64,000 nt of DNA. It comes from Gammaproteobacteria bacterium (GTDB lineage Bacteria > Pseudomonadota > Gammaproteobacteria > Pseudomonadales > Azotimanducaceae). Shown here piece after piece: positions 1 to 64,000 of this stretch. Below the pieces are notes generated by a model. It had not been told where the DNA came from. It did no database searches and was given only the letters and a program-made list of their open reading frames with translations. The position numbers were made by a program, and so were the translations under genes. The first letter of the stretch is position 1. Every line of letters begins with the position of its first letter. The stretch is from NCBI GenBank assembly GCA_012960535.1, contig DUBB01000014.1:1-64000 (forward strand), in the 5' to 3' direction.

Positions 1-12
1 ATTTAGTCACGC

Positions 13-38
13 AGGATGAGCCGCCTTTTTCTCATCCT
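13..38. repeat. 8-bp perfect inverted repeat upstream of the ycaQ-like gene
   Basis: AGGATGAG (13-20) and CTCATCCT (31-38) form a perfect stem around a 10-base loop that ends in TTTTT. The T-run lies inside the loop, not after the stem, so this is not a standard terminator. It could be the end of the gene left of the window or a leader hairpin of the gene that starts at 96. Confidence 0.4.
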
Positions 39-95
39 ATACCGATTGCAGGACATAGGTTAATCTGGCGCTGTTAATCCATAAGACTGCCTGAA

Positions 96-1301
96 TTGAT
101 TGAACTAACGTCTAAACAGCTGCGACGCTTGGCACTTGAGGGTCAAGGTTTAATGGTAGCCAAACCGTTTGGTATGGGTGCTGGTGCTGTCCTGAAAGCG
201 CTGGAGCATTTACATTATGTGCAGATCGATACGATTTCAGTGGTCGATCGAGCCCACCATCATGTTTTTAAGACTCGAGTTGCCGATTACTCACCAGACA
301 TGCTACATCAGTTACAGGCCACGCAGAGAAGCGTGTTTGAGTACTGGTCTCATGCTGCTGCATACCTACCCATGCGCGATTATCGGTTTTATTTACCCAT
401 TATGCTTGGTTACCGAAACGCTCGATTACAGGATCTTCGAGGTTCTTCTGACATTATCAGCCGTATAAGAGCGGAAGGTCCGCTTCAATCGAAAGATTTT
501 GATACGGGGCAAGGTAAATCGAATAAAGGGTGGTGGAATTGGAAACCGGCCAAAATTGCTTTGGAGCGGTTGTTCTTATCGGGTGATCTCATGATATCTG
601 AAAGAAAGGGTTTTCAAAAAGTATATGACCTGACCGAGAGAGTATTGCCGGCGAGTGTTAATACCCAATTTCCAACGGATGACGAGCGTGGTAAGTTCTA
701 CATCAGAGGCATGCTAGGCAATTTAGGGGTTGCCCAACTAAGAGATATAACCTATTCAAAGGCATCCGTTAAGCGGTTGTCAGGGTTTAATATCCTGCCC
801 TGTGTCAAAGAGAACTTAAATGAGATGCTGGACAGCGGTGAGGTAGTGCCGGTTCGATGTAAGCAAGAAATCTTCTATTGCTTACATCGAACCCTGCAGG
901 AAACCATAAAAGTGGGTCCTAAACGCATCAGGATTCTTTCACCCTTTGATAATCTGATCATTAATCGCCGTCGTCTGCTCGAATTGTTTGATTTCAAATA
1001 CCAGTTGGAGTGTTATGTTCCTAGGGAAAAGAGGCAATATGGCTATTTTGTACTTCCCTTGCTGTATGGAGATAAGTTTATTGGCCGGCTGGATTGCAAG
1101 GCGGAGCGGAAAACAGGGAACCTGTTAATAAATAATATCTGGCTTGAATCGTCGACCACGATCTCCGCTGCTCTGATCAATCAACTGGTTTTGTCGTTAC
1201 AGCGATTTAAAGCGGGTCTTGGTTGCACGAATGTGTTGATCCTGCATGTGGATAATAGCCAGTTAAGGAAAACGCTCAGTCAAGTTATGTCGTACCCATA
1301 G
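96..1301 (+). CDS. ycaQ: YcaQ/AlkX-type DNA glycosylase (winged-helix HTH_42 family)
   Basis: A 401-residue protein of the AlkZ/YcaQ winged-helix family, whose members excise alkylated bases and unhook DNA interstrand crosslinks. The catalytic Q-phi-D motif of the YcaQ/AlkX branch is visible as VQID (Q43, D45), followed by DRAHHH at 51-56; the AlkZ branch would have Q-phi-Q. Length matches E. coli YcaQ (about 410). It starts at TTG, the first start codon in frame, with no clear Shine-Dalgarno, so the exact start is uncertain. It stands alone: the next gene is an unrelated oxidase 209 bp downstream. Family assignment is firm; substrate is inferred from the family. Confidence 0.85.
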   Translation: MIELTSKQLRRLALEGQGLMVAKPFGMGAGAVLKALEHLHYVQIDTISVVDRAHHHVFKTRVADYSPDMLHQLQATQRSVFEYWSHAAAYLPMRDYRFYLPIMLGYRNARLQDLRGSSDIISRIRAEGPLQSKDFDTGQGKSNKGWWNWKPAKIALERLFLSGDLMISERKGFQKVYDLTERVLPASVNTQFPTDDERGKFYIRGMLGNLGVAQLRDITYSKASVKRLSGFNILPCVKENLNEMLDSGEVVPVRCKQEIFYCLHRTLQETIKVGPKRIRILSPFDNLIINRRRLLELFDFKYQLECYVPREKRQYGYFVLPLLYGDKFIGRLDCKAERKTGNLLINNIWLESSTTISAALINQLVLSLQRFKAGLGCTNVLILHVDNSQLRKTLSQVMSYP

Positions 1302-1510
1302 GGTCCTGCGGCTGGCTCAAGCAGATGAAAACGCCCTGTCGGGATCGTAAAGTAAATTGCCATCCCAGCAGGATGATTCAGCTCTCGGTTCTAGCGCCTT
1401 TGGCTCACATGTTATGCTGGGCCAGGTAAACTTTGTTGGGTATTCTTAACCCGTTCGTTGCGGCAGTGGCAAAGGGATGCAGCTAAGACTCGAAAGCCTC
1501 ACTATAAGCA

Positions 1511-2827
1511 ATGAGAATGCCGATGTTTGGATTGAAATTTCCAGAGAACAACCGTGAACATACCACCTCCTATTATGCAGCCACTTCCATGGCTAATGAT
1601 AACTACCCGGCCCTGGAAGGGCAGGTGACCACAGATGTAGCCGTTGTTGGGGGTGGTTTCAGTGGTGTCAATACTGCACTTGAACTATCGGAGCGAGGTT
1701 ATGAAGTAACTTTGCTGGAAGCCAATCGACTTGCCTGGGGTGCAAGTGGTCGTAATGGCGGTCAGGTTATCGGTGGGATAGGTCATGATCCAAATCAGTT
1801 CAGCAAATTTGTTGGAGATGAAGGTGTACGAGCTATCTACGATATGGGTATCGAGTGCGTGGAAATCATTCGTGAACGAGTGGCAGAATATAATATCGAT
1901 TGCGATCTTCGTTGGGGTTACTGTGACGTCGCTCTTAAACCACGCCACCTGAAGTGGTTTGAAAATAGCAAGAAGGAACAGGAGGCCATAGCTTACCCGC
2001 ACCCACTGACATTGCTGGACCGAGATTCCATAAAAGACTATGTTGACTCTGACGCTTATTTGGGCGGTCTGTATAACGCGACCGGTGCAGGTCACCTACA
2101 CCCGATGAATCTGTGTCTAGGGGAAGCAAAAGCGGCCTCGGCACAGGGCGCACAGATATTCGAACAATCTGCTGTGGTGGGATTAGAAATGGGTGAACGG
2201 GTCAGTCTGTTTACTGAAAATGGCTGTGTTAATGCCAGGGTTCTGGTGCTCTGCGGTAATGCTTATCTGGGGAACTTAGCACCTGAACTGGCACAGAAGA
2301 TGATACCTGCCAGTACCTGTGTCATTGCAACTGAGCCCCTGAAGCCAGCACTTGCGAGCAAGATAATGCCGGGTAATGTGGCCGTTTGTGATCCTAGAAC
2401 AGCTTTGGATTACTTCCGCTTGACAAGCGATCGCCGCTTGTTGTTTGGTGGCCTTTCTAATTATACCGGGCTAGTACCCAAAAATTACCCTCAGGTAATG
2501 CAAAAAAAAATGTTACGTATCTTCCCTGATCTGGAATCTGTAGGAATCGATTTTGCCTGGGATGGCCAGATGGGGATAGGTATAAACAGGATGCCGCAGT
2601 TGGGTAAACTTGCCGATAATGTTTACTTTATGCAGGCCTACGCAGGCCATGGTGTCGCGCCAACGCACATCATGGCTCGTATTATCGCTGAGGCAATCGC
2701 GGGGCATCCTGAGCGTTTCAAAATCTTCGCAAGCATAGAACACCGAGCATTCCCAGGAGGACGTTATCTGCGACGGCCTGGTATGGCTTTGGGCATGCTG
2801 TACTACAAGGCCCTGGATTATTTCTAG
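1511..2827 (+). CDS. FAD-dependent amine/amino-acid oxidase (DAO family, PuuB-like)
   Basis: 438 residues with an N-terminal Rossmann FAD-binding motif (GGGFSG, about 47-52), then GASGRNGGQV, typical of gamma-glutamylputrescine oxidase-like DAO proteins, and a C-terminal HGVAPTH segment that closes the flavin site. Family members oxidise secondary or primary amines with release of H2O2 or electron transfer. Cytosolic: no signal peptide. The start at 1511 is followed by two more in-frame ATGs (1517, 1523), and no strong SD distinguishes them. It is followed by a GPH-type symporter gene in the same direction, which may import the substrate. The substrate cannot be told from sequence. Confidence 0.82.
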   Translation: MRMPMFGLKFPENNREHTTSYYAATSMANDNYPALEGQVTTDVAVVGGGFSGVNTALELSERGYEVTLLEANRLAWGASGRNGGQVIGGIGHDPNQFSKFVGDEGVRAIYDMGIECVEIIRERVAEYNIDCDLRWGYCDVALKPRHLKWFENSKKEQEAIAYPHPLTLLDRDSIKDYVDSDAYLGGLYNATGAGHLHPMNLCLGEAKAASAQGAQIFEQSAVVGLEMGERVSLFTENGCVNARVLVLCGNAYLGNLAPELAQKMIPASTCVIATEPLKPALASKIMPGNVAVCDPRTALDYFRLTSDRRLLFGGLSNYTGLVPKNYPQVMQKKMLRIFPDLESVGIDFAWDGQMGIGINRMPQLGKLADNVYFMQAYAGHGVAPTHIMARIIAEAIAGHPERFKIFASIEHRAFPGGRYLRRPGMALGMLYYKALDYF

Positions 2828-3046
2828 ACCATTGCGCTGGCTAACCTGACGGGAGTTTTGTTTGATTGAAAAAATAGGGGTCAGACCCGCCAGGGCATTT
2901 CTTTTATGGCTATGCCTGTTCAAGCAGGTCTGCTGTGGCTGAAATCCGAAAACCGTTTTCCAGATGTAGAGGCTGGAATAGGCCAATTTGTATAATTCCA
3001 TGGAACGTGATCTAGTCTTAGGATCAAAGTTAGGACATTGACTTCC

Positions 3047-4474
3047 ATGAACAAAGAAAAGGTGTCGCTACCAGCTAAACTGGCATTTGGTCTCGGTGCT
3101 TCCGGGGAGGCGGCAACCAATTGGATATTCAATGCCCTGACTTTTTTCTTCTACAACCAGATCATAGGTCTCTCAGGAACGCTCACTGCCGCCGCCGTTA
3201 CTATCGGCATTGCATCAGATGCGATTACGGATCCTGTGGTGGGTTCGATTTCAGATCGTTGGCGATCTAAGCTGGGAAGGCGTCATCCGTTTATGTTTGT
3301 AGCCCCATTGCCACTGATTATTACGATCTACCTGATATTTAACCCGCCCACTGATCTGACGGAAATGGAACTGTTTGCCTGGTTCGCCGTATGTACGGTG
3401 GTCATGCGGGTTTGTTCGACCTTGTTTGCAGTGCCCCATCTGGCCATGGGCGCTGAACTCAGTGATGATTATATCGAACGAACAACCATTATGAGTTACA
3501 ACAATATATTCACCTATGCAGGTGTCATTGTCATGCATGTGGTTGTCTGGTTTTTCATATTTCCAGAATATGATAATGGCAGGATGGATCAGTCAGCTTA
3601 TAGCCCCGTTGTGGTTTTCTGTATCAGTTTAATCATGGTATGCATGCTGACCTCTGCGTTTCTTACCCTGCGCCAGATACCTCGGTTGAAGAAAGTGCCT
3701 GAGGAACTCCCGGCATTCTCTATGCGACAACTGTTTGTAGAAATGTCTGATGCCATGAAAAATCGAAATTATCTCTATCTGCTTTTTGGCCTGTTTTTCC
3801 TGTCAGTAACCATTGGCACCCATGAGACTCTGGGTCTTTATATGGGGACCTTTTATTGGGAGTTTACCGATCAGCAGATTGGCCTGTTAATACTAGCCAA
3901 TGTGTTTGGTTATGCCATTGGTTTTCTGGTGACAGCGCGCATCCATCAGTTAATAGAAAAACGCTGGGCGATAGTTTGGTCTGCTGCCGGCCTCAGTGTT
4001 TCCTGGTCTACGGCGGTGACTTTACGGCTCATGAATCTGGCGCCTGAAAATTCGACCCTAACACTGGTGGTCTTTGTGATCGCCTTTGGTACCATTGCAT
4101 CAGCCTGCGGCTCCATTCTTAATATCAGCGTGATGTCTGCACTGGCAGATATTGCCGATGACCATGAGTTAAAAACCGGGCGCCGCCAGGAAGGAATTTT
4201 TTATTCGGCAAGAACATTTTTTGCGAAAGTAACTAATGGCATGGGTCATGTGGTGGCTGGAATTGCGCTTGACGTTATCGAATTTCCACAAGGCGTTCCG
4301 GCTAGCCAGATTCATCCTGATAAAATATATGCCCTGGGTATCATCGATGGGCCCTTTGCAATGATCTGGGGGCTTATTGCCGCCTTTATTTACGCAGGCT
4401 ACCGGATCGACAAAGCCTACCATGCAAAGGTGCGAACTGAACTCAATAGCAGAGCAAGTATCCTGTCGGGCTAG
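3047..4474 (+). CDS. GPH-family (glycoside-pentoside-hexuronide) cation symporter, MFS
   Basis: About 475 residues with roughly 12 hydrophobic segments. The loop after helix 2 carries DRWRSKLGRRHPFMF, the family signature of melibiose/glucuronide-type symporters. GPH proteins bring sugars or related polar solutes in with Na+ or H+. The frame opens at a TTG (3038), but ATG 3047 is preferred because the AGGA at 3032-3035 lies 11 bases before it and only 2 before the TTG. It is 219 bp downstream of the DAO oxidase on the same strand and is followed by a good terminator. Substrate unknown. Confidence 0.82.
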   Translation: MNKEKVSLPAKLAFGLGASGEAATNWIFNALTFFFYNQIIGLSGTLTAAAVTIGIASDAITDPVVGSISDRWRSKLGRRHPFMFVAPLPLIITIYLIFNPPTDLTEMELFAWFAVCTVVMRVCSTLFAVPHLAMGAELSDDYIERTTIMSYNNIFTYAGVIVMHVVVWFFIFPEYDNGRMDQSAYSPVVVFCISLIMVCMLTSAFLTLRQIPRLKKVPEELPAFSMRQLFVEMSDAMKNRNYLYLLFGLFFLSVTIGTHETLGLYMGTFYWEFTDQQIGLLILANVFGYAIGFLVTARIHQLIEKRWAIVWSAAGLSVSWSTAVTLRLMNLAPENSTLTLVVFVIAFGTIASACGSILNISVMSALADIADDHELKTGRRQEGIFYSARTFFAKVTNGMGHVVAGIALDVIEFPQGVPASQIHPDKIYALGIIDGPFAMIWGLIAAFIYAGYRIDKAYHAKVRTELNSRASILSG

Positions 4475-4530
4475 CAAGGCAGGTACTGGTAGCTGGGCAG
4501 CCAAGTATTGCGAATTGCTTTAAACTGATA

Positions 4531-4563
4531 TGGCCGGGCCATTCCTGGCCGGTCCGGTTTTTT
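4531..4563 (+). terminator. Rho-independent terminator after the GPH symporter
   Basis: A GC-rich stem (CCGGGCCA pairing with TGGCCGG, one bulged G, TTCC loop) is followed by TCCGG and a run of six Ts at 4558-4563. It lies about 60 bp after the stop codon of the symporter gene and fits the end of that transcript. Confidence 0.7.
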
Positions 4564-4665
4564 CGGTTTAACGGATCTTTGCTGGCTTTATTTGGGTATA
4601 GTCAGACACGGGATATCTAAGGTCGGTAATCGGTTGATTGGGTCAGAAATAATAGGTTTTGTCAG

Positions 4666-5149
4666 TCATTCGCCAGAAGGGAAGGCTTGATCGATACTGG
4701 GCGTTTGCCAATCGAGATCGTCATCAAATGGCTCGACGTCCATAGGCAGATTGAGGTGATCCAGTAATTCTTGCTCACTTATAAAATTGTCCTCCTTCGA
4801 AATATACAAAGCCAGACTGTTCGGTTATGTCTTGGGTTCGATTGAGTCTTTCCAATAGAATTGCAGTCATAGGGTTTTCTTGTTCGTAGAGTCGATATAT
4901 CGTTAAACCGTCGGGAGTCGTTAGTATTTTTTGGTGCAAGAGGCTATGTAGGGCACGATCAGTATTATATAAGGTTGCTGATCGGACCTTTCTAAAATCG
5001 ATGGTTATATACTTGAGCGCGAGCCTATCATTTTTTGACAAAAGCCTATTAGTTGTCGCAATAGCTATGGTGCCTTCTGCACCCACGAAATCATCAAAGT
5101 GTCGATTGCTCAGCAAGCCGTATTTAGGGTAGTGGCTGTATTGCTCCAT
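4666..5149 (-). CDS. Unrecognised small protein, probably frameshifted near its C-terminus
   Basis: I do not recognise this protein. The frame from ATG 5149 runs 124 codons to a TGA at 4775-4777. A neighbouring frame continues with coding-like text (ISKEDNFISEQELL, then a strongly acidic end) to a TGA at 4666-4668. The two frames differ by one base and overlap around 4790-4830, so a one-base indel or sequencing error is the simplest reading. The second frame has no start codon with a proper SD. The first part resembles a small alpha/beta or winged-helix fold by eye only. It is isolated, with an AT-rich spacer on its upstream side. It could be a non-coding frame or a degraded gene. Confidence 0.35.
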
Positions 5150-5778
5150 TTTCAGGAGTCAGTAGATTTAAGATATTGTTTTCTGATTGTACTACGGTTT
5201 CTTCTAGCCAGGATTTTTTCAAGTAGTATTTGCTACCACTGGCATAATTTATCTAGAGGGTGTGGTCGCTGCAACAGGATCGTAGGGAACTGCTCATCGT
5301 ACTCTCAGGAGCTGGGGCAAGCATCGGCAGGTAAACAGCTAAGGCGCCCAGTGAAAGCAGGCTCAGTTTAGCTTACAATTGATCATAGTAACTTTGCCAT
5401 ATCGCTATCAGCAAGGGGAACCTCAAGGCTTAGCCAATATTGACACCGTATTCGTCTTCTAGAACGTGTATAGATGCTGGCCTGGGCCCTTTATATCTCC
5501 TGAAACCGGGACGAACAAGCAATGCGGCCTGCTGATAAAATTATTGTGTATTGATCCCTGGGCTGTCTATCCTTTATATTCTTGTTTTGGAAACCATCGT
5601 CATCCTGAGGCAGGCAGGTACTGTTAATTTTCTGGGAGTCAATCTTTGAGTGGTTTTAGGCGTTGAAAGCCTGGCAAAGCCAGAACAGCTATGCGCCGGT
5701 TATGCCCTGGGATCATGCAACTGTACGCTCAGTCCAACCGGCTTTTAATTAACCGGCGTTTGATCAAGGAGGGGTTAA
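5150..5778. other. 629-bp spacer without a supported gene
   Basis: No frame here looks coding. Short open frames exist but lack start signals and protein-like composition. The right end holds the strong AAGGAGG ribosome binding site (5767-5773) of the next gene. Confidence 0.5.
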
Positions 5779-6198
5779 TTGAGATTTTTTTATACTTTGC
5801 TGAGTGCAGTTCTAGGGGCTGGTGGGTTGTTCGTAATAATTATCTACGGCGCATCCGAGTTAGGAGGTGAAGTCGTTACTTTAGTTAAGCAGACGTCAGC
5901 AGGGGACTATAGCAATGTACGAGTGTGGATCGTTGATCGTGATGATTACGCCTGGATTGAGCATGGTGAGCAAGGAGATTTCTGGCTAGAACAGTTAGTC
6001 GAGCAACCTCAGTTACAACTGGTCAGGCGGGGTCAGACAAGCCGTTACACAGCAGTTATGGATACTGCATCACATGACCTCTACCACCAGCTGAGAGCTG
6101 AAAAATATGCTCTAGCGAATACCGTTATACAGTGGATGACGCAGAATTCGCGTGAGGCCTGCACCGGCATACCGGTGAGATTAATGCCACTTCCGTAG
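5779..6198 (+). CDS. Membrane-anchored DUF385/deazaflavin nitroreductase-like protein
   Basis: 139 residues: an N-terminal hydrophobic segment (about 3-28), then a small split-barrel domain with RVWIVDRDD, AWIEHG, FWLEQL and RRGQTSRY, the pattern seen in proteins annotated as F420-dependent nitroreductase/quinone reductase-like (DUF385). Such proteins bind F420, FMN or haem; no cofactor can be inferred here. The TTG start is well supported: AAGGAGG at 5767-5773 lies five bases upstream. A TauD-type dioxygenase follows closely on the same strand, so the two may be co-transcribed. Confidence 0.6.
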   Translation: MRFFYTLLSAVLGAGGLFVIIIYGASELGGEVVTLVKQTSAGDYSNVRVWIVDRDDYAWIEHGEQGDFWLEQLVEQPQLQLVRRGQTSRYTAVMDTASHDLYHQLRAEKYALANTVIQWMTQNSREACTGIPVRLMPLP

Positions 6199-6254
6199 TT
6201 TCATATGAAGACTCAAGTTTGTTTATTAATAGGGTGCCCACCCGGGACTGGTCG

Positions 6255-7148
6255 ATGCGAGAACTGAAATCTGTGCAAGTAACTCGATTAGCCCCTGCGC
6301 TTGGTGCTGAGGTCAGTAATATTAATCTCGGCGCACTTAAATCAGAGCAAACCGAAGCTATTCTGAGACTATTGCTGGAACACAAGGTGTTGTTTTTTCC
6401 GGGACAGAATTTAGATATTGATGAGCACGTTGCTTTTGGTGAACACTTCGGTGAGCTTGAAGGTCATCCTCACAAAATTAATCCATTCACAGGCCATAAT
6501 AAAGTTTTTGAACTCGCTGCGAGTCATGGCGGTATTGCTGATGAATGGCACTCTGATATCACTTTCCAGCCAAATCCAGCCCTCTTCTCAATTCTGAATA
6601 TGGTGAAGTGCCCGAGCATAGGCGGAGATACGCTGTGGGCGAATCCTGAACTTGCCTATGAAGGTCTATCAGCACCATTACGTGAATTGTGTGATGGTTT
6701 AACGGCGCTGCATAATGCTGAACCCCATGGTCGTAGCGATGTAATGACGATCCATCCAGTTGTTAGATCACATCCGGATACGGGTAGGAAAGGGCTGTTT
6801 GTAAATGAACATTTTACCCGGCGCATCGTGGAACTGAGCCATGTAGAGAGCAGCCTGCTGCTGAGGCATCTAACCAGTTGGGTTGCAAGCTTGCAGTTCA
6901 CCGTTCGCTATTCTTGGAACCAAGGTACAATTGCCATGTGGGACAACCGATGTACGCAGCATAAGGTCCTGAATGATTTCAAGGAAGAACGGCTAATTCA
7001 GAGGGTAACCGTGATGGGTGACCGAATTGAAAGCGGGGTCCCCAAATGGGATCCTTTTGTGCGTGTAGGCCATGCCAGTGATACCAGTCGCTTTGATAAA
7101 ATGTTGCTTGATTGCCTGAGTCAACAGAAGCCCCCAGGTCAGTCGTGA
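6255..7148 (+). CDS. TauD/TfdA-family Fe(II)/2-oxoglutarate dioxygenase
   Basis: About 297 residues. The 2-oxoglutarate/iron facial triad is visible: HSD (His99, Asp101 from ATG 6255) and the distal His in DNRCTQH, with the C-terminal Arg in RVTVMGD that binds the 2-oxoglutarate carboxylate. Family members hydroxylate taurine, 2,4-D, alkyl sulfates or other small acids, releasing sulfite, a phenol or an aldehyde. The frame opens at TTG 6219, but ATG 6255 puts the conserved core (VQVTRLAPALGAEV) at the usual distance from the start. No transporter or sulfonate gene lies beside it, so the substrate is open. Confidence 0.82.
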   Translation: MRELKSVQVTRLAPALGAEVSNINLGALKSEQTEAILRLLLEHKVLFFPGQNLDIDEHVAFGEHFGELEGHPHKINPFTGHNKVFELAASHGGIADEWHSDITFQPNPALFSILNMVKCPSIGGDTLWANPELAYEGLSAPLRELCDGLTALHNAEPHGRSDVMTIHPVVRSHPDTGRKGLFVNEHFTRRIVELSHVESSLLLRHLTSWVASLQFTVRYSWNQGTIAMWDNRCTQHKVLNDFKEERLIQRVTVMGDRIESGVPKWDPFVRVGHASDTSRFDKMLLDCLSQQKPPGQS

Positions 7149-7246
7149 GCTAGGAGAGCAATAGTTAACTGCCTTTTATATTGAACGGCATGCCGACATC
7201 GTATCAGTAATTCTCTACACCAGCGGTGCTGTAGTCAGGTCTTTGC

Positions 7247-7978
7247 TTAACACTTCATTCCTTTTTTTAATTCTGTAATGGTTTTCAGGAGCAGATTCCA
7301 TTCGATTATAAAACCATCGGTATTAACAGCAAATACAGACGCCTTGGCCAGATTTAACAGTGACATCAGGTCCACTTCCCTGGCTCTTGCTTGAGCTGTT
7401 AATCCTTTTGGTATTTCTGCCTGAATGTTAATTAGTTTTAGGAAATGGGTTAACCAGAATACGAAGGTCAGCACAAGGGCACTGAACTAGATTGCTCCCG
7501 TGGCGGCTATAAAAGGGGCAGACGAACTGGTGTGATTAAGAATGCTACCGGGTATCTGATAAGACGTATAGGCGGATATCCAGGCACTACAGAGAAGGAT
7601 GGCTGCCAGGAAAATTCGATACCGATTAGGGTAGAGTAGGCAGCATAAGAAAATTGACATGATACTAAGCACCGCGGTATTGCCTGACAGACCAGCGATC
7701 GCAAAAGATGGCATTGCTGCGATGGTTAGCAGTGACACCAGGAACGCTGCTTTAATCTCTACACGAATTGAACAACGGTACAATATGCGATTCTACATAT
7801 CCGAAGCTAATAATAACCAGAGTGTGAAAGGTATCGGTTCATCCAGATATAAAGAAAGTAAGACCAGAGTAAAAGCAATAGGTGAGGTTACAAGCAGAAA
7901 GGTTCGTAGTATTCCGGTTACGAAACTGTTATGTGGACTTGAAACTAAAATGGTTTGAGTATTAGTTATTGGAAGCAT
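7247..7978 (-). pseudogene. Remnant of a multi-pass membrane sensor with a PAS start, cut by two in-frame TAG codons
   Basis: One reading frame of 244 codons from ATG 7978 to TAA 7247 is broken only by TAG at 7793-7795 and TAG at 7487-7489. Read through, it gives about six hydrophobic helices (for example TFLLVTSPIAFTLVLLSLYL and SIMSIFLCCLLY), a linker, and the beginning of a PAS domain (SVFAVNTDGFIIEWN). It then ends where a histidine kinase or GGDEF output domain would be expected. Protein-like composition continues across both stops, which points to a recently decayed gene. Both stops may come from CAG or TGG codons. Recoding is considered under findings. Confidence 0.65.
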
Positions 7979-8301
7979 TTTTGGGATACCCTTTTTTGGG
8001 GTATCAGCCTATCTACTTTATGATTTGTTATCTTATAACTAGAACCCCCAATTAGAACCTTCCATTTTAGAATCAGGCGATTCAATAACCTGTGAAAAAT
8101 TATCCTTTTTGACCAGGGAAATTATTTCAACCACCTTTAGCTAGGCATGGATTTGAAGAGGTTCGGGTTTGTCAAATGACTGTTTTTCAATCTTAAGCAG
8201 TGAACTGCCTAGAAAATTTTGATCACATTCCAGTCGATCAGTCCAGGGCATCGGAACACGTGGTAGGATAAAATGAAGTTGACTGCATAGGATTCTGTGC
8301 T
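7979..8301. other. 323-bp spacer between the sensor remnant and the iron alcohol dehydrogenase
   Basis: AT-rich, no coding frame seen. Its left end starts just before the sensor remnant's ATG, so it should contain that gene's old promoter; its right end carries the leader of the alcohol dehydrogenase, with AGGA about 10 bases before the ATG. Confidence 0.45.
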
Positions 8302-9450
8302 ATGAATAATCAGATTGTGTTACCGCGTATATTGCAGATCGGTGCAGGTGCCTCATCTGAAGTCGGCAATGTAATGGCCGTCCTGGGATGCAGCAGGCCC
8401 CTTATCGTGACGGATAAAATGATGGTGCAACTGGGTTATGTTAATCGCCTGCAGGATTGTTTAGCCGACAGTGATATTTATGATGACACCTTGCCAGAGC
8501 CGACAGAAGCATCGATTCTGGCCGGTGTAGAGAAGGTAAAGAGCGGCGACTTTGATTCGATTATCGCCCTGGGCGGAGGTAGTTCGATCGATAGTGCAAA
8601 GGCCATTGCAATTTTAGGGAAGTACGGCGGCGAAATGCGTGATTATATGGTGCCTAGAGTGGTAGATGAACCTGGCCTGCCGATTATCGCCATACCGACT
8701 ACCGCTGGCACAGGCTCAGAGGCCACTCGAGTGACTATAATTACGGACCATACCGTCGATGAGAAAATGCTCTGTATGGGGATGGGATTTATGCCCGTTG
8801 CAGCTTTGGTCGATTTTGAATTGACGCTCACTGTACCACCCAGGACTACAGCGGACACAGGGATAGACGCACTGACGCACGCTATGGAGGCTTATGTTTC
8901 CAAAAAGGCAAATCTGTATTCGAATAGTCAGGCGATACAGGCCATGGGTTTGATAGCACCCAATCTGCGTAAGGCTTATCATCACGGCGACGACAGGCAG
9001 GCAAGGGAAGCCATGATGTTAGGGGCAACACTTGCCGGGGTCGCTTTTTCTAATGCCTCAGTCGCGCTGGTCCACGGTATGAGTCGGCCAATAGGTGCTT
9101 TCTTTCACGTGCCTCATGGATTATCGAATGCTATGCTGCTGCCTGATGTCACTGTTTTTTCGATACCAGGCGCGGTTTCAGGATATGCTCAATGTGCGCG
9201 TGCCATGCAGGTTGCGGACCCTTCAGATACAGATTTGGTTGCTAATGAGAAACTGGTCGAAGAGCTTCGAGCCCTAAATGCTGAACTTAGTGTACCCACG
9301 CTTTCTGCCTTCGGAATTGATAGAGATCGGTATTTCTCCGTTATCGATGTCATGGCAGATCAAGCCATTGCCTCTGGATCTCCGGCCAATAACCCCAGGG
9401 TGCCCAGCAAAAAGCAGATTGTTGAATTGTATGAATCCGTATGGTCCTAG
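8302..9450 (+). CDS. Iron-containing (group III) alcohol dehydrogenase
   Basis: 382 residues, the normal length. The N-terminal dinucleotide-binding domain has GGGSSIDSAK; the C-terminal all-helical domain carries the metal ligands: Asp and His within DTGIDALTH, His in VHGMSRP and His in VPHGLSN. It interconverts alcohols with aldehydes or ketones using NAD(P). Cytosolic. It lies 173 bp upstream of a Baeyer-Villiger monooxygenase on the same strand, so it may supply the ketone that enzyme oxidises; that link is inferred from position only. Confidence 0.88.
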   Translation: MNNQIVLPRILQIGAGASSEVGNVMAVLGCSRPLIVTDKMMVQLGYVNRLQDCLADSDIYDDTLPEPTEASILAGVEKVKSGDFDSIIALGGGSSIDSAKAIAILGKYGGEMRDYMVPRVVDEPGLPIIAIPTTAGTGSEATRVTIITDHTVDEKMLCMGMGFMPVAALVDFELTLTVPPRTTADTGIDALTHAMEAYVSKKANLYSNSQAIQAMGLIAPNLRKAYHHGDDRQAREAMMLGATLAGVAFSNASVALVHGMSRPIGAFFHVPHGLSNAMLLPDVTVFSIPGAVSGYAQCARAMQVADPSDTDLVANEKLVEELRALNAELSVPTLSAFGIDRDRYFSVIDVMADQAIASGSPANNPRVPSKKQIVELYESVWS

Positions 9451-9623
9451 GCAGCATAAAACATTCCTGATTACCAGCCTACTTTTAATTAGATTGTTGA
9501 CGGTTATTCGACCCACACTTGACTTGGGATCATTGTCGAGGTGCATAATCTAGACCAAGACGTTACCCTATTCAGAGACCATAGTGTCGACATTGATATA
9601 TTGATAAGTTTGAGAAAAAGTTT

Positions 9624-11480
<1,857 letters not shown>

Positions 11481-11536
11481 CCCAGCGTTGTTGCAGGTTT
11501 CAAGCAGCTAACTGAGATTGTGGCCCTTTAAGCAGA

Positions 11537-13204
11537 CTAAATAATTCTACCGGGCCGCGCCTGTGTATAGCCAGCACTGGAATACACCTGTTCACCGTTA
11601 ACAAATACGGCAGCGTAGCCGCTGGAACGGCGAATATATCTGCGCGCTTCACCTGGGAAGTCTTCAACAAACTCTTCCTGGCCGACAGATACCAGCGCCG
11701 GATCAAAAACGACGATATCAGCGGCTTTGCCCACGCTTAGCGTTCCTGTATTGAACAAGCCCCAGTCTTCGGCAACTTCACCTGTCATACGGTGAATAGC
11801 GCGTTCCAGGGTCATATGCCCGGTTTCACGAACGTAATGCTCCAATAGGTGGGTTGTATCGCCGGTGCCACAGAATTGGGTGATATGAGCGCCTGCATCG
11901 GATGCGCCGAAATGGCACATGGGATGGTTAATAAGTTCAGCCACACTGGCTTTGTCAGCATTGATGACATTCTTGAGCTGAAACTCAGTGTCGAGGTTGT
12001 CTGCCACCGCCAGATCAAGGATGACCTCGCCGATTTCCTTACCCTCGCTCTGGCCGATCTCTGCCAGGCTTCTGCCGCAGTATTGCTGGTTGATGTCACT
12101 GTAGACCTTGCCAACCGTCAGGAATGGCAGGGCACCGCCCATACCCATGGCGGTCTTCATTTCGGTCACCAGGGCACTTCTTTGTTCGGGGTCTGAGAAG
12201 CGAGCCAATCTATCGTGTCTTGGGAGATCCATGATGGCTTTCCAGCCCGGCATGGAAAACAGCAACATGCTGGTTTCTGACAGCCTCATATTCAGGTCAA
12301 AACATCTTGGCATGACCTGACCAAAAACCTGGGCTCCTCGTTTTTGCTCGGCTTCAAGAGCCTCGATAATCTCTTCCGCCTTGGGTGAGGTCGGTGAGCT
12401 TAAAACGGGCTGTAAGCTGCAGGGAATCCCGGCTGCAAGGCTGATTTCTCCGAGTTCCCGTATATTGTCGAGCTCCCGCTTAAGATCAGGGAAGTAAGGC
12501 ACAATCTGCCATATGCCACGTCCGCTTTTTGCCATGGCTTTGGCTAAGGCGATTTTTTCATTCAGGTCTGCATATTGACTGGGCACTGGGTGGCCGTTTT
12601 CATCCATATCAACATAGGAAGAAGAAATACCCAATGCACCAGCGGCCATGGCTTCTTCAATAATAACGCACATTTTATCTATCTCATCCTGGGTCGCTGC
12701 TCGCTCTTGGCTGGCTGCCCCCATGACATACAGACGTACGGCTGAATGGCCGATTAAGGCACCGACATTGATGCCCAGCTTTGGACGGATGTGATCCAGG
12801 TATTCGGGAAATGAGTTCCAGGTGAAAGGGACTGCCTGGTCGAAGGTTTTCTTTTTTATGTCTTCTATCACGCCAAACATACTGACTATTTTATCTGCAC
12901 CCGCTCTATCCCTGATCGGTGCCAGACTTAAAGAGCAGTTACCAGTTACCACAGTGGTGATGCCGTGTTCTATTGATGGTGTTGCCAGACCATCCCAGCA
13001 GAGTTGCGGATCAAAGTGAGTGTGAATGTCTATGAACCCAGGACTGACTACCTGACCCTGCGCATCAAATTCCTGACTGGCTTCGCCGTCTAAATCGCCT
13101 AAGGCAATAATTTTGCCATCCCTGACGGCAAGGTCAGCTGTCTTACCTTTAGTACCTGTTCCATCGATGAGAAAACCATTTCTGATTATAAGATCATATT
13201 CCAT
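11537..13204 (-). CDS. D-aminoacylase / N-acyl-D-amino-acid deacylase-type amidohydrolase
   Basis: 555 residues of the amidohydrolase superfamily. Small beta-sandwich flanks enclose a TIM barrel with HTHFDPQ (His61, His63), the Cys ligand characteristic of D-aminoacylases in GNCSLS (Cys90), and the late Asp in SDAGAHITQF. It hydrolyses N-acyl groups from D-amino acids, or related imides and ureido compounds. Length is slightly above the usual 480-500 but common in marine homologues. It converges with the BVMO gene, 56 bp between stops. GAGG precedes the ATG. Substrate not inferable. Confidence 0.85.
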   Translation of the reverse strand: MEYDLIIRNGFLIDGTGTKGKTADLAVRDGKIIALGDLDGEASQEFDAQGQVVSPGFIDIHTHFDPQLCWDGLATPSIEHGITTVVTGNCSLSLAPIRDRAGADKIVSMFGVIEDIKKKTFDQAVPFTWNSFPEYLDHIRPKLGINVGALIGHSAVRLYVMGAASQERAATQDEIDKMCVIIEEAMAAGALGISSSYVDMDENGHPVPSQYADLNEKIALAKAMAKSGRGIWQIVPYFPDLKRELDNIRELGEISLAAGIPCSLQPVLSSPTSPKAEEIIEALEAEQKRGAQVFGQVMPRCFDLNMRLSETSMLLFSMPGWKAIMDLPRHDRLARFSDPEQRSALVTEMKTAMGMGGALPFLTVGKVYSDINQQYCGRSLAEIGQSEGKEIGEVILDLAVADNLDTEFQLKNVINADKASVAELINHPMCHFGASDAGAHITQFCGTGDTTHLLEHYVRETGHMTLERAIHRMTGEVAEDWGLFNTGTLSVGKAADIVVFDPALVSVGQEEFVEDFPGEARRYIRRSSGYAAVFVNGEQVYSSAGYTQARPGRII

Positions 13205-13564
13205 GTCACCAGGACCTCGCTAGACAGTTTAACGCCTAGCATAGCAGAGTTTGTCTGCTCAATTGAATATCGAAAATTAATGAATTCATTAAGTATCGTA
13301 TCGGTGAAAAGGAGTATCAGCCACTCAACACCTTGCGCCAGGATGACAGTCGGGTTGGGGAATACAGGTTAAATAGGGTAAAACCGAGTAATACAATGAC
13401 GATCTGCTGGCGTGACAAGGAGCATCTGTTGGCATGTCAGTGCCAGTTGATTCATAGGCTGTGAAGTTTCAAACTCGGTGGCCTGGTTTAACAGTTGGAA
13501 TTTGAATTAGATACTTTGAATTGAATTGAATTGAATTGGATATAATATAATAGAAGGATTACTT
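13205..13564. other. 360-bp divergent intergenic region
   Basis: Separates the minus-strand amidohydrolase from the plus-strand acyl-CoA ligase, so it should hold both promoters. No ORF is convincing. The right part holds a pentanucleotide repeat and a TATAAT box, listed separately. Confidence 0.45.
13516..13546 (+). promoter_or_regulatory. TTGAA pentanucleotide repeat abutting a TATAAT box
   Basis: Four perfect TTGAA units (13516-13535) run into TTGGA and a consensus -10 TATAAT at 13541-13546. Each unit offers a TTGAAT -35-like hexamer; the first is 19 bases from the -10, the second 14. Loss or gain of a unit would change promoter spacing. The ATG of the acyl-CoA ligase is 19 bp beyond the -10, so the leader would be very short, with GAAGGA at 13552-13557 as ribosome binding site. 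Confidence 0.45.
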
Positions 13565-15118
13565 ATGAAAACCCTCGCTGAAATTAGCCGCTTTCATCGC
13601 CGCAACACCCCAGAAAAACGAGCCCTGGTGTTTGAACCGGATGGACGTTCCTGGACCTTTGAGGAACTTGATGATGAAGCCTGCCAGTGTGCTAATGCGA
13701 TCGGTCAGTTGGGTATTGGTGCGCAGGATCGGGTCGCTTATCTGGATAAGAATCAACCCGAATACTTTACCTATCTATTCGGCACAGCCAAATTAAATGC
13801 TGTCAGTGTGGCGGTTAACTGGCGTCTGGCCGCGCCCGAGATGGAGTATATTCTCAACCATAGTGAAGCTAAAATGCTATTGATCGGGGATGAGTTTCTG
13901 CACTTGCTGGCCCAGATGGATCTACAACTGGAGCATGTGGTGGTGATAGGTGATCCAGCTGATACGGGCTACCTGACTTATCAGCAATGGATTGCCGGGC
14001 AGTCACTTGTCGACCCTGCTTATCCTGCTGACCCGAGTGACAGTTGTTACCAGCTGTATACATCAGGAACCACCGGGCTGCCAAAAGGTGTTGAGACGAC
14101 CCATACTAATCTCATTCATCAGTTGGCTAAGGGCTTAGCACCGATTAACTTCGAAGAGGCCAGTGTGAATCTTGTTTGCATGCCGTTGTTTCATATTTCC
14201 GGCAGCGGATGGGGGCTTATCGGTATTTATTTTGGCTCTGAAAGCATACTGTTAAAGGAACCGGATATGCAGGCCATATTGAAGGCTATACCCGAATACG
14301 GCATTACCCATTCTATTTTTGTACCGGCGGTTCTCCAATTCCTGTTGGACCAACCAAATATTGCTGAGGTCGATTTCTCATCTCTGCAAAGTGTTACCTA
14401 TGGGGCGTCACCGATTAGTGAACAGGTACTCGTCCGGGCGATTGATACCTTTAAGGCGCGCTTTTTCCAGGCCTATGGACTGACTGAAACCACCGGCGGC
14501 GTTAGCCTGCTGTTCCCTGAAGATCATGACCCAGGTGGACCCAGGGGGGGCCTGCTCCGGTCCTGTGGGAAAGTGGTAAGTGGACATGAATTGAAGATAA
14601 TGGATTCAGCGACAGATGAAGCAGTTGCCGAGGGTGAGGTAGGTGAGATCTGGATTCGTGGCCCTCAGATTATGAAGGGTTACTGGCGCAATGAGCAGGC
14701 CACAGCAGAATCAATGAGCGAAGATGGCTGGTTCAAGTCGGGTGATGCGGGTTACCTGATTGACGGATATCTTTATATTCATGATCGGGTTAAAGACATG
14801 ATCATCTCCGGTGGCGAGAATATTTACCCAGCGGAGATCGAGAATGTACTGATGAGACATGCGGCAATCTCAGACGTGGCTGTAATTGGGGTTCCTGATG
14901 AACGCTGGGGCGAAACCGTTAAAGCGATTATTACCCGGGATGATGCATCGCTCAGCGAGGAAGACGTTATCAGCTACTGCAGGCAGCAACTGGCACACTA
15001 TAAGTGTCCTAGTTCCGTTGATTGGCTTGCAGTGATTCCCAGGAATCCCTCTGGTAAGATCCTGAAAACGGAATTGCGAAAACCCTATTGGATTGACAAG
15101 GCAAGGAATGTTTCCTGA
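13565..15118 (+). CDS. Fatty-acyl/aryl-CoA ligase (AMP-binding, ANL superfamily)
   Basis: 517 residues. The P-loop YTSGTTGLPKG (165-175), the A5-type QAYGLTETTG, the hinge DGWFKSGDAG ... DRVKDMIISGGENIYP, and the C-terminal catalytic lysine in NPSGKILK are all intact. It activates a carboxylic acid as acyl-AMP and passes it to CoA. Cytosolic. The SD GAAGGA is seven bases before the ATG. It is followed by a 15-bp tandem repeat and an ogt gene. The acid substrate cannot be decided: both medium/long-chain and aryl acids are possible. Confidence 0.88.
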   Translation: MKTLAEISRFHRRNTPEKRALVFEPDGRSWTFEELDDEACQCANAIGQLGIGAQDRVAYLDKNQPEYFTYLFGTAKLNAVSVAVNWRLAAPEMEYILNHSEAKMLLIGDEFLHLLAQMDLQLEHVVVIGDPADTGYLTYQQWIAGQSLVDPAYPADPSDSCYQLYTSGTTGLPKGVETTHTNLIHQLAKGLAPINFEEASVNLVCMPLFHISGSGWGLIGIYFGSESILLKEPDMQAILKAIPEYGITHSIFVPAVLQFLLDQPNIAEVDFSSLQSVTYGASPISEQVLVRAIDTFKARFFQAYGLTETTGGVSLLFPEDHDPGGPRGGLLRSCGKVVSGHELKIMDSATDEAVAEGEVGEIWIRGPQIMKGYWRNEQATAESMSEDGWFKSGDAGYLIDGYLYIHDRVKDMIISGGENIYPAEIENVLMRHAAISDVAVIGVPDERWGETVKAIITRDDASLSEEDVISYCRQQLAHYKCPSSVDWLAVIPRNPSGKILKTELRKPYWIDKARNVS

Positions 15119-15120
15119 TA

Positions 15121-15195
15121 CTAGAAGACCTGCGACTAGCGCACCTGATACTAGAGCACCTGATTCTAGAGCACCTGATTCTAGAGCAAGGAGTG
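15121..15195 (+). repeat. 15-bp minisatellite, five imperfect units
   Basis: Five head-to-tail copies of a unit close to CTAGAGCACCTGATT start at 15121; units three and four are identical and the outer ones vary. The tract begins right after the ligase stop codon, and the stop region itself (TCCTGATA) matches the unit's end, suggesting the array grew from the 3' end of the gene. An apparent minus-strand ORF of repeated LESGA-type residues comes only from the unit being a multiple of three. Confidence 0.75.
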
Positions 15196-15245
15196 ACTGA
15201 GCTTGAGCATACACCGTGTTGATATAGGGTAAAGAGAATTAAGTT

Positions 15246-15746
15246 ATGACTTTTTATTACGATTATCATCGGACAACCATCGGTGAATTGTTATTGGCGG
15301 GGGATGGTCAATCGTTATCATTACTTGGATTCCCTGAAGGGAAGATGGCCCGGCGTCATGATAGTCACTGGATTAGAGACAGCCAGCCATTTGTTGACGT
15401 AACCAGGCAGTTAGATGGTTATTTCGCTGGCGAACTGCAGGTCTTTGATGTGCAGCTCGAGTTGGCAGGAACACCATTCCAGCAGGCTGTCTGGTCGGCT
15501 TTGAAAATGATTGCCTATGGTGAAACCTGCACCTATGGTGAGCTAGCGGCGCGTATCGGCAGGCCCAGGGCATCGCGAGCGGTGGGTGCAGCCAATGGTG
15601 TTAATCCTGTGCCAATCATTATTCCCTGCCATAGGGTGATTGGCAGCAATGGTAGCCTGACTGGTTTTGGCGGTGGTATCAGAACGAAGCAGGCCTTGCT
15701 GAGCATGGAGTCCAGGACGTCGGATCTTTTCAATACCGTCGCCTGA
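15246..15746 (+). CDS. ogt: Methylated-DNA--[protein]-cysteine S-methyltransferase
   Basis: 166 residues, the usual Ogt length. The suicide acceptor motif PCHRV is present with Cys128, within PIIIPCHRVIGSNG; the DNA-binding helix with RAVGAANG and the C-terminal LTGFGGG also match. It removes methyl groups from O6-methylguanine and O4-methylthymine by transferring them to its own cysteine. It lacks the Ada-type N-terminal regulatory domain. It follows the acyl-CoA ligase on the same strand after the tandem repeat; no functional link is evident. Confidence 0.92.
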   Translation: MTFYYDYHRTTIGELLLAGDGQSLSLLGFPEGKMARRHDSHWIRDSQPFVDVTRQLDGYFAGELQVFDVQLELAGTPFQQAVWSALKMIAYGETCTYGELAARIGRPRASRAVGAANGVNPVPIIIPCHRVIGSNGSLTGFGGGIRTKQALLSMESRTSDLFNTVA

Positions 15747-16212
15747 AAGCAACAAGTTATGAATTGACAATCTGGCAAGGCTCCCCATCTGCTGGCGCGC
15801 AGCAGAAAATATAAAGGTGTTGTGCTGGCTGCAGTGGTGTCATTCGGCCTGTTCAGGCAGCCCGCTCAAGCTGGCTTGTTTTGGTTTGCCAAATTCTTCA
15901 GGTTTACATTTTTAAGGACGGTAAAGGTACGATATTTGCAAGCTTTGTTAAGCTGAGGTTTGTCTATCCTGCAGACGCTTTCTGATACAGCCTGGGCGGC
16001 TGGCGGGCACCTGCCGGCGATTTACCAACTTGGCTTTCGTGTGCACATTTTCTGATTTTAGCGAAGAGATTTTGGCAAGCTGTGTGCCGGCTTCCCGCTT
16101 CTATGATTTCATTGCCGGGGAATAAACCCGGCCCTTGGCAATAGAGAGTGTCGCGCATTGGCCTCTAACATCGGCTTCCTTGGTTAAAAACGGACAACGG
16201 TCTATGCGCTGA
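15747..16212. other. 466-bp convergent spacer with one GC-rich hairpin
   Basis: No convincing gene. GCCGGG (16114-16119) and CCCGGC (16127-16132) form a perfect stem with loop GAATAAA, within a larger dyad (TTGCC ... GGCAA). There is no T-run on either side, so a terminator role is uncertain, but its place between convergent ogt and MIOX genes would fit one. Confidence 0.4.
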
Positions 16213-16998
16213 TTACCAGGCTATTTTGTCCGGGAAATATTGATTAATGAGATCCTGATAATAGGGCCTGAGTGCGACGACATCCGGGTATACATCCTGT
16301 TTCGTATATAAATCGTAGCGATTAAATAGTCGTACCCAATCGAACATTTCCCTATCCTGGTTATCGAAGAGGGCATCATAAGCGTGGCTCGAGTGCCCAG
16401 GATAGAAGCTGTGATAGCGGATCATATAAAGCGCTTCTGCTGGGAGAAATTCGCGTGTCACCAAATACATATATTCGTCGTGACCCCATGACAATGTGAC
16501 CTTGTCAAGCCCGCAGTGGTCATCGTAGATACCCAGGGGTGACTGGTACCTATCTATACCAGTGTCGTGGTTAGCTTCGAAATATTCCGGGTAAACGATG
16601 GTTTCCTGGAAAGCGCAACCCAGGGGGAAGGTGTCACCCGTTACCGCCCATTGAGGTTCACCGAACAGGCATAGAATTTTGCCCAGGTCATGTATTAGTC
16701 CAGCCAGGGTAAACCAATCCGGGTGGCCGTCAGCACGGATGGCCTCAGCGGTCTGCAAACAATGAATAATCTGGGGCGATTCTGTGTCGGGGTCGCTATC
16801 ATCAATCAGGGTGTTAAGGTATTCACAGGCTTCCCATATGCCCATGCGTCGGTTGTTCAGCCGCTGATACTCGGTACGTTTGGCCTGCGCAAAAGCCAGG
16901 GTTTGCCTGCTATGGTTGAGTTTATAAAAGTGCCTGACACGCGCTTTCGTGTTTCCATAGTTGCGGTAACTGGTGCCAGCTGAGTTTGAATTTACCAT
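16213..16998 (-). CDS. myo-Inositol oxygenase (MIOX)
   Basis: 261 residues of the MIOX HD-domain family. All six di-iron ligands known from mammalian MIOX can be placed: His79 (PQIIHC), His103-Asp104 (LIHDLG), His173 (WGHDEY), His196 (RYHSFYP) and Asp229 (NRYDLY). The conserved RMGIWEA and SPLGIYDDHCGL segments are present. The enzyme cleaves the ring of myo-inositol with O2 to give D-glucuronate. MIOX is best known from eukaryotes and is found in a minority of bacteria. No inositol transporter or uronate genes lie beside it; an SDR is divergent. The start at 16998 gives a short disordered N-terminus as in the family. Confidence 0.9.
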   Translation of the reverse strand: MVNSNSAGTSYRNYGNTKARVRHFYKLNHSRQTLAFAQAKRTEYQRLNNRRMGIWEACEYLNTLIDDSDPDTESPQIIHCLQTAEAIRADGHPDWFTLAGLIHDLGKILCLFGEPQWAVTGDTFPLGCAFQETIVYPEYFEANHDTGIDRYQSPLGIYDDHCGLDKVTLSWGHDEYMYLVTREFLPAEALYMIRYHSFYPGHSSHAYDALFDNQDREMFDWVRLFNRYDLYTKQDVYPDVVALRPYYQDLINQYFPDKIAW

Positions 16999-17249
16999 CG
17001 AGATAATGCCTGCCTGGTCAGTCCTACTTTAGCATGCTCGCTGGCATTTGGACCGATTCTGATTTTTGCTGCTCTCACTGAACAGGATAGTGTGTTTATG
17101 GCAAAGTGAATTCCTGATTTTGCATTGATAGTGAGCTCAGTTAAGGGGCTAGCAATCAGGGAGAGGAGGTTCACCCGGTTTCGTCCTGCCTTGGGAGGCT
17201 ATTCCTTTTGTTATAATGATTGCTCGGAATTTTTCTGGGAGACCGCAGA

Positions 17250-18080
17250 GTGAACTATATTAAAGAGAAAACCATTGTTGTTACCGGCGCCGCCAGCGGC
17301 TTCGGACGGCTGGTAGCACAGAAAGTGAGTGCCTTGGGTGCCAGCGTTGTTGTTGCTGATATTAATATCGAGGAGCTGGCGGAGACACTTTCTAGTCTTG
17401 AAAACCCAGATAATGCCATTAGCGTTGTTGCTGATGTGGCTGATCGAAATGCAGTGGCACAGGTTTCCGCTGAGGCGATCAGGCGTTTTGGCAGCATTGA
17501 TATTATGCTTAATAATGCAGGGGTGATGCCATTAGCATTTTTCAGAGACCATGGTGTGGCGGCTGAGGCGTGGGATCGCTGTATTGATATCAATATCAAG
17601 GGTGTCTTACATGGCATTTGCGCAGTTCATGATCAGATGATTAGCCAGGGCCATGGTCATGTTATCAACGTGTCTTCTATTTATGGCAATTTCCCGGTGG
17701 TCGGTGCTGGCGTTTATGGGGCGACTAAAGCGGCGGTAAATTTTCTATCAGAGTCTTTGCGTATGGAAAGCCAGGGCAGAATCAAAGTTACTACCATTAA
17801 GCCCACCGGTGTACCGGCGACCGGATTGGGTGCGGGTGTCGTAAATAGAGAAGCGGTTATCGGTATACTCGGTGCCAACATGTCAGCCTATGCACAGCAG
17901 AGTGAAGCTATGGCTGCAGGTCAGTTACCGGAGAGTCAGCTGGATCCAGAGCGTATCGAATATTTTGCGCTTGAGCCGGATCTGTTAGCAGACCAGATTG
18001 TCTACGCGATGAACCAGCCGCTGGGTGTTTCTATCAGTGAATTAACGGTCAGGGCTTCGGGCGATGCTTATATTTTGTAA
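17250..18080 (+). CDS. Short-chain dehydrogenase/reductase (classical SDR)
   Basis: 276 residues from GTG 17250. The cofactor motif TGAASGFG is at 12-19, ADIN after strand 2 suggests NAD preference, then NNAG and the catalytic Ser and YGATK (Tyr, Lys). The GTG is chosen because GGGAG (17237-17241) lies eight bases before it, while the upstream TTG at 17220 has no SD. It reduces or oxidises a hydroxyl/keto group of unknown substrate. A SnoaL-like gene follows 185 bp downstream in the same direction, a pairing common in terpenoid, steroid or aromatic catabolism. Confidence 0.85.
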   Translation: MNYIKEKTIVVTGAASGFGRLVAQKVSALGASVVVADINIEELAETLSSLENPDNAISVVADVADRNAVAQVSAEAIRRFGSIDIMLNNAGVMPLAFFRDHGVAAEAWDRCIDINIKGVLHGICAVHDQMISQGHGHVINVSSIYGNFPVVGAGVYGATKAAVNFLSESLRMESQGRIKVTTIKPTGVPATGLGAGVVNREAVIGILGANMSAYAQQSEAMAAGQLPESQLDPERIEYFALEPDLLADQIVYAMNQPLGVSISELTVRASGDAYIL

Positions 18081-18265
18081 CGTCAGAGTTAAATGGTAGA
18101 CAAATAAATTTAGGAACAATGCCTTTAGATCAAGCAGAGTTGCCATCTGAACTGGCTTTGCGGTATGTTCCTTATTCTCTTTGCAGAATTTGAATATGGA
18201 AAGGGATAGCGTTAGTCAACCAGAGCGCATTGTTATCCCTAAATGACCTTAAGGGAGGCCGAGTT

Positions 18266-18739
18266 TTGACAGAACTTTCAGTTGGGGATCAGTTGCAGAT
18301 TCATGAACTCATTGCCAAGTACAGTTTTGCCTGGGATGGCGCTGATGTTGAAGGTTTTGCAGCGCTATTTACTGATGCCGCGGTTTGCCGGTTTTACCTT
18401 AATGGTGCGGAAACGCCTGATACTGAAATCTCCGGTCGGCAGGCGCTCAGGCAGGCGGTGATCGATAGGGCCGAGTTTTTCAAGGAAATAGGTATGCTAA
18501 CAATGCATTTCATGCCAAATTCTGTCATTACGCCTGTTGGGCCAAACGCCGCTCAAGTTCGAACACAGGCAATGATAAGCTGGCAAATGAAGGGGGTTGA
18601 CCTTGCGCCTCGGCCTGTCCAGGCCGGTTATTACCAATCAGAAGTTGTCAGAACGTCGGACGGCTGGAAATTTGCGGCGCGAGATGTACTGCTAAATGGC
18701 GTATTCAAAGTCAAAGCGGTGTATGGGCCTGTTAAATAG
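18266..18739 (+). CDS. SnoaL-like / NTF2-fold protein
   Basis: 157 residues from TTG 18266. The pattern QIHELIAKYSFAWD ... FAALFTDAAV ... GRQALRQAV ... MHFMPNSVI ... SEVVRTSDGWKFAARDV is the usual SnoaL_4 layout: one alpha+beta cone with a ligand pocket. The TTG is supported by GGGAGG at 18253-18258, seven bases upstream, in preference to the earlier in-frame ATT-region start. Such proteins are isomerases, dehydratases, hydrolases or ring-hydroxylase partners; no specific role is visible here. Confidence 0.72.
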   Translation: MTELSVGDQLQIHELIAKYSFAWDGADVEGFAALFTDAAVCRFYLNGAETPDTEISGRQALRQAVIDRAEFFKEIGMLTMHFMPNSVITPVGPNAAQVRTQAMISWQMKGVDLAPRPVQAGYYQSEVVRTSDGWKFAARDVLLNGVFKVKAVYGPVK

Positions 18740-18814
18740 AACAGACTCAGCCGGTTACTCTTTCGGCGTGGAACCATTACACTCTTGTCGAGTCAGCGGG
18801 CAGTCGAAAAAGGC

Positions 18815-19771
18815 CTATTGTGAACCCTCAAAAAATCGCCTGGGATTATCGACAAATAGACTTTCGATGACACCATCTTGTACGCCCAATTCCTTTAAGT
18901 GAGGAATGACTTCCCGTTTTATATAGAGATACTCGTGCTGGTTATTGCGCTTGAATTCATGTTCTTCGGGCAGGGTGCCGTCGGCATTCTCCTTTAGTAC
19001 CGCCAGGCAGATACAGTCATGAGAAGGGCAGAGCCGGTCGGCATAGCCATCATCTATGAGTTTTTTCAGTGTGATAGTCCTGCTATGAGGACTGACCAGT
19101 CGTCCCGGATAACGATCCAGTCCCAGGTAACAGCCCTGGTCGAGAATCCATTTCAGGTATTCAAGGTCAGTGGTGTCATTACTGTGATCTATTTTGACTT
19201 TGGTCAGGTCAACGCCTTCCTGCTTAAATATTTTTATCTGACGGCGCGCAACCTGACCTGTGGGATAGGAGTGCACCATAATATTGAGCCCTGTTTCGTT
19301 GTGTGCTCTGGCCACCGCTCGGGCCATGACTTCAAGTGATGTGGTGACACCTTCGAAATCAGCGGCGCACTTTAAAATACCAGCCTTAATGTCAGTACCC
19401 CTGAACCCCTGCTCGATATCACGAACAAATTCTCTTGCCATCTGGTTGGCTGATACGCCATTGAGAAAGCGGGGCACGTCTAACCACCAGCCGGTTGCGT
19501 TAATAATATTCACCCCGGAAGCCTTGGAGACTGCTGTTAAAAGCTCTGGGTGTCGGCCAAGATCGAAGGTGGTCGCATCGATAATCGAATCGATGCCTTC
19601 TTCTTTTGCTCTTTTGAGACTGGCAATAGCACGTTCCTGCCGGTTGCTGCCGAGTAGATCTGGATAGCTCGTATAGAGCCCGCTGGCTCCCACCATCACA
19701 TGTTCATGCATTAAGGTAAAGCCGAGCTGGTCGCTGGGAATAGGCCCGGTCACGCTATTTAATGTCACCAT
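18815..19771 (-). CDS. Phosphotriesterase-family metal-dependent hydrolase
   Basis: 318 residues of the PTE/PLL group of amidohydrolases. The binuclear metal site is complete: HEH (His22, His24), the carboxylated lysine in GILKCAAD, His in MVHSYP, His in KIDHSND, and the late Asp in CPSHDC. Members are lactonases or arylesterases, with phosphotriesterase activity usually promiscuous. AGGAG precedes the ATG. It converges with the SnoaL-like gene and is upstream of nothing obvious. Substrate undetermined; a lactonase role is the more likely natural one. Confidence 0.85.
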   Translation of the reverse strand: MVTLNSVTGPIPSDQLGFTLMHEHVMVGASGLYTSYPDLLGSNRQERAIASLKRAKEEGIDSIIDATTFDLGRHPELLTAVSKASGVNIINATGWWLDVPRFLNGVSANQMAREFVRDIEQGFRGTDIKAGILKCAADFEGVTTSLEVMARAVARAHNETGLNIMVHSYPTGQVARRQIKIFKQEGVDLTKVKIDHSNDTTDLEYLKWILDQGCYLGLDRYPGRLVSPHSRTITLKKLIDDGYADRLCPSHDCICLAVLKENADGTLPEEHEFKRNNQHEYLYIKREVIPHLKELGVQDGVIESLFVDNPRRFFEGSQ

Positions 19772-19983
19772 GAAGTTCTCCTGCTATAAAATGGCCTGTT
19801 CTGGTACGATGCCGCCGTCTTGCATTGGGCAGAACGACGGCGGTGCTCCAGTTGTTAGGATGACAATCTCATGAAACCTGGGTGCCTACCCTGTTGGTAG
19901 GACGCCTGCAGACAATTAAGCATGTTTTCGGGGCGGCCTCAATACCTTGTCTGGCGACACATCGTCTGGTTTGTCCTGATGCT

Positions 19984-21534
19984 TCATGGCTCTTTAGTGA
20001 GGACCAGGCGTGCAACTGAACCCATAACCAGCAGCATGATCAGAGCCATGGGCAAGCCAATGATAATCGATGCAGCCTGTAGCGCTTCTATGCCACCGAC
20101 CAGCATCAACGTACATGAAACTGCACCGAGTATCAGACCCCATATAATTTTCATGATTGTGCTTTGGCTGACGTTGAGCATGTTGCAGATAACCAGTGTC
20201 GCTGAGTCCAGTGAGGTAACCAGCCAGGTGAATAGTAAAAAAGCCACTATCATAAAAAGCGGGCTCTTAATCTGGTCCAGACCCAGGTCGTCAATAGAGG
20301 CGATCAGGCCCAGGCTGTAGTCCTGGTTTACCGCACTACTGATTACGCCGCTGGTTGCGAGTTCTTGGTGTATTGCGGTCCCGCCGAATACACTCATCCA
20401 CAGTACGATCACCAGGGTAGGAACCAGCAAGACGCCCGTGATGAATTCTCTGATGGTCCTGCCTCTTGATATTCGGGCGACGAATAGCGCAACAAACGGT
20501 GTCCAGGCAAACCACCAGCCCCAGTAAAAAACGGTCCAGGCACCTTGCCAGGCCTGCTGCTCTGGCAGACCAGCAATCCAGAATCCCATGGGTAGAACGG
20601 CGAGAAAATACTCGATCAGCGTGTTCAGCAAAGTGACCAGAATAGGTACGGTGGGGCCAACTGCCAGAAAGGTCAGGAGTAACATTAAGCTGAGCCAGAT
20701 GTTGATCTCGCTGATGCGCCGGATACCTTTTGCTACCCCCGATATGGCTGAAACAATGCCGAGTACACAGACCAGAGCGACAATAATAATCTGGTTATAG
20801 AGATCGAAATCGAGCCCAGTAAAGGGTTCAATCGCTGCATTCATAATACTCACGGAAAGGCCGATGGAGGTGGCGACACCGAACACGGTTCCATAAAGTG
20901 CAATGCAGTCGATGAGGGATCCTGTTCTACCATTGATTCTTGCTTTACCCAGAAGGGGTGTTAAGGCTGTGCTAAATGCCAGCGGTTGATTGTGGCGGTA
21001 GGTACTATAAGCAATGGCCAGCGCCGCTAATGCATACATTGCCCAGCCGTGCAGTCCCCAGTGAAAGACGGTAACGACGATGGCTGGCACAACTGCCTGC
21101 TCGGAGCCTGCATTGAGTTCCAGAAAGGTTAGCAGAGGATTTTCATTTAGGTGGCTAATGGGTTCTGCAGCACCCCAATACAGTAACCCCGGCCCTAGAC
21201 CTGCACTGAATAACATGGCGAACCAGGACCAGCGGGAAAATTCGGGGGGTTCATTATGCTCGCCCAGTACTTCCCCTGCTTTTGGGTGAAACAATAGTGC
21301 CAGCATAAATAGCAGGATCGACCCGCTTGTTAAAATCAGAAACCAGTCAAAGTAGACGACCACCCAATCTCGCAGCAAACGGGTTAAAGCACTCGCAGCT
21401 TCAAGATCGAAAGCGGCATAACCGGAAAATACGGCTAGTGAAACAATGACAAAACTTGAAAGCAGCGACTTTGATTTTAATGATCTGTTGGCAGAGTCAA
21501 CCATAAATCCATACTTGTCCAGAAGCGGATTCAT
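19984..21534 (-). CDS. BCCT-family betaine/choline/carnitine-type transporter
   Basis: About 516 residues from ATG 21534, with 12 hydrophobic segments. The family core WTVFYWGWWFAWTPF and ISRGRTIREF in helix 8 and the following loop is intact, as is GPGLLYWGAAEP near helix 3. BCCT carriers import quaternary or related amines with Na+ or H+, or exchange them. The open frame extends to 21687, but the first 51 codons give a basic, cysteine-rich stretch not seen in the family, so the ATG at 21534 (or 21504) is preferred. It is divergent from a PQQ dehydrogenase. Substrate choice is not visible. Confidence 0.88.
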   Translation of the reverse strand: MNPLLDKYGFMVDSANRSLKSKSLLSSFVIVSLAVFSGYAAFDLEAASALTRLLRDWVVVYFDWFLILTSGSILLFMLALLFHPKAGEVLGEHNEPPEFSRWSWFAMLFSAGLGPGLLYWGAAEPISHLNENPLLTFLELNAGSEQAVVPAIVVTVFHWGLHGWAMYALAALAIAYSTYRHNQPLAFSTALTPLLGKARINGRTGSLIDCIALYGTVFGVATSIGLSVSIMNAAIEPFTGLDFDLYNQIIIVALVCVLGIVSAISGVAKGIRRISEINIWLSLMLLLTFLAVGPTVPILVTLLNTLIEYFLAVLPMGFWIAGLPEQQAWQGAWTVFYWGWWFAWTPFVALFVARISRGRTIREFITGVLLVPTLVIVLWMSVFGGTAIHQELATSGVISSAVNQDYSLGLIASIDDLGLDQIKSPLFMIVAFLLFTWLVTSLDSATLVICNMLNVSQSTIMKIIWGLILGAVSCTLMLVGGIEALQAASIIIGLPMALIMLLVMGSVARLVLTKEP

Positions 21535-21720
21535 TATTATACATACGCAGGTAACACATACAGGCAGAAACTGCTGAAATGCCGGCATAAGATATAGGTT
21601 GCACAAAGAGACAACTAGGCGTTCAGGGGGATGCCTTTTTGGGTGGGTATAACTACCCATTATAAAGTTGCTGGCCGTGTTTGACATGCGGTAACCTGAA
21701 AATGTGTTTGTTTGCTAGCG

Positions 21721-23895
21721 ATGTTGTATGGTGACAGGTCGCTGATGACGGTGAGAGGAGTGCTAAGTTTGCGGTGGTTATTAATTTTTTTTTATATTCC
21801 ATGGGTATCAGCCAGTCCAGATTCCCAGGAACTGGTGGCAGCTGATAGCGATGTTGGCAACTGGCTGACTCACGGCCGTACCTATTCGGAAACTCGACAG
21901 TCACCGCTTGTTCAGATTAATCCCAGCAATATTGATGATCTCGGCTTAGCCTGGTCCTTTGATACCGGGACTAAACGGGGCCTGGAAGCGTCTCCCATTG
22001 TTGTTGATGGGGTAATCTACAGCACAGCGGCGTGGAGTACGGTATTTGCCAATGATGCTGTTACTGGCGAATTGCTCTGGCGTTTTGACCCTCAGGTACC
22101 GCGGGAATGGGGCGCTAATGCCTGTTGTGATGTGGTGAATCGCGGTGTAGCAGTCCTAAATGATCACCTTTTTGTAGGCACCATAGATGGCCGACTAGTT
22201 GCCCTTAATCGTTTCTCAGGCGATGTAGTCTGGGAAACCTTGACCATTGATAAATCAAAGCCTTACACCATTACCGGTGCTCCCCGGGTTATCAAGGACC
22301 TGGTGATGATTGGTAATGGCGGTGCAGAGTATGGTGTACGAGGTTATATTTCAGCCTACCATGCCGATACCGGTAAACTTTCCTGGCGTTTTTATACGGT
22401 CCCCGGGGATCCAGATTTGCCAGAAGAATCAAGCGCCATGGAAATGGCCAGGAAAACCTGGACAGGTGATCTGTACTGGCAGGTGGGCGGCGGCGGCACA
22501 GTATGGGATTCCATGGCATACGATCCTGATCTTGATCTGTTATATATCGGCACCGGCAACGGATCCCCGTGGAATCGCCATATAAGAAGCCCAGACGGTG
22601 GTGATAACCTGTTTCTGTCTTCCATTGTCGCACTGAAAGCAAGCAGTGGAGAATATGTCTGGCACTACCAGACTACGCCCGCTGATACCTGGGACTACAC
22701 CGCGACCCAACACATGGTGCTGGCAGACCTGTTGATTGAGGGTGAGCTTCGACAGGTACTGATGCAGGCACCCAAGAATGGCTTTTTCTACGTGCTTGAT
22801 CGACGCACCGGTGAATTGATTTCGGCTCAGAACTATGTTCCGGTTTCCTGGGCTAGTCATGTTGATCCGCTAACCGGTCGTCCGGTTGAAACAGCAGTCG
22901 CTGATCACGTCAATGATAGCCAGTTGACCCGGCCGGCGCCTTTTGGCGGACATAACTGGCAACCCATGGCTTTCAATAGCAGCACTGGCCTGATGTATAT
23001 TCCTGCCATGGAAAATCTGTCAGTTTATAACACGCCTGAGACGTTCAAATTTAATAAAGGACCTCACTGGAACACCGCTCAGGACGATGAGGCTAACCTC
23101 GAAGGGCCTTCTGCAGAGCAGATGTTACCGCTGATGAAGCGTTTGTTAACCGGCATGACCATTGCCTGGGACCCGGTTAAGCAACGTGAAATCTGGCGGG
23201 TCCAGCACAACACCATGTGGAACGGGGGATTGTTGACAACGGCTGCAAATCTGGTGTTTCAGGGTACCGGTGAGGGACGGTTCTCGGCCTATGATGCAAC
23301 CACCGGCCGCAGGCTGTGGGAAACTGATGTAGGCAACGGGATCATTGCACCTCCAATCAGTTATGCGGTAAACGGTGAGCAGTACGTCGCCGTAATGGCT
23401 GGCTGGGGCGGCGCTGTCGGCCTGGTTCTGGCAGAGGAAGATGCCAAAGCAGGGGGCCCCGGCCGATTGCTGGTCTATAAACTCGGTAGCAAGGCTAAAT
23501 TGCCTCAGGTTCTGCAGAAAGAACCGGTATTCAGGCGTCGGCAGATGGCCGCGAGCGATCTGCAACTTGAAAACGGCATGCTATTGTATAATCAGCATTG
23601 CATGCGTTGCCATGGCATGGGAGTGGCTAATAAAGGCTTAACGTCGGACTTGAGAATGATGTCCGATGATACCCATCGCTTATTCAAGCCTATTGTGCTC
23701 GAGGGCCTGTACCGCTCTGTTGGCATGATTGGTTTTGCTGATGTGCTCAGTGGAAGTGATGCCAGCGATATTCATCAGTATATAAATGCTGCGGCGAACA
23801 GTCAGTGGCAGCAACAACAGCAGCCTGCCTGGCTGATCAGTTTAAAGCAGTGGTTTTTAGACAAAGTGGGTCTGATTCTGGCGCAGGTTCTATAG
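21721..23895 (+). CDS. Periplasmic PQQ-dependent quinohaemoprotein alcohol dehydrogenase
   Basis: About 724 residues: a signal peptide (LLIFFYIPWVSA), an eight-bladed PQQ propeller with repeated W-box segments (for example GRRLWETDVG, GELLWRFDP), the adjacent-cysteine pair ANACCD that lies against PQQ, the catalytic DTWDYTATQ, and a C-terminal c-type haem domain with CMRCH. It oxidises alcohols in the periplasm and passes electrons through its haem to the respiratory chain. The start could be ATG 21721 or ATG 21745; both keep the signal peptide. PQQ synthesis genes are not in the window. Confidence 0.88.
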   Translation: MLYGDRSLMTVRGVLSLRWLLIFFYIPWVSASPDSQELVAADSDVGNWLTHGRTYSETRQSPLVQINPSNIDDLGLAWSFDTGTKRGLEASPIVVDGVIYSTAAWSTVFANDAVTGELLWRFDPQVPREWGANACCDVVNRGVAVLNDHLFVGTIDGRLVALNRFSGDVVWETLTIDKSKPYTITGAPRVIKDLVMIGNGGAEYGVRGYISAYHADTGKLSWRFYTVPGDPDLPEESSAMEMARKTWTGDLYWQVGGGGTVWDSMAYDPDLDLLYIGTGNGSPWNRHIRSPDGGDNLFLSSIVALKASSGEYVWHYQTTPADTWDYTATQHMVLADLLIEGELRQVLMQAPKNGFFYVLDRRTGELISAQNYVPVSWASHVDPLTGRPVETAVADHVNDSQLTRPAPFGGHNWQPMAFNSSTGLMYIPAMENLSVYNTPETFKFNKGPHWNTAQDDEANLEGPSAEQMLPLMKRLLTGMTIAWDPVKQREIWRVQHNTMWNGGLLTTAANLVFQGTGEGRFSAYDATTGRRLWETDVGNGIIAPPISYAVNGEQYVAVMAGWGGAVGLVLAEEDAKAGGPGRLLVYKLGSKAKLPQVLQKEPVFRRRQMAASDLQLENGMLLYNQHCMRCHGMGVANKGLTSDLRMMSDDTHRLFKPIVLEGLYRSVGMIGFADVLSGSDASDIHQYINAAANSQWQQQQQPAWLISLKQWFLDKVGLILAQVL

Positions 23896-23912
23896 CTGGC
23901 TAAATGAAACGA

Positions 23913-25004
23913 TCAGCTAATGACTCCCCGAGCTGCTAAATCCCGTAGCTGTTCTATTTCCAGACCGAGTTCCATGAGCACCTCTACGGTATGCTGGCCC
24001 AGTTCGGCTGAGGGTTGCTGAACCTGGTGTTGGGTCTTGCTGAAACGCACCGGTGCCCTGGGTTGAACCATTATGCCGCCGCGGGGGTGATCAGACTGTT
24101 TCAGGATGTCCACAGCCTGGATCTGTGGATCATCCCTGATATCCTCACGTCGGTTGACTCTGGATACGGGGACCTCATTTTCTGCAAACAGATTGATGAG
24201 CTCCTCGGTTGAATAGCTCGAGCAGTCGCCATTTAATTGATGCGAGACGATGGCACCGTCCCGAGTCTGGTTGATTTCATAAAAATCGGCGAGATCCCCG
24301 GCATGATGCACGCCGTCACCCTCAAAACTGTGATTCCACATGAGATCAGGCCAGTTAAAGTAAAGGGCAGCGTCCAGCATGGAAAGCTGTAGATGCTGCC
24401 CGCCCTGACCTCTTTCTTTCGCCAGTAGCGCTGCGGTAATACCCTGGGCAATGGTCAAGGCAGTCACCTTGTCATAGATAATAGTCCGAACCATGGCCAG
24501 TTGGTTATCTTCTGATTGGGCATCAAGGATGCCACTGATACCCTGTATGACATAGTCATAGACCTTTTGATCGGCATAAGGGCCGACATCACCCATTCCT
24601 GAAATGGAGGTGTAGATGAGATTGGGATTAACCTGACTCAGGTGCGGGTAACCCAGACCTAATCGATCCATTTTACCTGGGCGATAGTTCTGCAGTAAAA
24701 CATCTGAAGTCCTAGCCAGCTGCAGGACCAAATTTTGCCCTTCAGGCTGTTTCAGATTGATGGCAACTGAGCGTTTGTTACGATTGATCATGGCGTAAAT
24801 AGCGCTCAGACCATTCCTGCTGGCACCCAGCCTGCGCACACCGTCACCCCAGCCAGGGGGCTCTATTTTTATAACATCAGCGCCCTGATCAGCCAGCATG
24901 ACGGCTGCCATCGGGCCCGATACCACTGAGGATAAATCCAGTATGCGGATACCTTCTAGCGGTCCCTTAACAGGGGTATTGTTTACCGAGTCGAATTCAC
25001 TCAT
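23913..25004 (-). CDS. CaiB/BaiF family III CoA transferase, internally shortened
   Basis: 363 residues. The N-terminal LDLSSVVSGPMAAVMLADQG core and the catalytic Asp region (IIYDKVTAL) are present, followed by the GGQHLQLSMLDA segment. Family III enzymes move CoA between carboxylic acids. It is about 35 residues shorter than usual: after DGAIVSHQLNG the sequence jumps to the TEELINLF helix, leaving out the block that normally contains the RPELADDPRF-like stretch. The frame is kept, so this is a clean internal deletion. It may still fold or may be impaired. It converges with the PQQ dehydrogenase, 17 bp apart. Confidence 0.8.
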   Translation of the reverse strand: MSEFDSVNNTPVKGPLEGIRILDLSSVVSGPMAAVMLADQGADVIKIEPPGWGDGVRRLGASRNGLSAIYAMINRNKRSVAINLKQPEGQNLVLQLARTSDVLLQNYRPGKMDRLGLGYPHLSQVNPNLIYTSISGMGDVGPYADQKVYDYVIQGISGILDAQSEDNQLAMVRTIIYDKVTALTIAQGITAALLAKERGQGGQHLQLSMLDAALYFNWPDLMWNHSFEGDGVHHAGDLADFYEINQTRDGAIVSHQLNGDCSSYSTEELINLFAENEVPVSRVNRREDIRDDPQIQAVDILKQSDHPRGGIMVQPRAPVRFSKTQHQVQQPSAELGQHTVEVLMELGLEIEQLRDLAARGVIS

Positions 25005-25207
25005 AGCAGCATCTGTTGTCCTTGAAGGGACAGTAAACCTGCTCGGTTGGCTGGAAGCAAGCCTGCATTGTAGGTCTCTACCAGCGTGGCCTTTTCAGTC
25101 AGCAGGATACACAATGCCGCTACCTGATATTGGCAAGCCAGGCGTTGTACCGGTTAAACATAAGGGCCCGGTGGCAGGCCCGGGCATGGGCCTTGCTCTG
25201 TCAGGGG

Positions 25208-27943
25208 TTAAGGCATGTTCGCTTCTATACAGGCTTCAATTTTATCACTGGTAATGCGAGTTGCCGTGGCAGATACGGCACCTTCAATGAGAGAGTCATC
25301 CCGGAAACCAAAGAAATAACGAATTACCATCAAGCCGTCTGCTAATGCTCTAGTTTCCCCATCACCATCGATATCTATGGCAGCACTGTGAGTCTCCAGA
25401 AACGCTTCAATCTCGCTTGGCAAAGTTCGCTCGCCATTCATATCAACCGCCGCATCGACCAGCGGATCACCTGTAAATTCAAACAGGTAGCGGATGAACA
25501 GCAGTCCATCTTCCAGTGGCTCTACCGAGTTATTTGCATCGATATCCCAAGTGAAACCATCTGAAGCACAGGTAGTTGTGCCATCATCAACATAGGCAAA
25601 GGCGCCGCCTTCCGTACCAGAGATGAGATCATCGTATGCCAATACTTTAACGTCTTCGTGGTCATCCGTGCAGGAATCGCCGTAAACAGCCCAGCTGCTG
25701 CCGCCATCGGTAGACTCCAGGATACAGTTATCATAGGCAACCCAGACATGATCAGCATCTGCTGGCTCAACGGCAACGGCGCTGAAACCGGAATGACTGG
25801 CTGTCGGCGTAACATCAGAAAACTGCCAGCAATCAAAGCCTGAAGTGCTGCAGCTAGTGGAGCTTTCCAGTTCTCCCTTGTAGACAGTCTGGTCGCTGGT
25901 GACGTAAACGACGCCGCTATAAGCGGATGAATTGGTTGTGCCGTCCAGCGCAGTAATGTATTCACCTTGAAGGGCGGCAAAAACTGTGTCTGTAGAATGC
26001 GAAGGTTCCCACCATGCTGAACTTGAACATAGACTTAACCTGGATCGAATACCGGTTTCACTGCTTCTGCCATCTCGATCACCCACGGCTGCCCAGAGGA
26101 AATTGTCATTCGACAGGATGGCATTGACCGGCATTTTCAGTAGCCCTGTCCCGGAGTTCAGGGTGTCTACGTTCCAGGCGAGGCCTTTATCGTCAGAATA
26201 GAAGATGCCTCCTTCCAGGCCGGTGTCGGTATTAGCAACTGATAGATAAACTCGATCACAGGATCCTGCACTGGAAGTCTGCCACTCCAGAGAGGTGGTA
26301 TAGCTTCGGTCGGCCCGGTCGGACTCCAAGGGCATGCCTGTGCCAGAGTATGCGGCATCCAGGGGATCAAACACCCTGGTCCAGTTGGTGGCAACATCGA
26401 CCAGGGCAATGGCGCCATCGGCCCGGTCATTGCGATACACACTGTTTGTACCAATTAATGCCAGCGTTTTGTCTGCAGGGTCTATGGCGACCGCTCTGGC
26501 GGGCGCGCCATCACCGCCCACATAAATGGGAAAGACCCAGCCCGAGGTATCAGCAACGCTGGTAGGGTCGGCAGGATTGTATCCCTGGGCGAAGCCTGAG
26601 CCACTTTTGGTGACGATCCAGAGCTCTTTATCCGTAGCCGAATTTTCAAAAAAGTCCAGGTCGTTAACAACAAGGCCCTCGATACCGATGGCATTACCCA
26701 TTTCCTCGCCTGCGGGGTTGGGAAACCCCGTTGCCGGATCGTGGGTAATCTGACCGATTGCCAGATCGCTGGCGATGTATAGTTGGGTATCATCATTGGG
26801 GTCAATAGCAAGAGCACCATCATTGACATTTGAAGTCATGGTAATGCTGGGTCCATCTGGCCCAGAAGGAGAGATGGTAGAACTTAACTGCTGGACTGCC
26901 GTCCAGGATGGGCTACTATCGTCAAGATCCATTACAACTTTAGAAATAAAAACGTTTCGGCTTTCTGTTCCCGATGAGGCGGAGCCTCTGAACCGTATGA
27001 CATCGCCATTCGGATAACCATCGGTAAAGTCGTAATCTTCGCAACCGCTGGCTGTCTGGCCGCATTGGTAGTCCCAGCCATCGTTCCAGCTGGCGCCGCC
27101 ATCGCTGCTCTTGAACGCCATACCATTGGTAGATGAACCGGCTATGTAGATTGTGTCACCACTGCTATCTGCCGGGTCCGCGCCGATCAGGTGGATCTCC
27201 AGTGAACAGTCACTTAGGGGGCAGGCGCCGGTCCGTATTTCCACAGGCGCAGTGGCAGGCAGGCTGGCCGTTAGGTCTGCGGTTGTCGAAACCCAGTTGG
27301 TAGACCAGAGGCTTAACCCGCCGGTAGCGCCCCGGGTAACCACATAACCCTTGGTCGACGATACAACAGCAAAGTCAACTATTTGATCACCGCTGGTATG
27401 GCTGAAGACGCTAGTGAATGCGCCACCGGCACCTGATGCGTTACGATAGATATCACCTTCATTTGTACCGGCATACATGCCGGATGAATGGCCGTGCAGG
27501 GAAGTAACCTCATCAAGGGCAGCGCTACTACTGTCGAGGGACGCAGTCCATGACACAGCGGTACCGGATAGGTCTCCGTAATTGCTGCTCTCGTAAAGCG
27601 CACTGAATCTGCTGTCTGCATTAAATGAGATGACCCCATAGACCACCCCCGCATTGGCAATGTCTTCCTCTACCATGGAAGCTTGACCCGGTAATTTGTC
27701 GGTGATGGTCGCATCGTCAGGATTGGTGACCGATTCCCAGGTCGGTATTGTCGCGCTGGGGTTCCATCTGAAAATGCCGCGCTGGCTGGTATCTACAGCG
27801 ATGAGGACCTCTGAAGTGCCCGCATTGTCCATAGCCTCTATGTCCGCCACGTGTCCACCATACAGGCCGATATTTTCTTTGACTGGATTGGCTGCACAGG
27901 CCATTGAAAATCCTGCTACCAGTGTCACAAGCAATCTCTTCAT
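25208..27943 (-). CDS. Secreted Asp-box beta-propeller protein with C-terminal dockerin-like repeats
   Basis: About 911 residues from ATG 27943, which gives a typical signal peptide (MKRLLVTLVAGFSMACA). The body is acidic and Ser/Thr-rich, with Asp-box motifs of sialidase/sortilin-type propellers: SSDGGASW, YSDDKGLAW, STDGGSSW. The C-terminus has two dockerin/EF-like units, DIDANNSVEPLEDGLLFIRY and DIDGDGETRALADGLMVIRY, each with Asp ligands and an LxDGLxxIRY helix, a tail common in secreted proteins of marine gammaproteobacteria. Role could be glycan binding, hydrolysis or surface attachment; no catalytic residues can be assigned. Upstream in-frame codons to 28063 look non-coding. Confidence 0.75.
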   Translation of the reverse strand: MKRLLVTLVAGFSMACAANPVKENIGLYGGHVADIEAMDNAGTSEVLIAVDTSQRGIFRWNPSATIPTWESVTNPDDATITDKLPGQASMVEEDIANAGVVYGVISFNADSRFSALYESSNYGDLSGTAVSWTASLDSSSAALDEVTSLHGHSSGMYAGTNEGDIYRNASGAGGAFTSVFSHTSGDQIVDFAVVSSTKGYVVTRGATGGLSLWSTNWVSTTADLTASLPATAPVEIRTGACPLSDCSLEIHLIGADPADSSGDTIYIAGSSTNGMAFKSSDGGASWNDGWDYQCGQTASGCEDYDFTDGYPNGDVIRFRGSASSGTESRNVFISKVVMDLDDSSPSWTAVQQLSSTISPSGPDGPSITMTSNVNDGALAIDPNDDTQLYIASDLAIGQITHDPATGFPNPAGEEMGNAIGIEGLVVNDLDFFENSATDKELWIVTKSGSGFAQGYNPADPTSVADTSGWVFPIYVGGDGAPARAVAIDPADKTLALIGTNSVYRNDRADGAIALVDVATNWTRVFDPLDAAYSGTGMPLESDRADRSYTTSLEWQTSSAGSCDRVYLSVANTDTGLEGGIFYSDDKGLAWNVDTLNSGTGLLKMPVNAILSNDNFLWAAVGDRDGRSSETGIRSRLSLCSSSAWWEPSHSTDTVFAALQGEYITALDGTTNSSAYSGVVYVTSDQTVYKGELESSTSCSTSGFDCWQFSDVTPTASHSGFSAVAVEPADADHVWVAYDNCILESTDGGSSWAVYGDSCTDDHEDVKVLAYDDLISGTEGGAFAYVDDGTTTCASDGFTWDIDANNSVEPLEDGLLFIRYLFEFTGDPLVDAAVDMNGERTLPSEIEAFLETHSAAIDIDGDGETRALADGLMVIRYFFGFRDDSLIEGAVSATATRITSDKIEACIEANMP

Positions 27944-28078
27944 ATCAGGAGCTCTCTTATTAGAAGTCTTTTTTTTGATACTACACATATAGCAGATAAG
28001 GATCAAAAGAGCCGCTTCACAAAAGATTTTACTTTTGTCATAGTGGCTGCCGTCTGGGTGCACTGTTTAGGCATCTCG

Positions 28079-28121
28079 ACCTGGCGGTGGTCAGTCAGGT
28101 GTACCGGCTGGGCCGCCAGGT
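28079..28121 (-). repeat. 9-bp inverted repeat downstream of rlmKL
   Basis: ACCTGGCGG (28079-28087) and CCGCCAGGT (28113-28121) pair perfectly around a GC-rich 25-base centre. It lies 33 bp past the rlmKL stop and about 135 bp before the next ATG on the same strand. It may end the rlmKL message, but no U-run follows. Confidence 0.4.
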
Positions 28122-28153
28122 GCAGCGGGTTTGACGGCTACAATAGCGTTCAA

Positions 28154-30319
28154 CTATCTTGAAAGTTGCCAGCACTGATGGATATTCCGGCGTCGACTGA
28201 AATCTACTGGGATGGTTTCAGTGCTGATGTCGATGACATTGAATTCGTCCTGTATTCGGTGATCCAGCTTGAATTTTCGCAGATTTGTAGAGAAATACAG
28301 GGTTCCCCCAGGTCGAAGTAACCTGATGCTGTTACCAATCAGGTCAGCATGATCATCGGCAACATTAAATGCCTGGTCCATGCGCTTTGAATTCGAAAAG
28401 CTGGGGGGGTCGACCAGTATCAGATCATAGCTGGCCGGTTTTTGCTGGACCAGCCACTTCAGGCAATTAGCCTGGACGAGTTCATGCTGGTCCGTTGACA
28501 GGTTATTCAGCAGCAGATTTCTTTTCGCCCAATCCAGGTAGGTGCGGGACATATCCACAGAGGTCGTCTTGATAGCGCCTCCCAGTGCGGCCTGGACTGT
28601 GGCCACGCCTGTATAGGAAAACAAGTTGAGAAAAGTCTTGCCGGCCGCCTGTTCTTTCAGGGTTTGCCTGAGCGGGCGATGATCAAGAAAGATTCCCGTG
28701 TCCAGGTAGTCCTCGAAATTAACCCAGAGCTTAGCGGTCGATTCTCTGATCTGGTGAAATTCATGCGAGGTGTTCCTGCGCTCATACTGGGATTCGCCTC
28801 GTTGGCGAGTGCGCGTTTTGTAGAACAGCTGTTCCTCGTTGACATTGAAAATGGCCTTGCACACGGTCACCAGTTCCTGTGTTCTGAATTTTGCTTTCAC
28901 TGGATCGATACTGGCTGGGGCTTCATATTCCTGGATACAGACCCATCTTTCAGTCTGATCATCGGCGCCTTGGTAGACGTCGATGGCAGCAGCGTAATCT
29001 GGTAGGTCGGCATCAAAGGTTCTGTAACAGGTGACCCCGGATTTCCTGGCCCAGCGGGAGATTTGTTTAAGATTTTTAGTCAGCCGATTCCTGAACATAA
29101 CAGCCTGAGGGCTTATCTCATCTGGCTCAAGTATTCTTGGCAGTCGATCGTCTCGATAGAATCGCGATTTGTCTATGTCGAACTGTATCAGTTTGCAGGC
29201 AAGGGCACCGTTATAGAGCGTATGCAGTTTTTCCGCCCGGAGGCCCATATGTTTGCCAAGGGCCGGGTCCTCTGTGAAGATCGCGGCCCTCCAGCCTACT
29301 AGTTGCGCCTTGGCTAACGTCCCCAGCGCTTTGTAAAGGGCAGGTAGTTCGCCGCTTTTTGCCAGTCGTTTGCCGTAGGGTGGGTTGCTTACCATGAGGC
29401 CATGACTGGGTAGGTCGTGGCGAAAAGTGAATATATCCTGGTAGGCAAACTGGATTTTATGGCTCAGCCCGACCCGGTCGGCATTTGACCGCGCCTGTTC
29501 TAGTACCCGGCGGTTGTTATCGAAACCAAGTATCACAGGTAATCCTTTAAGGCCTTTATCGCGTCGATATTGTGCTTCGGCAGTTAACCGCTGCCAGATA
29601 CTCTGGCGATGCTGCTGCCAGTTGACAAAGCCCCAGTGTTGTCGAGTCAGGCCAGGGGCTATATCGGCTGCCATAAGAGCGGCTTCGATCACCAGTGTGC
29701 CGGAGCCGCACATCAGATCGATGAAGGCACCCTGGGAGGCGGCTGTTTCATGCCATCGGCTGCGAACCAGGATGGCTGCTGCCAGATTCTCTTTGAGCGG
29801 TGCAGGGCCGGCGTCCAGACGATAGTTTCGCTGGTGCAGACTGGTACCGGACAGATCCAGATAAAGCGAGGCCTGGTTCGCAGAGATATAACAGTTGATA
29901 CGGATATCGGGAGCGTCACGGTCGACGTTGGGTCGCAGGCCCTGGCTTTCCTGAAAATAATCGACTATGGCATCTTTGACTCTTAGCGACGCGAAATGGC
30001 TGTGGGTAATCCCGGAATTTGAGAGATTAGTATCAACAGCGATAGTTTGTTCTGCACTGAGATGCGCAGACCAGTTTATTGCTTTAACACCCTGGTATAA
30101 GGCATCGGTAGAAGGTGCCGCAAAATCTGCCAGAGGCAACAGGATGCGATTCGCCAGCCTGGACCAGAGACAGGCTCGGTAAGCGGTTTCCAGATCACCG
30201 CTAAAGTGTGCGCCGCCGCGAGACTCTTTTACCTGGCTGGCACCCATTTGGCTCAGCTCTCTGGCGAGCAGGTCTACCATGCCTTTTGGCGCTGTTGCGA
30301 AGAAGGTGTCATGTGTCAT
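28154..30319 (-). CDS. rlmL: Bifunctional 23S rRNA m7G2069 / m2G2445 methyltransferase RlmK/L
   Basis: 721 residues, close to E. coli RlmKL. The N-terminal half has a THUMP domain, the Rossmann methyltransferase motif DLMCGSGTLVIEA and the NPPYGKRL catalytic motif of N2-guanine enzymes (RlmL). The C-terminal half has a second methyltransferase, FLNLFSYTGVATVQAA and DPPSFSNSKRM (RlmK). It modifies helix 74 and domain V of 23S rRNA during 50S assembly. The fused form is typical of Gammaproteobacteria, which helps place the organism. It is monocistronic here; the start ATG at 30319 matches the family. Confidence 0.95.
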   Translation of the reverse strand: MTHDTFFATAPKGMVDLLARELSQMGASQVKESRGGAHFSGDLETAYRACLWSRLANRILLPLADFAAPSTDALYQGVKAINWSAHLSAEQTIAVDTNLSNSGITHSHFASLRVKDAIVDYFQESQGLRPNVDRDAPDIRINCYISANQASLYLDLSGTSLHQRNYRLDAGPAPLKENLAAAILVRSRWHETAASQGAFIDLMCGSGTLVIEAALMAADIAPGLTRQHWGFVNWQQHRQSIWQRLTAEAQYRRDKGLKGLPVILGFDNNRRVLEQARSNADRVGLSHKIQFAYQDIFTFRHDLPSHGLMVSNPPYGKRLAKSGELPALYKALGTLAKAQLVGWRAAIFTEDPALGKHMGLRAEKLHTLYNGALACKLIQFDIDKSRFYRDDRLPRILEPDEISPQAVMFRNRLTKNLKQISRWARKSGVTCYRTFDADLPDYAAAIDVYQGADDQTERWVCIQEYEAPASIDPVKAKFRTQELVTVCKAIFNVNEEQLFYKTRTRQRGESQYERRNTSHEFHQIRESTAKLWVNFEDYLDTGIFLDHRPLRQTLKEQAAGKTFLNLFSYTGVATVQAALGGAIKTTSVDMSRTYLDWAKRNLLLNNLSTDQHELVQANCLKWLVQQKPASYDLILVDPPSFSNSKRMDQAFNVADDHADLIGNSIRLLRPGGTLYFSTNLRKFKLDHRIQDEFNVIDISTETIPVDFSRRRNIHQCWQLSR

Positions 30320-30392
30320 GACGTTGAGTTTAACATGCTCGGCTGGCCTGAATGAGGGGCCTTACATTTCTCAGATAATTTGATTGAGTCTT

Positions 30393-30404
30393 GACAATAT
30401 TGTC
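30393..30404. promoter_or_regulatory. 12-bp perfect palindrome overlapping a TTGACA box
   Basis: GACAATATTGTC is a perfect palindrome. The TTGACA at 30391-30396 is a consensus -35 hexamer, but no good -10 follows at 16-18 bases. It lies between rlmKL and the divergent luciferase-like gene and could be a TetR- or LysR-type operator. Confidence 0.35.
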
Positions 30405-30546
30405 GGAAGAAAATTCAAGCCATCCTCGTTATGGGGTATTAATTCTGTTCCGGAAAGAATAGATTGGTGCTGGCCTCAGAGAGGTTTCATGTCAGTAACA
30501 GATTTGTTGGCAAGTGAGTATGGAGTATTGAATATAAGGAGCAGTT

Positions 30547-31431
30547 ATGAGATTTAGCCTGTGGCCCCTACCGAGCCATGACTTTGTTACGGTCAGGTCT
30601 TTAGCAGAGCATGCCGAGCAGACTGGCTGGGATGGCATTTGGCTGGCGGATCACTTTATGCCTAATGCTGAGGATACATCAGCGCCCTGGCCCGAAGCCT
30701 GGACGACCCTGGCTGCACTGGCTGCCCTGGTTCCCAGGGTCCGGCTGGGCACACTGGTGACGGGTAATACCTATCGCCACCCCGCAGTTCTAGCCAAGAT
30801 GGCTGCCACGGTGGATCATATTTCCGGGGGTAGGGTCGTCCTCGGGCTGGGTTCCGGATGGCAGGAGAATGAACATCAAAAGTATGGCATCGATTTCTTC
30901 TCGACCCGTGAACGCCTGTTGCGCTTAGAAGAGGCCTGTCAACTCATAAAAGCGCTGCTGACCGAAGTTGAAACTACATTTGAAGGCAAATTCTATCGAT
31001 TGGAGGGGGCGCCATTGGAGCCAAAACCAATCCAGTCGCCATTACCCCTGCTGATTGGTGGTGGCGGTGAAACCGTAACCCTGAAAATCACGGCCAGGTA
31101 TGCTGATGAGTGGAATGTATGGGGTACCGTGGATACCCTCAAGCACAAGATGGCTATTCTGGACAGGCACTGCGAAACCGCCCACCGGGACCCCGCGGAG
31201 ATACAAAGGTCTGCGGTAGCGTTGATGTTTTTGACCGATGATGAGAAATTTGCTGCCAGGATGAGAGGAAATGCTCAGGCAACAATCGCAGGTAACAGGA
31301 ACCAGATTCGTGACATTGTTGGCGGCTATCGCGATGCGGGTGTAAACGAACTGATCGTGCCTGATTTTACGATGGGTGAGGATAAGCTAGATATCCTGGA
31401 TATTCTGATTAATGATGTGTTTTGCGACTAG
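30547..31431 (+). CDS. Luciferase-like (LLM class) flavin-dependent monooxygenase, F420-type subgroup
   Basis: 294 residues with a luciferase TIM barrel: RFSLWPLPSHD start, WLADHFMP, RLGTLVTGNTYRHPA, LGLGSGWQENEH and LLIGGGGE. These features match the subgroup often named F420-dependent oxidoreductase, although FMN-using members are common. It may oxygenate or reduce a small substrate with reduced flavin or F420. AAGGAG lies seven bases before the ATG. A SnoaL-like gene follows 44 bp downstream, suggesting an operon. Cofactor choice cannot be settled from sequence. Confidence 0.82.
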   Translation: MRFSLWPLPSHDFVTVRSLAEHAEQTGWDGIWLADHFMPNAEDTSAPWPEAWTTLAALAALVPRVRLGTLVTGNTYRHPAVLAKMAATVDHISGGRVVLGLGSGWQENEHQKYGIDFFSTRERLLRLEEACQLIKALLTEVETTFEGKFYRLEGAPLEPKPIQSPLPLLIGGGGETVTLKITARYADEWNVWGTVDTLKHKMAILDRHCETAHRDPAEIQRSAVALMFLTDDEKFAARMRGNAQATIAGNRNQIRDIVGGYRDAGVNELIVPDFTMGEDKLDILDILINDVFCD

Positions 31432-31475
31432 CATGATTGCCAACTAATTCAAGAATAAGCGTTGCGAGGTTCAAA

Positions 31476-31937
31476 TTGGAAAGCTTAGAAGCGAGAATCG
31501 ATAGATTGGAGGCCATAGAGGCGATTAAACAGCTCAAGGCGCTGTATTGCGAGATCTGTGATGATGCTCATAACCCGGATCGAATTGTTTCAATATTTAC
31601 TGCGGATGGCATCTGGGAAGGCCGTGGTATTGGCAAGGCCCAAGGCCATGTGCAGATAGCAGAGCTGTTTAAGAATTTTCAGAAAATGATGAGTTTTACC
31701 CAGCACATGGTTATGAACCCGAGAATAACGGTTCAGGGCATGCGCGCCACCGCCACCTGGTATTTTTTTGGACCTTTTACCTTTCGTGAAAACGATCAGG
31801 CTAAATGGCAGGCCGCCCGATATTATGAGGAGTATGTCAAACAAGGCGCGGATTGGAAAATTCAGAGCCTGCGTGTTTCGGGGCCTGGCATGAGTGTCAA
31901 CTACGAGGTGGGTTGGGGTGAGTCTCGCTACCAGTAG
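31476..31937 (+). CDS. SnoaL-like / NTF2-fold protein
   Basis: 153 residues from TTG 31476. The layout RLEAIEAIKQLKALYCEICD ... IVSIFTADGIWEG ... MNPRITVQGMRATATWYF ... YYEEYVKQGADWKIQSLRV is a SnoaL_4/ring-hydroxylase-beta-like cone. TTG 31476 is preferred to 31437 since GAGG at 31466-31469 lies six bases before it. It is likely co-transcribed with the luciferase-like monooxygenase and may act on the same compound; its reaction is unknown. It is a different sequence from the SnoaL-like protein at 18.3 kb. Confidence 0.7.
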   Translation: MESLEARIDRLEAIEAIKQLKALYCEICDDAHNPDRIVSIFTADGIWEGRGIGKAQGHVQIAELFKNFQKMMSFTQHMVMNPRITVQGMRATATWYFFGPFTFRENDQAKWQAARYYEEYVKQGADWKIQSLRVSGPGMSVNYEVGWGESRYQ

Positions 31938-32205
31938 GGCTGGATCCTGGTCCTGGTCTTGGGAATTATCAGGGTAGATTGCGATCACATGATCCATGTT
32001 AGAGCGCCAAGCTGGATCGCAATGGTCATAGTGTTCGGTTGGCTGAACAGAATTTGAACCCTTGATTAACAAATTACAGATTTGATTAAAATCACTATCC
32101 ACCGGTACATTGGTCGCGGTGGTGATGCCATAGAGCAATTTCTGTTAGTCTAGGAGGGTGATAGAAGGATTCATAGCGTACTCATATAAACTGATGCAGG
32201 CGAGA

Positions 32206-34986
32206 ATGATTTTGATGAACATGGGTTCTAGAATTATTTTTATAGTTGTCGTTTTGCTGATAATACCTGCTGCGAATGCTGCCAGTCGTGGAATAACTGT
32301 GCAGTTACGCGCATCTGAAGCAAAAAATGCTGCAGTGACTGGTGAGTACCAGATGTATAAAGAAAGCTATGCATTGGTTGTTGGCATCGATGAGTATACC
32401 GAAGGTTGGCCCAGGCTAAGTAATGCGGTCAAAGATGCAGAGCTCATTGCCACAGCTCTCGAGGAAAAGGGCTTTGACGTTGAATTACACAGAAACCTGG
32501 ATTCCGATGCATTGATGCAGGTTTTTAAGCGATTTTTTATTCTTAAAGGTGAAAAACCCGATGCCCGCCTATTTGTCTGGTTCGCCGGGCACGGCGCGAC
32601 CGTTGATGGAGAAGGTTACCTTGTTCCCGCTGACGCCCCGATTATATCGGAAGGCGCAAGCTTTAAGTTTTCCTCGCTGGCCCTCCGTGATTTTGGTACT
32701 TACATGCGGCAGTCAAGTTCAAAACACGTCTATGCTGTGTTTGACTCCTGTTTTGCGGGGACAGTCTTCTCAGCCCAGCGATCCATGCCGCCGGCGGCTA
32801 TTACCCGGGCCACGACGTTACCAGTGCGCCAATTTCTGACTTCAGGCGATGCGGATCAAACGGTTTCTGATGATGGCCAGTTTAGAGATTTATTTATCAG
32901 AGCAATCCGCGGCGAGGAACGTTCTGATGCGAATGGTGATGGTTATCTGACCGCCTCGGAACTGGGCATGTATTTGGGAGACAGGGTTACCAATCTGACT
33001 GAATCAGCGCAAACACCCCGCTATGGAAAGTTGCGAGATAGGGATTTTGATCGCGGTGATTTTGTTTTTGCCTTACCGACTGCACCAGGCAGTGGTTCAG
33101 GCCCAACTGACGGAGCTCAGGAAAATGAAATGGTGTTCTGGAATTTGATTAAAGATAGTGATAGCAGCAATGAATATGCTGCTTATCTCAGCCAGTTTCC
33201 AAATGGTCAGTTTGCTCAGCAGGCGACGGTTAGACAGAATCAATTGCAACAGTCCGCCAATCTGGCCCTGCCCAGAGAAGAATTTATACAACAAGGCTCG
33301 TTTGAATTTGTTTCGATTAATCGGGATCTAATCACGTTGCAGGAAACGCTTGTTCGCGAAATTCCGCACAAGGACTCGAGTATTGTAGGGCGGTTGCCTG
33401 AAGGTGCCCGCGTCTGGGGTTTAGGTGAATACAAAGCCTCAACGGGTAACTGGTATGACGTGTCTATATCAGGCGTGCGGGTTGGCTTTCTGCATGGTGG
33501 GCAGGTGGCATCCATAGATCAAACAGATCGGTTTGTCCAGGTTGACGAAACCGGGGGAATATCGGATTCATCGAGAATAGATGATCAATTGTCGAGAATG
33601 ATGTATGGGATGTTATCTGAGCCCTCTTCTGATGCTGCTGTCGCTGAGTTAGATGTTCAGAATGAAACGGCGGCTTCCAAGGACCCTTTAGTCACAAATG
33701 AGACTATGAAAACAGCCGAACAGGATATGCCCATTGCGAGTGCTTTGACTCAGTCCACTACCCCCCAGGATCAGCAGGTTGATGAAGTGGTTCGGTTGGC
33801 TGAAACTGAAGTCCGTTCAACCTCGGAGGACAACCCGATAGACGAAGTGAGTGTGGCGGTCAAAGAAATTGTAAATCATACCTCAGCGGAAACGGGGCCT
33901 GATGAGCGTGAAGTCATAGATATTGTTGATTCAGGAGGCCCGCATGATGCTACCCAGGCGTTATTTGTTGAAACCGAACAAGAGCCTGGCACCCTAGAAA
34001 CCCAGCCATCTTCGGCAGATGATTTGGCCCAGCAGCCGCTCGAGATGGAGGATGCCGTTGCCAGCCCTGCAAGAGCAGTGCAACCGGCTAAGGAACTGGG
34101 GAAGGCGAATGCGGTTGTAGCCACCGTGCAGGTAACCGAGGAGCTGGATGCTGAGCAGTTGCAGAAAGATCTTAACCAAGTAGCAGGCAACGCTGCAGTA
34201 GCAGAGGCAGAGCCTATTGCGGCGGATCAGGATAAGGTGGCGGCCACTCCAACTGAACTGGCTGAGGCATCAGTAGGCCAGATGCAGGACTCGGATGCAT
34301 CGGCAATAGATGAATCTGATGTGGTTGCGCAGGCAGATGCATCTACTTTATCCACTACTGTATCCACTACGGGGCCAGAAACCAGAGAAGCAGAGACCGA
34401 CACCCTCGAGGATACTGTGGCGGTGATTGATGATGCCAAGGAGATAGCGCGGAAGCAGACGACCGTTGATCCACAAAGTGTAGGTCTGTACGCCAGGCGA
34501 TACCTTATAGCTGCTGCCAAGGGAAATGTAGGCGCCCAGTTGTCCCTGGGATATATGTATGAAAATGGTGATCATGTCCTAAAAGATCTAGGTGAAGCAG
34601 AAAAGTGGTATCGGCGCGCAGCTGAGATGGAAAATGTTAATGCCATGATTGGTTTGGCATCTTTGTTGGGTGATGCGCCAGAAGCGACACTCTGGTTTCG
34701 AAAGGCCGCCGAGAACGGTAATGCTGGTGCTCAGGAAATGGTTGCTTATCGGTATCAGAGTGGTACAGGTGCTGATATAGACCCATTAGAGGCTGTGTTC
34801 TGGTATAAGAAAGCAGCAGGGCAGAATAAAATCGCCGCCCAGAACAACCTGGGTCGTTTGTATCAGCTGGGCATTGGTGTTGAAAAAGATCTGGATCAGG
34901 CAATTTTCTGGTATGAAAAGGCGGCTGAACAGGGAAGTGTTGCGGCACAGAACAATCTGAAACAGCTGCTACCTAGCCTCAATTAG
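32206..34986 (+). CDS. Secreted caspase-like (C14) protease with SH3-like and Sel1 repeats
   Basis: About 926 residues. Order: signal peptide ending in AANA; caspase-like domain with ALVVGIDEY, the catalytic His in FAGHG (His129) and Cys in FDSCFAG (Cys182); a full EF-hand loop D-x-N-x-D-x-Y-x-T-x-x-E at about 241-252; an SH3-like segment (about 370-430); a long acidic, Ala/Glu/Thr-rich linker of about 300 residues; and about four Sel1 repeats (AEKWYRRAAE, ATLWFRKAAE, AVFWYKKAAG, AIFWYEKAAE). The protease is probably exported and may need Ca2+. The start is uncertain (32194, 32206, 32215 or 32221); the AGG at 32198-32200 favours 32206. It converges with the Sel1 gene, 3 bp between stops. Confidence 0.82.
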   Translation: MILMNMGSRIIFIVVVLLIIPAANAASRGITVQLRASEAKNAAVTGEYQMYKESYALVVGIDEYTEGWPRLSNAVKDAELIATALEEKGFDVELHRNLDSDALMQVFKRFFILKGEKPDARLFVWFAGHGATVDGEGYLVPADAPIISEGASFKFSSLALRDFGTYMRQSSSKHVYAVFDSCFAGTVFSAQRSMPPAAITRATTLPVRQFLTSGDADQTVSDDGQFRDLFIRAIRGEERSDANGDGYLTASELGMYLGDRVTNLTESAQTPRYGKLRDRDFDRGDFVFALPTAPGSGSGPTDGAQENEMVFWNLIKDSDSSNEYAAYLSQFPNGQFAQQATVRQNQLQQSANLALPREEFIQQGSFEFVSINRDLITLQETLVREIPHKDSSIVGRLPEGARVWGLGEYKASTGNWYDVSISGVRVGFLHGGQVASIDQTDRFVQVDETGGISDSSRIDDQLSRMMYGMLSEPSSDAAVAELDVQNETAASKDPLVTNETMKTAEQDMPIASALTQSTTPQDQQVDEVVRLAETEVRSTSEDNPIDEVSVAVKEIVNHTSAETGPDEREVIDIVDSGGPHDATQALFVETEQEPGTLETQPSSADDLAQQPLEMEDAVASPARAVQPAKELGKANAVVATVQVTEELDAEQLQKDLNQVAGNAAVAEAEPIAADQDKVAATPTELAEASVGQMQDSDASAIDESDVVAQADASTLSTTVSTTGPETREAETDTLEDTVAVIDDAKEIARKQTTVDPQSVGLYARRYLIAAAKGNVGAQLSLGYMYENGDHVLKDLGEAEKWYRRAAEMENVNAMIGLASLLGDAPEATLWFRKAAENGNAGAQEMVAYRYQSGTGADIDPLEAVFWYKKAAGQNKIAAQNNLGRLYQLGIGVEKDLDQAIFWYEKAAEQGSVAAQNNLKQLLPSLN

Positions 34987-34989
34987 ATA

Positions 34990-36330
34990 CTAGTCCAGGC
35001 GTTGAATTTTAGCAGTGGCAGCTTCCATACCCAACTGCTTTGCCTGCCGGTAAAATTTAAGCGCAGTTGCTTTGTCTTTTTTGGTTCCTCTACCTCGCTC
35101 ATACATTTCTGCCAGGTAATAGTAGGCATCAGGGTATTTTTCTTCGATGGCACTCTTTAACAGATTCATTGCCTTTTCATAGTCCCGGCTGACAAAAGAA
35201 CCATTAATATAGCGTCTGGCAAGGGTGACCTGTGCTGGCGGGTAGTTAAGGTCTGCAGCCTTGGTTTGCCATTCGACTACCCTTGTTGAATTTCTTTTCA
35301 GACCACCTTTACCATTCTCATAGTAGGCGGCTACTACCATTTGCGCCTCTGGATCGTCTTTATTGGCAGCCTCTAGAAACCATTTCAAAGCCGTTTCTTC
35401 ATCCGGCTCGTTTTTATCACTCAGGCCACCATCTGCATAGATCTGTCCCAGTAGATGCAGAGCGCCTTTATAGCCCAGTTGGGCCGCGCTATCTGCGGCG
35501 GTTTTAGCATTGCTGGCTCGTCCGGCTGCGAGAAGAGAGCGAGCATATTGAATTTGAAATCTTGCGGCATCCGGATACAGTCTGAGGGCCTTATTACACG
35601 CCGGCACAGCGAGTTGGTAAGCAATATCTGCCAGATTGATGCTGATTTTGGAAGGCTTGCTCGCTCTATAGGCTAGGGTGTCACAGTCGTCCGAGTCAGG
35701 AACTGAATCCCTCAGTTTTTCGATTGTTTCTCGAGTGATCTTTGCATTGACCTGAAGTTTTTTGCGAACCTGGAAAACAGCCAATGCTTCCCGTGTGGTT
35801 TGATCTAAAGTACCGGATTCGTCGGTTTGAGGAAAACCAACCTGAGCCAGCAGTCTTTGAGCCTCTCTGGTTCTTAGAGACAGGGCTTTCATTTCCGCCT
35901 CTATCTGCTGGCGGCGTTTTTTTTCGGAATTTTCCTTACGGCTCGTTTCTTGAATGGCAGCTTCTGCTCTAACAGTCAGTAATAATTCAGTTGCTTTATC
36001 GTAGTAACGACCTTCACGACCGGTATTTTGAAGATAGCGTAACAGGCGGTCCTGAGAAGCCAGAGCATTGCCTGTCTTGTGCAGGGCTGTGGCTTCGAGA
36101 AAATAGAGGGCATTCGGGATTTCAGCATCAAGCGATCGTATTCGCGCTATGAGATCGATAATACCGACGTTATCGTTTATATATAAGAGTCTGCTGAGTT
36201 CGCTCATATGCAGGTCTAGTTGAACTTCCAGTGGCAGTACTTCATTGATGCTATTAGATTCTGCGTGCGCCCGTGGATTGCCCAGCACAACGACTAAGAT
36301 GAAACCGGCTATGATTAGGTTTAGTTTGAT
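34990..36330 (-). CDS. Exported peptidoglycan-binding / Sel1-repeat protein with an apparent ATC start
   Basis: 446 residues if started at ATC 36330-36328. From there the sequence is a good signal peptide (KLNLIIAGFILVV ... PRAHA). AAGGG at 36339-36343 lies eight bases before the ATC, and an in-frame TAA closes the frame just upstream. The first canonical codon, GTG 36288, would cut the signal peptide in half. The mature protein has helical TPR-like N-terminal repeats, a coiled-coil around KENSEKKRRQQIEAEMKALS, a PG_binding_1 domain (LDQTTREALAVFQ), and Sel1 repeats (ALKWFLEAANK, AMNLLKSAIEE, ALKFYRQAKQ). It probably sits in the periplasm as a scaffold. Confidence 0.75.
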   Translation of the reverse strand: MKLNLIIAGFILVVVLGNPRAHAESNSINEVLPLEVQLDLHMSELSRLLYINDNVGIIDLIARIRSLDAEIPNALYFLEATALHKTGNALASQDRLLRYLQNTGREGRYYDKATELLLTVRAEAAIQETSRKENSEKKRRQQIEAEMKALSLRTREAQRLLAQVGFPQTDESGTLDQTTREALAVFQVRKKLQVNAKITRETIEKLRDSVPDSDDCDTLAYRASKPSKISINLADIAYQLAVPACNKALRLYPDAARFQIQYARSLLAAGRASNAKTAADSAAQLGYKGALHLLGQIYADGGLSDKNEPDEETALKWFLEAANKDDPEAQMVVAAYYENGKGGLKRNSTRVVEWQTKAADLNYPPAQVTLARRYINGSFVSRDYEKAMNLLKSAIEEKYPDAYYYLAEMYERGRGTKKDKATALKFYRQAKQLGMEAATAKIQRLD

Positions 36331-36426
36331 GGCTGCGACCCTTTACAAGCGTTTTTGATTAATGGGAATTTGTTTAGATCTTTACAAAATACTGTTTATC
36401 CGTGTTTCTGGCAAGTGTTGGAATTA

Positions 36427-37590
36427 TCAGGAGCGAGCTGATCTGCAGTAATTTTGCAGAACAATTAACTGTCTTGCCAACGACGAAAGGGCTTCTATTT
36501 TATTGTTTTGGCTACTTACCAGAAATTGCGACGATGATTTTGGGTCAGCTACAGCACCTGCAGAAGAATTAGTCTTGGACAACAGCAGGGAAGCCCAGCC
36601 TTCTTCCGAGATTCGAATAAGTGGTTTGCTGATATTGTCTTCAGCCAAATCAAGCCAGATTGAGTGATTGCTGCTGATTGGCTGCGGGATCTGGTTGTCG
36701 GCACATAGAAACTTGAAAGTAGTCCTGCTAGTGAAGTTCAGGCCGCAGACGGCTTCACTCTTCAGGGTATGTTTTACTGATTTTTCAGAACTACATGGAT
36801 CAGCTTGAGCGCTATAAACTGCAAGGTCTTTGGACATAAGGTTGGCGATATGTTCGCTTACATCCCGGATATTTTTCGGAATGTTGTTTCTGGCGACTGA
36901 TTTCACTGGTGATGCCTTTTTGTCCTGAACCAGATCTGAGGGGGAATTAACCAGCTGTTTTTTGACTGGCTCTATTGGCTGGATATCCTCAGATTTACTT
37001 AAAGCATTATCAATAGTATCCAGTAGTTGTTGTTCAAAGTTGAGATTGAACTGGGCTGTTTTTTTAGTTTTAGGTTGTCCGCCCATACTCGAAGGCTGAT
37101 CTAAAATGGCTATCTGCGTTTCTGACATAATTTGCAGCGATCGGGCAACCGGGTTTTCCTGTATTATCTGTTTAGCAGTTTCTTCCGGGAGGCAGATTGC
37201 GTTATCACCGGTGGTGGTGCAGAGCAATCGAGTCCAGTCTGGGGATGAAGTCGTTTCCTGGCCGTTAGTTCCGCTGGCGCCAATCTTTGGATTGAAGAGG
37301 ACAAAGTATGGGTCACGATTGTCGCCCAGCAGTTCGATCCAGATTGATGATTTTTCAGGCAGGCAGTTGGCAGGCGTCTTGGCGCCTGCTTGCCAATTCA
37401 GCGAAGAGGTTAGCAGAGGTTCCCCAAATGCTTCATCAATGGAGAACTGCACTTCAGTTTCGCTAATGTTGCAATTACCTACTCGAAAATTGGTACTGCG
37501 GACCGATCCGTCAAGCAAGATTGCTTGAACCTGCGCTGTACCTGCTATGAGGAGTATTCCTACCCAGAAAAAATAAGCTCTTAACGACAT
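36427..37590 (-). CDS. Secreted protein of unknown function with a duplicated Cys-containing domain
   Basis: 387 residues; I do not recognise the family. A signal peptide ends at QVQA. Two copies of a similar domain can be seen: about residues 30-130 (GNCNISETEVQF ... SIWIELLGDN ... SPDWTRLL) and about 285-345 (AVCGLNFTSRTTFKF ... SIWLDLAEDN ... EEGWASLL). They are joined by a charged Lys/Ser/Pro linker. Conserved cysteines in both copies suggest disulfides outside the cytoplasm. It lies upstream of and in the same direction as the peptidoglycan-binding/Sel1 gene, 96 bp apart, so the two are likely one unit. Its leader holds a G-rich repeat. Confidence 0.6.
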   Translation of the reverse strand: MSLRAYFFWVGILLIAGTAQVQAILLDGSVRSTNFRVGNCNISETEVQFSIDEAFGEPLLTSSLNWQAGAKTPANCLPEKSSIWIELLGDNRDPYFVLFNPKIGASGTNGQETTSSPDWTRLLCTTTGDNAICLPEETAKQIIQENPVARSLQIMSETQIAILDQPSSMGGQPKTKKTAQFNLNFEQQLLDTIDNALSKSEDIQPIEPVKKQLVNSPSDLVQDKKASPVKSVARNNIPKNIRDVSEHIANLMSKDLAVYSAQADPCSSEKSVKHTLKSEAVCGLNFTSRTTFKFLCADNQIPQPISSNHSIWLDLAEDNISKPLIRISEEGWASLLLSKTNSSAGAVADPKSSSQFLVSSQNNKIEALSSLARQLIVLQNYCRSARS

Positions 37591-37645
37591 GTTGAAAATT
37601 CTTTGGCTGTGAAATTAATTATTTCCCGATTTGTTATCGTTTTCT

Positions 37646-37687
37646 CTATCGCTATCCCTATCCCTATCCCTTTCCCTATCCCTTTCT
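37646..37687 (-). repeat. CTATCC-type hexanucleotide tract; five G3 tracts on the minus strand
   Basis: About seven head-to-tail hexamers (CTATCC/CTTTCC). Read on the minus strand, five GGG runs (37656-37682) are each separated by three bases (ATA or AAA), a textbook G-quadruplex pattern. It lies 66-92 bases before the ATG of the minus-strand gene at 37590, probably in its promoter or 5' leader. Confidence 0.75.
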
Positions 37688-37828
37688 CTTCCTCTTTTGT
37701 TTCCCGCTCTTCTCGTTAGGAGAGTATTTGAGTGATTGTATAAATTCAACTTTTGCGGTAGCGATACGGCTCTATATTTGCATGTCTATGGAAACTTATC
37801 CATCCCCTTGCTGGCTGATCATTTTGTT

Positions 37829-37885
37829 GTTTCCAGGTGTTTCCAGGTGTTTCCAGGTGTTTCCAGGTATTTCCAGGTGTTTCTG
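37829..37885. repeat. 10-bp tandem repeat TTCCAGGTGT, about five and a half units
   Basis: Units start at 37831, 37841, 37851, 37861 (ending AT) and 37871, with a partial unit at 37881. The three first units are identical, so the array is probably young or maintained by slippage. It has no CRISPR-like spacers. Confidence 0.8.
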
Positions 37886-38211
37886 GTCATAAAAGTTTGG
37901 TTTTATTGGGGCGAACGTGACCGCCCCCGATCACAGACCCGCTTGCTAGAAGGTTGGAGAATGTAGATGTGACCCAATGGCGGTTTAACGATCAGCGTGG
38001 TATCCCTGTCGCCATCAGTATTGGCCGGATAAAAGGCGGTCGCATTTTTTTCACCGGGACTGTACACGCCAGGAGACATAGCAAGCGTTTTTAACGGTCC
38101 ACAGTTCTATTCTCACCCTGAGGCCGCATTGTAAATTGTTACACTAGGTAATAGCCCTGTTCCCATGTTTTTGTCAGAATAAGATTCCAATGATTAATAT
38201 CGGGGAAGGCC

Positions 38212-39213
38212 ATGCCTGTTTTGAGCCTGGATGACATACATACACTCTGTCACGATGCCATCGTCAGCAGCGGCGCCAGCGAGAAGCAAGCTGCGGCTGT
38301 TGCTCTGGAGATTATGGATGCGGAGGCGGAAGGGATACGTAACGTTGGTTTAGGATACATCCATTTATATCTGAAACAGCTGAAGTCCGGCAAGATTTTG
38401 GGTCATGCAGTCCCAGTGGTGACAATCCGCTCTGAGGCAGTTACCTTGATTGATGCGGGTTATGGTTTCTGCCATACCGCTTATTTGGCTGGGGAGGTGC
38501 CACTCATTGCTTCTGCGAGGAAACAGGGGGTGGGTTTGATGTCAATTAACCACTCATCCTCCGCCGGCGTTCTTGGCTGGTTTGTCAGGCGCTTGGCCCA
38601 GCAGGGGTTGGTCAGTTTAATGTTTGCAAATTCGTCCAGAGCCGTGGCAGCCCATGGGGGCAAAGTGCCGTTCTTCGGTACCAATCCGTTTGCCTTTGGA
38701 TCGCCGAGGTCGGGGTCTGAGCCTATGGTGTTTGATATGGCGACCGCCTCTACTGCCCGGGTTAATATTGTGCGGGCTGCGAGCGAAGGACGGACTTTAG
38801 ATCCGGGCCATGCCATTGATAAGCATGGCATACCGACAACAGATGCAACTGCAGCATTGCAAGGTGCTCAGTTACCGCTTGGCGGTGCTAAAGGGTTTGG
38901 CCTGGGTCTGATGGTAGACATGCTTGCGGGCGTCCTGACTGGCAGTCATTGTTCCTATGAGGCTTCACTGTTTGCAAGTGATGAGGGTGGGCCTCCCAAT
39001 GTCGGACAGACTATTATTGCTATTGATAAAGCGTTTCTGTCTAGCGGTTATGTTGAGCATCTGGAACAGATGTTCAGCGCATTGCGGGAGGATAATGAGG
39101 TTCGAATTCCAGGAGAGCGGCGAGCAGAATTGCGCCGGCAGCATGAACGAGAGGGTGTCGATGTGCCCCAGGCGCTGTTGGACCAGATTGCTGAACTGGC
39201 TGTCACCGACTGA
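38212..39213 (+). CDS. Ldh family (malate/L-lactate dehydrogenase type 2) NAD(P)-dependent oxidoreductase
   Basis: 333 residues of the Ldh_2 fold (YlbC/ComC/DpkA type), which reduces 2-oxo acids or cyclic imines with NAD(P)H. Visible blocks are LCHDAIVSSGASEKQA (helical N-terminus), MSINHSSSAGVLGWFVRR with the catalytic His, FFGTNPFAFG and the C-terminal LGGAKGFGLGLMVDMLAGVL. DpkA-like members reduce delta-1-piperideine- or pyrroline-2-carboxylate, which would fit an amine/imino-acid operon; that is inference. GGGGAAGG lies before the ATG. It is the first gene of a run of eight plus-strand genes with small gaps. Confidence 0.85.
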   Translation: MPVLSLDDIHTLCHDAIVSSGASEKQAAAVALEIMDAEAEGIRNVGLGYIHLYLKQLKSGKILGHAVPVVTIRSEAVTLIDAGYGFCHTAYLAGEVPLIASARKQGVGLMSINHSSSAGVLGWFVRRLAQQGLVSLMFANSSRAVAAHGGKVPFFGTNPFAFGSPRSGSEPMVFDMATASTARVNIVRAASEGRTLDPGHAIDKHGIPTTDATAALQGAQLPLGGAKGFGLGLMVDMLAGVLTGSHCSYEASLFASDEGGPPNVGQTIIAIDKAFLSSGYVEHLEQMFSALREDNEVRIPGERRAELRRQHEREGVDVPQALLDQIAELAVTD

Positions 39214-39275
39214 ATAATTCTTTGGGAGAGCCGAGCGGGTCCATACAATGACTATGAAATTAGGGAGGTCATGCC

Positions 39276-40262
39276 ATGAAAAATACCGATGTCGTTATTG
39301 ATTGTCTGCAATATAACAACTGGGATAGGGCACTATTCCAGGCCACTCAGGACAGCGGCGTACATTCTGTACATGTCACTGTCTCTTACTGGGAGAATAT
39401 GCAGGAGACTTTGCTGAACATCAGCAGGTGGCATAGACAATTTGAAAACCATTCGGATCTGATTATGCAGGTCCGAACCGCAGCTGACGTAATCGAGGCT
39501 AAAGCTTCAAACAGATTGGGGATTGTCTTTGGTTTCCAGAATTGCTCGCCTCTCAATGATGATTTAGGCATGGTCAGGATCCTGCATGAGCTGGGCGTAC
39601 GATTTATGCAACTGTCTTACAATAACCAGAGTTCGCTGGCAACCGGTTGCTATGAAAAAAATGATCCGGGAATTACTCGTTTTGGTGAACAGGTCATAAG
39701 GGAAATGAACCGAGTTGGTATGGTGATTGATATGTCACATTCTGCTGAGCAGTCAACGCTTGAGGCGATAGCATTATCCAGCCGCCCGATTGCAATTACC
39801 CATGCAAACCCTGTTTTTTTTCATCCCGCTTTACGCAATAAGTCAACAGCAGTGTTACAGGCCTTAGCTTCCTCTGGTGGTATGCTGGGGCTAAGCCTTT
39901 ATCCGTTCCACCTGAAAAACGGCAGTGATTGCAGCCTGGAACAGTATTGTGAAATGGTGGCGGACACAGTGGAAGTTATGGGTATCGATCAGGTGGGGAT
40001 TGGTTCTGACCTTTGCCAGAACTGGGGTTATGAAACCCTTGAATGGATGCGTAGTGGCAGATGGACTTTTGATGCTGACCATGGAGAGGGTAGTGTCGAT
40101 AACCTTAATTGGCCTGAGCAACCGAGTTGGTTTCGTAACAGCCAGGATATGAAAAATATTGCCCAGGGGCTTAAGCAGCAGGGTTTCTCCATTGAGGATA
40201 TTGCTAAGGTGATGGGGAATAACTGGCTGGCATTCTTTCTAAATTCGTTTGAAAGTGGTTGA
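39276..40262 (+). CDS. M19 (renal dipeptidase-like) protein lacking canonical metal ligands
   Basis: 328 residues. The fold-level signs of peptidase M19 are clear: RFMQLSYNNQ, VIDMSHSAEQST (His of DxSH), PIAITHANP (second His) and GIGSDLCQN. However, the N-terminal His-x-Asp of dizinc members is replaced (IDCLQY; Leu11, Tyr13), and the bridging Glu region reads FGFQN. So the usual two-metal site cannot form as in renal dipeptidase. It may use one metal or act on another substrate such as an N-acyl or lactam bond. AGGGAGG (39262-39268) supports ATG 39276. It is the second gene of the sox-type operon. Confidence 0.8.
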   Translation: MKNTDVVIDCLQYNNWDRALFQATQDSGVHSVHVTVSYWENMQETLLNISRWHRQFENHSDLIMQVRTAADVIEAKASNRLGIVFGFQNCSPLNDDLGMVRILHELGVRFMQLSYNNQSSLATGCYEKNDPGITRFGEQVIREMNRVGMVIDMSHSAEQSTLEAIALSSRPIAITHANPVFFHPALRNKSTAVLQALASSGGMLGLSLYPFHLKNGSDCSLEQYCEMVADTVEVMGIDQVGIGSDLCQNWGYETLEWMRSGRWTFDADHGEGSVDNLNWPEQPSWFRNSQDMKNIAQGLKQQGFSIEDIAKVMGNNWLAFFLNSFESG

Positions 40263-40373
40263 TGCCGACCCCGTAACACCTTTAGGCCATTGTGATTCGG
40301 TGTAAGCCATACCGAGTCAGGAAGGCATAAGTAATAGTAAACCTATTTTTGGCTAGTGGACCCAGGCCTTATT

Positions 40374-42116
40374 ATGAATGAAGCCAAATCAGAAACAGCT
40401 CAGGAACGAACGACCACTGGCTTGCCTGGAGAGATCGATGACATAGCCGATCTAAGACCTGCTGAAACGGTCATGGATTTGCAGCGATTAGGCTCACTGC
40501 AACCGTTTCGGCTTAGTTTCATGCGTATTCTGGTTCGGCAGATGGTGCGTGACCGCTGGCAGATTCACTGCAGCCAATTTGAGTTGGATGATCTGGGTTA
40601 TGGGTTTGCTGTATACGTCCTTCAAGCAGGTACAGAGATTTATAGCTTTGTGGTTTTTGCAGTCTATTTAGCGGATGGAAGCCGAAATGACAGAGTGATT
40701 GCGGGTCAATGGGATCTTACTATGGCGTTAGTACAAGGTGAGGTCACGGACAGTCAACTACAACATTTGCGGGCGAATGTGCCATTGCAGGAAGTTGGCA
40801 GGATGAGCCCAGAGATGCTGGTGCTGTCACGTGCCAATCGAAGTAAGCGGATGTTTGACAATGTGGTTGATTCGCTGGCAACTGGATTGCAACCTGATAT
40901 CAGTCGCCTCAAAGACGTGGGTTACCTGTGTCGGACGACAGCTGTCTATGGCAGCGGTAAATTCGGTATGGCCGACTGGGGTGTAGTGCAGCGTTCGTGT
41001 CGTAGTTTTGCCAGGCCTTTTGCCGCTGAAATGTTCACGTGCTTTATGTTGCGGCACTTTTCGGTGGAACAGGTTCAGCATATTGCCAGTCATAGGGCGC
41101 CTGAGACCGCGGTTGCTCTGGACTCCGATATCAGGCGTTACCTTGGTATAGGTAATGCCACTGGGCTGGGTATGGCCCCTTTTTTGATTAAACACCCACA
41201 GCTTATTGGCCGATGGATGACCGTGCGAGAAGTCTCTTTAGCGCGTGTTCTGGCAAGGGGAAAGGTAACTCCGGAAATACTGTCTCGATTATTGGCGATG
41301 ATCGAAAAGGTGATCCAGCATACCCGGGAAACCCATGTTAAGGATCCTGCACAGCTGACCCGTAATTATCAACTCATGGCTGAACTCACTAATTTGTCTG
41401 AAAGATTAATAGGGCACCAGGATTTTACGGACTGGCAGTGGTTGAAAGCGCGATTGATTGAGCGATATAGCCTGGATACTATAGAGACTATGTATTCCCT
41501 CATGATTGAATTGTATCCTCACTTGGTTGATGACATGGAAGAATACCTGGGTGCAGACGAGCACCTGCAATTGCGGCCTGAAATAGCTTTGAGCGAGTTA
41601 AAAAGGACTATTGAATCCCAATATGACTGGGCACTGTCAATTGATTTCAGGAAGCCAGAGAGCCAGCATGTTTTCTGGTACCGGTCCGAGGAGAAAATGG
41701 AACCAAGGCTGGGCGAGCGTTATGTCGAATCCGGTGCTGACAAGGAATTACCGGTGCAGGTTGCGAGATCGGTCAAAGCCTGTCATGCGCTAATTGTGTC
41801 GGATTTACTTCTTCATGCGGATAGTGACGTCGTTCATTTTCTGCTAAGGCATCCTGATCAAATCAGTATTGTCCGGCGAATTCAGACAATGACCCCGCTG
41901 ATTTATGGCGATATCCGGGCGAACCTGGCGGATCAGGATATGCAGCCAATGCATCTGCTACGAGCTAAGCTTTCCTTTTTTGGCGTGAGTAAATTTGACC
42001 CCAAGTCGAGATTGTGGGTTCGCAATACCATGTTTCAAGGGGCGCCGTTGATCAGCGAACTTGACAGTGGTCGGGATTTGGACGATTGGTATTTCCCCGT
42101 AGCGCCGATAGGTTGA
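40374..42116 (+). CDS. Uncharacterised 580-residue protein of the sox-type operon
   Basis: I do not recognise a family. The protein is soluble: no signal peptide or membrane segments. It is mainly helical in its second half and ends with LRAKLSFFGVSKFDPKSRLWVRNTMFQGA. Conserved-looking blocks include CSQFELDDLGYG, YLCRTTAVYGSGKFGMADW and LYPHLVDDMEEYLG. The frame opens at GTG 40356; ATG 40374 is preferred. It is 111 bp after the M19 gene, and its TGA is 2 bp before the next ATG, so it is translationally coupled to the 253-residue protein. A role as an assembly factor or subunit of the pathway enzyme is only a guess from position. Confidence 0.6.
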   Translation: MNEAKSETAQERTTTGLPGEIDDIADLRPAETVMDLQRLGSLQPFRLSFMRILVRQMVRDRWQIHCSQFELDDLGYGFAVYVLQAGTEIYSFVVFAVYLADGSRNDRVIAGQWDLTMALVQGEVTDSQLQHLRANVPLQEVGRMSPEMLVLSRANRSKRMFDNVVDSLATGLQPDISRLKDVGYLCRTTAVYGSGKFGMADWGVVQRSCRSFARPFAAEMFTCFMLRHFSVEQVQHIASHRAPETAVALDSDIRRYLGIGNATGLGMAPFLIKHPQLIGRWMTVREVSLARVLARGKVTPEILSRLLAMIEKVIQHTRETHVKDPAQLTRNYQLMAELTNLSERLIGHQDFTDWQWLKARLIERYSLDTIETMYSLMIELYPHLVDDMEEYLGADEHLQLRPEIALSELKRTIESQYDWALSIDFRKPESQHVFWYRSEEKMEPRLGERYVESGADKELPVQVARSVKACHALIVSDLLLHADSDVVHFLLRHPDQISIVRRIQTMTPLIYGDIRANLADQDMQPMHLLRAKLSFFGVSKFDPKSRLWVRNTMFQGAPLISELDSGRDLDDWYFPVAPIG

Positions 42117-42118
42117 AG

Positions 42119-42880
42119 ATGAGAGTGTCCCGAAACGAATTAATAGAACTGCTGAAGCTGGTTTTTGAGAGTCTGGGTTTTGATCAGGGTGATTATGAGA
42201 GTGCATCCCAGTTAGTTACCTATGCAGAAATGTGGGGACTAGATGGGCTTGAAGCGCTGGCCGACGCGCTCTCCGGACAGGGTCTGCAGCAGCATAAGGC
42301 AGTGCGGTTAATTGAGGAGGGCCAGGGAAGTGCTGTTGTCGATGGCCGGGGCCTGAGCAGTTTGCTATGCCTTCGTTCTGCAGCAGACCTGGCTTACGTG
42401 AAGTCGCTCTCGGTGCCAGTGGGGCAGGTCGCCATCGTCGGCTGTCAGCAACGAATCCTGGTGTTGCAGCACCTTGTTAATCTCGGCCATCGTGGGGTCG
42501 TCTGCGGTGCCAGCTGGTGGGATGGTGTTGATTATAATTTCCTGCATTTACTGGATGTCGTCTCGGAAAATTCAGATGCTCGACCGAGTTACCGGGTTTA
42601 TAGATTTGAGCCAGGAGAGGTTGAAGCGGCGCGGGCTGAGCAACTGTTTGTCTACTGCTCGTCGTCGCAACAGGCGGTTTCTGATTACCAGGCGCAGGTG
42701 TTGCCTGCTTTGGGCAAGCCCACAAGAAAGATCGAGGCTGCTGAGATGCGCGCTAATTTTGAGGCATCACTGGTTGCCGGTATCTTAGTGGAGGACGCGC
42801 TCTGGTTTGATCTGATCGAATTAGCGGCCAAGATGCTAGTGCCCACGTCAATACAGTCAAGGTTAGGGGCTGGTGATTAA
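42119..42880 (+). CDS. DUF3726-like protein with an Ldh_2-like N-terminus
   Basis: 253 residues from ATG 42119, two bases after the stop of the preceding gene. The N-terminus (VSRNELIELLKLVFESLGF ... YAEMWGLDGLEAL) follows the same helix pattern as the start of Ldh_2 enzymes, including the one encoded at 38.2 kb. The rest resembles DUF3726 by eye but not strongly. No catalytic motif is evident. It could be a truncated Ldh_2 relative that pairs with the full-length enzyme. Family call is tentative; the operon position is clear. Confidence 0.55.
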   Translation: MRVSRNELIELLKLVFESLGFDQGDYESASQLVTYAEMWGLDGLEALADALSGQGLQQHKAVRLIEEGQGSAVVDGRGLSSLLCLRSAADLAYVKSLSVPVGQVAIVGCQQRILVLQHLVNLGHRGVVCGASWWDGVDYNFLHLLDVVSENSDARPSYRVYRFEPGEVEAARAEQLFVYCSSSQQAVSDYQAQVLPALGKPTRKIEAAEMRANFEASLVAGILVEDALWFDLIELAAKMLVPTSIQSRLGAGD

Positions 42881-42923
42881 CAGGGGACACGAGAACTTTA
42901 AAAATTTAGATTTCTGATAAGTT

Positions 42924-42934
42924 ACCGTTACGGT
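42924..42934. promoter_or_regulatory. 11-bp dyad just before soxB
   Basis: ACCGT-T-ACGGT lies in the 58-bp gap upstream of the soxB-like ATG and ends four bases before it, overlapping the place where an SD would be. No other SD is seen. It could be an operator or only chance. Confidence 0.3.
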
Positions 42935-42938
42935 GTAA

Positions 42939-44237
42939 ATGTTTGATGTGCCCGTAGATGAGTCTCTTATAAGCCTATCAATCAGGGAGTTACAGGTGCC
43001 CTTTGGACTATTAAAATACGGCCTACGCAAGCGCTATCCGGCACAGCATCATTTTACACCGAGCAAAAAGCTGAAGCAGCATTATGACGTGGTTATCATT
43101 GGTGCCGGTGGGCATGGCAGCAGTATTGCTTACTATCTTGCAAAATATCATGGTATTACGGACGTCGCTCTAATTGATAAGGGTTATCTGGGAGGCGGTA
43201 ATACCGCGCGTAATACCGCGGTGATCCGTTCCAATTATCTAACTCCGGAGAGTGTGTCCTTTTATCGAGACTCGGTCAGGTTGTATCAAGGCTTAAGCAA
43301 CGAATTTGACTATAACATTATGATGGAAAACAGGGGTCAACTCACCCTGGCGCATAGTGATGCCGCTATTCGTAATTTTAGGTGGCGCGCTGAGGTGAAT
43401 AAGCATTTAGGTGTACGCTCTGAGCTGGTTGATCGAAAAACCATCGGGGAAATTGTTCCCAGTCTTAGCGTGACTGAGGATGCCCGTTTTCCTATTCTGG
43501 CCGGCTTGTGGCACGAAGATGGTGCCACCGCCCGTCATGACGCTGTTGTCTGGGGTTATGCTCGCGGGGCTTGCCAGCGGGGTGTGGAGCTACACCAGCT
43601 TACCGAGGCCCAGGGTATTGACATAGACCAGGGGCGGGTTGTGGGTGTGCATACCAATCGTGGTCGAATTCGTTGTGCTGCAGTCGTTCAGGCTGTTGCC
43701 GGAGCCAGTTCCACCGTCGGCAGGATGGCAGGCCTGCAGTTGCCGATACATTCGTTCCCGCTCCAGGCCATGGTGACCCAACCCTATAAACCCGTGTTGA
43801 CGCCTCACGTCAGCTCTCCCCATGTCCATGTCTATGTTCATCAGACTTCCCGGGGTGAATTTGTCATCGGTGGAGGCTCAGATCCCTACCCACTCTACGG
43901 TACTCGGGCAACTCTAGAACAACGAGAGAAGCTGAGTGGCGCTGTGCTTGAGCTGTTTCCTTTTCTTGCGCAAGCGCGAGTATTGCGGCAGTGGGCAGGA
44001 ACCACCGATATGACGCCTGACTACAGTCCTGTAATGGGGCTGAGCCCAATTAAAAACTACTATCTGGACGCGGGATGGGGGACTTGGGGTTTCAAGGCAA
44101 CACCTATCTGCGGTAAAACGATGGCGGAGCTGGTGGCCACTGGTCGAGTACCTGACCTCATCAAACCCTTTGAGTTGGAGCGGTTTTATCGATTCGAGCA
44201 AATAAATGAAGCGGGCTCTACCGCCGCGAGTCATTAG
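42939..44237 (+). CDS. soxB: Heterotetrameric sarcosine oxidase-like beta subunit
   Basis: 432 residues. FAD Rossmann motif IIGAGGHGS (about 53-61), the ARHDAV segment whose His200 corresponds to the covalent FMN attachment histidine of TSOX beta, and the C-terminal GWGTWGFKATP that closes the active site are all present. In the known complex this subunit demethylates sarcosine at FAD, and electrons pass to FMN and O2. Length is slightly above the usual 405-415 because of an N-terminal extension of about 30 residues. Adjacent soxD, soxA and soxG make a full subunit set. The real amine may not be sarcosine. Confidence 0.88.
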   Translation: MFDVPVDESLISLSIRELQVPFGLLKYGLRKRYPAQHHFTPSKKLKQHYDVVIIGAGGHGSSIAYYLAKYHGITDVALIDKGYLGGGNTARNTAVIRSNYLTPESVSFYRDSVRLYQGLSNEFDYNIMMENRGQLTLAHSDAAIRNFRWRAEVNKHLGVRSELVDRKTIGEIVPSLSVTEDARFPILAGLWHEDGATARHDAVVWGYARGACQRGVELHQLTEAQGIDIDQGRVVGVHTNRGRIRCAAVVQAVAGASSTVGRMAGLQLPIHSFPLQAMVTQPYKPVLTPHVSSPHVHVYVHQTSRGEFVIGGGSDPYPLYGTRATLEQREKLSGAVLELFPFLAQARVLRQWAGTTDMTPDYSPVMGLSPIKNYYLDAGWGTWGFKATPICGKTMAELVATGRVPDLIKPFELERFYRFEQINEAGSTAASH

Positions 44238-44247
44238 GGGAAGATAA

Positions 44248-44562
44248 ATGAAGCAGCTTTGCTGTCCGTTGAATGGCCTCAGGAATATCTCAGAATTCCT
44301 ATATGGTGGTGAATATCATGCCAAGCCAGATCAGATCAGTTGTTCTGCCAGGGACTGGGCTGAGCATGTTTTTTTTGATGAAAATAATGCAGGGTTGGTC
44401 ATTGAATGGTGGTGTCATCTGCCAACTTCTTACTGGTTTTTAGTTGAACGTAACACGGTTAGCGACGAAATTCTCCGAAGTTTTCCGTGCAGCGACATCT
44501 ATAAACAACGAGATGACTCGCCTGCCTCTGCGTCCCGTGACAAGGGTGGTCAAGGTGAGTGA
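44248..44562 (+). CDS. soxD: Sarcosine oxidase-like delta subunit with a degraded zinc site
   Basis: 104 residues, the usual length. EFLYGGEYHA and WWCHLPTSYWFLVERNT align with the delta subunit. The typical zinc ligands are a CPxC pair, a His and a Cys four residues later. Here CPLN keeps Cys6 but has Asn9 in place of the second Cys, and HLPTS keeps His57 but has Ser61 in place of Cys. So two of four ligands are lost. The subunit probably still fills its structural place. Its stop overlaps the soxA start by 8 bp, indicating coupled translation. ATG 44248 is ten bases after the soxB stop. Confidence 0.75.
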   Translation: MKQLCCPLNGLRNISEFLYGGEYHAKPDQISCSARDWAEHVFFDENNAGLVIEWWCHLPTSYWFLVERNTVSDEILRSFPCSDIYKQRDDSPASASRDKGGQGE

Positions 44563-47461
44563 CAATCGATTACCGCCGCCTTATGGACTGAGACTGCAAA
44601 GGCAGGAAACAGTCAGATTTAGCTTTGATGGAAAGCGGTTCACTGGTTTTTCAGGCGACACTGTAGCCAGCGCTCTTGCCGCCAGTGATCAGTGGTTGCT
44701 CAGTCGAAGTTTTAAATATCACAGGCCCCGTGGTGTCCTGACTATGGCTGGCCAGGATGCGAATACGCTGGTTCAGCTGTCCGCTAATCCGAATGTGCAA
44801 GCTGATGTGCATCCAATTACCGCCGATCTGCAGGTGTCTGCGCAAAATGTCAGTGGTTCCCTGGATAGGGATCGGTTTGCATGGCTGGGTTATCTGTCCA
44901 GATTTTTACCTGTCGCATTTTACTATAAGGCTTTTTTCAGGCCGAAGGGTATCTGGCAGTTATGGGCTCGCCTGATAAGGAAATATGCTGGCCTGGGTAG
45001 AATAGATGCGGGGTTTGAACCAGATCGCTATGATAAACAGTATTGTTTCTACGATGTAGTGGTGGTTGGCGGTGGTCCGGCGGGCTTGTCGGCAGCGGCT
45101 ACCGCTGCAGCTGCGGGCGCAAAGGTATTACTGGTTGATGAAAACCCCGAACTTGGCGGATCCCTCAATTATACAGAATTCCCTCTGGATAATTTAAGGT
45201 GCATGGCCCTTGGTCAGCAGCTAATAGACAATGTGGTGGATCACGCTTTAATAGATATCAAGACGAATGCAGTTTGTAATGGCTGGTTTGCAGATAACTG
45301 GCTGGGGGTGGTCGGTGGCCGGCGCCTGTTTAAGGTTCGAGCCAAGCAGGTCATCATGTGCATGGGTTCGCTAGAACAGGCTGCGGTGTTTCGCAATAAT
45401 GATCTGCCTGGAATCATGATGAGTAGTGCAGCCTTGAGGCTCATCCATCTTTATGCGGTTCGGCCCGGTCGAAAGGGAGTCGTACTCTGTGGTAACTGGG
45501 ACGGCTATCGCTGTGCGCTTGCACTTGTAGAGGCGGGCGTTGAAGTGCAGACCCTGGTTGACCTTAGAGCAAAACCCAAGGTGAGCCATCCCTTGCTGGA
45601 AAAAGTTGAGGCACTTGGTATACGCATTCGATTTCAGCAGTTTGTTTCCCAGGCGTTAGCTTCGAGTCAGGGACATCATCTGGCTGCTGTTGAGGTCCGG
45701 CAGTTCGATTCAGCGGATGCTTGTTCAGGGGCCCTGCTCGGCTGTGACTTGCTGGTGATGGCGGTGGGTTATACACCCGCTTATCAGCTTGCCTGCCAAG
45801 CTGGTGCACTGGTGTCGTACGATGAAACTGCAGAGACCTTTGTTGTTAACAATCTACCCCATGATTGTCACATAGCAGGATCAATGAACAGTGTGTGGAA
45901 GTTGGATAATGTTATTGCTGATGGTGCGGCTGCCGCGCAGCGAGCATTAAGCGGCCTGGATATGCTGAGAAATGAGGTTTCAATTCGTGCATATGAGGAA
46001 GAGCAGAGTCCGAATTTCTCCTGGCCAATATTCCCTCATAAAAGAGGTATGGAATTTGTCGATTTTGATGAAGATCTACAAGTTGAGGATATTATTAATG
46101 CAGTGAAGGATGGATATGAACATGTCCAGTTGGTGAAACGTTATTCAACAGCGGGTATGGGCCCCTCACAGGGCCGGCATTCCGCGCTAACCATAGCGCG
46201 TCTGGTTGCGACTGAGCGGGGGATCACCGTTTCCGAAACTGGCGTGAGCACCGCTCGACCGCCTTATTCTGCCGAATTGCTGGCGCATAGTGCCGGACGG
46301 AGTTTCTTTCCTGCCAGACGCAGTCATATGCATTATCGGCATATCGAGCTTGGGGCTCAGATGATGCAGGCAGGCGCCTGGTATCGACCGGCCTTTTATG
46401 GGCCAGAGCAGCACCAGCATACGCTAGTCCAGGAAGAAGCCAGAAACATCAGGACTAACGTCGGTATCATTGACCTATCTACCCTGGGTGGTATAGAGGT
46501 TCGCGGCGTGGATGCGGCAGAATTTCTCAATCGTATATACACCTATGGCTTTATCAAACAGCCGGTTGGTAAGGCTCGATACGCGCTGCAAGTTAACGAA
46601 GCAGGCGCCATTATTGATGATGGTGTCGCCTGTAGACTGCACCGGGATCATTTTTATGTCACGGCGACGACAGGTGGGGTCGATGGCGTTGTTCGTTCCA
46701 TGCTTAAATGGAATGCGCAGTGGCGGTTGAGCGTTGATATTGCCAATGTGACCAGTGCCTTTTGCGCTATTAACATTGCAGGCCCTAACGCACGCAGCGT
46801 ATTGAAGACCCTGTGCCAGGATGTGGACCTAGAGGACGCAGCCTTTCCATATATGGGCGTTCGCCAGGGGACTATAAAGGATATTGGCTTGCGCTTAATT
46901 CGGGTCGGCTTCGTAGGTGAATTGGGTTATGAGCTGCATGCACCCCAGCAATATGGTGAAGCACTATGGGATATGCTTATGAATGCAGGGTCGGCTCATG
47001 GATTGGCTCCTTTTGGCGTGGAAGCACAGAGGTTGTTGCGTCTGGAAAAAGGCCACATCATTGTCGGTCAGGATACGGACGCTATGACTAACCCGCTCGA
47101 GGTTCAGATGGGTTGGGCCCTGGCCAGGGCGAAACCTTTTTTTGTGGGTAGTCGGAGCCTGCAGGAGCTGGAAAAATCAGGGCTAAAGCGCGTGCTGGCA
47201 GGCTTTATCATTCAGGGTCAGTCCGCATCTGTGCCGCTGGAAGGCCATCTGGTTGTAGACAAGGGCGCTATCACTGGTCGGGTCACTTCCTGTCATTATT
47301 CGCAGACCCTTAAGGCAGTTATCGGGCTCGCCTATGTTCCTGTGCAGCAGGGCGTGGCGGGTCAGAGCATTTCCATCAAGGTTGAAGATGGCGCACTGGT
47401 ATCAGCTCAGATCGTCGAATTACCTTTTTTTGACCCTGATAATCTCAGGCAGAGGGTTTAG
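44555..47461 (+). CDS. soxA: Heterotetrameric sarcosine oxidase-like alpha subunit
   Basis: 968 residues from GTG 44555. Domains: an N-terminal ferredoxin-like segment (FDGKRFTGFSGDTVASAL, FKYHRPRG), an NAD-binding Rossmann domain with VVGGGPAGLSAAA at about 170-182, a SoxA central segment (VEDIINAVKDGYEHVQLVKRY), and a C-terminal GcvT-like folate domain (about 590-960). In the known enzyme the alpha subunit binds NAD+ and tetrahydrofolate and captures formaldehyde. The GTG is chosen over TTG 44444 and ATG 44513: AAGGG (44542-44546) lies eight bases before it, the overlap with soxD is a common 8 bp, and the N-terminus then matches the family. Confidence 0.87.
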   Translation: MSDNRLPPPYGLRLQRQETVRFSFDGKRFTGFSGDTVASALAASDQWLLSRSFKYHRPRGVLTMAGQDANTLVQLSANPNVQADVHPITADLQVSAQNVSGSLDRDRFAWLGYLSRFLPVAFYYKAFFRPKGIWQLWARLIRKYAGLGRIDAGFEPDRYDKQYCFYDVVVVGGGPAGLSAAATAAAAGAKVLLVDENPELGGSLNYTEFPLDNLRCMALGQQLIDNVVDHALIDIKTNAVCNGWFADNWLGVVGGRRLFKVRAKQVIMCMGSLEQAAVFRNNDLPGIMMSSAALRLIHLYAVRPGRKGVVLCGNWDGYRCALALVEAGVEVQTLVDLRAKPKVSHPLLEKVEALGIRIRFQQFVSQALASSQGHHLAAVEVRQFDSADACSGALLGCDLLVMAVGYTPAYQLACQAGALVSYDETAETFVVNNLPHDCHIAGSMNSVWKLDNVIADGAAAAQRALSGLDMLRNEVSIRAYEEEQSPNFSWPIFPHKRGMEFVDFDEDLQVEDIINAVKDGYEHVQLVKRYSTAGMGPSQGRHSALTIARLVATERGITVSETGVSTARPPYSAELLAHSAGRSFFPARRSHMHYRHIELGAQMMQAGAWYRPAFYGPEQHQHTLVQEEARNIRTNVGIIDLSTLGGIEVRGVDAAEFLNRIYTYGFIKQPVGKARYALQVNEAGAIIDDGVACRLHRDHFYVTATTGGVDGVVRSMLKWNAQWRLSVDIANVTSAFCAINIAGPNARSVLKTLCQDVDLEDAAFPYMGVRQGTIKDIGLRLIRVGFVGELGYELHAPQQYGEALWDMLMNAGSAHGLAPFGVEAQRLLRLEKGHIIVGQDTDAMTNPLEVQMGWALARAKPFFVGSRSLQELEKSGLKRVLAGFIIQGQSASVPLEGHLVVDKGAITGRVTSCHYSQTLKAVIGLAYVPVQQGVAGQSISIKVEDGALVSAQIVELPFFDPDNLRQRV

Positions 47462-47463
47462 CA

Positions 47464-48201
47464 ATGGATCAATCGCCTTTGACCTTGGTGCCTGGCAGTT
47501 TGTTGCGTCGCAGTCCCCTGTATCGGCGTCATGCTGAGACCGGTGCCAGCTTCAGGCAAGTTGATGATTGTGCCGTGCCCTACCGGTTTAGATCGCACCA
47601 GGAGGATACCGATATGGCCCGACAACTGGGCCTGGTTGATCTGTGTGGACTGACCAAGGTTGGCTACAAAGGCCCGGGGGCGTCGTTGTGGCTTGGCCAA
47701 GAGGGTCTACTGCTGCCTGCAGAACCTAACCTTGCGGTGTTGCAGCCTGATGGGATGCTGGTTGCTAGGCTCTCGCTTGATGAGTTTTTGGTTTTGAGGA
47801 ACCTTGAATCTGATTCGAGTCTGATCTGTGATATGGAAAGCGCCTGGTCACTAGACAGTGCTGTGCAGACCTATTTGCTACCCAGAAGAGACAGTCACTG
47901 CTGGCTGGCGGTGGTTGGTGCAGAAGCCAGGCAGATGCTCTCCAAAATATGCGCCATCAATTTGCATCTTGATGAGTTCCCCAATCTCAAAATTGCCCAG
48001 ACCATTATTGCCGATCTCAGTGTCATCATTATTCGCCATGATCTTGGATTGACGCCCTGTTTCTATCTGCTGGCTGATGTTGCATTGACAGAGTATCTGT
48101 GGGAGGTGTTGCAGGATGCCATGGACGAATTCGCTGGGGCGACTGTGGGCCTGGCAGCATTGCTTACACTGAAAACGCTGCTGGTCGAGTCAAGCAAGTA
48201 A
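47464..48201 (+). CDS. soxG: Sarcosine oxidase-like gamma subunit
   Basis: 245 residues, beginning two bases after the soxA stop. The pattern RSPLYRRHAETGASF, ARQLGLVDLCGLTKVGYKGPGA, and WLAVVGAEARQMLSKICAINL matches SoxG, which has a GcvT-like fold and bridges subunits. It is somewhat longer than the usual 190-210 residues. Sequence conservation in this subunit is always low, so the call rests partly on position as the last gene of soxBDAG. Confidence 0.75.
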   Translation: MDQSPLTLVPGSLLRRSPLYRRHAETGASFRQVDDCAVPYRFRSHQEDTDMARQLGLVDLCGLTKVGYKGPGASLWLGQEGLLLPAEPNLAVLQPDGMLVARLSLDEFLVLRNLESDSSLICDMESAWSLDSAVQTYLLPRRDSHCWLAVVGAEARQMLSKICAINLHLDEFPNLKIAQTIIADLSVIIIRHDLGLTPCFYLLADVALTEYLWEVLQDAMDEFAGATVGLAALLTLKTLLVESSK

Positions 48202-48209
48202 TTGCCCGG

Positions 48210-49640
48210 CTAAAATACCACAAAATACAGCACTAAACCGGCCATCGCCACTTGGAAAAGAAAGGTCAGGCGAAGAAAAGCCAAGGTAAACCTCCCTGGT
48301 GAGAGAGCCTCTGGTAGGCGTGTCGTCTGTAGATAGATGGTAATTCCGCACTGGATGGGCAGCATCAGTGCGCCGAAGCAGGCGGCGATGCTAACCATCA
48401 GAACAGGTTGTTGAAAGCCGGCATAGAGGAGCAATCCGATAAAGGGGACTGTTACCCCATAGTAACGAATAATGCTTCGACGAATATCGATACGATGCCT
48501 GGATAGAAAACCGAGCTCGATGAGATAATCCGGGACATATCGCCCGCCTGCTGCCACACCGGCAACGCAACTGGAGAATAAGATGCAGAAGGCACCCACT
48601 GCGAAGATCCAGAGCGACCAGGGCCCCATGGTTTCGGTAAACATCTGGCTGAGTATGACAATGGTCTGGCTACCTGATGGGACTTTGCCAAGCTGGTGCA
48701 GTATCCCTGCGCCGAGGAAGTAAAAAGGGATAGTGGCACAGGTCAGCAAGACAAGGGTAATCCAGACATCCAGGTGTAATATGGTCAGCCAGCCCTTTGC
48801 ACGATTGAGCCATTGCTGGCTGGCGTCGTTCCTGCCGATTCTACCTGGATACCCTTTCTCGATGCACCAATAGGTATACGATGATATCTCGCCAGAGTTT
48901 ACGCCTGTATAACCGTAGGCAGCCAGAGCGAGAACCGCATACTGATAGCTGAATTCGAATTGAAGACCCTGTCTGATATCCTGCCAGTGAACGGCGTAAA
49001 TGGTTGATTGCATCAATACCAGACAGGTGACCGTGAGTATTGTAAAGACAAAGACCAGCAGCAACATGATCTTTTCCAGATGTTGATATCGGCCGCTTCT
49101 CAGTAAGATGGCTATTATAACGGCAAGGACAGCAACTGCAGCCAGGTCTGGAATTCCCGGGAATAACAGCAATAGCGCCTGCCCGGCGCCTCCAATTAAA
49201 CCACCCAGGCCGGTGAACCCCGGTATAAAGGCCAAAAGGCCCACAAGAACTGGCCAGGAAACCTCGCCTTTGGGGCCGGGCAGCTTGCCAGGAATTCGAT
49301 TAAGAGCGCGAAGATAAGTGTCACCGCTGAGCACGATGTACTTGGCCAGCGAAGCCTGTACGATTGATTTACTCCAGCAGGATAAAAGTACCCACCAGAG
49401 CATGCTGAAGCCAACCGCTGCACCGAGACTGGCGGTCAGAATGATCTCTCCAGAGCCGACTATGGAGGCTGATATTATTACGCCGGGTCCCAGAAACTTC
49501 AGGCGTTGAAACCAGCGTTCTGGAGCAGATTCAACCGCGTCGGCTGGTTGCGTATAGCGATCGACAGCTGTTGTATCAGCTTCTTGATCCGTCTTTTGAT
49601 CCGTCTTTTGATCAAAGGACGCTTCATCTACAGGTGGCAT
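48210..49640 (-). CDS. Nramp-related transporter without the metal-binding DPGN motif
   Basis: 476 residues, 11-12 hydrophobic segments, Nramp/LeuT-like order. Helix 1 reads GPGVIISASIVGSGEII, where metal carriers have a DPGN core; helix 6 reads GYTGVNSGEISSY, where they have MPH. So the Asp, Asn and Met that bind Mn/Fe are missing. The protein belongs to the Nramp superfamily but probably moves something else. It converges with soxG, 8 bp apart, and may import the amine oxidised by the sox-type enzyme. The N-terminus has short KTDQ repeats before the membrane part. Substrate is inference. Confidence 0.8.
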   Translation of the reverse strand: MPPVDEASFDQKTDQKTDQEADTTAVDRYTQPADAVESAPERWFQRLKFLGPGVIISASIVGSGEIILTASLGAAVGFSMLWWVLLSCWSKSIVQASLAKYIVLSGDTYLRALNRIPGKLPGPKGEVSWPVLVGLLAFIPGFTGLGGLIGGAGQALLLLFPGIPDLAAVAVLAVIIAILLRSGRYQHLEKIMLLLVFVFTILTVTCLVLMQSTIYAVHWQDIRQGLQFEFSYQYAVLALAAYGYTGVNSGEISSYTYWCIEKGYPGRIGRNDASQQWLNRAKGWLTILHLDVWITLVLLTCATIPFYFLGAGILHQLGKVPSGSQTIVILSQMFTETMGPWSLWIFAVGAFCILFSSCVAGVAAGGRYVPDYLIELGFLSRHRIDIRRSIIRYYGVTVPFIGLLLYAGFQQPVLMVSIAACFGALMLPIQCGITIYLQTTRLPEALSPGRFTLAFLRLTFLFQVAMAGLVLYFVVF

Positions 49641-49823
49641 GAGGGTCCTTGTGTTTTTATCCTTGTTTTGAGTTTCCGATTTTCCGAGCTGGGCTGCAAG
49701 TGACTTTATTACAGCGTATATTAACGACCTTGTATCAGCTTGTTACCGCTGCAGCTCAGATGGCATAACATTACTTTGATTGGATTGTAGAAAAACGAGG
49801 GAGAGACAAAGGAGAGACAACCC

Positions 49824-51251
49824 ATGGATATCACTGAACTGTCTGGTGTGGAGATTGCCAGGCTCATTAAAAACCGGGAATTCAGTGCCACAGAAGTGCT
49901 GGAAGCGACGCTATACCGCATCGACGAAGTAAACAGGTATTGTAATGCCTTCGTGAACCTGGATATTCCCGCTGCTCGGGCTCAGGCCAGCCGGGCTGAT
50001 AAAATGTTGTTGACAGAGGCTGTTGTTGACCTGCCCGAACTTCATGGTGTGCCTTTTACTGCAAAGGATCTCCTCGATACAGCAGGTATGCGTTCCACCT
50101 ACGGTTCCAGGGCATTTGCAGACTATGTCCCTGAGAAAGATGCTGTCTGTATTGACAGGATGCGCCGGGCGGGCGCTATTTTGATTGGTAAAACCACTAC
50201 ACCAGAATTAGCTATGAAGGTGACAACAGATTCTCTGCTGAGCGGTATTACCCGCAATCCCTGGGATACGAATCTAACGCCTGGTGGCAGCAGCGGTGGT
50301 GCTGGGGCTGCCGTGTCCACTGGAATGGGGGCGTTGGCGGTGTCCACGGATGGCGGGGGCTCTGCCCGGATTCCTGCCGCGGTTTGTGGCATTCTAGGCC
50401 TCAAACCAACCCTAGGCGCGATCCCTCATGAGACCTGGCCTTTTCATTATGGGAACAATAGTACGATATCAATTAACACCCGCACGGTCGAAGATTTAGC
50501 TGTCATGTTTAATGCCATGGCGGGGGCTCATCCTGGTGATCCCTGGTCGAGACGGCAACGAAATCCAGTTGCAGCTGGCAAAGACCCTGAGATCAGACTG
50601 AAGGGGAAAAAGATGCTGATGATACCGGCGATGGGCGGTAATCAGACGGATCAGGAGGTGCTTGAGCCGGTAGAGGGGATGCTCGATCTACTGGCTTGTT
50701 CTGGTCTGGAAATTGAGGTGGCTAGATCCGACCCTACCGAATTCGATTTTGCAATGGTATTGAATTTGCTGACGAGTAATCTTGCAGCCCGGGTTCGTTC
50801 TATGACTAAACCTCAGCAGGAACTGCTGGATCCAGGACTAACGCCGTTAGTTGATGGTAAGGCTTACCAGTGTGATGGTGTTCAACTCCAGCAGGAAGCC
50901 ATACAGCGATCTCAGTTATACGATCGTGTTGAAACAATTTTCAGGCAGTTCGATTTTATTGTTACACCCACGGTGACAGCCCGACCACCTCCAGCAGATA
51001 CTGATGAGTCACAGCGGGTCAGTATCAATGGTGAAACGTTTGGTTTGAGTCGGTGGTGGATGCACCTGGCGCTGGTTAATATGACAGGACACCCGGCAAT
51101 ATCCATACCTTGTGGTTTTATTGGTGATTCGCTTCCTGCAGGACTGCATGCGGTGGGCCGTTGGGATTCGGAGCAGGAACTGCTTGATTTGGCGGCACTG
51201 ATAGCGGTGCTGAAGCCCTGGATGGACAAGCGACCAGAACCCTGCAGGTGA
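49824..51251 (+). CDS. Amidase-signature hydrolase
   Basis: 475 residues of the GatA/amidase-signature family. The Ser-cisSer-Lys triad is visible: Lys in IGKTTTPE, Ser in PGGSSGG and the nucleophile region GGGSARIPA. Family members cleave linear amides, including acyl amides and peptide amides. It is not GatA itself, since no gatC/gatB neighbours and different C-terminus (GFIGDSLPAGLHAVG). AAAGGAGA precedes the ATG. It lies next to the sox-type operon and the Nramp-like gene, so it might release an amine that enters that pathway; this is positional inference. Confidence 0.87.
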   Translation: MDITELSGVEIARLIKNREFSATEVLEATLYRIDEVNRYCNAFVNLDIPAARAQASRADKMLLTEAVVDLPELHGVPFTAKDLLDTAGMRSTYGSRAFADYVPEKDAVCIDRMRRAGAILIGKTTTPELAMKVTTDSLLSGITRNPWDTNLTPGGSSGGAGAAVSTGMGALAVSTDGGGSARIPAAVCGILGLKPTLGAIPHETWPFHYGNNSTISINTRTVEDLAVMFNAMAGAHPGDPWSRRQRNPVAAGKDPEIRLKGKKMLMIPAMGGNQTDQEVLEPVEGMLDLLACSGLEIEVARSDPTEFDFAMVLNLLTSNLAARVRSMTKPQQELLDPGLTPLVDGKAYQCDGVQLQQEAIQRSQLYDRVETIFRQFDFIVTPTVTARPPPADTDESQRVSINGETFGLSRWWMHLALVNMTGHPAISIPCGFIGDSLPAGLHAVGRWDSEQELLDLAALIAVLKPWMDKRPEPCR

Positions 51252-51294
51252 GCTTCTCGATTCTTTGGCAACTTCCGGCCAAAGGGTATCGGTA

Positions 51295-52458
51295 CTAAGG
51301 GTTCAGGTAATCTTGAATTTCCAGGTCTGAGTAGCCCAGCTCTGCCAGTATTTCCTCGGTATGCTGCCCCAACAGGGGTATAGAATTTTCCGGGCTAAAC
51401 ACCCGGCCGTTTATTTGGTATCCGGCGGTGGTGACTTGCTGGGGCCCGGCTGGGCTGTCTATTTTTACCAATAATTTTCTGGACGCAGTTTGTTGCGTAG
51501 CAACCACTTCGCTGAGGTCCTGAACGCCGCCGGCAACGACCGCACTTTCGGAGAAGATTTCATCCCATTGGGCTGCTGATTTTTGCATTAGGGTTGCTTC
51601 AACGATTAAGTCAATTTCGGCCAGCTGTTTTCGAAGCTCTGATGATGGTAACTCGGCAAGGTCGTTAAGACCCAGGGCCTTGAGGATGCTTTTCTGGTGA
51701 TGTGGCAGGTAGCCAGCCAGCATGACATAGCCGTCCAATACCTTATAACGACCCAGTAAAGGTGCATCGCGATTTAAGCCTGGTGGGGGTGGCGTGCCAC
51801 TGCTAGCGGTAATACTGGTATGGCGATTCATCAGTAACAAGGTAACGTCCTGCATGGCGATATCGATTCTCTGCCCTTTTCCGGACTGCTGCTTGAGCAG
51901 GATAGCCGCCAGAACAGACGAAGTCGCATGCATCCCGGTCGCGTAATCCAGAACCGGTCCACCTGTCCGGATCGGGCCATCGCCCCTGACATTAATGGAC
52001 ATAAAACCCGAGGTTGCCTGGATGACATCGTCGAAACCCGGTCTATGTCCAGTTGGGCCATTTTGCCCAAAAGCAGAGATCGATAGATAAATCAGCCCTG
52101 GATTCAGATGGGCTAAGTTTTCATAGTCCAAGTCGTGTTTAGCCATCGTACCGGGGCGGAAGTTTTCTACAAATATATCGGCAGATTCAGCAAGCTTCCT
52201 TACCAACTGACAGCCCTTCTTGGTCTGAATATCGGCCATGACACTGCGTTTACCGGCATTCTGGGCAACAAAACCGCTGCCAAGTCCTAATTTAAGCTGA
52301 GCGCGTTCACCTCCCCAACCACGCACCATATCACCCGACGGAGATTCGATCTTAATGACTTCCGCACCTAGCATGCCAAGTTGGTAGGTACAGTAAGGGC
52401 CTGCTAGCACATGGGTCATATCGATAACGCGCATTCCTTGAAGTGGTTTGTCTGCCAT
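51295..52458 (-). CDS. CaiB/BaiF family III CoA transferase
   Basis: 387 residues, full length. VIDMTHVLAGPYCTYQLGMLG at the N-terminus, the AGKRSVMADI and VENFRPGTMAKH segments, the catalytic Asp in VLDYATGMHA and GKGQRIDIAMQD are present, and the C-terminal dimer arm is intact (LLGQHTEEILAELGY). It transfers CoA between carboxylic acids without an acyl-phosphate intermediate. AGGAAA precedes the ATG. It converges with the amidase. It is clearly distinct from the shortened CoA transferase at 24 kb and provides a useful full-length comparison. Confidence 0.88.
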   Translation of the reverse strand: MADKPLQGMRVIDMTHVLAGPYCTYQLGMLGAEVIKIESPSGDMVRGWGGERAQLKLGLGSGFVAQNAGKRSVMADIQTKKGCQLVRKLAESADIFVENFRPGTMAKHDLDYENLAHLNPGLIYLSISAFGQNGPTGHRPGFDDVIQATSGFMSINVRGDGPIRTGGPVLDYATGMHATSSVLAAILLKQQSGKGQRIDIAMQDVTLLLMNRHTSITASSGTPPPPGLNRDAPLLGRYKVLDGYVMLAGYLPHHQKSILKALGLNDLAELPSSELRKQLAEIDLIVEATLMQKSAAQWDEIFSESAVVAGGVQDLSEVVATQQTASRKLLVKIDSPAGPQQVTTAGYQINGRVFSPENSIPLLGQHTEEILAELGYSDLEIQDYLNP

Positions 52459-52576
52459 TTGAGTTTCCTGGAAGTGTATTGAATACCATTTGCATGGATA
52501 TTAGGGCGTTTTCAGCCCACCCACCAGTTTCAGTTATTGTTGGCTTATAGGATTCTAAAAGAATTGCATCGCATCG

Positions 52577-53482
52577 ATGGCTGAACCAGGTAGTAAAAGC
52601 GGGTTTTCATTATCGGATCGTCTTAAGTATTATGAGGCCTTAAAGCAATGGACAATGGATAATAGACAGATGCCAGTTAAGCACGTCAATGGGGTGAATC
52701 TTTTCTATGATGAAATAGGCCAGGGTGAAGCTATCATTTTTCACCACGGTTATACTGGGGCTCACGATGTATGGCTGGACGAAATCAGCCCGCGCTTGCA
52801 ACACAAGTATCGGTGTATTGTTATGGATTGCCGTGGTGCAGGAGACAGTGAGCATCCCGAGGACGGTTACAGTATTCCACAGTATGCTCGCGACGTTATT
52901 GACCTGGCAGATCAGCTGGGGTTGCACAAGTTTACCTATGTAGGCCATAGCATGGGCGGTGGTATTGGCTATCATTTGGGTATCGAGTATGCGCAGCGAC
53001 TGGAAAAACTGGTACTGGTGGCTCCTATCCCGGCTGGTGGCATTCAAGCAGATAGCACACTGTTTGAAGCCGCTAAGGCCCAGCGACAGTCCGCTCATGC
53101 CAGGCAAGAGATGATAGCCCAGCGCATGAAAGTGCGCCTGCGAGCTACGGTCGCGAGCGTTGAATTGAGTGTTGACAGGGCTTTATCGGTATCCGAAGGC
53201 CATTACCAGGACTCCTGGCACTCGATGCAGGAATTCGACGTTGTTGAAATGCTGCCGCAACTTACCACGCCGACATTGATTATCGCCGGCGCTGCCGATG
53301 GATTGTGTACAGCTAATGTCAACGACTGGCAGAAATTGCCGAATGCGACGCTTCACGTTTTCAGCCGGGTGGGCCATGGTGTGCCGCGGGATGTTCCAAA
53401 TGAGTTTGCAGCAGTGCTGGATGATTTTATGGAGTATGGTGTTGTTAATGCCAGGACACAGCAGGCAAAGTCAGGGCAATAG
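52577..53482 (+). CDS. Alpha/beta-hydrolase fold enzyme
   Basis: 301 residues. Oxyanion HHGYTGAHDVW, nucleophile elbow GHSMGG, acid in AGAADGLC and catalytic His in VGHGVP complete the triad. Likely an esterase, lactonase or C-C hydrolase; substrate unknown. No signal peptide. In-frame ATGs at about residues 27 and 32 could be the true start, since the first 30 residues are not typical and no clear SD precedes ATG 52577. It is divergent from the CoA transferase. Confidence 0.82.
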   Translation: MAEPGSKSGFSLSDRLKYYEALKQWTMDNRQMPVKHVNGVNLFYDEIGQGEAIIFHHGYTGAHDVWLDEISPRLQHKYRCIVMDCRGAGDSEHPEDGYSIPQYARDVIDLADQLGLHKFTYVGHSMGGGIGYHLGIEYAQRLEKLVLVAPIPAGGIQADSTLFEAAKAQRQSAHARQEMIAQRMKVRLRATVASVELSVDRALSVSEGHYQDSWHSMQEFDVVEMLPQLTTPTLIIAGAADGLCTANVNDWQKLPNATLHVFSRVGHGVPRDVPNEFAAVLDDFMEYGVVNARTQQAKSGQ

Positions 53483-53568
53483 CCCTATCCAGGAAGCAAG
53501 CCAGAAGTCGATTCAGGCCAGGGATAACCTGGCCATAGGCTTATGGTGGCCTTTGCCAGGGCAATACC

Positions 53569-53934
53569 TCAATTAGAATGCGTGGCCGTTATTATGGGAT
53601 CCAGGTAAAAGATATTGCCGTCTGGATCTTTAAGTAAGGCCAGGATACCCCCCCAGGGTTGTTTAGTTGGCGGCATCTCAAAAATAACGCCTTTGGCCGT
53701 GAGGTTTTGGTATACGGTTTCGATATCATTTACCACCAAGCCGATACCTGTATGCCGGCCAAACAGAGCAGCATCGTCTGTTTCAGCAAGGGCAAAGCTG
53801 ATATTGCCTCCCTCAAACGCGGCATAACCGAATTGTTTCTCTACCTGTTTCACCCTGAACCCCAGGGCCTCAGTGTAAAAGCGCACTGATCGTTCAAGGT
53901 CTGATACGAACACATTGATATAACCTATTTTCAT
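53569..53934 (-). CDS. VOC (glyoxalase/bleomycin-resistance) superfamily protein
   Basis: 121 residues, a single two-module VOC unit: INVFVSDLERSVRFYTEALGF, then FALAETD, GIGLVVNDIE, and KDPDGNIFYLD with the usual Glu position replaced. The N-terminal metal His of glyoxalase I is also absent (INVFVSD), so a non-metal or binding role is possible. It converges with the alpha/beta hydrolase. The upstream region holds a short tandem repeat. Confidence 0.8.
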   Translation of the reverse strand: MKIGYINVFVSDLERSVRFYTEALGFRVKQVEKQFGYAAFEGGNISFALAETDDAALFGRHTGIGLVVNDIETVYQNLTAKGVIFEMPPTKQPWGGILALLKDPDGNIFYLDPIITATHSN

Positions 53935-53956
53935 TATCTTTCTCTTTCTATCAATT

Positions 53957-53995
53957 GAAGTAATTAAGTGAAGTAATTAAGTGAAGTAATTTAGC
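53957..53995. repeat. 13-bp tandem repeat GAAGTAATTAAGT, three units
   Basis: Two perfect units (53957-53969, 53970-53982) and one imperfect unit (53983-53995), AT-rich. It lies 23 bp upstream of the VOC gene's ATG, so it is in the leader or promoter of that gene. Confidence 0.7.
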
Positions 53996-54070
53996 TGAAG
54001 GCCATGCCTCAGGCTTTAAAATAGGCCCTATCGCCTGTGACAGAGTAACGGGATAAAGCAAGGGTGTGCC

Positions 54071-55261
54071 TCAGTCTCCCTGATTAAGATAATCTATGGC
54101 AATCTGAGCATGCAGGGCAATGCCTTCTGCCATGGCGTCTTCGTTGAGAATCATTCGGTTGGAGTGGCAGGGTGCTGCCAGTGACGGGTCATTGGGCTTT
54201 ACGCCAAGGAAAAACATGGCGCCGGGCCAGCGCTCCAGCAGGTAGGAGAAATCTTCTGCGCCCATCATGGTTGATCGCATCGGGATATAGGCCTGCTCGC
54301 CAAAGGTTTTTTTAACCGTCTGCCGGGCGAAGTGAACAAATTCGGTATCGTTGACTGTAACCGGATAGCCAAGGGTTACGTTAACTTCTGCCGTTATTTC
54401 ATGTGCCAGGGCAATCTGCGTGGCAATGCGATGAATACCATCATGGGCTTTTTTTCTTGATTTAGCCGAAGTTGAACGTAGCGTACCGGTTAGCGTGGCA
54501 ACTTCTGGAATGACATTGGTTGTGGTACCTGCCTGAATAGTGGTGGTAGTCAATACAATGGGGTCAGAGAGTTTGATTCGACTTACCACCAGATGCTGTA
54601 GTGCCTGGACTATTTCGCAGGCAACAGGAATCGGGTCTACACAATCATGAGGCATCGAGGCGTGGCCACCCTTGCCCCTCAGATTAATTTCCCAGGAATC
54701 GGCTGCGGCGAGTAATGGCCCCGGTTTGCTGGTAAATTTACCGCTGTCCAGCAACGGCGTTATATGTATGGCAAATATGGCATCAGGGGACTCAGGTGCT
54801 TCAAACAGGCCCTCATCAAGAACCACTTTAGCGCCAAAGTAACCTTCTTCTCCAGTTTGAAAAAAGAAGTCTACGGTACCATTCAGACTATCTCTGTGCT
54901 GACTCAACAGTCTTGCCGCGCCTGCCAGCATGGCAGTGTGCGCATCATGGCCACAGGCGTGCATCTTGTTTTCCTGATTGGATGCGAACGGCAGATCATT
55001 GTTTTCCGGCATCGGTAGGGCATCCATGTCACCCCTTAACAGAATGCGTGGTCCTGCTCCTGCGCCGCGTAAAGTTGCCACAATACTGGTAGATTTCCTG
55101 GATTTTCGTATTTCAAGCCCTAAATCAGCTAGCTCGGCGAGGACACTGGCGGTGGTTACTGGTAACTGATTACCGAGTTCCGGGTGCGCATGGATCCTGC
55201 GTCGAAGTTCGACAATTCTAGGTAAAATGGCTTTGGCTTCTAGCAAGGTATCCATAGTCAT
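54071..55261 (-). CDS. M20 family amidohydrolase (HipO/IAA-amino-acid hydrolase-like)
   Basis: 396 residues of peptidase family M20D. Metal and catalytic motifs are RGDMDALPMPE, HACGHDAHTAM, the TGEEGYFGA general base and ligand, and the late His in HSN. The dimerisation domain is present (GKGGHASMPHDCVDP). Members hydrolyse N-acyl amino acids such as hippurate or indole-acetyl amino acids. The first two ATGs are two codons apart; the second (55255) has GGA at better spacing. It is divergent from the sulfatase. Substrate unknown. Confidence 0.9.
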   Translation of the reverse strand: MTMDTLLEAKAILPRIVELRRRIHAHPELGNQLPVTTASVLAELADLGLEIRKSRKSTSIVATLRGAGAGPRILLRGDMDALPMPENNDLPFASNQENKMHACGHDAHTAMLAGAARLLSQHRDSLNGTVDFFFQTGEEGYFGAKVVLDEGLFEAPESPDAIFAIHITPLLDSGKFTSKPGPLLAAADSWEINLRGKGGHASMPHDCVDPIPVACEIVQALQHLVVSRIKLSDPIVLTTTTIQAGTTTNVIPEVATLTGTLRSTSAKSRKKAHDGIHRIATQIALAHEITAEVNVTLGYPVTVNDTEFVHFARQTVKKTFGEQAYIPMRSTMMGAEDFSYLLERWPGAMFFLGVKPNDPSLAAPCHSNRMILNEDAMAEGIALHAQIAIDYLNQGD

Positions 55262-55456
55262 ATTCCATTTAAAAATTATTTAAGATGGTTGAGTTCAGCG
55301 TTTCGTGTAAGCGGATTGATAACGCTGATTTTCTTATTTTAACAACAAGCGGGCTCAGTCGATGGGGCTGATCAAAGTTGAGTCATCGTCAGCCTATGAC
55401 TTCCCAGAGCTTAGTTGTATGCTCTTTGATATAACTGTGAAACCAGCGTGTAGTCA

Positions 55457-56905
55457 ATGTCCAGACCCAATATCTTGATTTTTATGCCGGATCAGCAACG
55501 GGCCGATACAATTGGTTGCTTCGGCAATTCCGTTATTCAGACACCTCACATTGATGCCCTGGCAGCCAGGGGGACGCGTTTCTCTAATGCCTGGGTTAAT
55601 CACCCGGTATGCAGTCCTTCGCGAGTCAACATGATGACAGGATGGTACCCCCACACGCGTGGACATCGATCCCTGACCCACCTTGTTCAACCGCATGAGC
55701 CTAATTTACTTAAATACCTGAAACAAGGCGGTTACCAGGTTGCCTGGGCCGGTGCTCGTGGTGATGTTTTCGCGCCGGGTGTGACCGAGGCTTCAACCCA
55801 CTTCTGTGGCTGGACCACCAAACCAGATCGTCGTGGTATGGGCCCACAGTTTACCGAGCAGTCTGCCCTTTATAATTCGTTTTATCATGGCAGACGGCCG
55901 GGTCCGGGTACCTGGATGGATTTTGACGAAGCATCAACCTGCACTGCCCTAGACTGGCTGAACTCTAAACCTGAGGGGCCCTGGTGCCTCTGGCTGCCAC
56001 TGATATTTCCGCATTTACCATTTGAAGTGGAAGACCCCTGGTATTCCATGTACCAATCAGAAGATCTGCCCCAACGGGGTAGGCATTATGGAGAAGGTAA
56101 ACCCTTGTTCCATGCAGCACTGCGTGACAAGTATGGTACTGCGCGCCTCAGTGAAGATGAGTGGACAGAAATAAGGCGGGTTTATTACGGCATGGTTTCC
56201 AGAGTAGACAGTCAGTTTGGGAGAGTGATGCAGGCACTTGAGAGCATCGGTGGGCTAGATAATACACTGGTTATATACCTGACCGACCATGGCGAATATT
56301 TAGGTGATTTTGGCTTGGTCGAAAAGTGGCCGTCAGGGATGGATAGATGTCTGCTTCAGAATCCCCTTATTGTCGCCGGGCCTGGCGTAAAAGAGGGTGT
56401 TACCGCATCTACCTTTACCGAAATGGTGGATATTTTACCCACCCTCCTTGATCAGGCGGAAATCGAGGTTGGCCATACCCACTTCGGTCGTTCGCTCACG
56501 CCAGCCCTGTTGAATCCGCAGGCAATTGTCCGAGATCAAGCTTTTTCTGAAGGCGGGTTTAGCCTGGATGAGCTGGGTTTGCTAGAGATATCGAGTGGTG
56601 AATATGCCAATAAAGCCAATTTACAGCATGAGCATCCGGAACTGGTGGGTAAAACCATAGCATTGCGCGATCAGCAATATACTTTTGTTTACAGGTTATA
56701 TGAGAACAACGAGTTATATGACAGGGCTATCGACCCGAACGAGACTATAAACAGGATTGATTCAAGCGAGCTACAGTCGGTTGCGCTGGATATGCAAACC
56801 CGGGTCCAGGATTGGCTCGTACAGAGTGCCGATGTCATTCCCTGGCAGGCTGATCCCCGGTTCCCAAAAATTCCGCATGGCAAGCATGATAATTTCCATT
56901 ATTGA
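55457..56905 (+). CDS. Type I sulfatase (formylglycine-dependent)
   Basis: 482 residues. The start RPNILIFMPDQQRADTIG carries the metal Asps, and the formylglycine signature CSPSR with Cys52 is intact; later blocks DHGEYLGDFGLVEKW and the C-terminal subdomain (PWQADPRFP) are present. Without a signal peptide it is either cytosolic or exported otherwise. It hydrolyses sulfate esters; some members act on phosphonates or choline sulfate. A formylglycine-generating or anaerobic maturase gene is not in the window. The adjacent convergent gene is a Rieske oxygenase. Confidence 0.87.
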   Translation: MSRPNILIFMPDQQRADTIGCFGNSVIQTPHIDALAARGTRFSNAWVNHPVCSPSRVNMMTGWYPHTRGHRSLTHLVQPHEPNLLKYLKQGGYQVAWAGARGDVFAPGVTEASTHFCGWTTKPDRRGMGPQFTEQSALYNSFYHGRRPGPGTWMDFDEASTCTALDWLNSKPEGPWCLWLPLIFPHLPFEVEDPWYSMYQSEDLPQRGRHYGEGKPLFHAALRDKYGTARLSEDEWTEIRRVYYGMVSRVDSQFGRVMQALESIGGLDNTLVIYLTDHGEYLGDFGLVEKWPSGMDRCLLQNPLIVAGPGVKEGVTASTFTEMVDILPTLLDQAEIEVGHTHFGRSLTPALLNPQAIVRDQAFSEGGFSLDELGLLEISSGEYANKANLQHEHPELVGKTIALRDQQYTFVYRLYENNELYDRAIDPNETINRIDSSELQSVALDMQTRVQDWLVQSADVIPWQADPRFPKIPHGKHDNFHY

Positions 56906-56967
56906 TGCCCGATCGGTGGGTAAATGCAACAGCGCATGCTGCGCTAAACGGGCTCTGGTAAGGCCGG

Positions 56968-58164
56968 TTAATTACTGATGGATTGCAGCGGGTCCAGCCC
57001 TAACACACGATTGTAGGTATTGTGGTAGTGATGCAAGGCAGGTTCGTTACGGCCGAAGGTGAAGTGTTGTAAAGCACCCGAGGTCGCGCCTGCATGACAG
57101 GTGGCGGCCGCTTTGTAATCCTCATCTCTGATAATTTCACTGAAACCAGCCAGTCTGTCGCTAATGCCTTCTCGAAAATCCTGCGGAATTTCCGTGTTGG
57201 TATAAAACGACACCTGTGAAAATGATTCATGCGGGTTGTCTTTATTGGGGTATACCCTTACCAGGGTTGCGCCAGACATCTCCCCTTTTGGCCTGCCGGG
57301 TATTCTCCCGCTGGGTATAAGCTGGATGTTTGGAAACAGGTAGTAGACAGGAATAGTGGCTGCTAACAGGTCCCATTCCTCTTCAGGCAGGTCACGAAAC
57401 AGATCAATTGCCTTGGAGCAAAGCAGCATACGGTGATTGTTCTCGAAAATATCATAGCACTGCACGTTGCCGTAGACATTCTGACCGAGCGTGTCTTTGT
57501 GCAAGACTGGAAAGTGGTAGGTTTCACCAAAGGTGTCAATGGCGAGCTTCCAGTTCATCGGTGTCTGGTAGGTCTCCAGGGCACCAAAGCTGAGTTTGCC
57601 GAATCCCCAGGAATCTAATTCATCACCCAGATCCCCCAGTAGGGCATCCAGGTCAAATGTCTGACCGGGCTCAGGATGCACCCAGAGAAGGCCATGTTTT
57701 TCTTGGGCCGTAAGTCTTACCAGGTTATAGCAAGGCTTCTCCACCGGGCCAAAATGATTCTCCTTGGGGACCGATACCAGATCGCCACTATTACTGAAGC
57801 CCCAGCCATGAAACGGGCAATTAAATGAAAATTTTTTGCCTCGTTCTTCCTGCACCAGAACTGTGCCACGGTGAGTACAGACGTTGAGAAATGCCTGAAA
57901 CAAGCCATCTTTGTCTCGGGTTAGCAATAGTGGCTTGCCCAATTCGGTTGAAGTTATAAATGAACCAGGCTCAGGCAGGTCAGCCGATAAACCCATGACC
58001 TGTGGGTAGAACTGGAACATCAGTCGCCATTCATCGGCAGCACGTTTGGCGCAGGTGTACGCCTCAACAGGGTTGACCACAGCGCCACCAGCATCAACAT
58101 TAATGCCCAGGTCCAGTCGATGCATTAGCAGTTTCATACATCTTATCTGTTCAGCTTGGTCCAT
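56968..58164 (-). CDS. Rieske non-haem iron oxygenase, alpha-type subunit
   Basis: 398 residues. The Rieske [2Fe-2S] ligands are Cys96-x-His98 (CTH) and Cys116-x2-His119 (CPFH); the mononuclear iron ligands His217 and His222 are in ETYHFPVLH. It hydroxylates or demethylates an aromatic, quaternary ammonium or other substrate, with electrons from a separate reductase that is not encoded nearby. No beta subunit is adjacent, so it may be a homotrimer such as the O-/N-demethylase types. It converges with the sulfatase; a short AGCGCA/TGCGCT hairpin (56931-56945) lies between the stops. Confidence 0.9.
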   Translation of the reverse strand: MDQAEQIRCMKLLMHRLDLGINVDAGGAVVNPVEAYTCAKRAADEWRLMFQFYPQVMGLSADLPEPGSFITSTELGKPLLLTRDKDGLFQAFLNVCTHRGTVLVQEERGKKFSFNCPFHGWGFSNSGDLVSVPKENHFGPVEKPCYNLVRLTAQEKHGLLWVHPEPGQTFDLDALLGDLGDELDSWGFGKLSFGALETYQTPMNWKLAIDTFGETYHFPVLHKDTLGQNVYGNVQCYDIFENNHRMLLCSKAIDLFRDLPEEEWDLLAATIPVYYLFPNIQLIPSGRIPGRPKGEMSGATLVRVYPNKDNPHESFSQVSFYTNTEIPQDFREGISDRLAGFSEIIRDEDYKAAATCHAGATSGALQHFTFGRNEPALHHYHNTYNRVLGLDPLQSISN

Positions 58165-58282
58165 AATCGAGAGATTGGTCGGTTATATGAGTTTGGTAAA
58201 TAACCGTAGCATATCCTTAGAAATTGATAAATAGTTAACCTTTGCAGGAAGGATTCGCTAAATCCGTATTTTCACAGAGAAG

Positions 58283-58912
58283 CTACTGGAGTTGGGATTC
58301 AGCAAAGGAGAGTACACCCAGGGCATGGACCCGGGTCTGATAGGGTTCAATGAAGATCTTGCCAACGACTTTCATGGCCCTGTTAACGACAAATACGCCG
58401 GGATAGGGTATGCCATAAGAGGATTGTCCAGGTTGGTAATTGGTGTTTAGTATATCCAGAGAAATGACACTTTTGGCATCAATGTCTGACAGTAAAGGGT
58501 AACTTATCTCGTGCCTGTCGATGAATACCTGCTGCAGTTCCGGCGCATCATAAGTCAGGGCCACAATGGAGATGCCCGCTTTGGAAAACAACTCAGAATT
58601 TTCATGCAGCTGGACCAGCTGCTTCATGCAATAGGGTCACCAATCCACCGATCGGCTGGCAATGAAGATCATACCTTTGTCACCCATAAACGACTGCAGG
58701 TCAGAAACAGTCCGTCCTTGATACACAGCCATCAGCAGAGGGAAGTCTTCACCCGTTGCAATTCCGGGGTTGAAAGCATCGCTATCTGCATCAACAAACA
58801 TGCTGTCTGTTAGCCAGCTATGGGTGGTTTGTTTGAGGGCTTCCGCTTGCTGTTGCTGTGCCAGTATTACCATGGCTATAACAATGACCAGTTGCTGGAT
58901 TATTTTTTTCAT
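58283..58912 (-). CDS. Probable selenoprotein: exported redoxin with UxxC active site (TGA = Sec92)
   Basis: One frame of 209 codons from ATG 58912 to TAG 58283 is interrupted only by TGA at 58637-58639. The text around it reads SVDW-(TGA)-PYCMKQL, exactly the place of the first Cys in a thioredoxin-fold CPYC motif, and the protein continues as an AhpC/TSA-like redoxin (LFSKAGISIVALTYD, YPLLSDID, PGVFVVN). So TGA most likely encodes selenocysteine. A signal-like N-terminus (VIVIAMVILAQ) suggests the periplasm. A perfect 7-bp hairpin lies just downstream (listed separately). The alternative is a nonsense-mutated gene, but the exact active-site position and hairpin argue against this. AAAGG precedes the ATG. 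Confidence 0.82.
58606..58622 (-). promoter_or_regulatory. Candidate bacterial SECIS hairpin
   Basis: On the minus strand GCAGCTG-GTC-CAGCTGC is a perfect 7-bp stem with a GTC loop, beginning 14 bases after the TGA. The apex has GGTC, as in the E. coli fdhF SECIS, whose critical loop G and U are at about the same distance from the TGA. It lies inside the coding sequence, as bacterial SECIS elements do. Confidence 0.7.
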
Positions 58913-59140
58913 TTGCCTTTCCTGTCTGGCACCATTGTCGTTTGGACTGCCTCTGCTAGTGTTCGTTCTTTTTACCTATAACAATTACCTAAAACTGCTA
59001 CCGAAAAACGATCGATGCTTGTACAACTTGGCTCAGGGCCAGGTTGTTGAGCCCCGGTTCATCGGGCCGGCCGTTTTACTGCCGGCCTGAACTGATCCAG
59101 GTGATTCCCTGCCAGATTTATTTCAAAGGGCGCCAGACTG

Positions 59141-60385
59141 TTACGAAACTGATTTTTCGCTCTGGGGCCTGCCGACGCTTCCAGAGATCATATTACGATT
59201 GCGTTCTTCCTTAGCTGACACCTGCGTTGGCGCGCCTCTGGCCTTGAAATTAAAGGGTGTGGTATCAATATCTTCCAGTTCCAGTTCTCCATTGAGTACT
59301 GCTTGCTTCCACTGCTGGTGTTCGGCCTCGCGTTCATGGAACTCCGGCATCAGCTGTTCAGCAAACAGCTGTAGACTTGAACAAATATCTTCGTGGGTGT
59401 TCTTACCGGCCTGGTTGAGGAGAATGACCTGATCAACATTGGCTGCTTCTAGCTCAAGGAGTTTACTCCTGATAGTCTCTGGTGAGCCAATCAGCTCGCT
59501 ACCCGAACGTTTTTGACCCGCAGGCGTCTGTTTCCATTCCTGGTATCGTTCCCAGAAGTTGACAGTACCAGGTTTGAAGGGACCTTCCTTGTTATAGAGT
59601 TGTAACGCAAACTGGAAGAAAGTCCAGCCATCCGCCTTCTGCCAGGCCTCCTCGTCCGTCTCACAGCACATGAATCCGGAGACGACAGCAATGTTCGGAT
59701 TCGCCTGATAGTCACATAGTTTTTCCTGATGCCGGGTGAAGGTATTGTAGTAAGCATTAACCCAGGCGCGGGATGCCTCTATGTCAACAAACTTAAACGA
59801 AAGCGCGCCCATGCCTCGGTGGGCCGCGTAACGGATGGTATCTAATTGCGAGCAGGCCACCCAGAGGGGAGGATGCGGGGATTGCAGGGGTTTTGGAATC
59901 ACTGCGCGGAGCGGAAATTGAAAGAATTCGCCATCATATTCCCAGGCATGATTGTAGAACATGGGTAATACGCATTTGACAGCATCTTCCCAGACATCAC
60001 GTTTGTCTCTGAAGCGCAGATTAAAGGGGTGCAGTTCTGTAACAGAGCTACCCTCGCCTAAGCCGAATTCAACTCGCCCGTCCGATATAAGGTCCAAGGT
60101 TGATACTTTCTCAGCAACCCTGGCCGGGTGGTTCGTTGTCATCTGGATGATGCCGTGGCCCAGTCTTATGTTTTTGGTTCGCTGGCTTGCGGCGGCCAGG
60201 AAAACTTCCGGAGCAGAGGAATGCGAGTATTCTTCAAGGAAGTGATGTTCTACCTCCCATGCATAGTCGTAGCCTAAATCGTCAGCCAGGGCTATTTGAT
60301 CCAGTGATTGTTTCAGTAGCTGGTGCTCGCTATTGGCGGTCCAGGGCCTGGGGAGTTGATGTTCGTAGAAGACTCCAAATTTCAT
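59141..60385 (-). CDS. Luciferase-like (LLM class) flavin-dependent monooxygenase
   Basis: 414 residues. GVFYEHQLPRPW at the N-terminus, AWEVEHHFLEEY, IRLGHGIIQMTTNHP, FGLGEGSSVTELHPF and PHPPLWVACSQ are blocks of the bacterial luciferase barrel, in the subgroup related to alkanal/terpenoid monooxygenases. It needs reduced FMN supplied by a separate reductase. The C-terminus extends about 60 residues beyond the barrel and is polar. AAGG precedes the ATG. It is divergent from the second luciferase-like gene, so the two may share regulation. Confidence 0.85.
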   Translation of the reverse strand: MKFGVFYEHQLPRPWTANSEHQLLKQSLDQIALADDLGYDYAWEVEHHFLEEYSHSSAPEVFLAAASQRTKNIRLGHGIIQMTTNHPARVAEKVSTLDLISDGRVEFGLGEGSSVTELHPFNLRFRDKRDVWEDAVKCVLPMFYNHAWEYDGEFFQFPLRAVIPKPLQSPHPPLWVACSQLDTIRYAAHRGMGALSFKFVDIEASRAWVNAYYNTFTRHQEKLCDYQANPNIAVVSGFMCCETDEEAWQKADGWTFFQFALQLYNKEGPFKPGTVNFWERYQEWKQTPAGQKRSGSELIGSPETIRSKLLELEAANVDQVILLNQAGKNTHEDICSSLQLFAEQLMPEFHEREAEHQQWKQAVLNGELELEDIDTTPFNFKARGAPTQVSAKEERNRNMISGSVGRPQSEKSVS

Positions 60386-60695
60386 CGCTGCGCCTTATCG
60401 TTAATTTCCTCTAGCCTACACCTAGATGCTAATCTCGACAAATCAGATAGTTGGTATAATGTGGCGCGGCCTGGCAGGCAGCCAGGCCGTAATTGGGGAA
60501 GGTGCGCTGCAAGGAGAGGTTAAAGAACTTATCTCTACCTGGCTTGGCTTAGGCGATTGGGTTAAAAGGCGGAGAATTACAGTAGGTTGTTCATGACTTT
60601 AATAAGCTGAAGATGGAGTCGAGGCCTTAACCCCTATAAGCTTTGCGGAAGGGTTGTGTTTAATCTGAGTGAAAAGCGTAGGGGAGTACTTTTAT
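60386..60695. other. 310-bp divergent region between two luciferase-like genes
   Basis: No ORF is convincing. It contains an extended -10 promoter followed immediately by a strong hairpin (next entry) and ends with the SD of the plus-strand gene, GGGGAG at 60681-60686. Confidence 0.5.
60452..60489 (+). promoter_or_regulatory. Extended -10 promoter with a 9-bp hairpin at the predicted transcript start
   Basis: TGGTATAAT (60452-60460) is a perfect extended -10. A transcript would begin near 60467, which is the first base of CGGCCTGGC-AGGCA-GCCAGGCCG (60467-60489), a perfect 9-bp stem with five-base loop. The leader to the next start codon is about 230 bases. The hairpin may stabilise the 5' end or act in regulation; there is no T-run, so it is not a terminator. 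Confidence 0.5.
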
Positions 60696-61610
60696 TTGAA
60701 AGTAGGAATATCAGTTAGCAGTTCTTACCAATCCAGAGACGTAGTTGAAGGTGCCCGATTTATGATCGAACGCACACGCGTGGCTCGTGATGCAGAATTG
60801 GATTCATTGTTCCTGGGGGATCACCACATCACACCTACGCCTTATTACCAGAACGTGCCAATGCTGGGACGGCTACTGGCAGAGTGGAGCGATCGACCGG
60901 CGGGGGTATTGTTATTGCTGCCGTTGTGGAATCCTGTGTTGGCTGCTGAGCAACTGGCGAGCTTGGCCTGTTTATCAAAAGGCAGGCTGATAATGCAATG
61001 TGCTCTGGGGGCAGGCCGTTCACAGTTTCAAGGTATGGGGGCGAGTTTGAATTCACGGGTTAAGCGCTTTGAAGCGTCATTGGCCATTATGAAGAGGTTG
61101 TGGCGGGGTGAGACGGTGACGTCCGAAGGCGTATGGAAAATAAAAAACGCCCGAATTTCGCCACTGCCGCCGGCTTCTATAGATGTCTGGATTGGTGCCA
61201 GTGCGGATAAAGCACTCGACCGGGCGGCGCGACTGGGTGATGCCTGGCTTGCTGATCCAGGATTAAATTTCAATGAATTGCAGCTCAAGTTAGACGTATA
61301 TCAACAGGCACTTAACCGCCATGGTAAGAAACAGCCGGAGACCCTGGCATTACGGAGAGATATTTATGTGGCTGAATCAGCAAGGGACGCAGCGCAAGCC
61401 AGGGCGGCATCAATAAAATCGAACTATCGTGGCATAACACCGGAGTCACTATTGATTGGTGAGGCAGGTGCTATTGCTTCTGCCTTGCTGGAATTGGAGG
61501 AGGCGGGATTTACTGATGTCATTATCAGGAACCTACACCCTGAACAGACCAAGGCACTGCAGTCTACCGAGCGACTCGCCGAAGTACGTCGACTGGTTGC
61601 CTCCAGGTGA
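60696..61610 (+). CDS. Luciferase-like (LLM class) flavin-dependent oxidoreductase
   Basis: 304 residues from TTG 60696. The barrel start KVGISVSSSYQSRD, LFLGDHHITPTPYY, LLLLPLWNPVLAAEQLA, QCALGAGRSQFQGMG and PASIDVWIGASADKAL match the family. The TTG is chosen because GGGGAG (60681-60686) lies nine bases before it and the protein then starts at the first barrel strand; GTG 60669 has no SD. An MFS exporter/importer follows 131 bp downstream on the same strand. Substrate and cofactor (FMN or F420) unknown. Confidence 0.83.
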   Translation: MKVGISVSSSYQSRDVVEGARFMIERTRVARDAELDSLFLGDHHITPTPYYQNVPMLGRLLAEWSDRPAGVLLLLPLWNPVLAAEQLASLACLSKGRLIMQCALGAGRSQFQGMGASLNSRVKRFEASLAIMKRLWRGETVTSEGVWKIKNARISPLPPASIDVWIGASADKALDRAARLGDAWLADPGLNFNELQLKLDVYQQALNRHGKKQPETLALRRDIYVAESARDAAQARAASIKSNYRGITPESLLIGEAGAIASALLELEEAGFTDVIIRNLHPEQTKALQSTERLAEVRRLVASR

Positions 61611-61741
61611 CAAGGGTTCAGGTTATGGTTTTTAGCAAACGGGCGCATATGGGGATTAATACATACTGGAATGAGAATTCGCGATAATGCTGTAAATGCC
61701 TCTCAGTCAAATAGCTCGAATTCAAAAGTTGAGGGATTGCC

Positions 61742-63061
61742 GTGAAAAATCGATCTTTTTTTGATTACCTGGCCCATCGTGAGATTGATTTTATGCCTTC
61801 GGGTGGGCTGCGCTGGTGGTTGCTGGCATTAATTGTATTGGGTTGGGCGGTTGAACAGTATGAAGCGTTGAAAAACGGTCCGGTGCTGGTTTATATACTG
61901 GCTGATTTTGATAAATCGCTTGTTGAATGGGGCCAGGTTGCCGCAATTGCTGGTCTCGTCTATAGCGCAGGCGCGGTGATTTTGAGCCGTATAGCAGATC
62001 GGTTTGGTAGAAGGCCGCTGATGATCTGGCCGGTTTTTGCTTATGCGATCATTTCAGTATTTGGCGCGCTGACCGAGAGTTTCTGGACGCTCGCTTTTTT
62101 ATTTGCGGCGGGTGGCTTCATGATGGCAGGAATGAATCCAGCGGTGCATGCGGCGTCTCGGGATTTGACTCCGAGAATGGGTAGGGCCATGGTTTATTCA
62201 TGGGTATCACTGGCTTTTACCATTGGCGCGTTGATGTCAACACTGGTGGCGGCACAGACTTTACCTATCTGGCCTGGATGGCGCTCGCAGTACTGGATAG
62301 CAGCCGGGCTTGCTGGAATCACCGCCTTGATTATCTACGTTTTTTATCGCGATCTAAGTTTGCGGGTAAGAGGACAGATTCTTGATTCTCGCCAAGATAC
62401 TTCGACCCCGGACATTGCCGATCAGCAAATTGAGTCTGCTTACCAAGACGGTAGTTTGGTTTATCGCAGCCCCAGATTGTGGTTGCTTTCTCTGGTTATT
62501 GTGTTCTGGGCGCTAACTTATGTCACTGTATCGGGCTATGTGCCTACTTTTCTGGCCCAACATCACCACCTGGAACCGGCTCGTGCAGCGGGCGTGACCT
62601 CGTACTTCTGGATTGTTTTTACCTTGAGTGTATTTATTTCTGGCTGGTTGTCAGATCGCTTACTGGTTCGCAAGAGCATTACTGCGTTCGGGGGTGTCTC
62701 AACGGGAGCCTGTTTTATGGTCGGCGCCAATTTGCCGGTAGATACCAGTGAGGCGCTGCTTATTCTGGTCTGGTCACTTACTGGTTTTTTTGCAGGGTTC
62801 ATCTATCCGGCCTGGTGTGCCATCTACTCTGAAACGGCGGAAAGCATAAGCCCTTTTGGTGTTGGTAGAGCGTTCGGAATCACTGCTACCTTATCTCCAG
62901 TTGCAGGATTATTTCTGAATCTCGGTCTACCCAGGATTGTGGAACAGTGGGGGTGGTCTACCTGGATGATGATAGCCGGGAGTTGCTGCTTTTGCGCAGC
63001 GGCACTCGTTGGTGTTGGTAAAGGGCCGTGGTGGCCAGAAACCAGGTCACTGGCTTCGTAG
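61742..63061 (+). CDS. Major facilitator superfamily transporter
   Basis: 439 residues and about 12 hydrophobic segments. The helix 2-3 loop has the MFS signature RIADRFGRRPLM, and helix 4 MMAGMNPAVHAASRDL. It belongs by eye to the aromatic acid/metabolite:H+ symporter type (AAHS-like), though a sugar-porter-like carrier is possible. The start is GTG 61742 with GAGGGA a few bases upstream. It is likely co-transcribed with the luciferase-like gene before it and ends at the strong terminator near 63.2 kb. Confidence 0.85.
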   Translation: MKNRSFFDYLAHREIDFMPSGGLRWWLLALIVLGWAVEQYEALKNGPVLVYILADFDKSLVEWGQVAAIAGLVYSAGAVILSRIADRFGRRPLMIWPVFAYAIISVFGALTESFWTLAFLFAAGGFMMAGMNPAVHAASRDLTPRMGRAMVYSWVSLAFTIGALMSTLVAAQTLPIWPGWRSQYWIAAGLAGITALIIYVFYRDLSLRVRGQILDSRQDTSTPDIADQQIESAYQDGSLVYRSPRLWLLSLVIVFWALTYVTVSGYVPTFLAQHHHLEPARAAGVTSYFWIVFTLSVFISGWLSDRLLVRKSITAFGGVSTGACFMVGANLPVDTSEALLILVWSLTGFFAGFIYPAWCAIYSETAESISPFGVGRAFGITATLSPVAGLFLNLGLPRIVEQWGWSTWMMIAGSCCFCAAALVGVGKGPWWPETRSLAS

Positions 63062-63185
63062 TGATTCAGCGTGTTTGGCGGGGTTGATAAGGTGGGTAAT
63101 AGATTAGCCGCATATCCCATTATGCGACCAGACAAGGTTATGACGCACAGCGCGCTGTCATCTATGCTGGATTAAGCCAACCTAT

Positions 63186-63213
63186 AAAAAAAGGCGCCTA
63201 AAGGCGCCTTTTT
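63186..63213. terminator. Bidirectional Rho-independent terminator
   Basis: GGCGCC (63193-63198), loop TAAA, GGCGCC (63203-63208), with an A-run before and TTTTT after. The symmetry serves both the plus-strand MFS gene (stop 63061) and the minus-strand TonB-dependent receptor (stop 63233). Confidence 0.92.
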
Positions 63214-63232
63214 CAATGGTGGAGCTTTGTTC

Positions 63233-64000
63233 TTAAAATTTCTTCTTCAAGCGAAGTCCCATGGTGCGAGGCCGGTTAATGGTTACCCGTTTATCGTAAC
63301 TGGCGCCATTGATGAATACCTCACCGCGTTCATCTGTAACGTTTTTAATGTAGAACTCAGCAGCCCAGCCCTCTTGCTCGACGCCCAAGGCCAGGTTCAG
63401 GATCTGGTAAGGATCCTGCAGATCCCGAGTTCGAGTAGATGACGTTCCATATAGTAGGTTATAGGACTCACCGGTATGGGTGAAAGCGCCCTGTATAAAC
63501 GCGTCCAAGCCTAGCAGCTCAAAATTATAACGGGAGGTAACACTCCATTTCAGTTCAGGGACTCTGGGTAGCTCGATTCCAGCGGGCGCTTCTGGGTCTG
63601 TGACGCCTTCGTTGGCTGCATTCAGCCAATAGCTTTCGGATAATTCTGCCTGGATATAAGATAAGCCAAAATTGATATCCCAGTTTTCATTGATCAGAAA
63701 GGATCCGTCAATCTCAAAACCATCGCTGGTGGCATTGCCCACATTATCGGTTAGCGTTAATACTGACACCGAATAATCTATCTTCGATAGTTGAAAGTTA
63801 TCCCATTCCTGAGTGTACACTGCGGCGTTAAATCGCAGCCGCCCATCCATCAGGGTGGTCTTGATTCCTGCTTCATAGCTGGTCAGGAAATCAGGATCAT
63901 AAGTGCCGCCGACCACCGTGTTGTAGACTCTGTTCAGGCCGCCGGGGCGATAGCCTTCTGACCAACTGCCGTAAACCATGACATCATTGTTAACAGTGTA
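63233..64000 (-). CDS. TonB-dependent receptor, C-terminal part (runs off the window)
   Basis: The last 255 codons of an outer-membrane beta-barrel. Amphipathic strands follow each other: YGSWSEGYRPGGLN, SYEAGIKTTLMDGRLRFNAAVY, SDGFEIDGSFLIN, WSVTSRYNFE, ILNLALGVEQEGWAAEFYIKNV, ending in a terminal Phe, the BAM recognition signature. The frame is open to the window edge, so the plug domain and signal peptide lie outside. TonB-dependent receptors import siderophores, vitamins, glycans or other large solutes; this family (CirA/PupB-like to sphingomonad-type) does not give the substrate by its barrel alone. Confidence 0.9.
   Translation of the reverse strand, partial: YTVNNDVMVYGSWSEGYRPGGLNRVYNTVVGGTYDPDFLTSYEAGIKTTLMDGRLRFNAAVYTQEWDNFQLSKIDYSVSVLTLTDNVGNATSDGFEIDGSFLINENWDINFGLSYIQAELSESYWLNAANEGVTDPEAPAGIELPRVPELKWSVTSRYNFELLGLDAFIQGAFTHTGESYNLLYGTSSTRTRDLQDPYQILNLALGVEQEGWAAEFYIKNVTDERGEVFINGASYDKRVTINRPRTMGLRLKKKF

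What the first reader, a model, noticed from the sequence alone, without database searches (positions are those of the whole stretch)
58283..58912. In-frame TGA at the UxxC position of a redoxin: probable selenoprotein
Seen: one frame of 209 codons, with a single TGA (58637-58639) followed by Pro-Tyr-Cys; the neighbouring text (DW before, MKQL after) is what surrounds CPYC in thioredoxin-fold redoxins. Known: several redoxin families with UxxC are selenoproteins, many first seen in marine bacteria. Inference: TGA is read as Sec, so the ordinary gene call splits the gene in two or truncates it. The predicted periplasmic location would be notable.
Basis: partly seen in the sequence, partly recalled or inferred. 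Interest (0 to 1): 0.78.

Follow-up and report, generated by a model that had tools for sequence, protein, structure and literature searches.

The report
Exported redoxin with selenocysteine, mis-called
An apparent stop codon in this bacterial gene almost certainly encodes selenocysteine, the rare selenium amino acid, at the active site of an exported redox protein; this is a well-supported new example of a known kind of protein, not a new kind.

Summary
The TGA very likely reads as selenocysteine (Sec). The genome carries selA, selB, selD and a tRNA-Sec. In 390 genomes of the order, 40 orthologue-tier hits have TGA (24), Cys (15) or Ser (1) there; all 24 TGA forms, but only 5 of 16 others, lie in selA-positive genomes. 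A hairpin just downstream meets the published bacterial SECIS model and shows compensatory changes. Its five-pair core plus G[G/U] loop is kept in 23 of 24 TGA forms and 0 of 16 others. The loop is the Val100 codon, near-invariant in Sec forms only, so the RNA seems to constrain the protein. The fold is AhpC/TSA with UxxC and a hydrophobic, export-type N-terminus. This is the Prx-like UxxC selenoprotein kind in print since 2005. Four Pfam families sampled in this genome give at least nine selenoprotein candidates. Sec insertion, location and substrate remain untested at the bench.

The parts
58283..58912 (-). selenoprotein gene: AhpC/TSA-fold redoxin, 209 aa, Sec at residue 92, stop TAG 58283-58285
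   Evidence: orthologues with the same TGA
58637..58639 (-). in-frame TGA read as selenocysteine (U92 of the UPYC motif)
   Evidence: aligned with TGA in 24, Cys in 15 and Ser in 1 of 40 orthologue-tier hits
58628..58630 (-). Cys95 codon (TGC), partner of U92; invariant in the 19 rows of alignment A1
58606..58622 (-). bacterial SECIS hairpin GCAGCUG-GUC-CAGCUGC: 7 bp, 3-nt loop, 21 nt between UGA and loop, MFE -11.3 kcal/mol
   Evidence: covariation; consensus model in the Fig. 2 legend of PMC13188914 (passage)
58613..58615 (-). apical loop GUC of the SECIS, which is also the Val100 codon
   Evidence: position 100 is Val in 23 of 24 TGA forms and 3 of 16 others
58916..58923 (-). Shine-Dalgarno-like AGGAAAGG before the ATG
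   Evidence: sequence by eye, (no formal RBS test)
58838..58912 (-). hydrophobic N-terminus (about residues 1-25): export signal or membrane anchor
   Evidence: hydropathy 2.75 over 15 residues; predicted helix 2-36 in the AF2 model
58364..58717 (-). AhpC-TSA domain (PF00578, residues 66-183)
   Evidence: (3.8e-17, 62.8 bits; cut-off 26)

Best explanation
The gene encodes an exported, probably membrane-anchored periplasmic redoxin of the AhpC/TSA (Prx-like) superfamily with a U92-Pro-Tyr-C95 active site. Translation reaches UGA 58639-58637. SelB, carrying Sec-tRNA(Sec), is held there by the hairpin that begins 14 nt further on and whose G-U loop is also the Val100 codon, and Sec is inserted instead of termination. 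In the protein, U92 sits at the start of the active-site helix, where thioredoxin and ResA have their attacking Cys. The likely chemistry is attack by the selenolate on a disulfide or peroxide, resolution by C95 as a selenenylsulfide, and re-reduction by a periplasmic thiol donor. Supported here by computation: conserved TGA, machinery, SECIS covariation, Cys counterparts, domain and fold. Inferred: actual Sec insertion, periplasmic location, substrate and electron donor.
For: Machinery on one contig: selA 569.7 bits, selB 425.8 bits directly downstream, selD 255.3 bits, tRNA-Sec 49.8 bits against a gathering score of 47 with UCA in the anticodon loop. TGA in 24 of 40 orthologue-tier hits, all 24 (in 23 genomes) selA-positive; the other 16 are Cys 15 and Ser 1, of which 5 are selA-positive; Fisher p 1.9e-6, not corrected for relatedness. 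SECIS: in 20 TGA-form sequences (window plus 19 relatives) the 5-pair core is paired in 100 of 100 cells with 8 double-change cells; cells paired, double-change cells and covariation score are reached by 0 of 500 shuffles, and slid controls pair in 1-44%. The published bSECIS constraints are met. Core stem plus loop G[G/U]: 23 of 24 TGA forms, 0 of 16 others, 2 of 80 Cys loci. Fold: PF00578 3.8e-17, AF2 pLDDT 85.1, Foldseek PDB hits PrxQ/BCP, Prx and ResA. Hydrophobic N-termini in 35 of 40.
Against: The hairpin's folding energy is not unusual (z -1.28 for 39 nt, -0.48 for 66 nt). In L028 the minimum-energy fold of the 39 nt is a different one, and a Cys form (L137) folds about as stably, -10.5 kcal/mol, in another shape. 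Two of five covariation measures do not beat the shuffles: pairs with a double change (172 of 500 reach it) and further pair types (463 of 500). In the seven-pair version the top pair fails in 14 of 20. A loose bSECIS scan (stem >=5) hits 34% of all TGA in the window. ARAGORN calls the tRNA-Sec a tRNA-Lys, and its Rfam score is only just over threshold. No protein or selenium-labelling data exist here. The Prx Thr-x-x-Cys/Sec motif is absent, so peroxidase activity is doubtful.
Confidence: 0.9

Rival explanations
1. Ordinary premature stop: a pseudogene or sequencing error.
For: An in-frame stop splits the ORF in two.
Against: Same TGA in 95% and 89% identical relatives and one TGA in all 26 matches at E<=1e-20 in 38 genomes, own included; TGA in 24 of 40 orthologue-tier hits; no other disruption in the window gene; downstream protein sequence conserved.
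Confidence: 0.01
2. UGA is read through by another route (Trp suppression or a reassigned code).
For: Read-through frames are conserved.
Against: TGA ends 4 of 9 neighbouring genes and none of the 9 has an in-frame TGA; in nine genes of this genome the in-frame TGA stands at a redox-active position; homologues show Cys (15) or Ser (1), not Trp; full Sec machinery.
Confidence: 0.02
3. Sec is inserted, but the enzyme is a true peroxidase (a Sec peroxiredoxin) rather than a thiol:disulfide oxidoreductase.
For: AhpC/TSA domain; best structural hits are PrxQ/BCP and other Prx.
Against: The Prx motif TxxC/U is not met: in the alignment to 5xbs the Prx motif Cys falls on C95 and its Thr falls on U92; UxxC is thioredoxin/ResA-like. 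The same genome has two separate TxxU peroxiredoxin genes.
Confidence: 0.25
4. Sec is inserted, but the domain stays in the cytoplasm, tethered by an uncleaved N-terminal helix with the opposite topology.
For: The window protein's signal has no clear cleavage site by eye and AF2 gives one long helix 2-36.
Against: Distant members have, by eye, cleavable-signal-like N-termini (L147, L150, L156) or a lipobox-like one (L146) (no signal-peptide program was at hand), and Lys-Lys at the N-terminus favours N-in (positive-inside rule, recalled).
Confidence: 0.1

Closest known systems
Prx-like thiol:disulfide oxidoreductase selenoproteins (PF00578, UxxC); 'Prx-like protein' of the Sargasso Sea set and 'Prx-like 1' of the GOS set
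   Same: AhpC/TSA domain, thioredoxin-like UxxC instead of Prx TxxU, bacterial SECIS, Cys homologues (passages of PMC1088965 and PMC2398784; table of PMC13188914).
   Different: No sequence of the published representatives was compared here, so the exact subfamily is not shown; export, the Val100/loop coupling and SECIS decay in Cys lineages were not in the passages that I read.
Redoxin family protein selenoprotein (PF08534, UxxC) in the 2026 review table
   Same: UxxC and redoxin-type domain; the window protein also matches PF08534 at 3.4e-12.
   Different: PF00578 scores higher; no sequence compared.
ResA/TlpA-type thiol-disulfide oxidoreductases
   Same: CxxC site aligned with UxxC and a related fold; exported (recalled for ResA).
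   Different: NCBIfam ResA model 28.3 bits against a cut-off of 170.
Selenocysteine peroxiredoxin (TxxU)
   Same: AhpC/TSA domain.
   Different: Sec stands three residues earlier; TxxU not met.
SelL and SelL-related redox proteins
   Same: Weak match to the SelL-related redox model.
   Different: 27.2 bits against a cut-off of 120.

Membership tests
Prx-like thiol:disulfide oxidoreductase selenoprotein (UxxC) | AhpC/TSA domain PF00578 | tested here: met
   62.8 bits against cut-off 26
Prx-like thiol:disulfide oxidoreductase selenoprotein (UxxC) | UxxC active site in place of TxxU | tested here: met
   DW-U-PY-C; C95 invariant in 19 aligned sequences
Prx-like thiol:disulfide oxidoreductase selenoprotein (UxxC) | Cys homologues at the Sec position | tested here: met
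   15 Cys and 1 Ser of 40. The 80 Cys loci were found with a pattern that demands Cys and are not independent support.
Prx-like thiol:disulfide oxidoreductase selenoprotein (UxxC) | bacterial SECIS (loop 3-9 nt, stem 4-16 bp, G in first two loop positions, spacing 16-37 nt, MFE <= -7.5) | tested here: met
   loop 3, stem 7, G first, spacing 21, -11.3 kcal/mol
Prx-like thiol:disulfide oxidoreductase selenoprotein (UxxC) | Sec machinery in the same genome | tested here: met
Prx-like thiol:disulfide oxidoreductase selenoprotein (UxxC) | sequence similarity to the published representative | not tested
   the representative's sequence was not at hand
Prx-like thiol:disulfide oxidoreductase selenoprotein (UxxC) | selenium in the protein; thiol:disulfide activity | not testable with these tools
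   needs 75Se or mass spectrometry and an assay
Sec peroxiredoxin | TxxU motif | tested here: not met
   U92 aligns with the Thr of the Prx TxxC
SelL-related redox protein (NF040769) | score over curated cut-off | tested here: not met
   27.2 against 120 bits
ResA (NF002854) | score over curated cut-off | tested here: not met
   28.3 against 170 bits

The most novel reading that the evidence does not exclude
This gammaproteobacterial lineage runs a selenium-based redox network in its cell envelope: exported UxxC redoxins, a signal-peptide-bearing TxxU peroxiredoxin about 8 kb from selAB and a UGC TlpA-like protein work together, and the SECIS hairpin has frozen a residue (Val100) of the protein for RNA reasons alone, a residue released in lineages that carry Cys instead.
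Probability: 0.25. Interest if true: 0.6.

Novelty: new member of a known kind. Interest (0 to 1): 0.42.

Why it matters
A standard-code ORF list splits this gene in two. Beyond that, the family gives a compact natural comparison: TGA orthologues keep the SECIS and a Val codon in its loop, while most Cys orthologues lack both, so the cost that a coding-region SECIS puts on a protein can be measured. With at least nine selenoprotein candidates the genome passes the published threshold (six) for 'selenoprotein-rich'; the papers whose passages I read place most such organisms in Deltaproteobacteria, Clostridia and Synergistetes. [quoted passage not shown]

Tried and rejected
Pseudogene or sequencing error: rejected by conservation. 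Genetic-code reassignment: rejected by normal TGA stops. True Sec peroxiredoxin: TxxU not met. SelL and ResA families: below cut-off. Folding energy as evidence for the hairpin: not significant alone; covariation and the comparison with Cys forms carry the weight. Operon or partner inference: of ten relatives' loci searched, only two (L193 of G011, L194 of G009) share flanking genes with the window (families of six window neighbours). Six other loci of the genus (L196, L198-L202) share an HI0933-like and an MltC-like gene with each other, and three of them a glyoxalase-like gene; so neighbourhood gives no function. Literature: the motif strings gave 1,052 papers, of which 20 were listed, by title unrelated; Halieaceae plus selenoprotein gave none. 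Class-wide search: 1 of 369 sampled genomes at E<=1e-35, the window's own, so no other sampled genome of the class passes that threshold.

Extra stops: four of the 40 orthologue-tier matches (L150, L156, L160, L161) were listed with a TAA or TAG; in each it is the terminal stop, at the last few residues of the match.

Trees., 40 rows with the trait residue masked as X: Sec forms need at least 2 changes; Cys clades sit in f40 and in genus g60 of f44., rooted attempt: 38 of the 40 rows (L180 and L182 dropped for long branches), 7 more Sec relatives, and 25 outside Cys rows (every third of the 73 loci L060-L132): 3 changes, and the outside rows are not one side of any branch. The f44 Cys clade lies inside Sec rows; the direction for f40 stays open.

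Full report
Observation. The gene lies on the minus strand, 58912 to 58283, 209 codons plus TAG, with one in-frame TGA at 58639-58637 followed by Pro-Tyr-Cys. The ORF list splits it into 91 and 114 aa. A Shine-Dalgarno-like AGGAAAGG precedes the ATG (by eye). Of three TGA sites in the window's six frames flanked by at least 80 open codons before and 100 after, only this one has a Cys codon three codons on.

Machinery. In the window's own genome (4.24 Mb, 53 contigs, 93.6% complete) selA (569.7 bits) and selB (425.8 bits) are adjacent on contig C42. selD (255.3 bits) is on the same contig, as the C-terminal part of a 742-aa frame whose N-terminal part matches Pyr_redox_2 and whose C-terminal part matches AIRS and AIRS_C. 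GOS reports Ndh-SelD fusions (passages of PMC2398784); that this is one of them is my reading. A tRNA-Sec lies within 0.3 kb of the selD match, 49.8 bits against a gathering score of 47, with UCA in the anticodon loop; ARAGORN calls it tRNA-Lys.

Conservation. In 38 genomes (own included) 29 have a match at E<=0.001; all 26 matches at E<=1e-20 carry one TGA, 5 of them in the roughly 400-aa paralogue. The TGA stands at the active site in the loci read; L035 was cut by a frameshift and not read there. Weaker matches include frames without a stop. In 390 genomes of the same order, 87 have a match at E<=1e-15. The 40 matches of 150 bits or more were read codon by codon: TGA 24 (in 23 genomes), Cys 15, Ser 1. 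The roughly 420-aa paralogue scores under 150 bits and is outside this set; the rest of the tail, mostly without stops, was not read. selA is present in 56 of 390 genomes. All 24 TGA forms are in selA-positive genomes; of the 16 others 5 are and 11 are not (Fisher p 1.9e-6; rows are related, so p is only indicative). Four of the 40 were listed with an extra TAA or TAG, which is the terminal stop. A scan of named genomes gave 80 Cys loci (the best 80 of 180), among them Seongchinamella, Pseudohalioglobus and Halioglobus at 49-53% identity (Seongchinamella is in Halieaceae). Its pattern demands Cys, so it is no unbiased test. In the class, 1 of 369 sampled genomes (the own one) matched at E<=1e-35.

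SECIS. Fourteen nucleotides after the TGA begins GCAGCUG-GUC-CAGCUGC. It meets the published bacterial model: loop 3 nt, stem 7 bp, G at the first loop position, 21 nt from UGA, -11.3 kcal/mol (model from the Fig. 2 legend of PMC13188914, passage). On 20 TGA-form sequences the five-pair core is paired in 100 of 100 cells with 8 double-change cells. Cells paired, double-change cells and covariation score were reached by 0 of 500 shuffles; the number of pairs with a double change (172 of 500) and of further pair types (463 of 500) were not unusual; slid controls pair in 1-44%. In the seven-pair version 89.3% of cells pair, and the top pair fails in 14 of 20. One covarying pair joins the third base of a Gln codon to the first base of a Leu codon (CAG..CTG against CAA..TTG), so both sides change silently. 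Intact core plus loop G[G/U]: 23 of 24 TGA forms, 0 of 16 others, 2 of 80 loci; the core alone, 23 of 24, 2 of 16 and 8 of 80. Against this, the folding energy alone is unremarkable, one Sec form (L028) has another minimum-energy fold, and a Cys form (L137) folds about as stably in another shape.

RNA writing the protein. The loop triplet GUC is the Val100 codon. Position 100 is Val in 23 of 24 TGA forms (Gly in one) and in 3 of 16 others (Ile 5, Gln 4, Ala 2, Glu 1, Arg 1); Fisher p 5.8e-7, again uncorrected for relatedness. In 16 further loci (two, L031 and L041, repeat genes of the first set) it is Val in 16 of 16, and in the 80 Cys loci in 10. The simplest reading is that the SECIS, not the enzyme, holds Val100. 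That is an inference.

Protein. PF00578 matches at 3.8e-17 and PF08534 at 3.4e-12. A profile search of PDB sequences finds peroxiredoxins and ResA. The AF2 model has pLDDT 85.1 and pTM 0.74, with U92 just before helix 93-104. Foldseek hits are PrxQ/BCP, Prx and ResA. In the Prx alignment U92 falls on the Thr of TxxC; in the ResA alignment on the first Cys of CxxC, so the site is thioredoxin-like. N-termini are hydrophobic in 35 of the 40 sequences, with one lipobox flagged (L146); L139, L141, L175, L180 and L182 score low. Start codons were chosen by a simple rule and no signal-peptide program was run.

Selenoproteome sampling. Of 11 AhpC/TSA matches in the own genome, 6 have one in-frame TGA, each at the redox position: TPGU, TGGU, WUPPC, WUPYC twice (the window gene and a 286-aa frame with a hydrophobic N-terminal part) and YUGC. 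A DsbA-family gene (1 of 10 matches) has UPWC, a CMD-family gene (1 of 8) CLYU, and the single Rdx/SelW-like match CLQU. A strict hairpin rule (spacing 19-22, loop 3-5 with G[G/U], stem at least 5), which I framed after seeing these genes, is met by 8 of 9, and by 36 of 2460 TGA in the window (1.5%); the looser published-type rule with stem at least 5 is met by 34% of all TGA. Six is the published line for 'selenoprotein-rich' (PMC5029168, section 14). Only four families were searched, so nine is a lower bound on candidates.

Evolution. On the 40-row tree Sec needs at least two changes. With 25 outside Cys rows it needs three, and a tree with all Sec rows as one side of a branch is rejected (p-AU 6e-79, a group named before that tree but after the first one). 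The f44/g60 Cys clade lies among Sec rows, so one Sec-to-Cys replacement is likely; four of those five genomes still have selA. PMC1794560 (abstract passage) calls such replacements few.

Prior knowledge. Sargasso Sea 2005 (passages of PMC1088965) lists 22 Prx-like sequences, 21 with UXXC and 1 with UXC, in place of the Prx TXXU. GOS 2008 (passages of PMC2398784) lists Prx-like 1, PF00578, UxxC, 225 sequences. The 2026 review (PMC13188914, section 7 part 1) lists the family as predicted with high confidence. The window gene is a new member of that kind; it was not compared with a published representative sequence.

Verdict. Sec at U92: very likely. Export: likely. Thiol:disulfide chemistry: more likely than peroxidase, not shown.

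Noticed in passing
G000:C49:55685-56128 (L052, L164): Paralogue family of about 400-430 aa with WUPPC and a long C-terminal part, with TGA in several genomes.
   Followed up: partly
G000:C42:105763-106128 (L163): TGGU peroxiredoxin with in-frame TGA and, by eye, a signal peptide, about 8 kb from selAB.
   Followed up: partly
G000: C43:150371, C12:52053, C30:22603, C7:74351, C2:161562, C7:130974: Six more genes with a TGA at a redox position: PrxQ-like TPGU, a WUPYC redoxin in a 286-aa frame, UGC TlpA-like, DsbA-like UPWC, CMD CLYU, SelW-like CLQU.
   Followed up: partly
L014 1393-3621 (-): 742-aa frame with a Pyr_redox_2 domain and a C-terminal SelD (AIRS) part, next to tRNA-Sec.
   Followed up: yes
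L006 1501-1589 (-): ARAGORN calls the Rfam tRNA-Sec a tRNA-Lys (ctt) with shifted ends.
   Followed up: yes
L037 and L035: Two relatives' copies seem broken by a frameshift, after the TGA in L037 and before it in L035; perhaps assembly errors.
   Followed up: no
window 56968-61610: A Rieske oxygenase and two luciferase-like flavin monooxygenases stand beside the gene; an aerobic, catabolic setting is my inference.
   Followed up: partly
L182 (G100): One orthologue-tier copy has Ser at the Sec position with the second Cys kept (SPWC), in a selA-negative genome.
   Followed up: no
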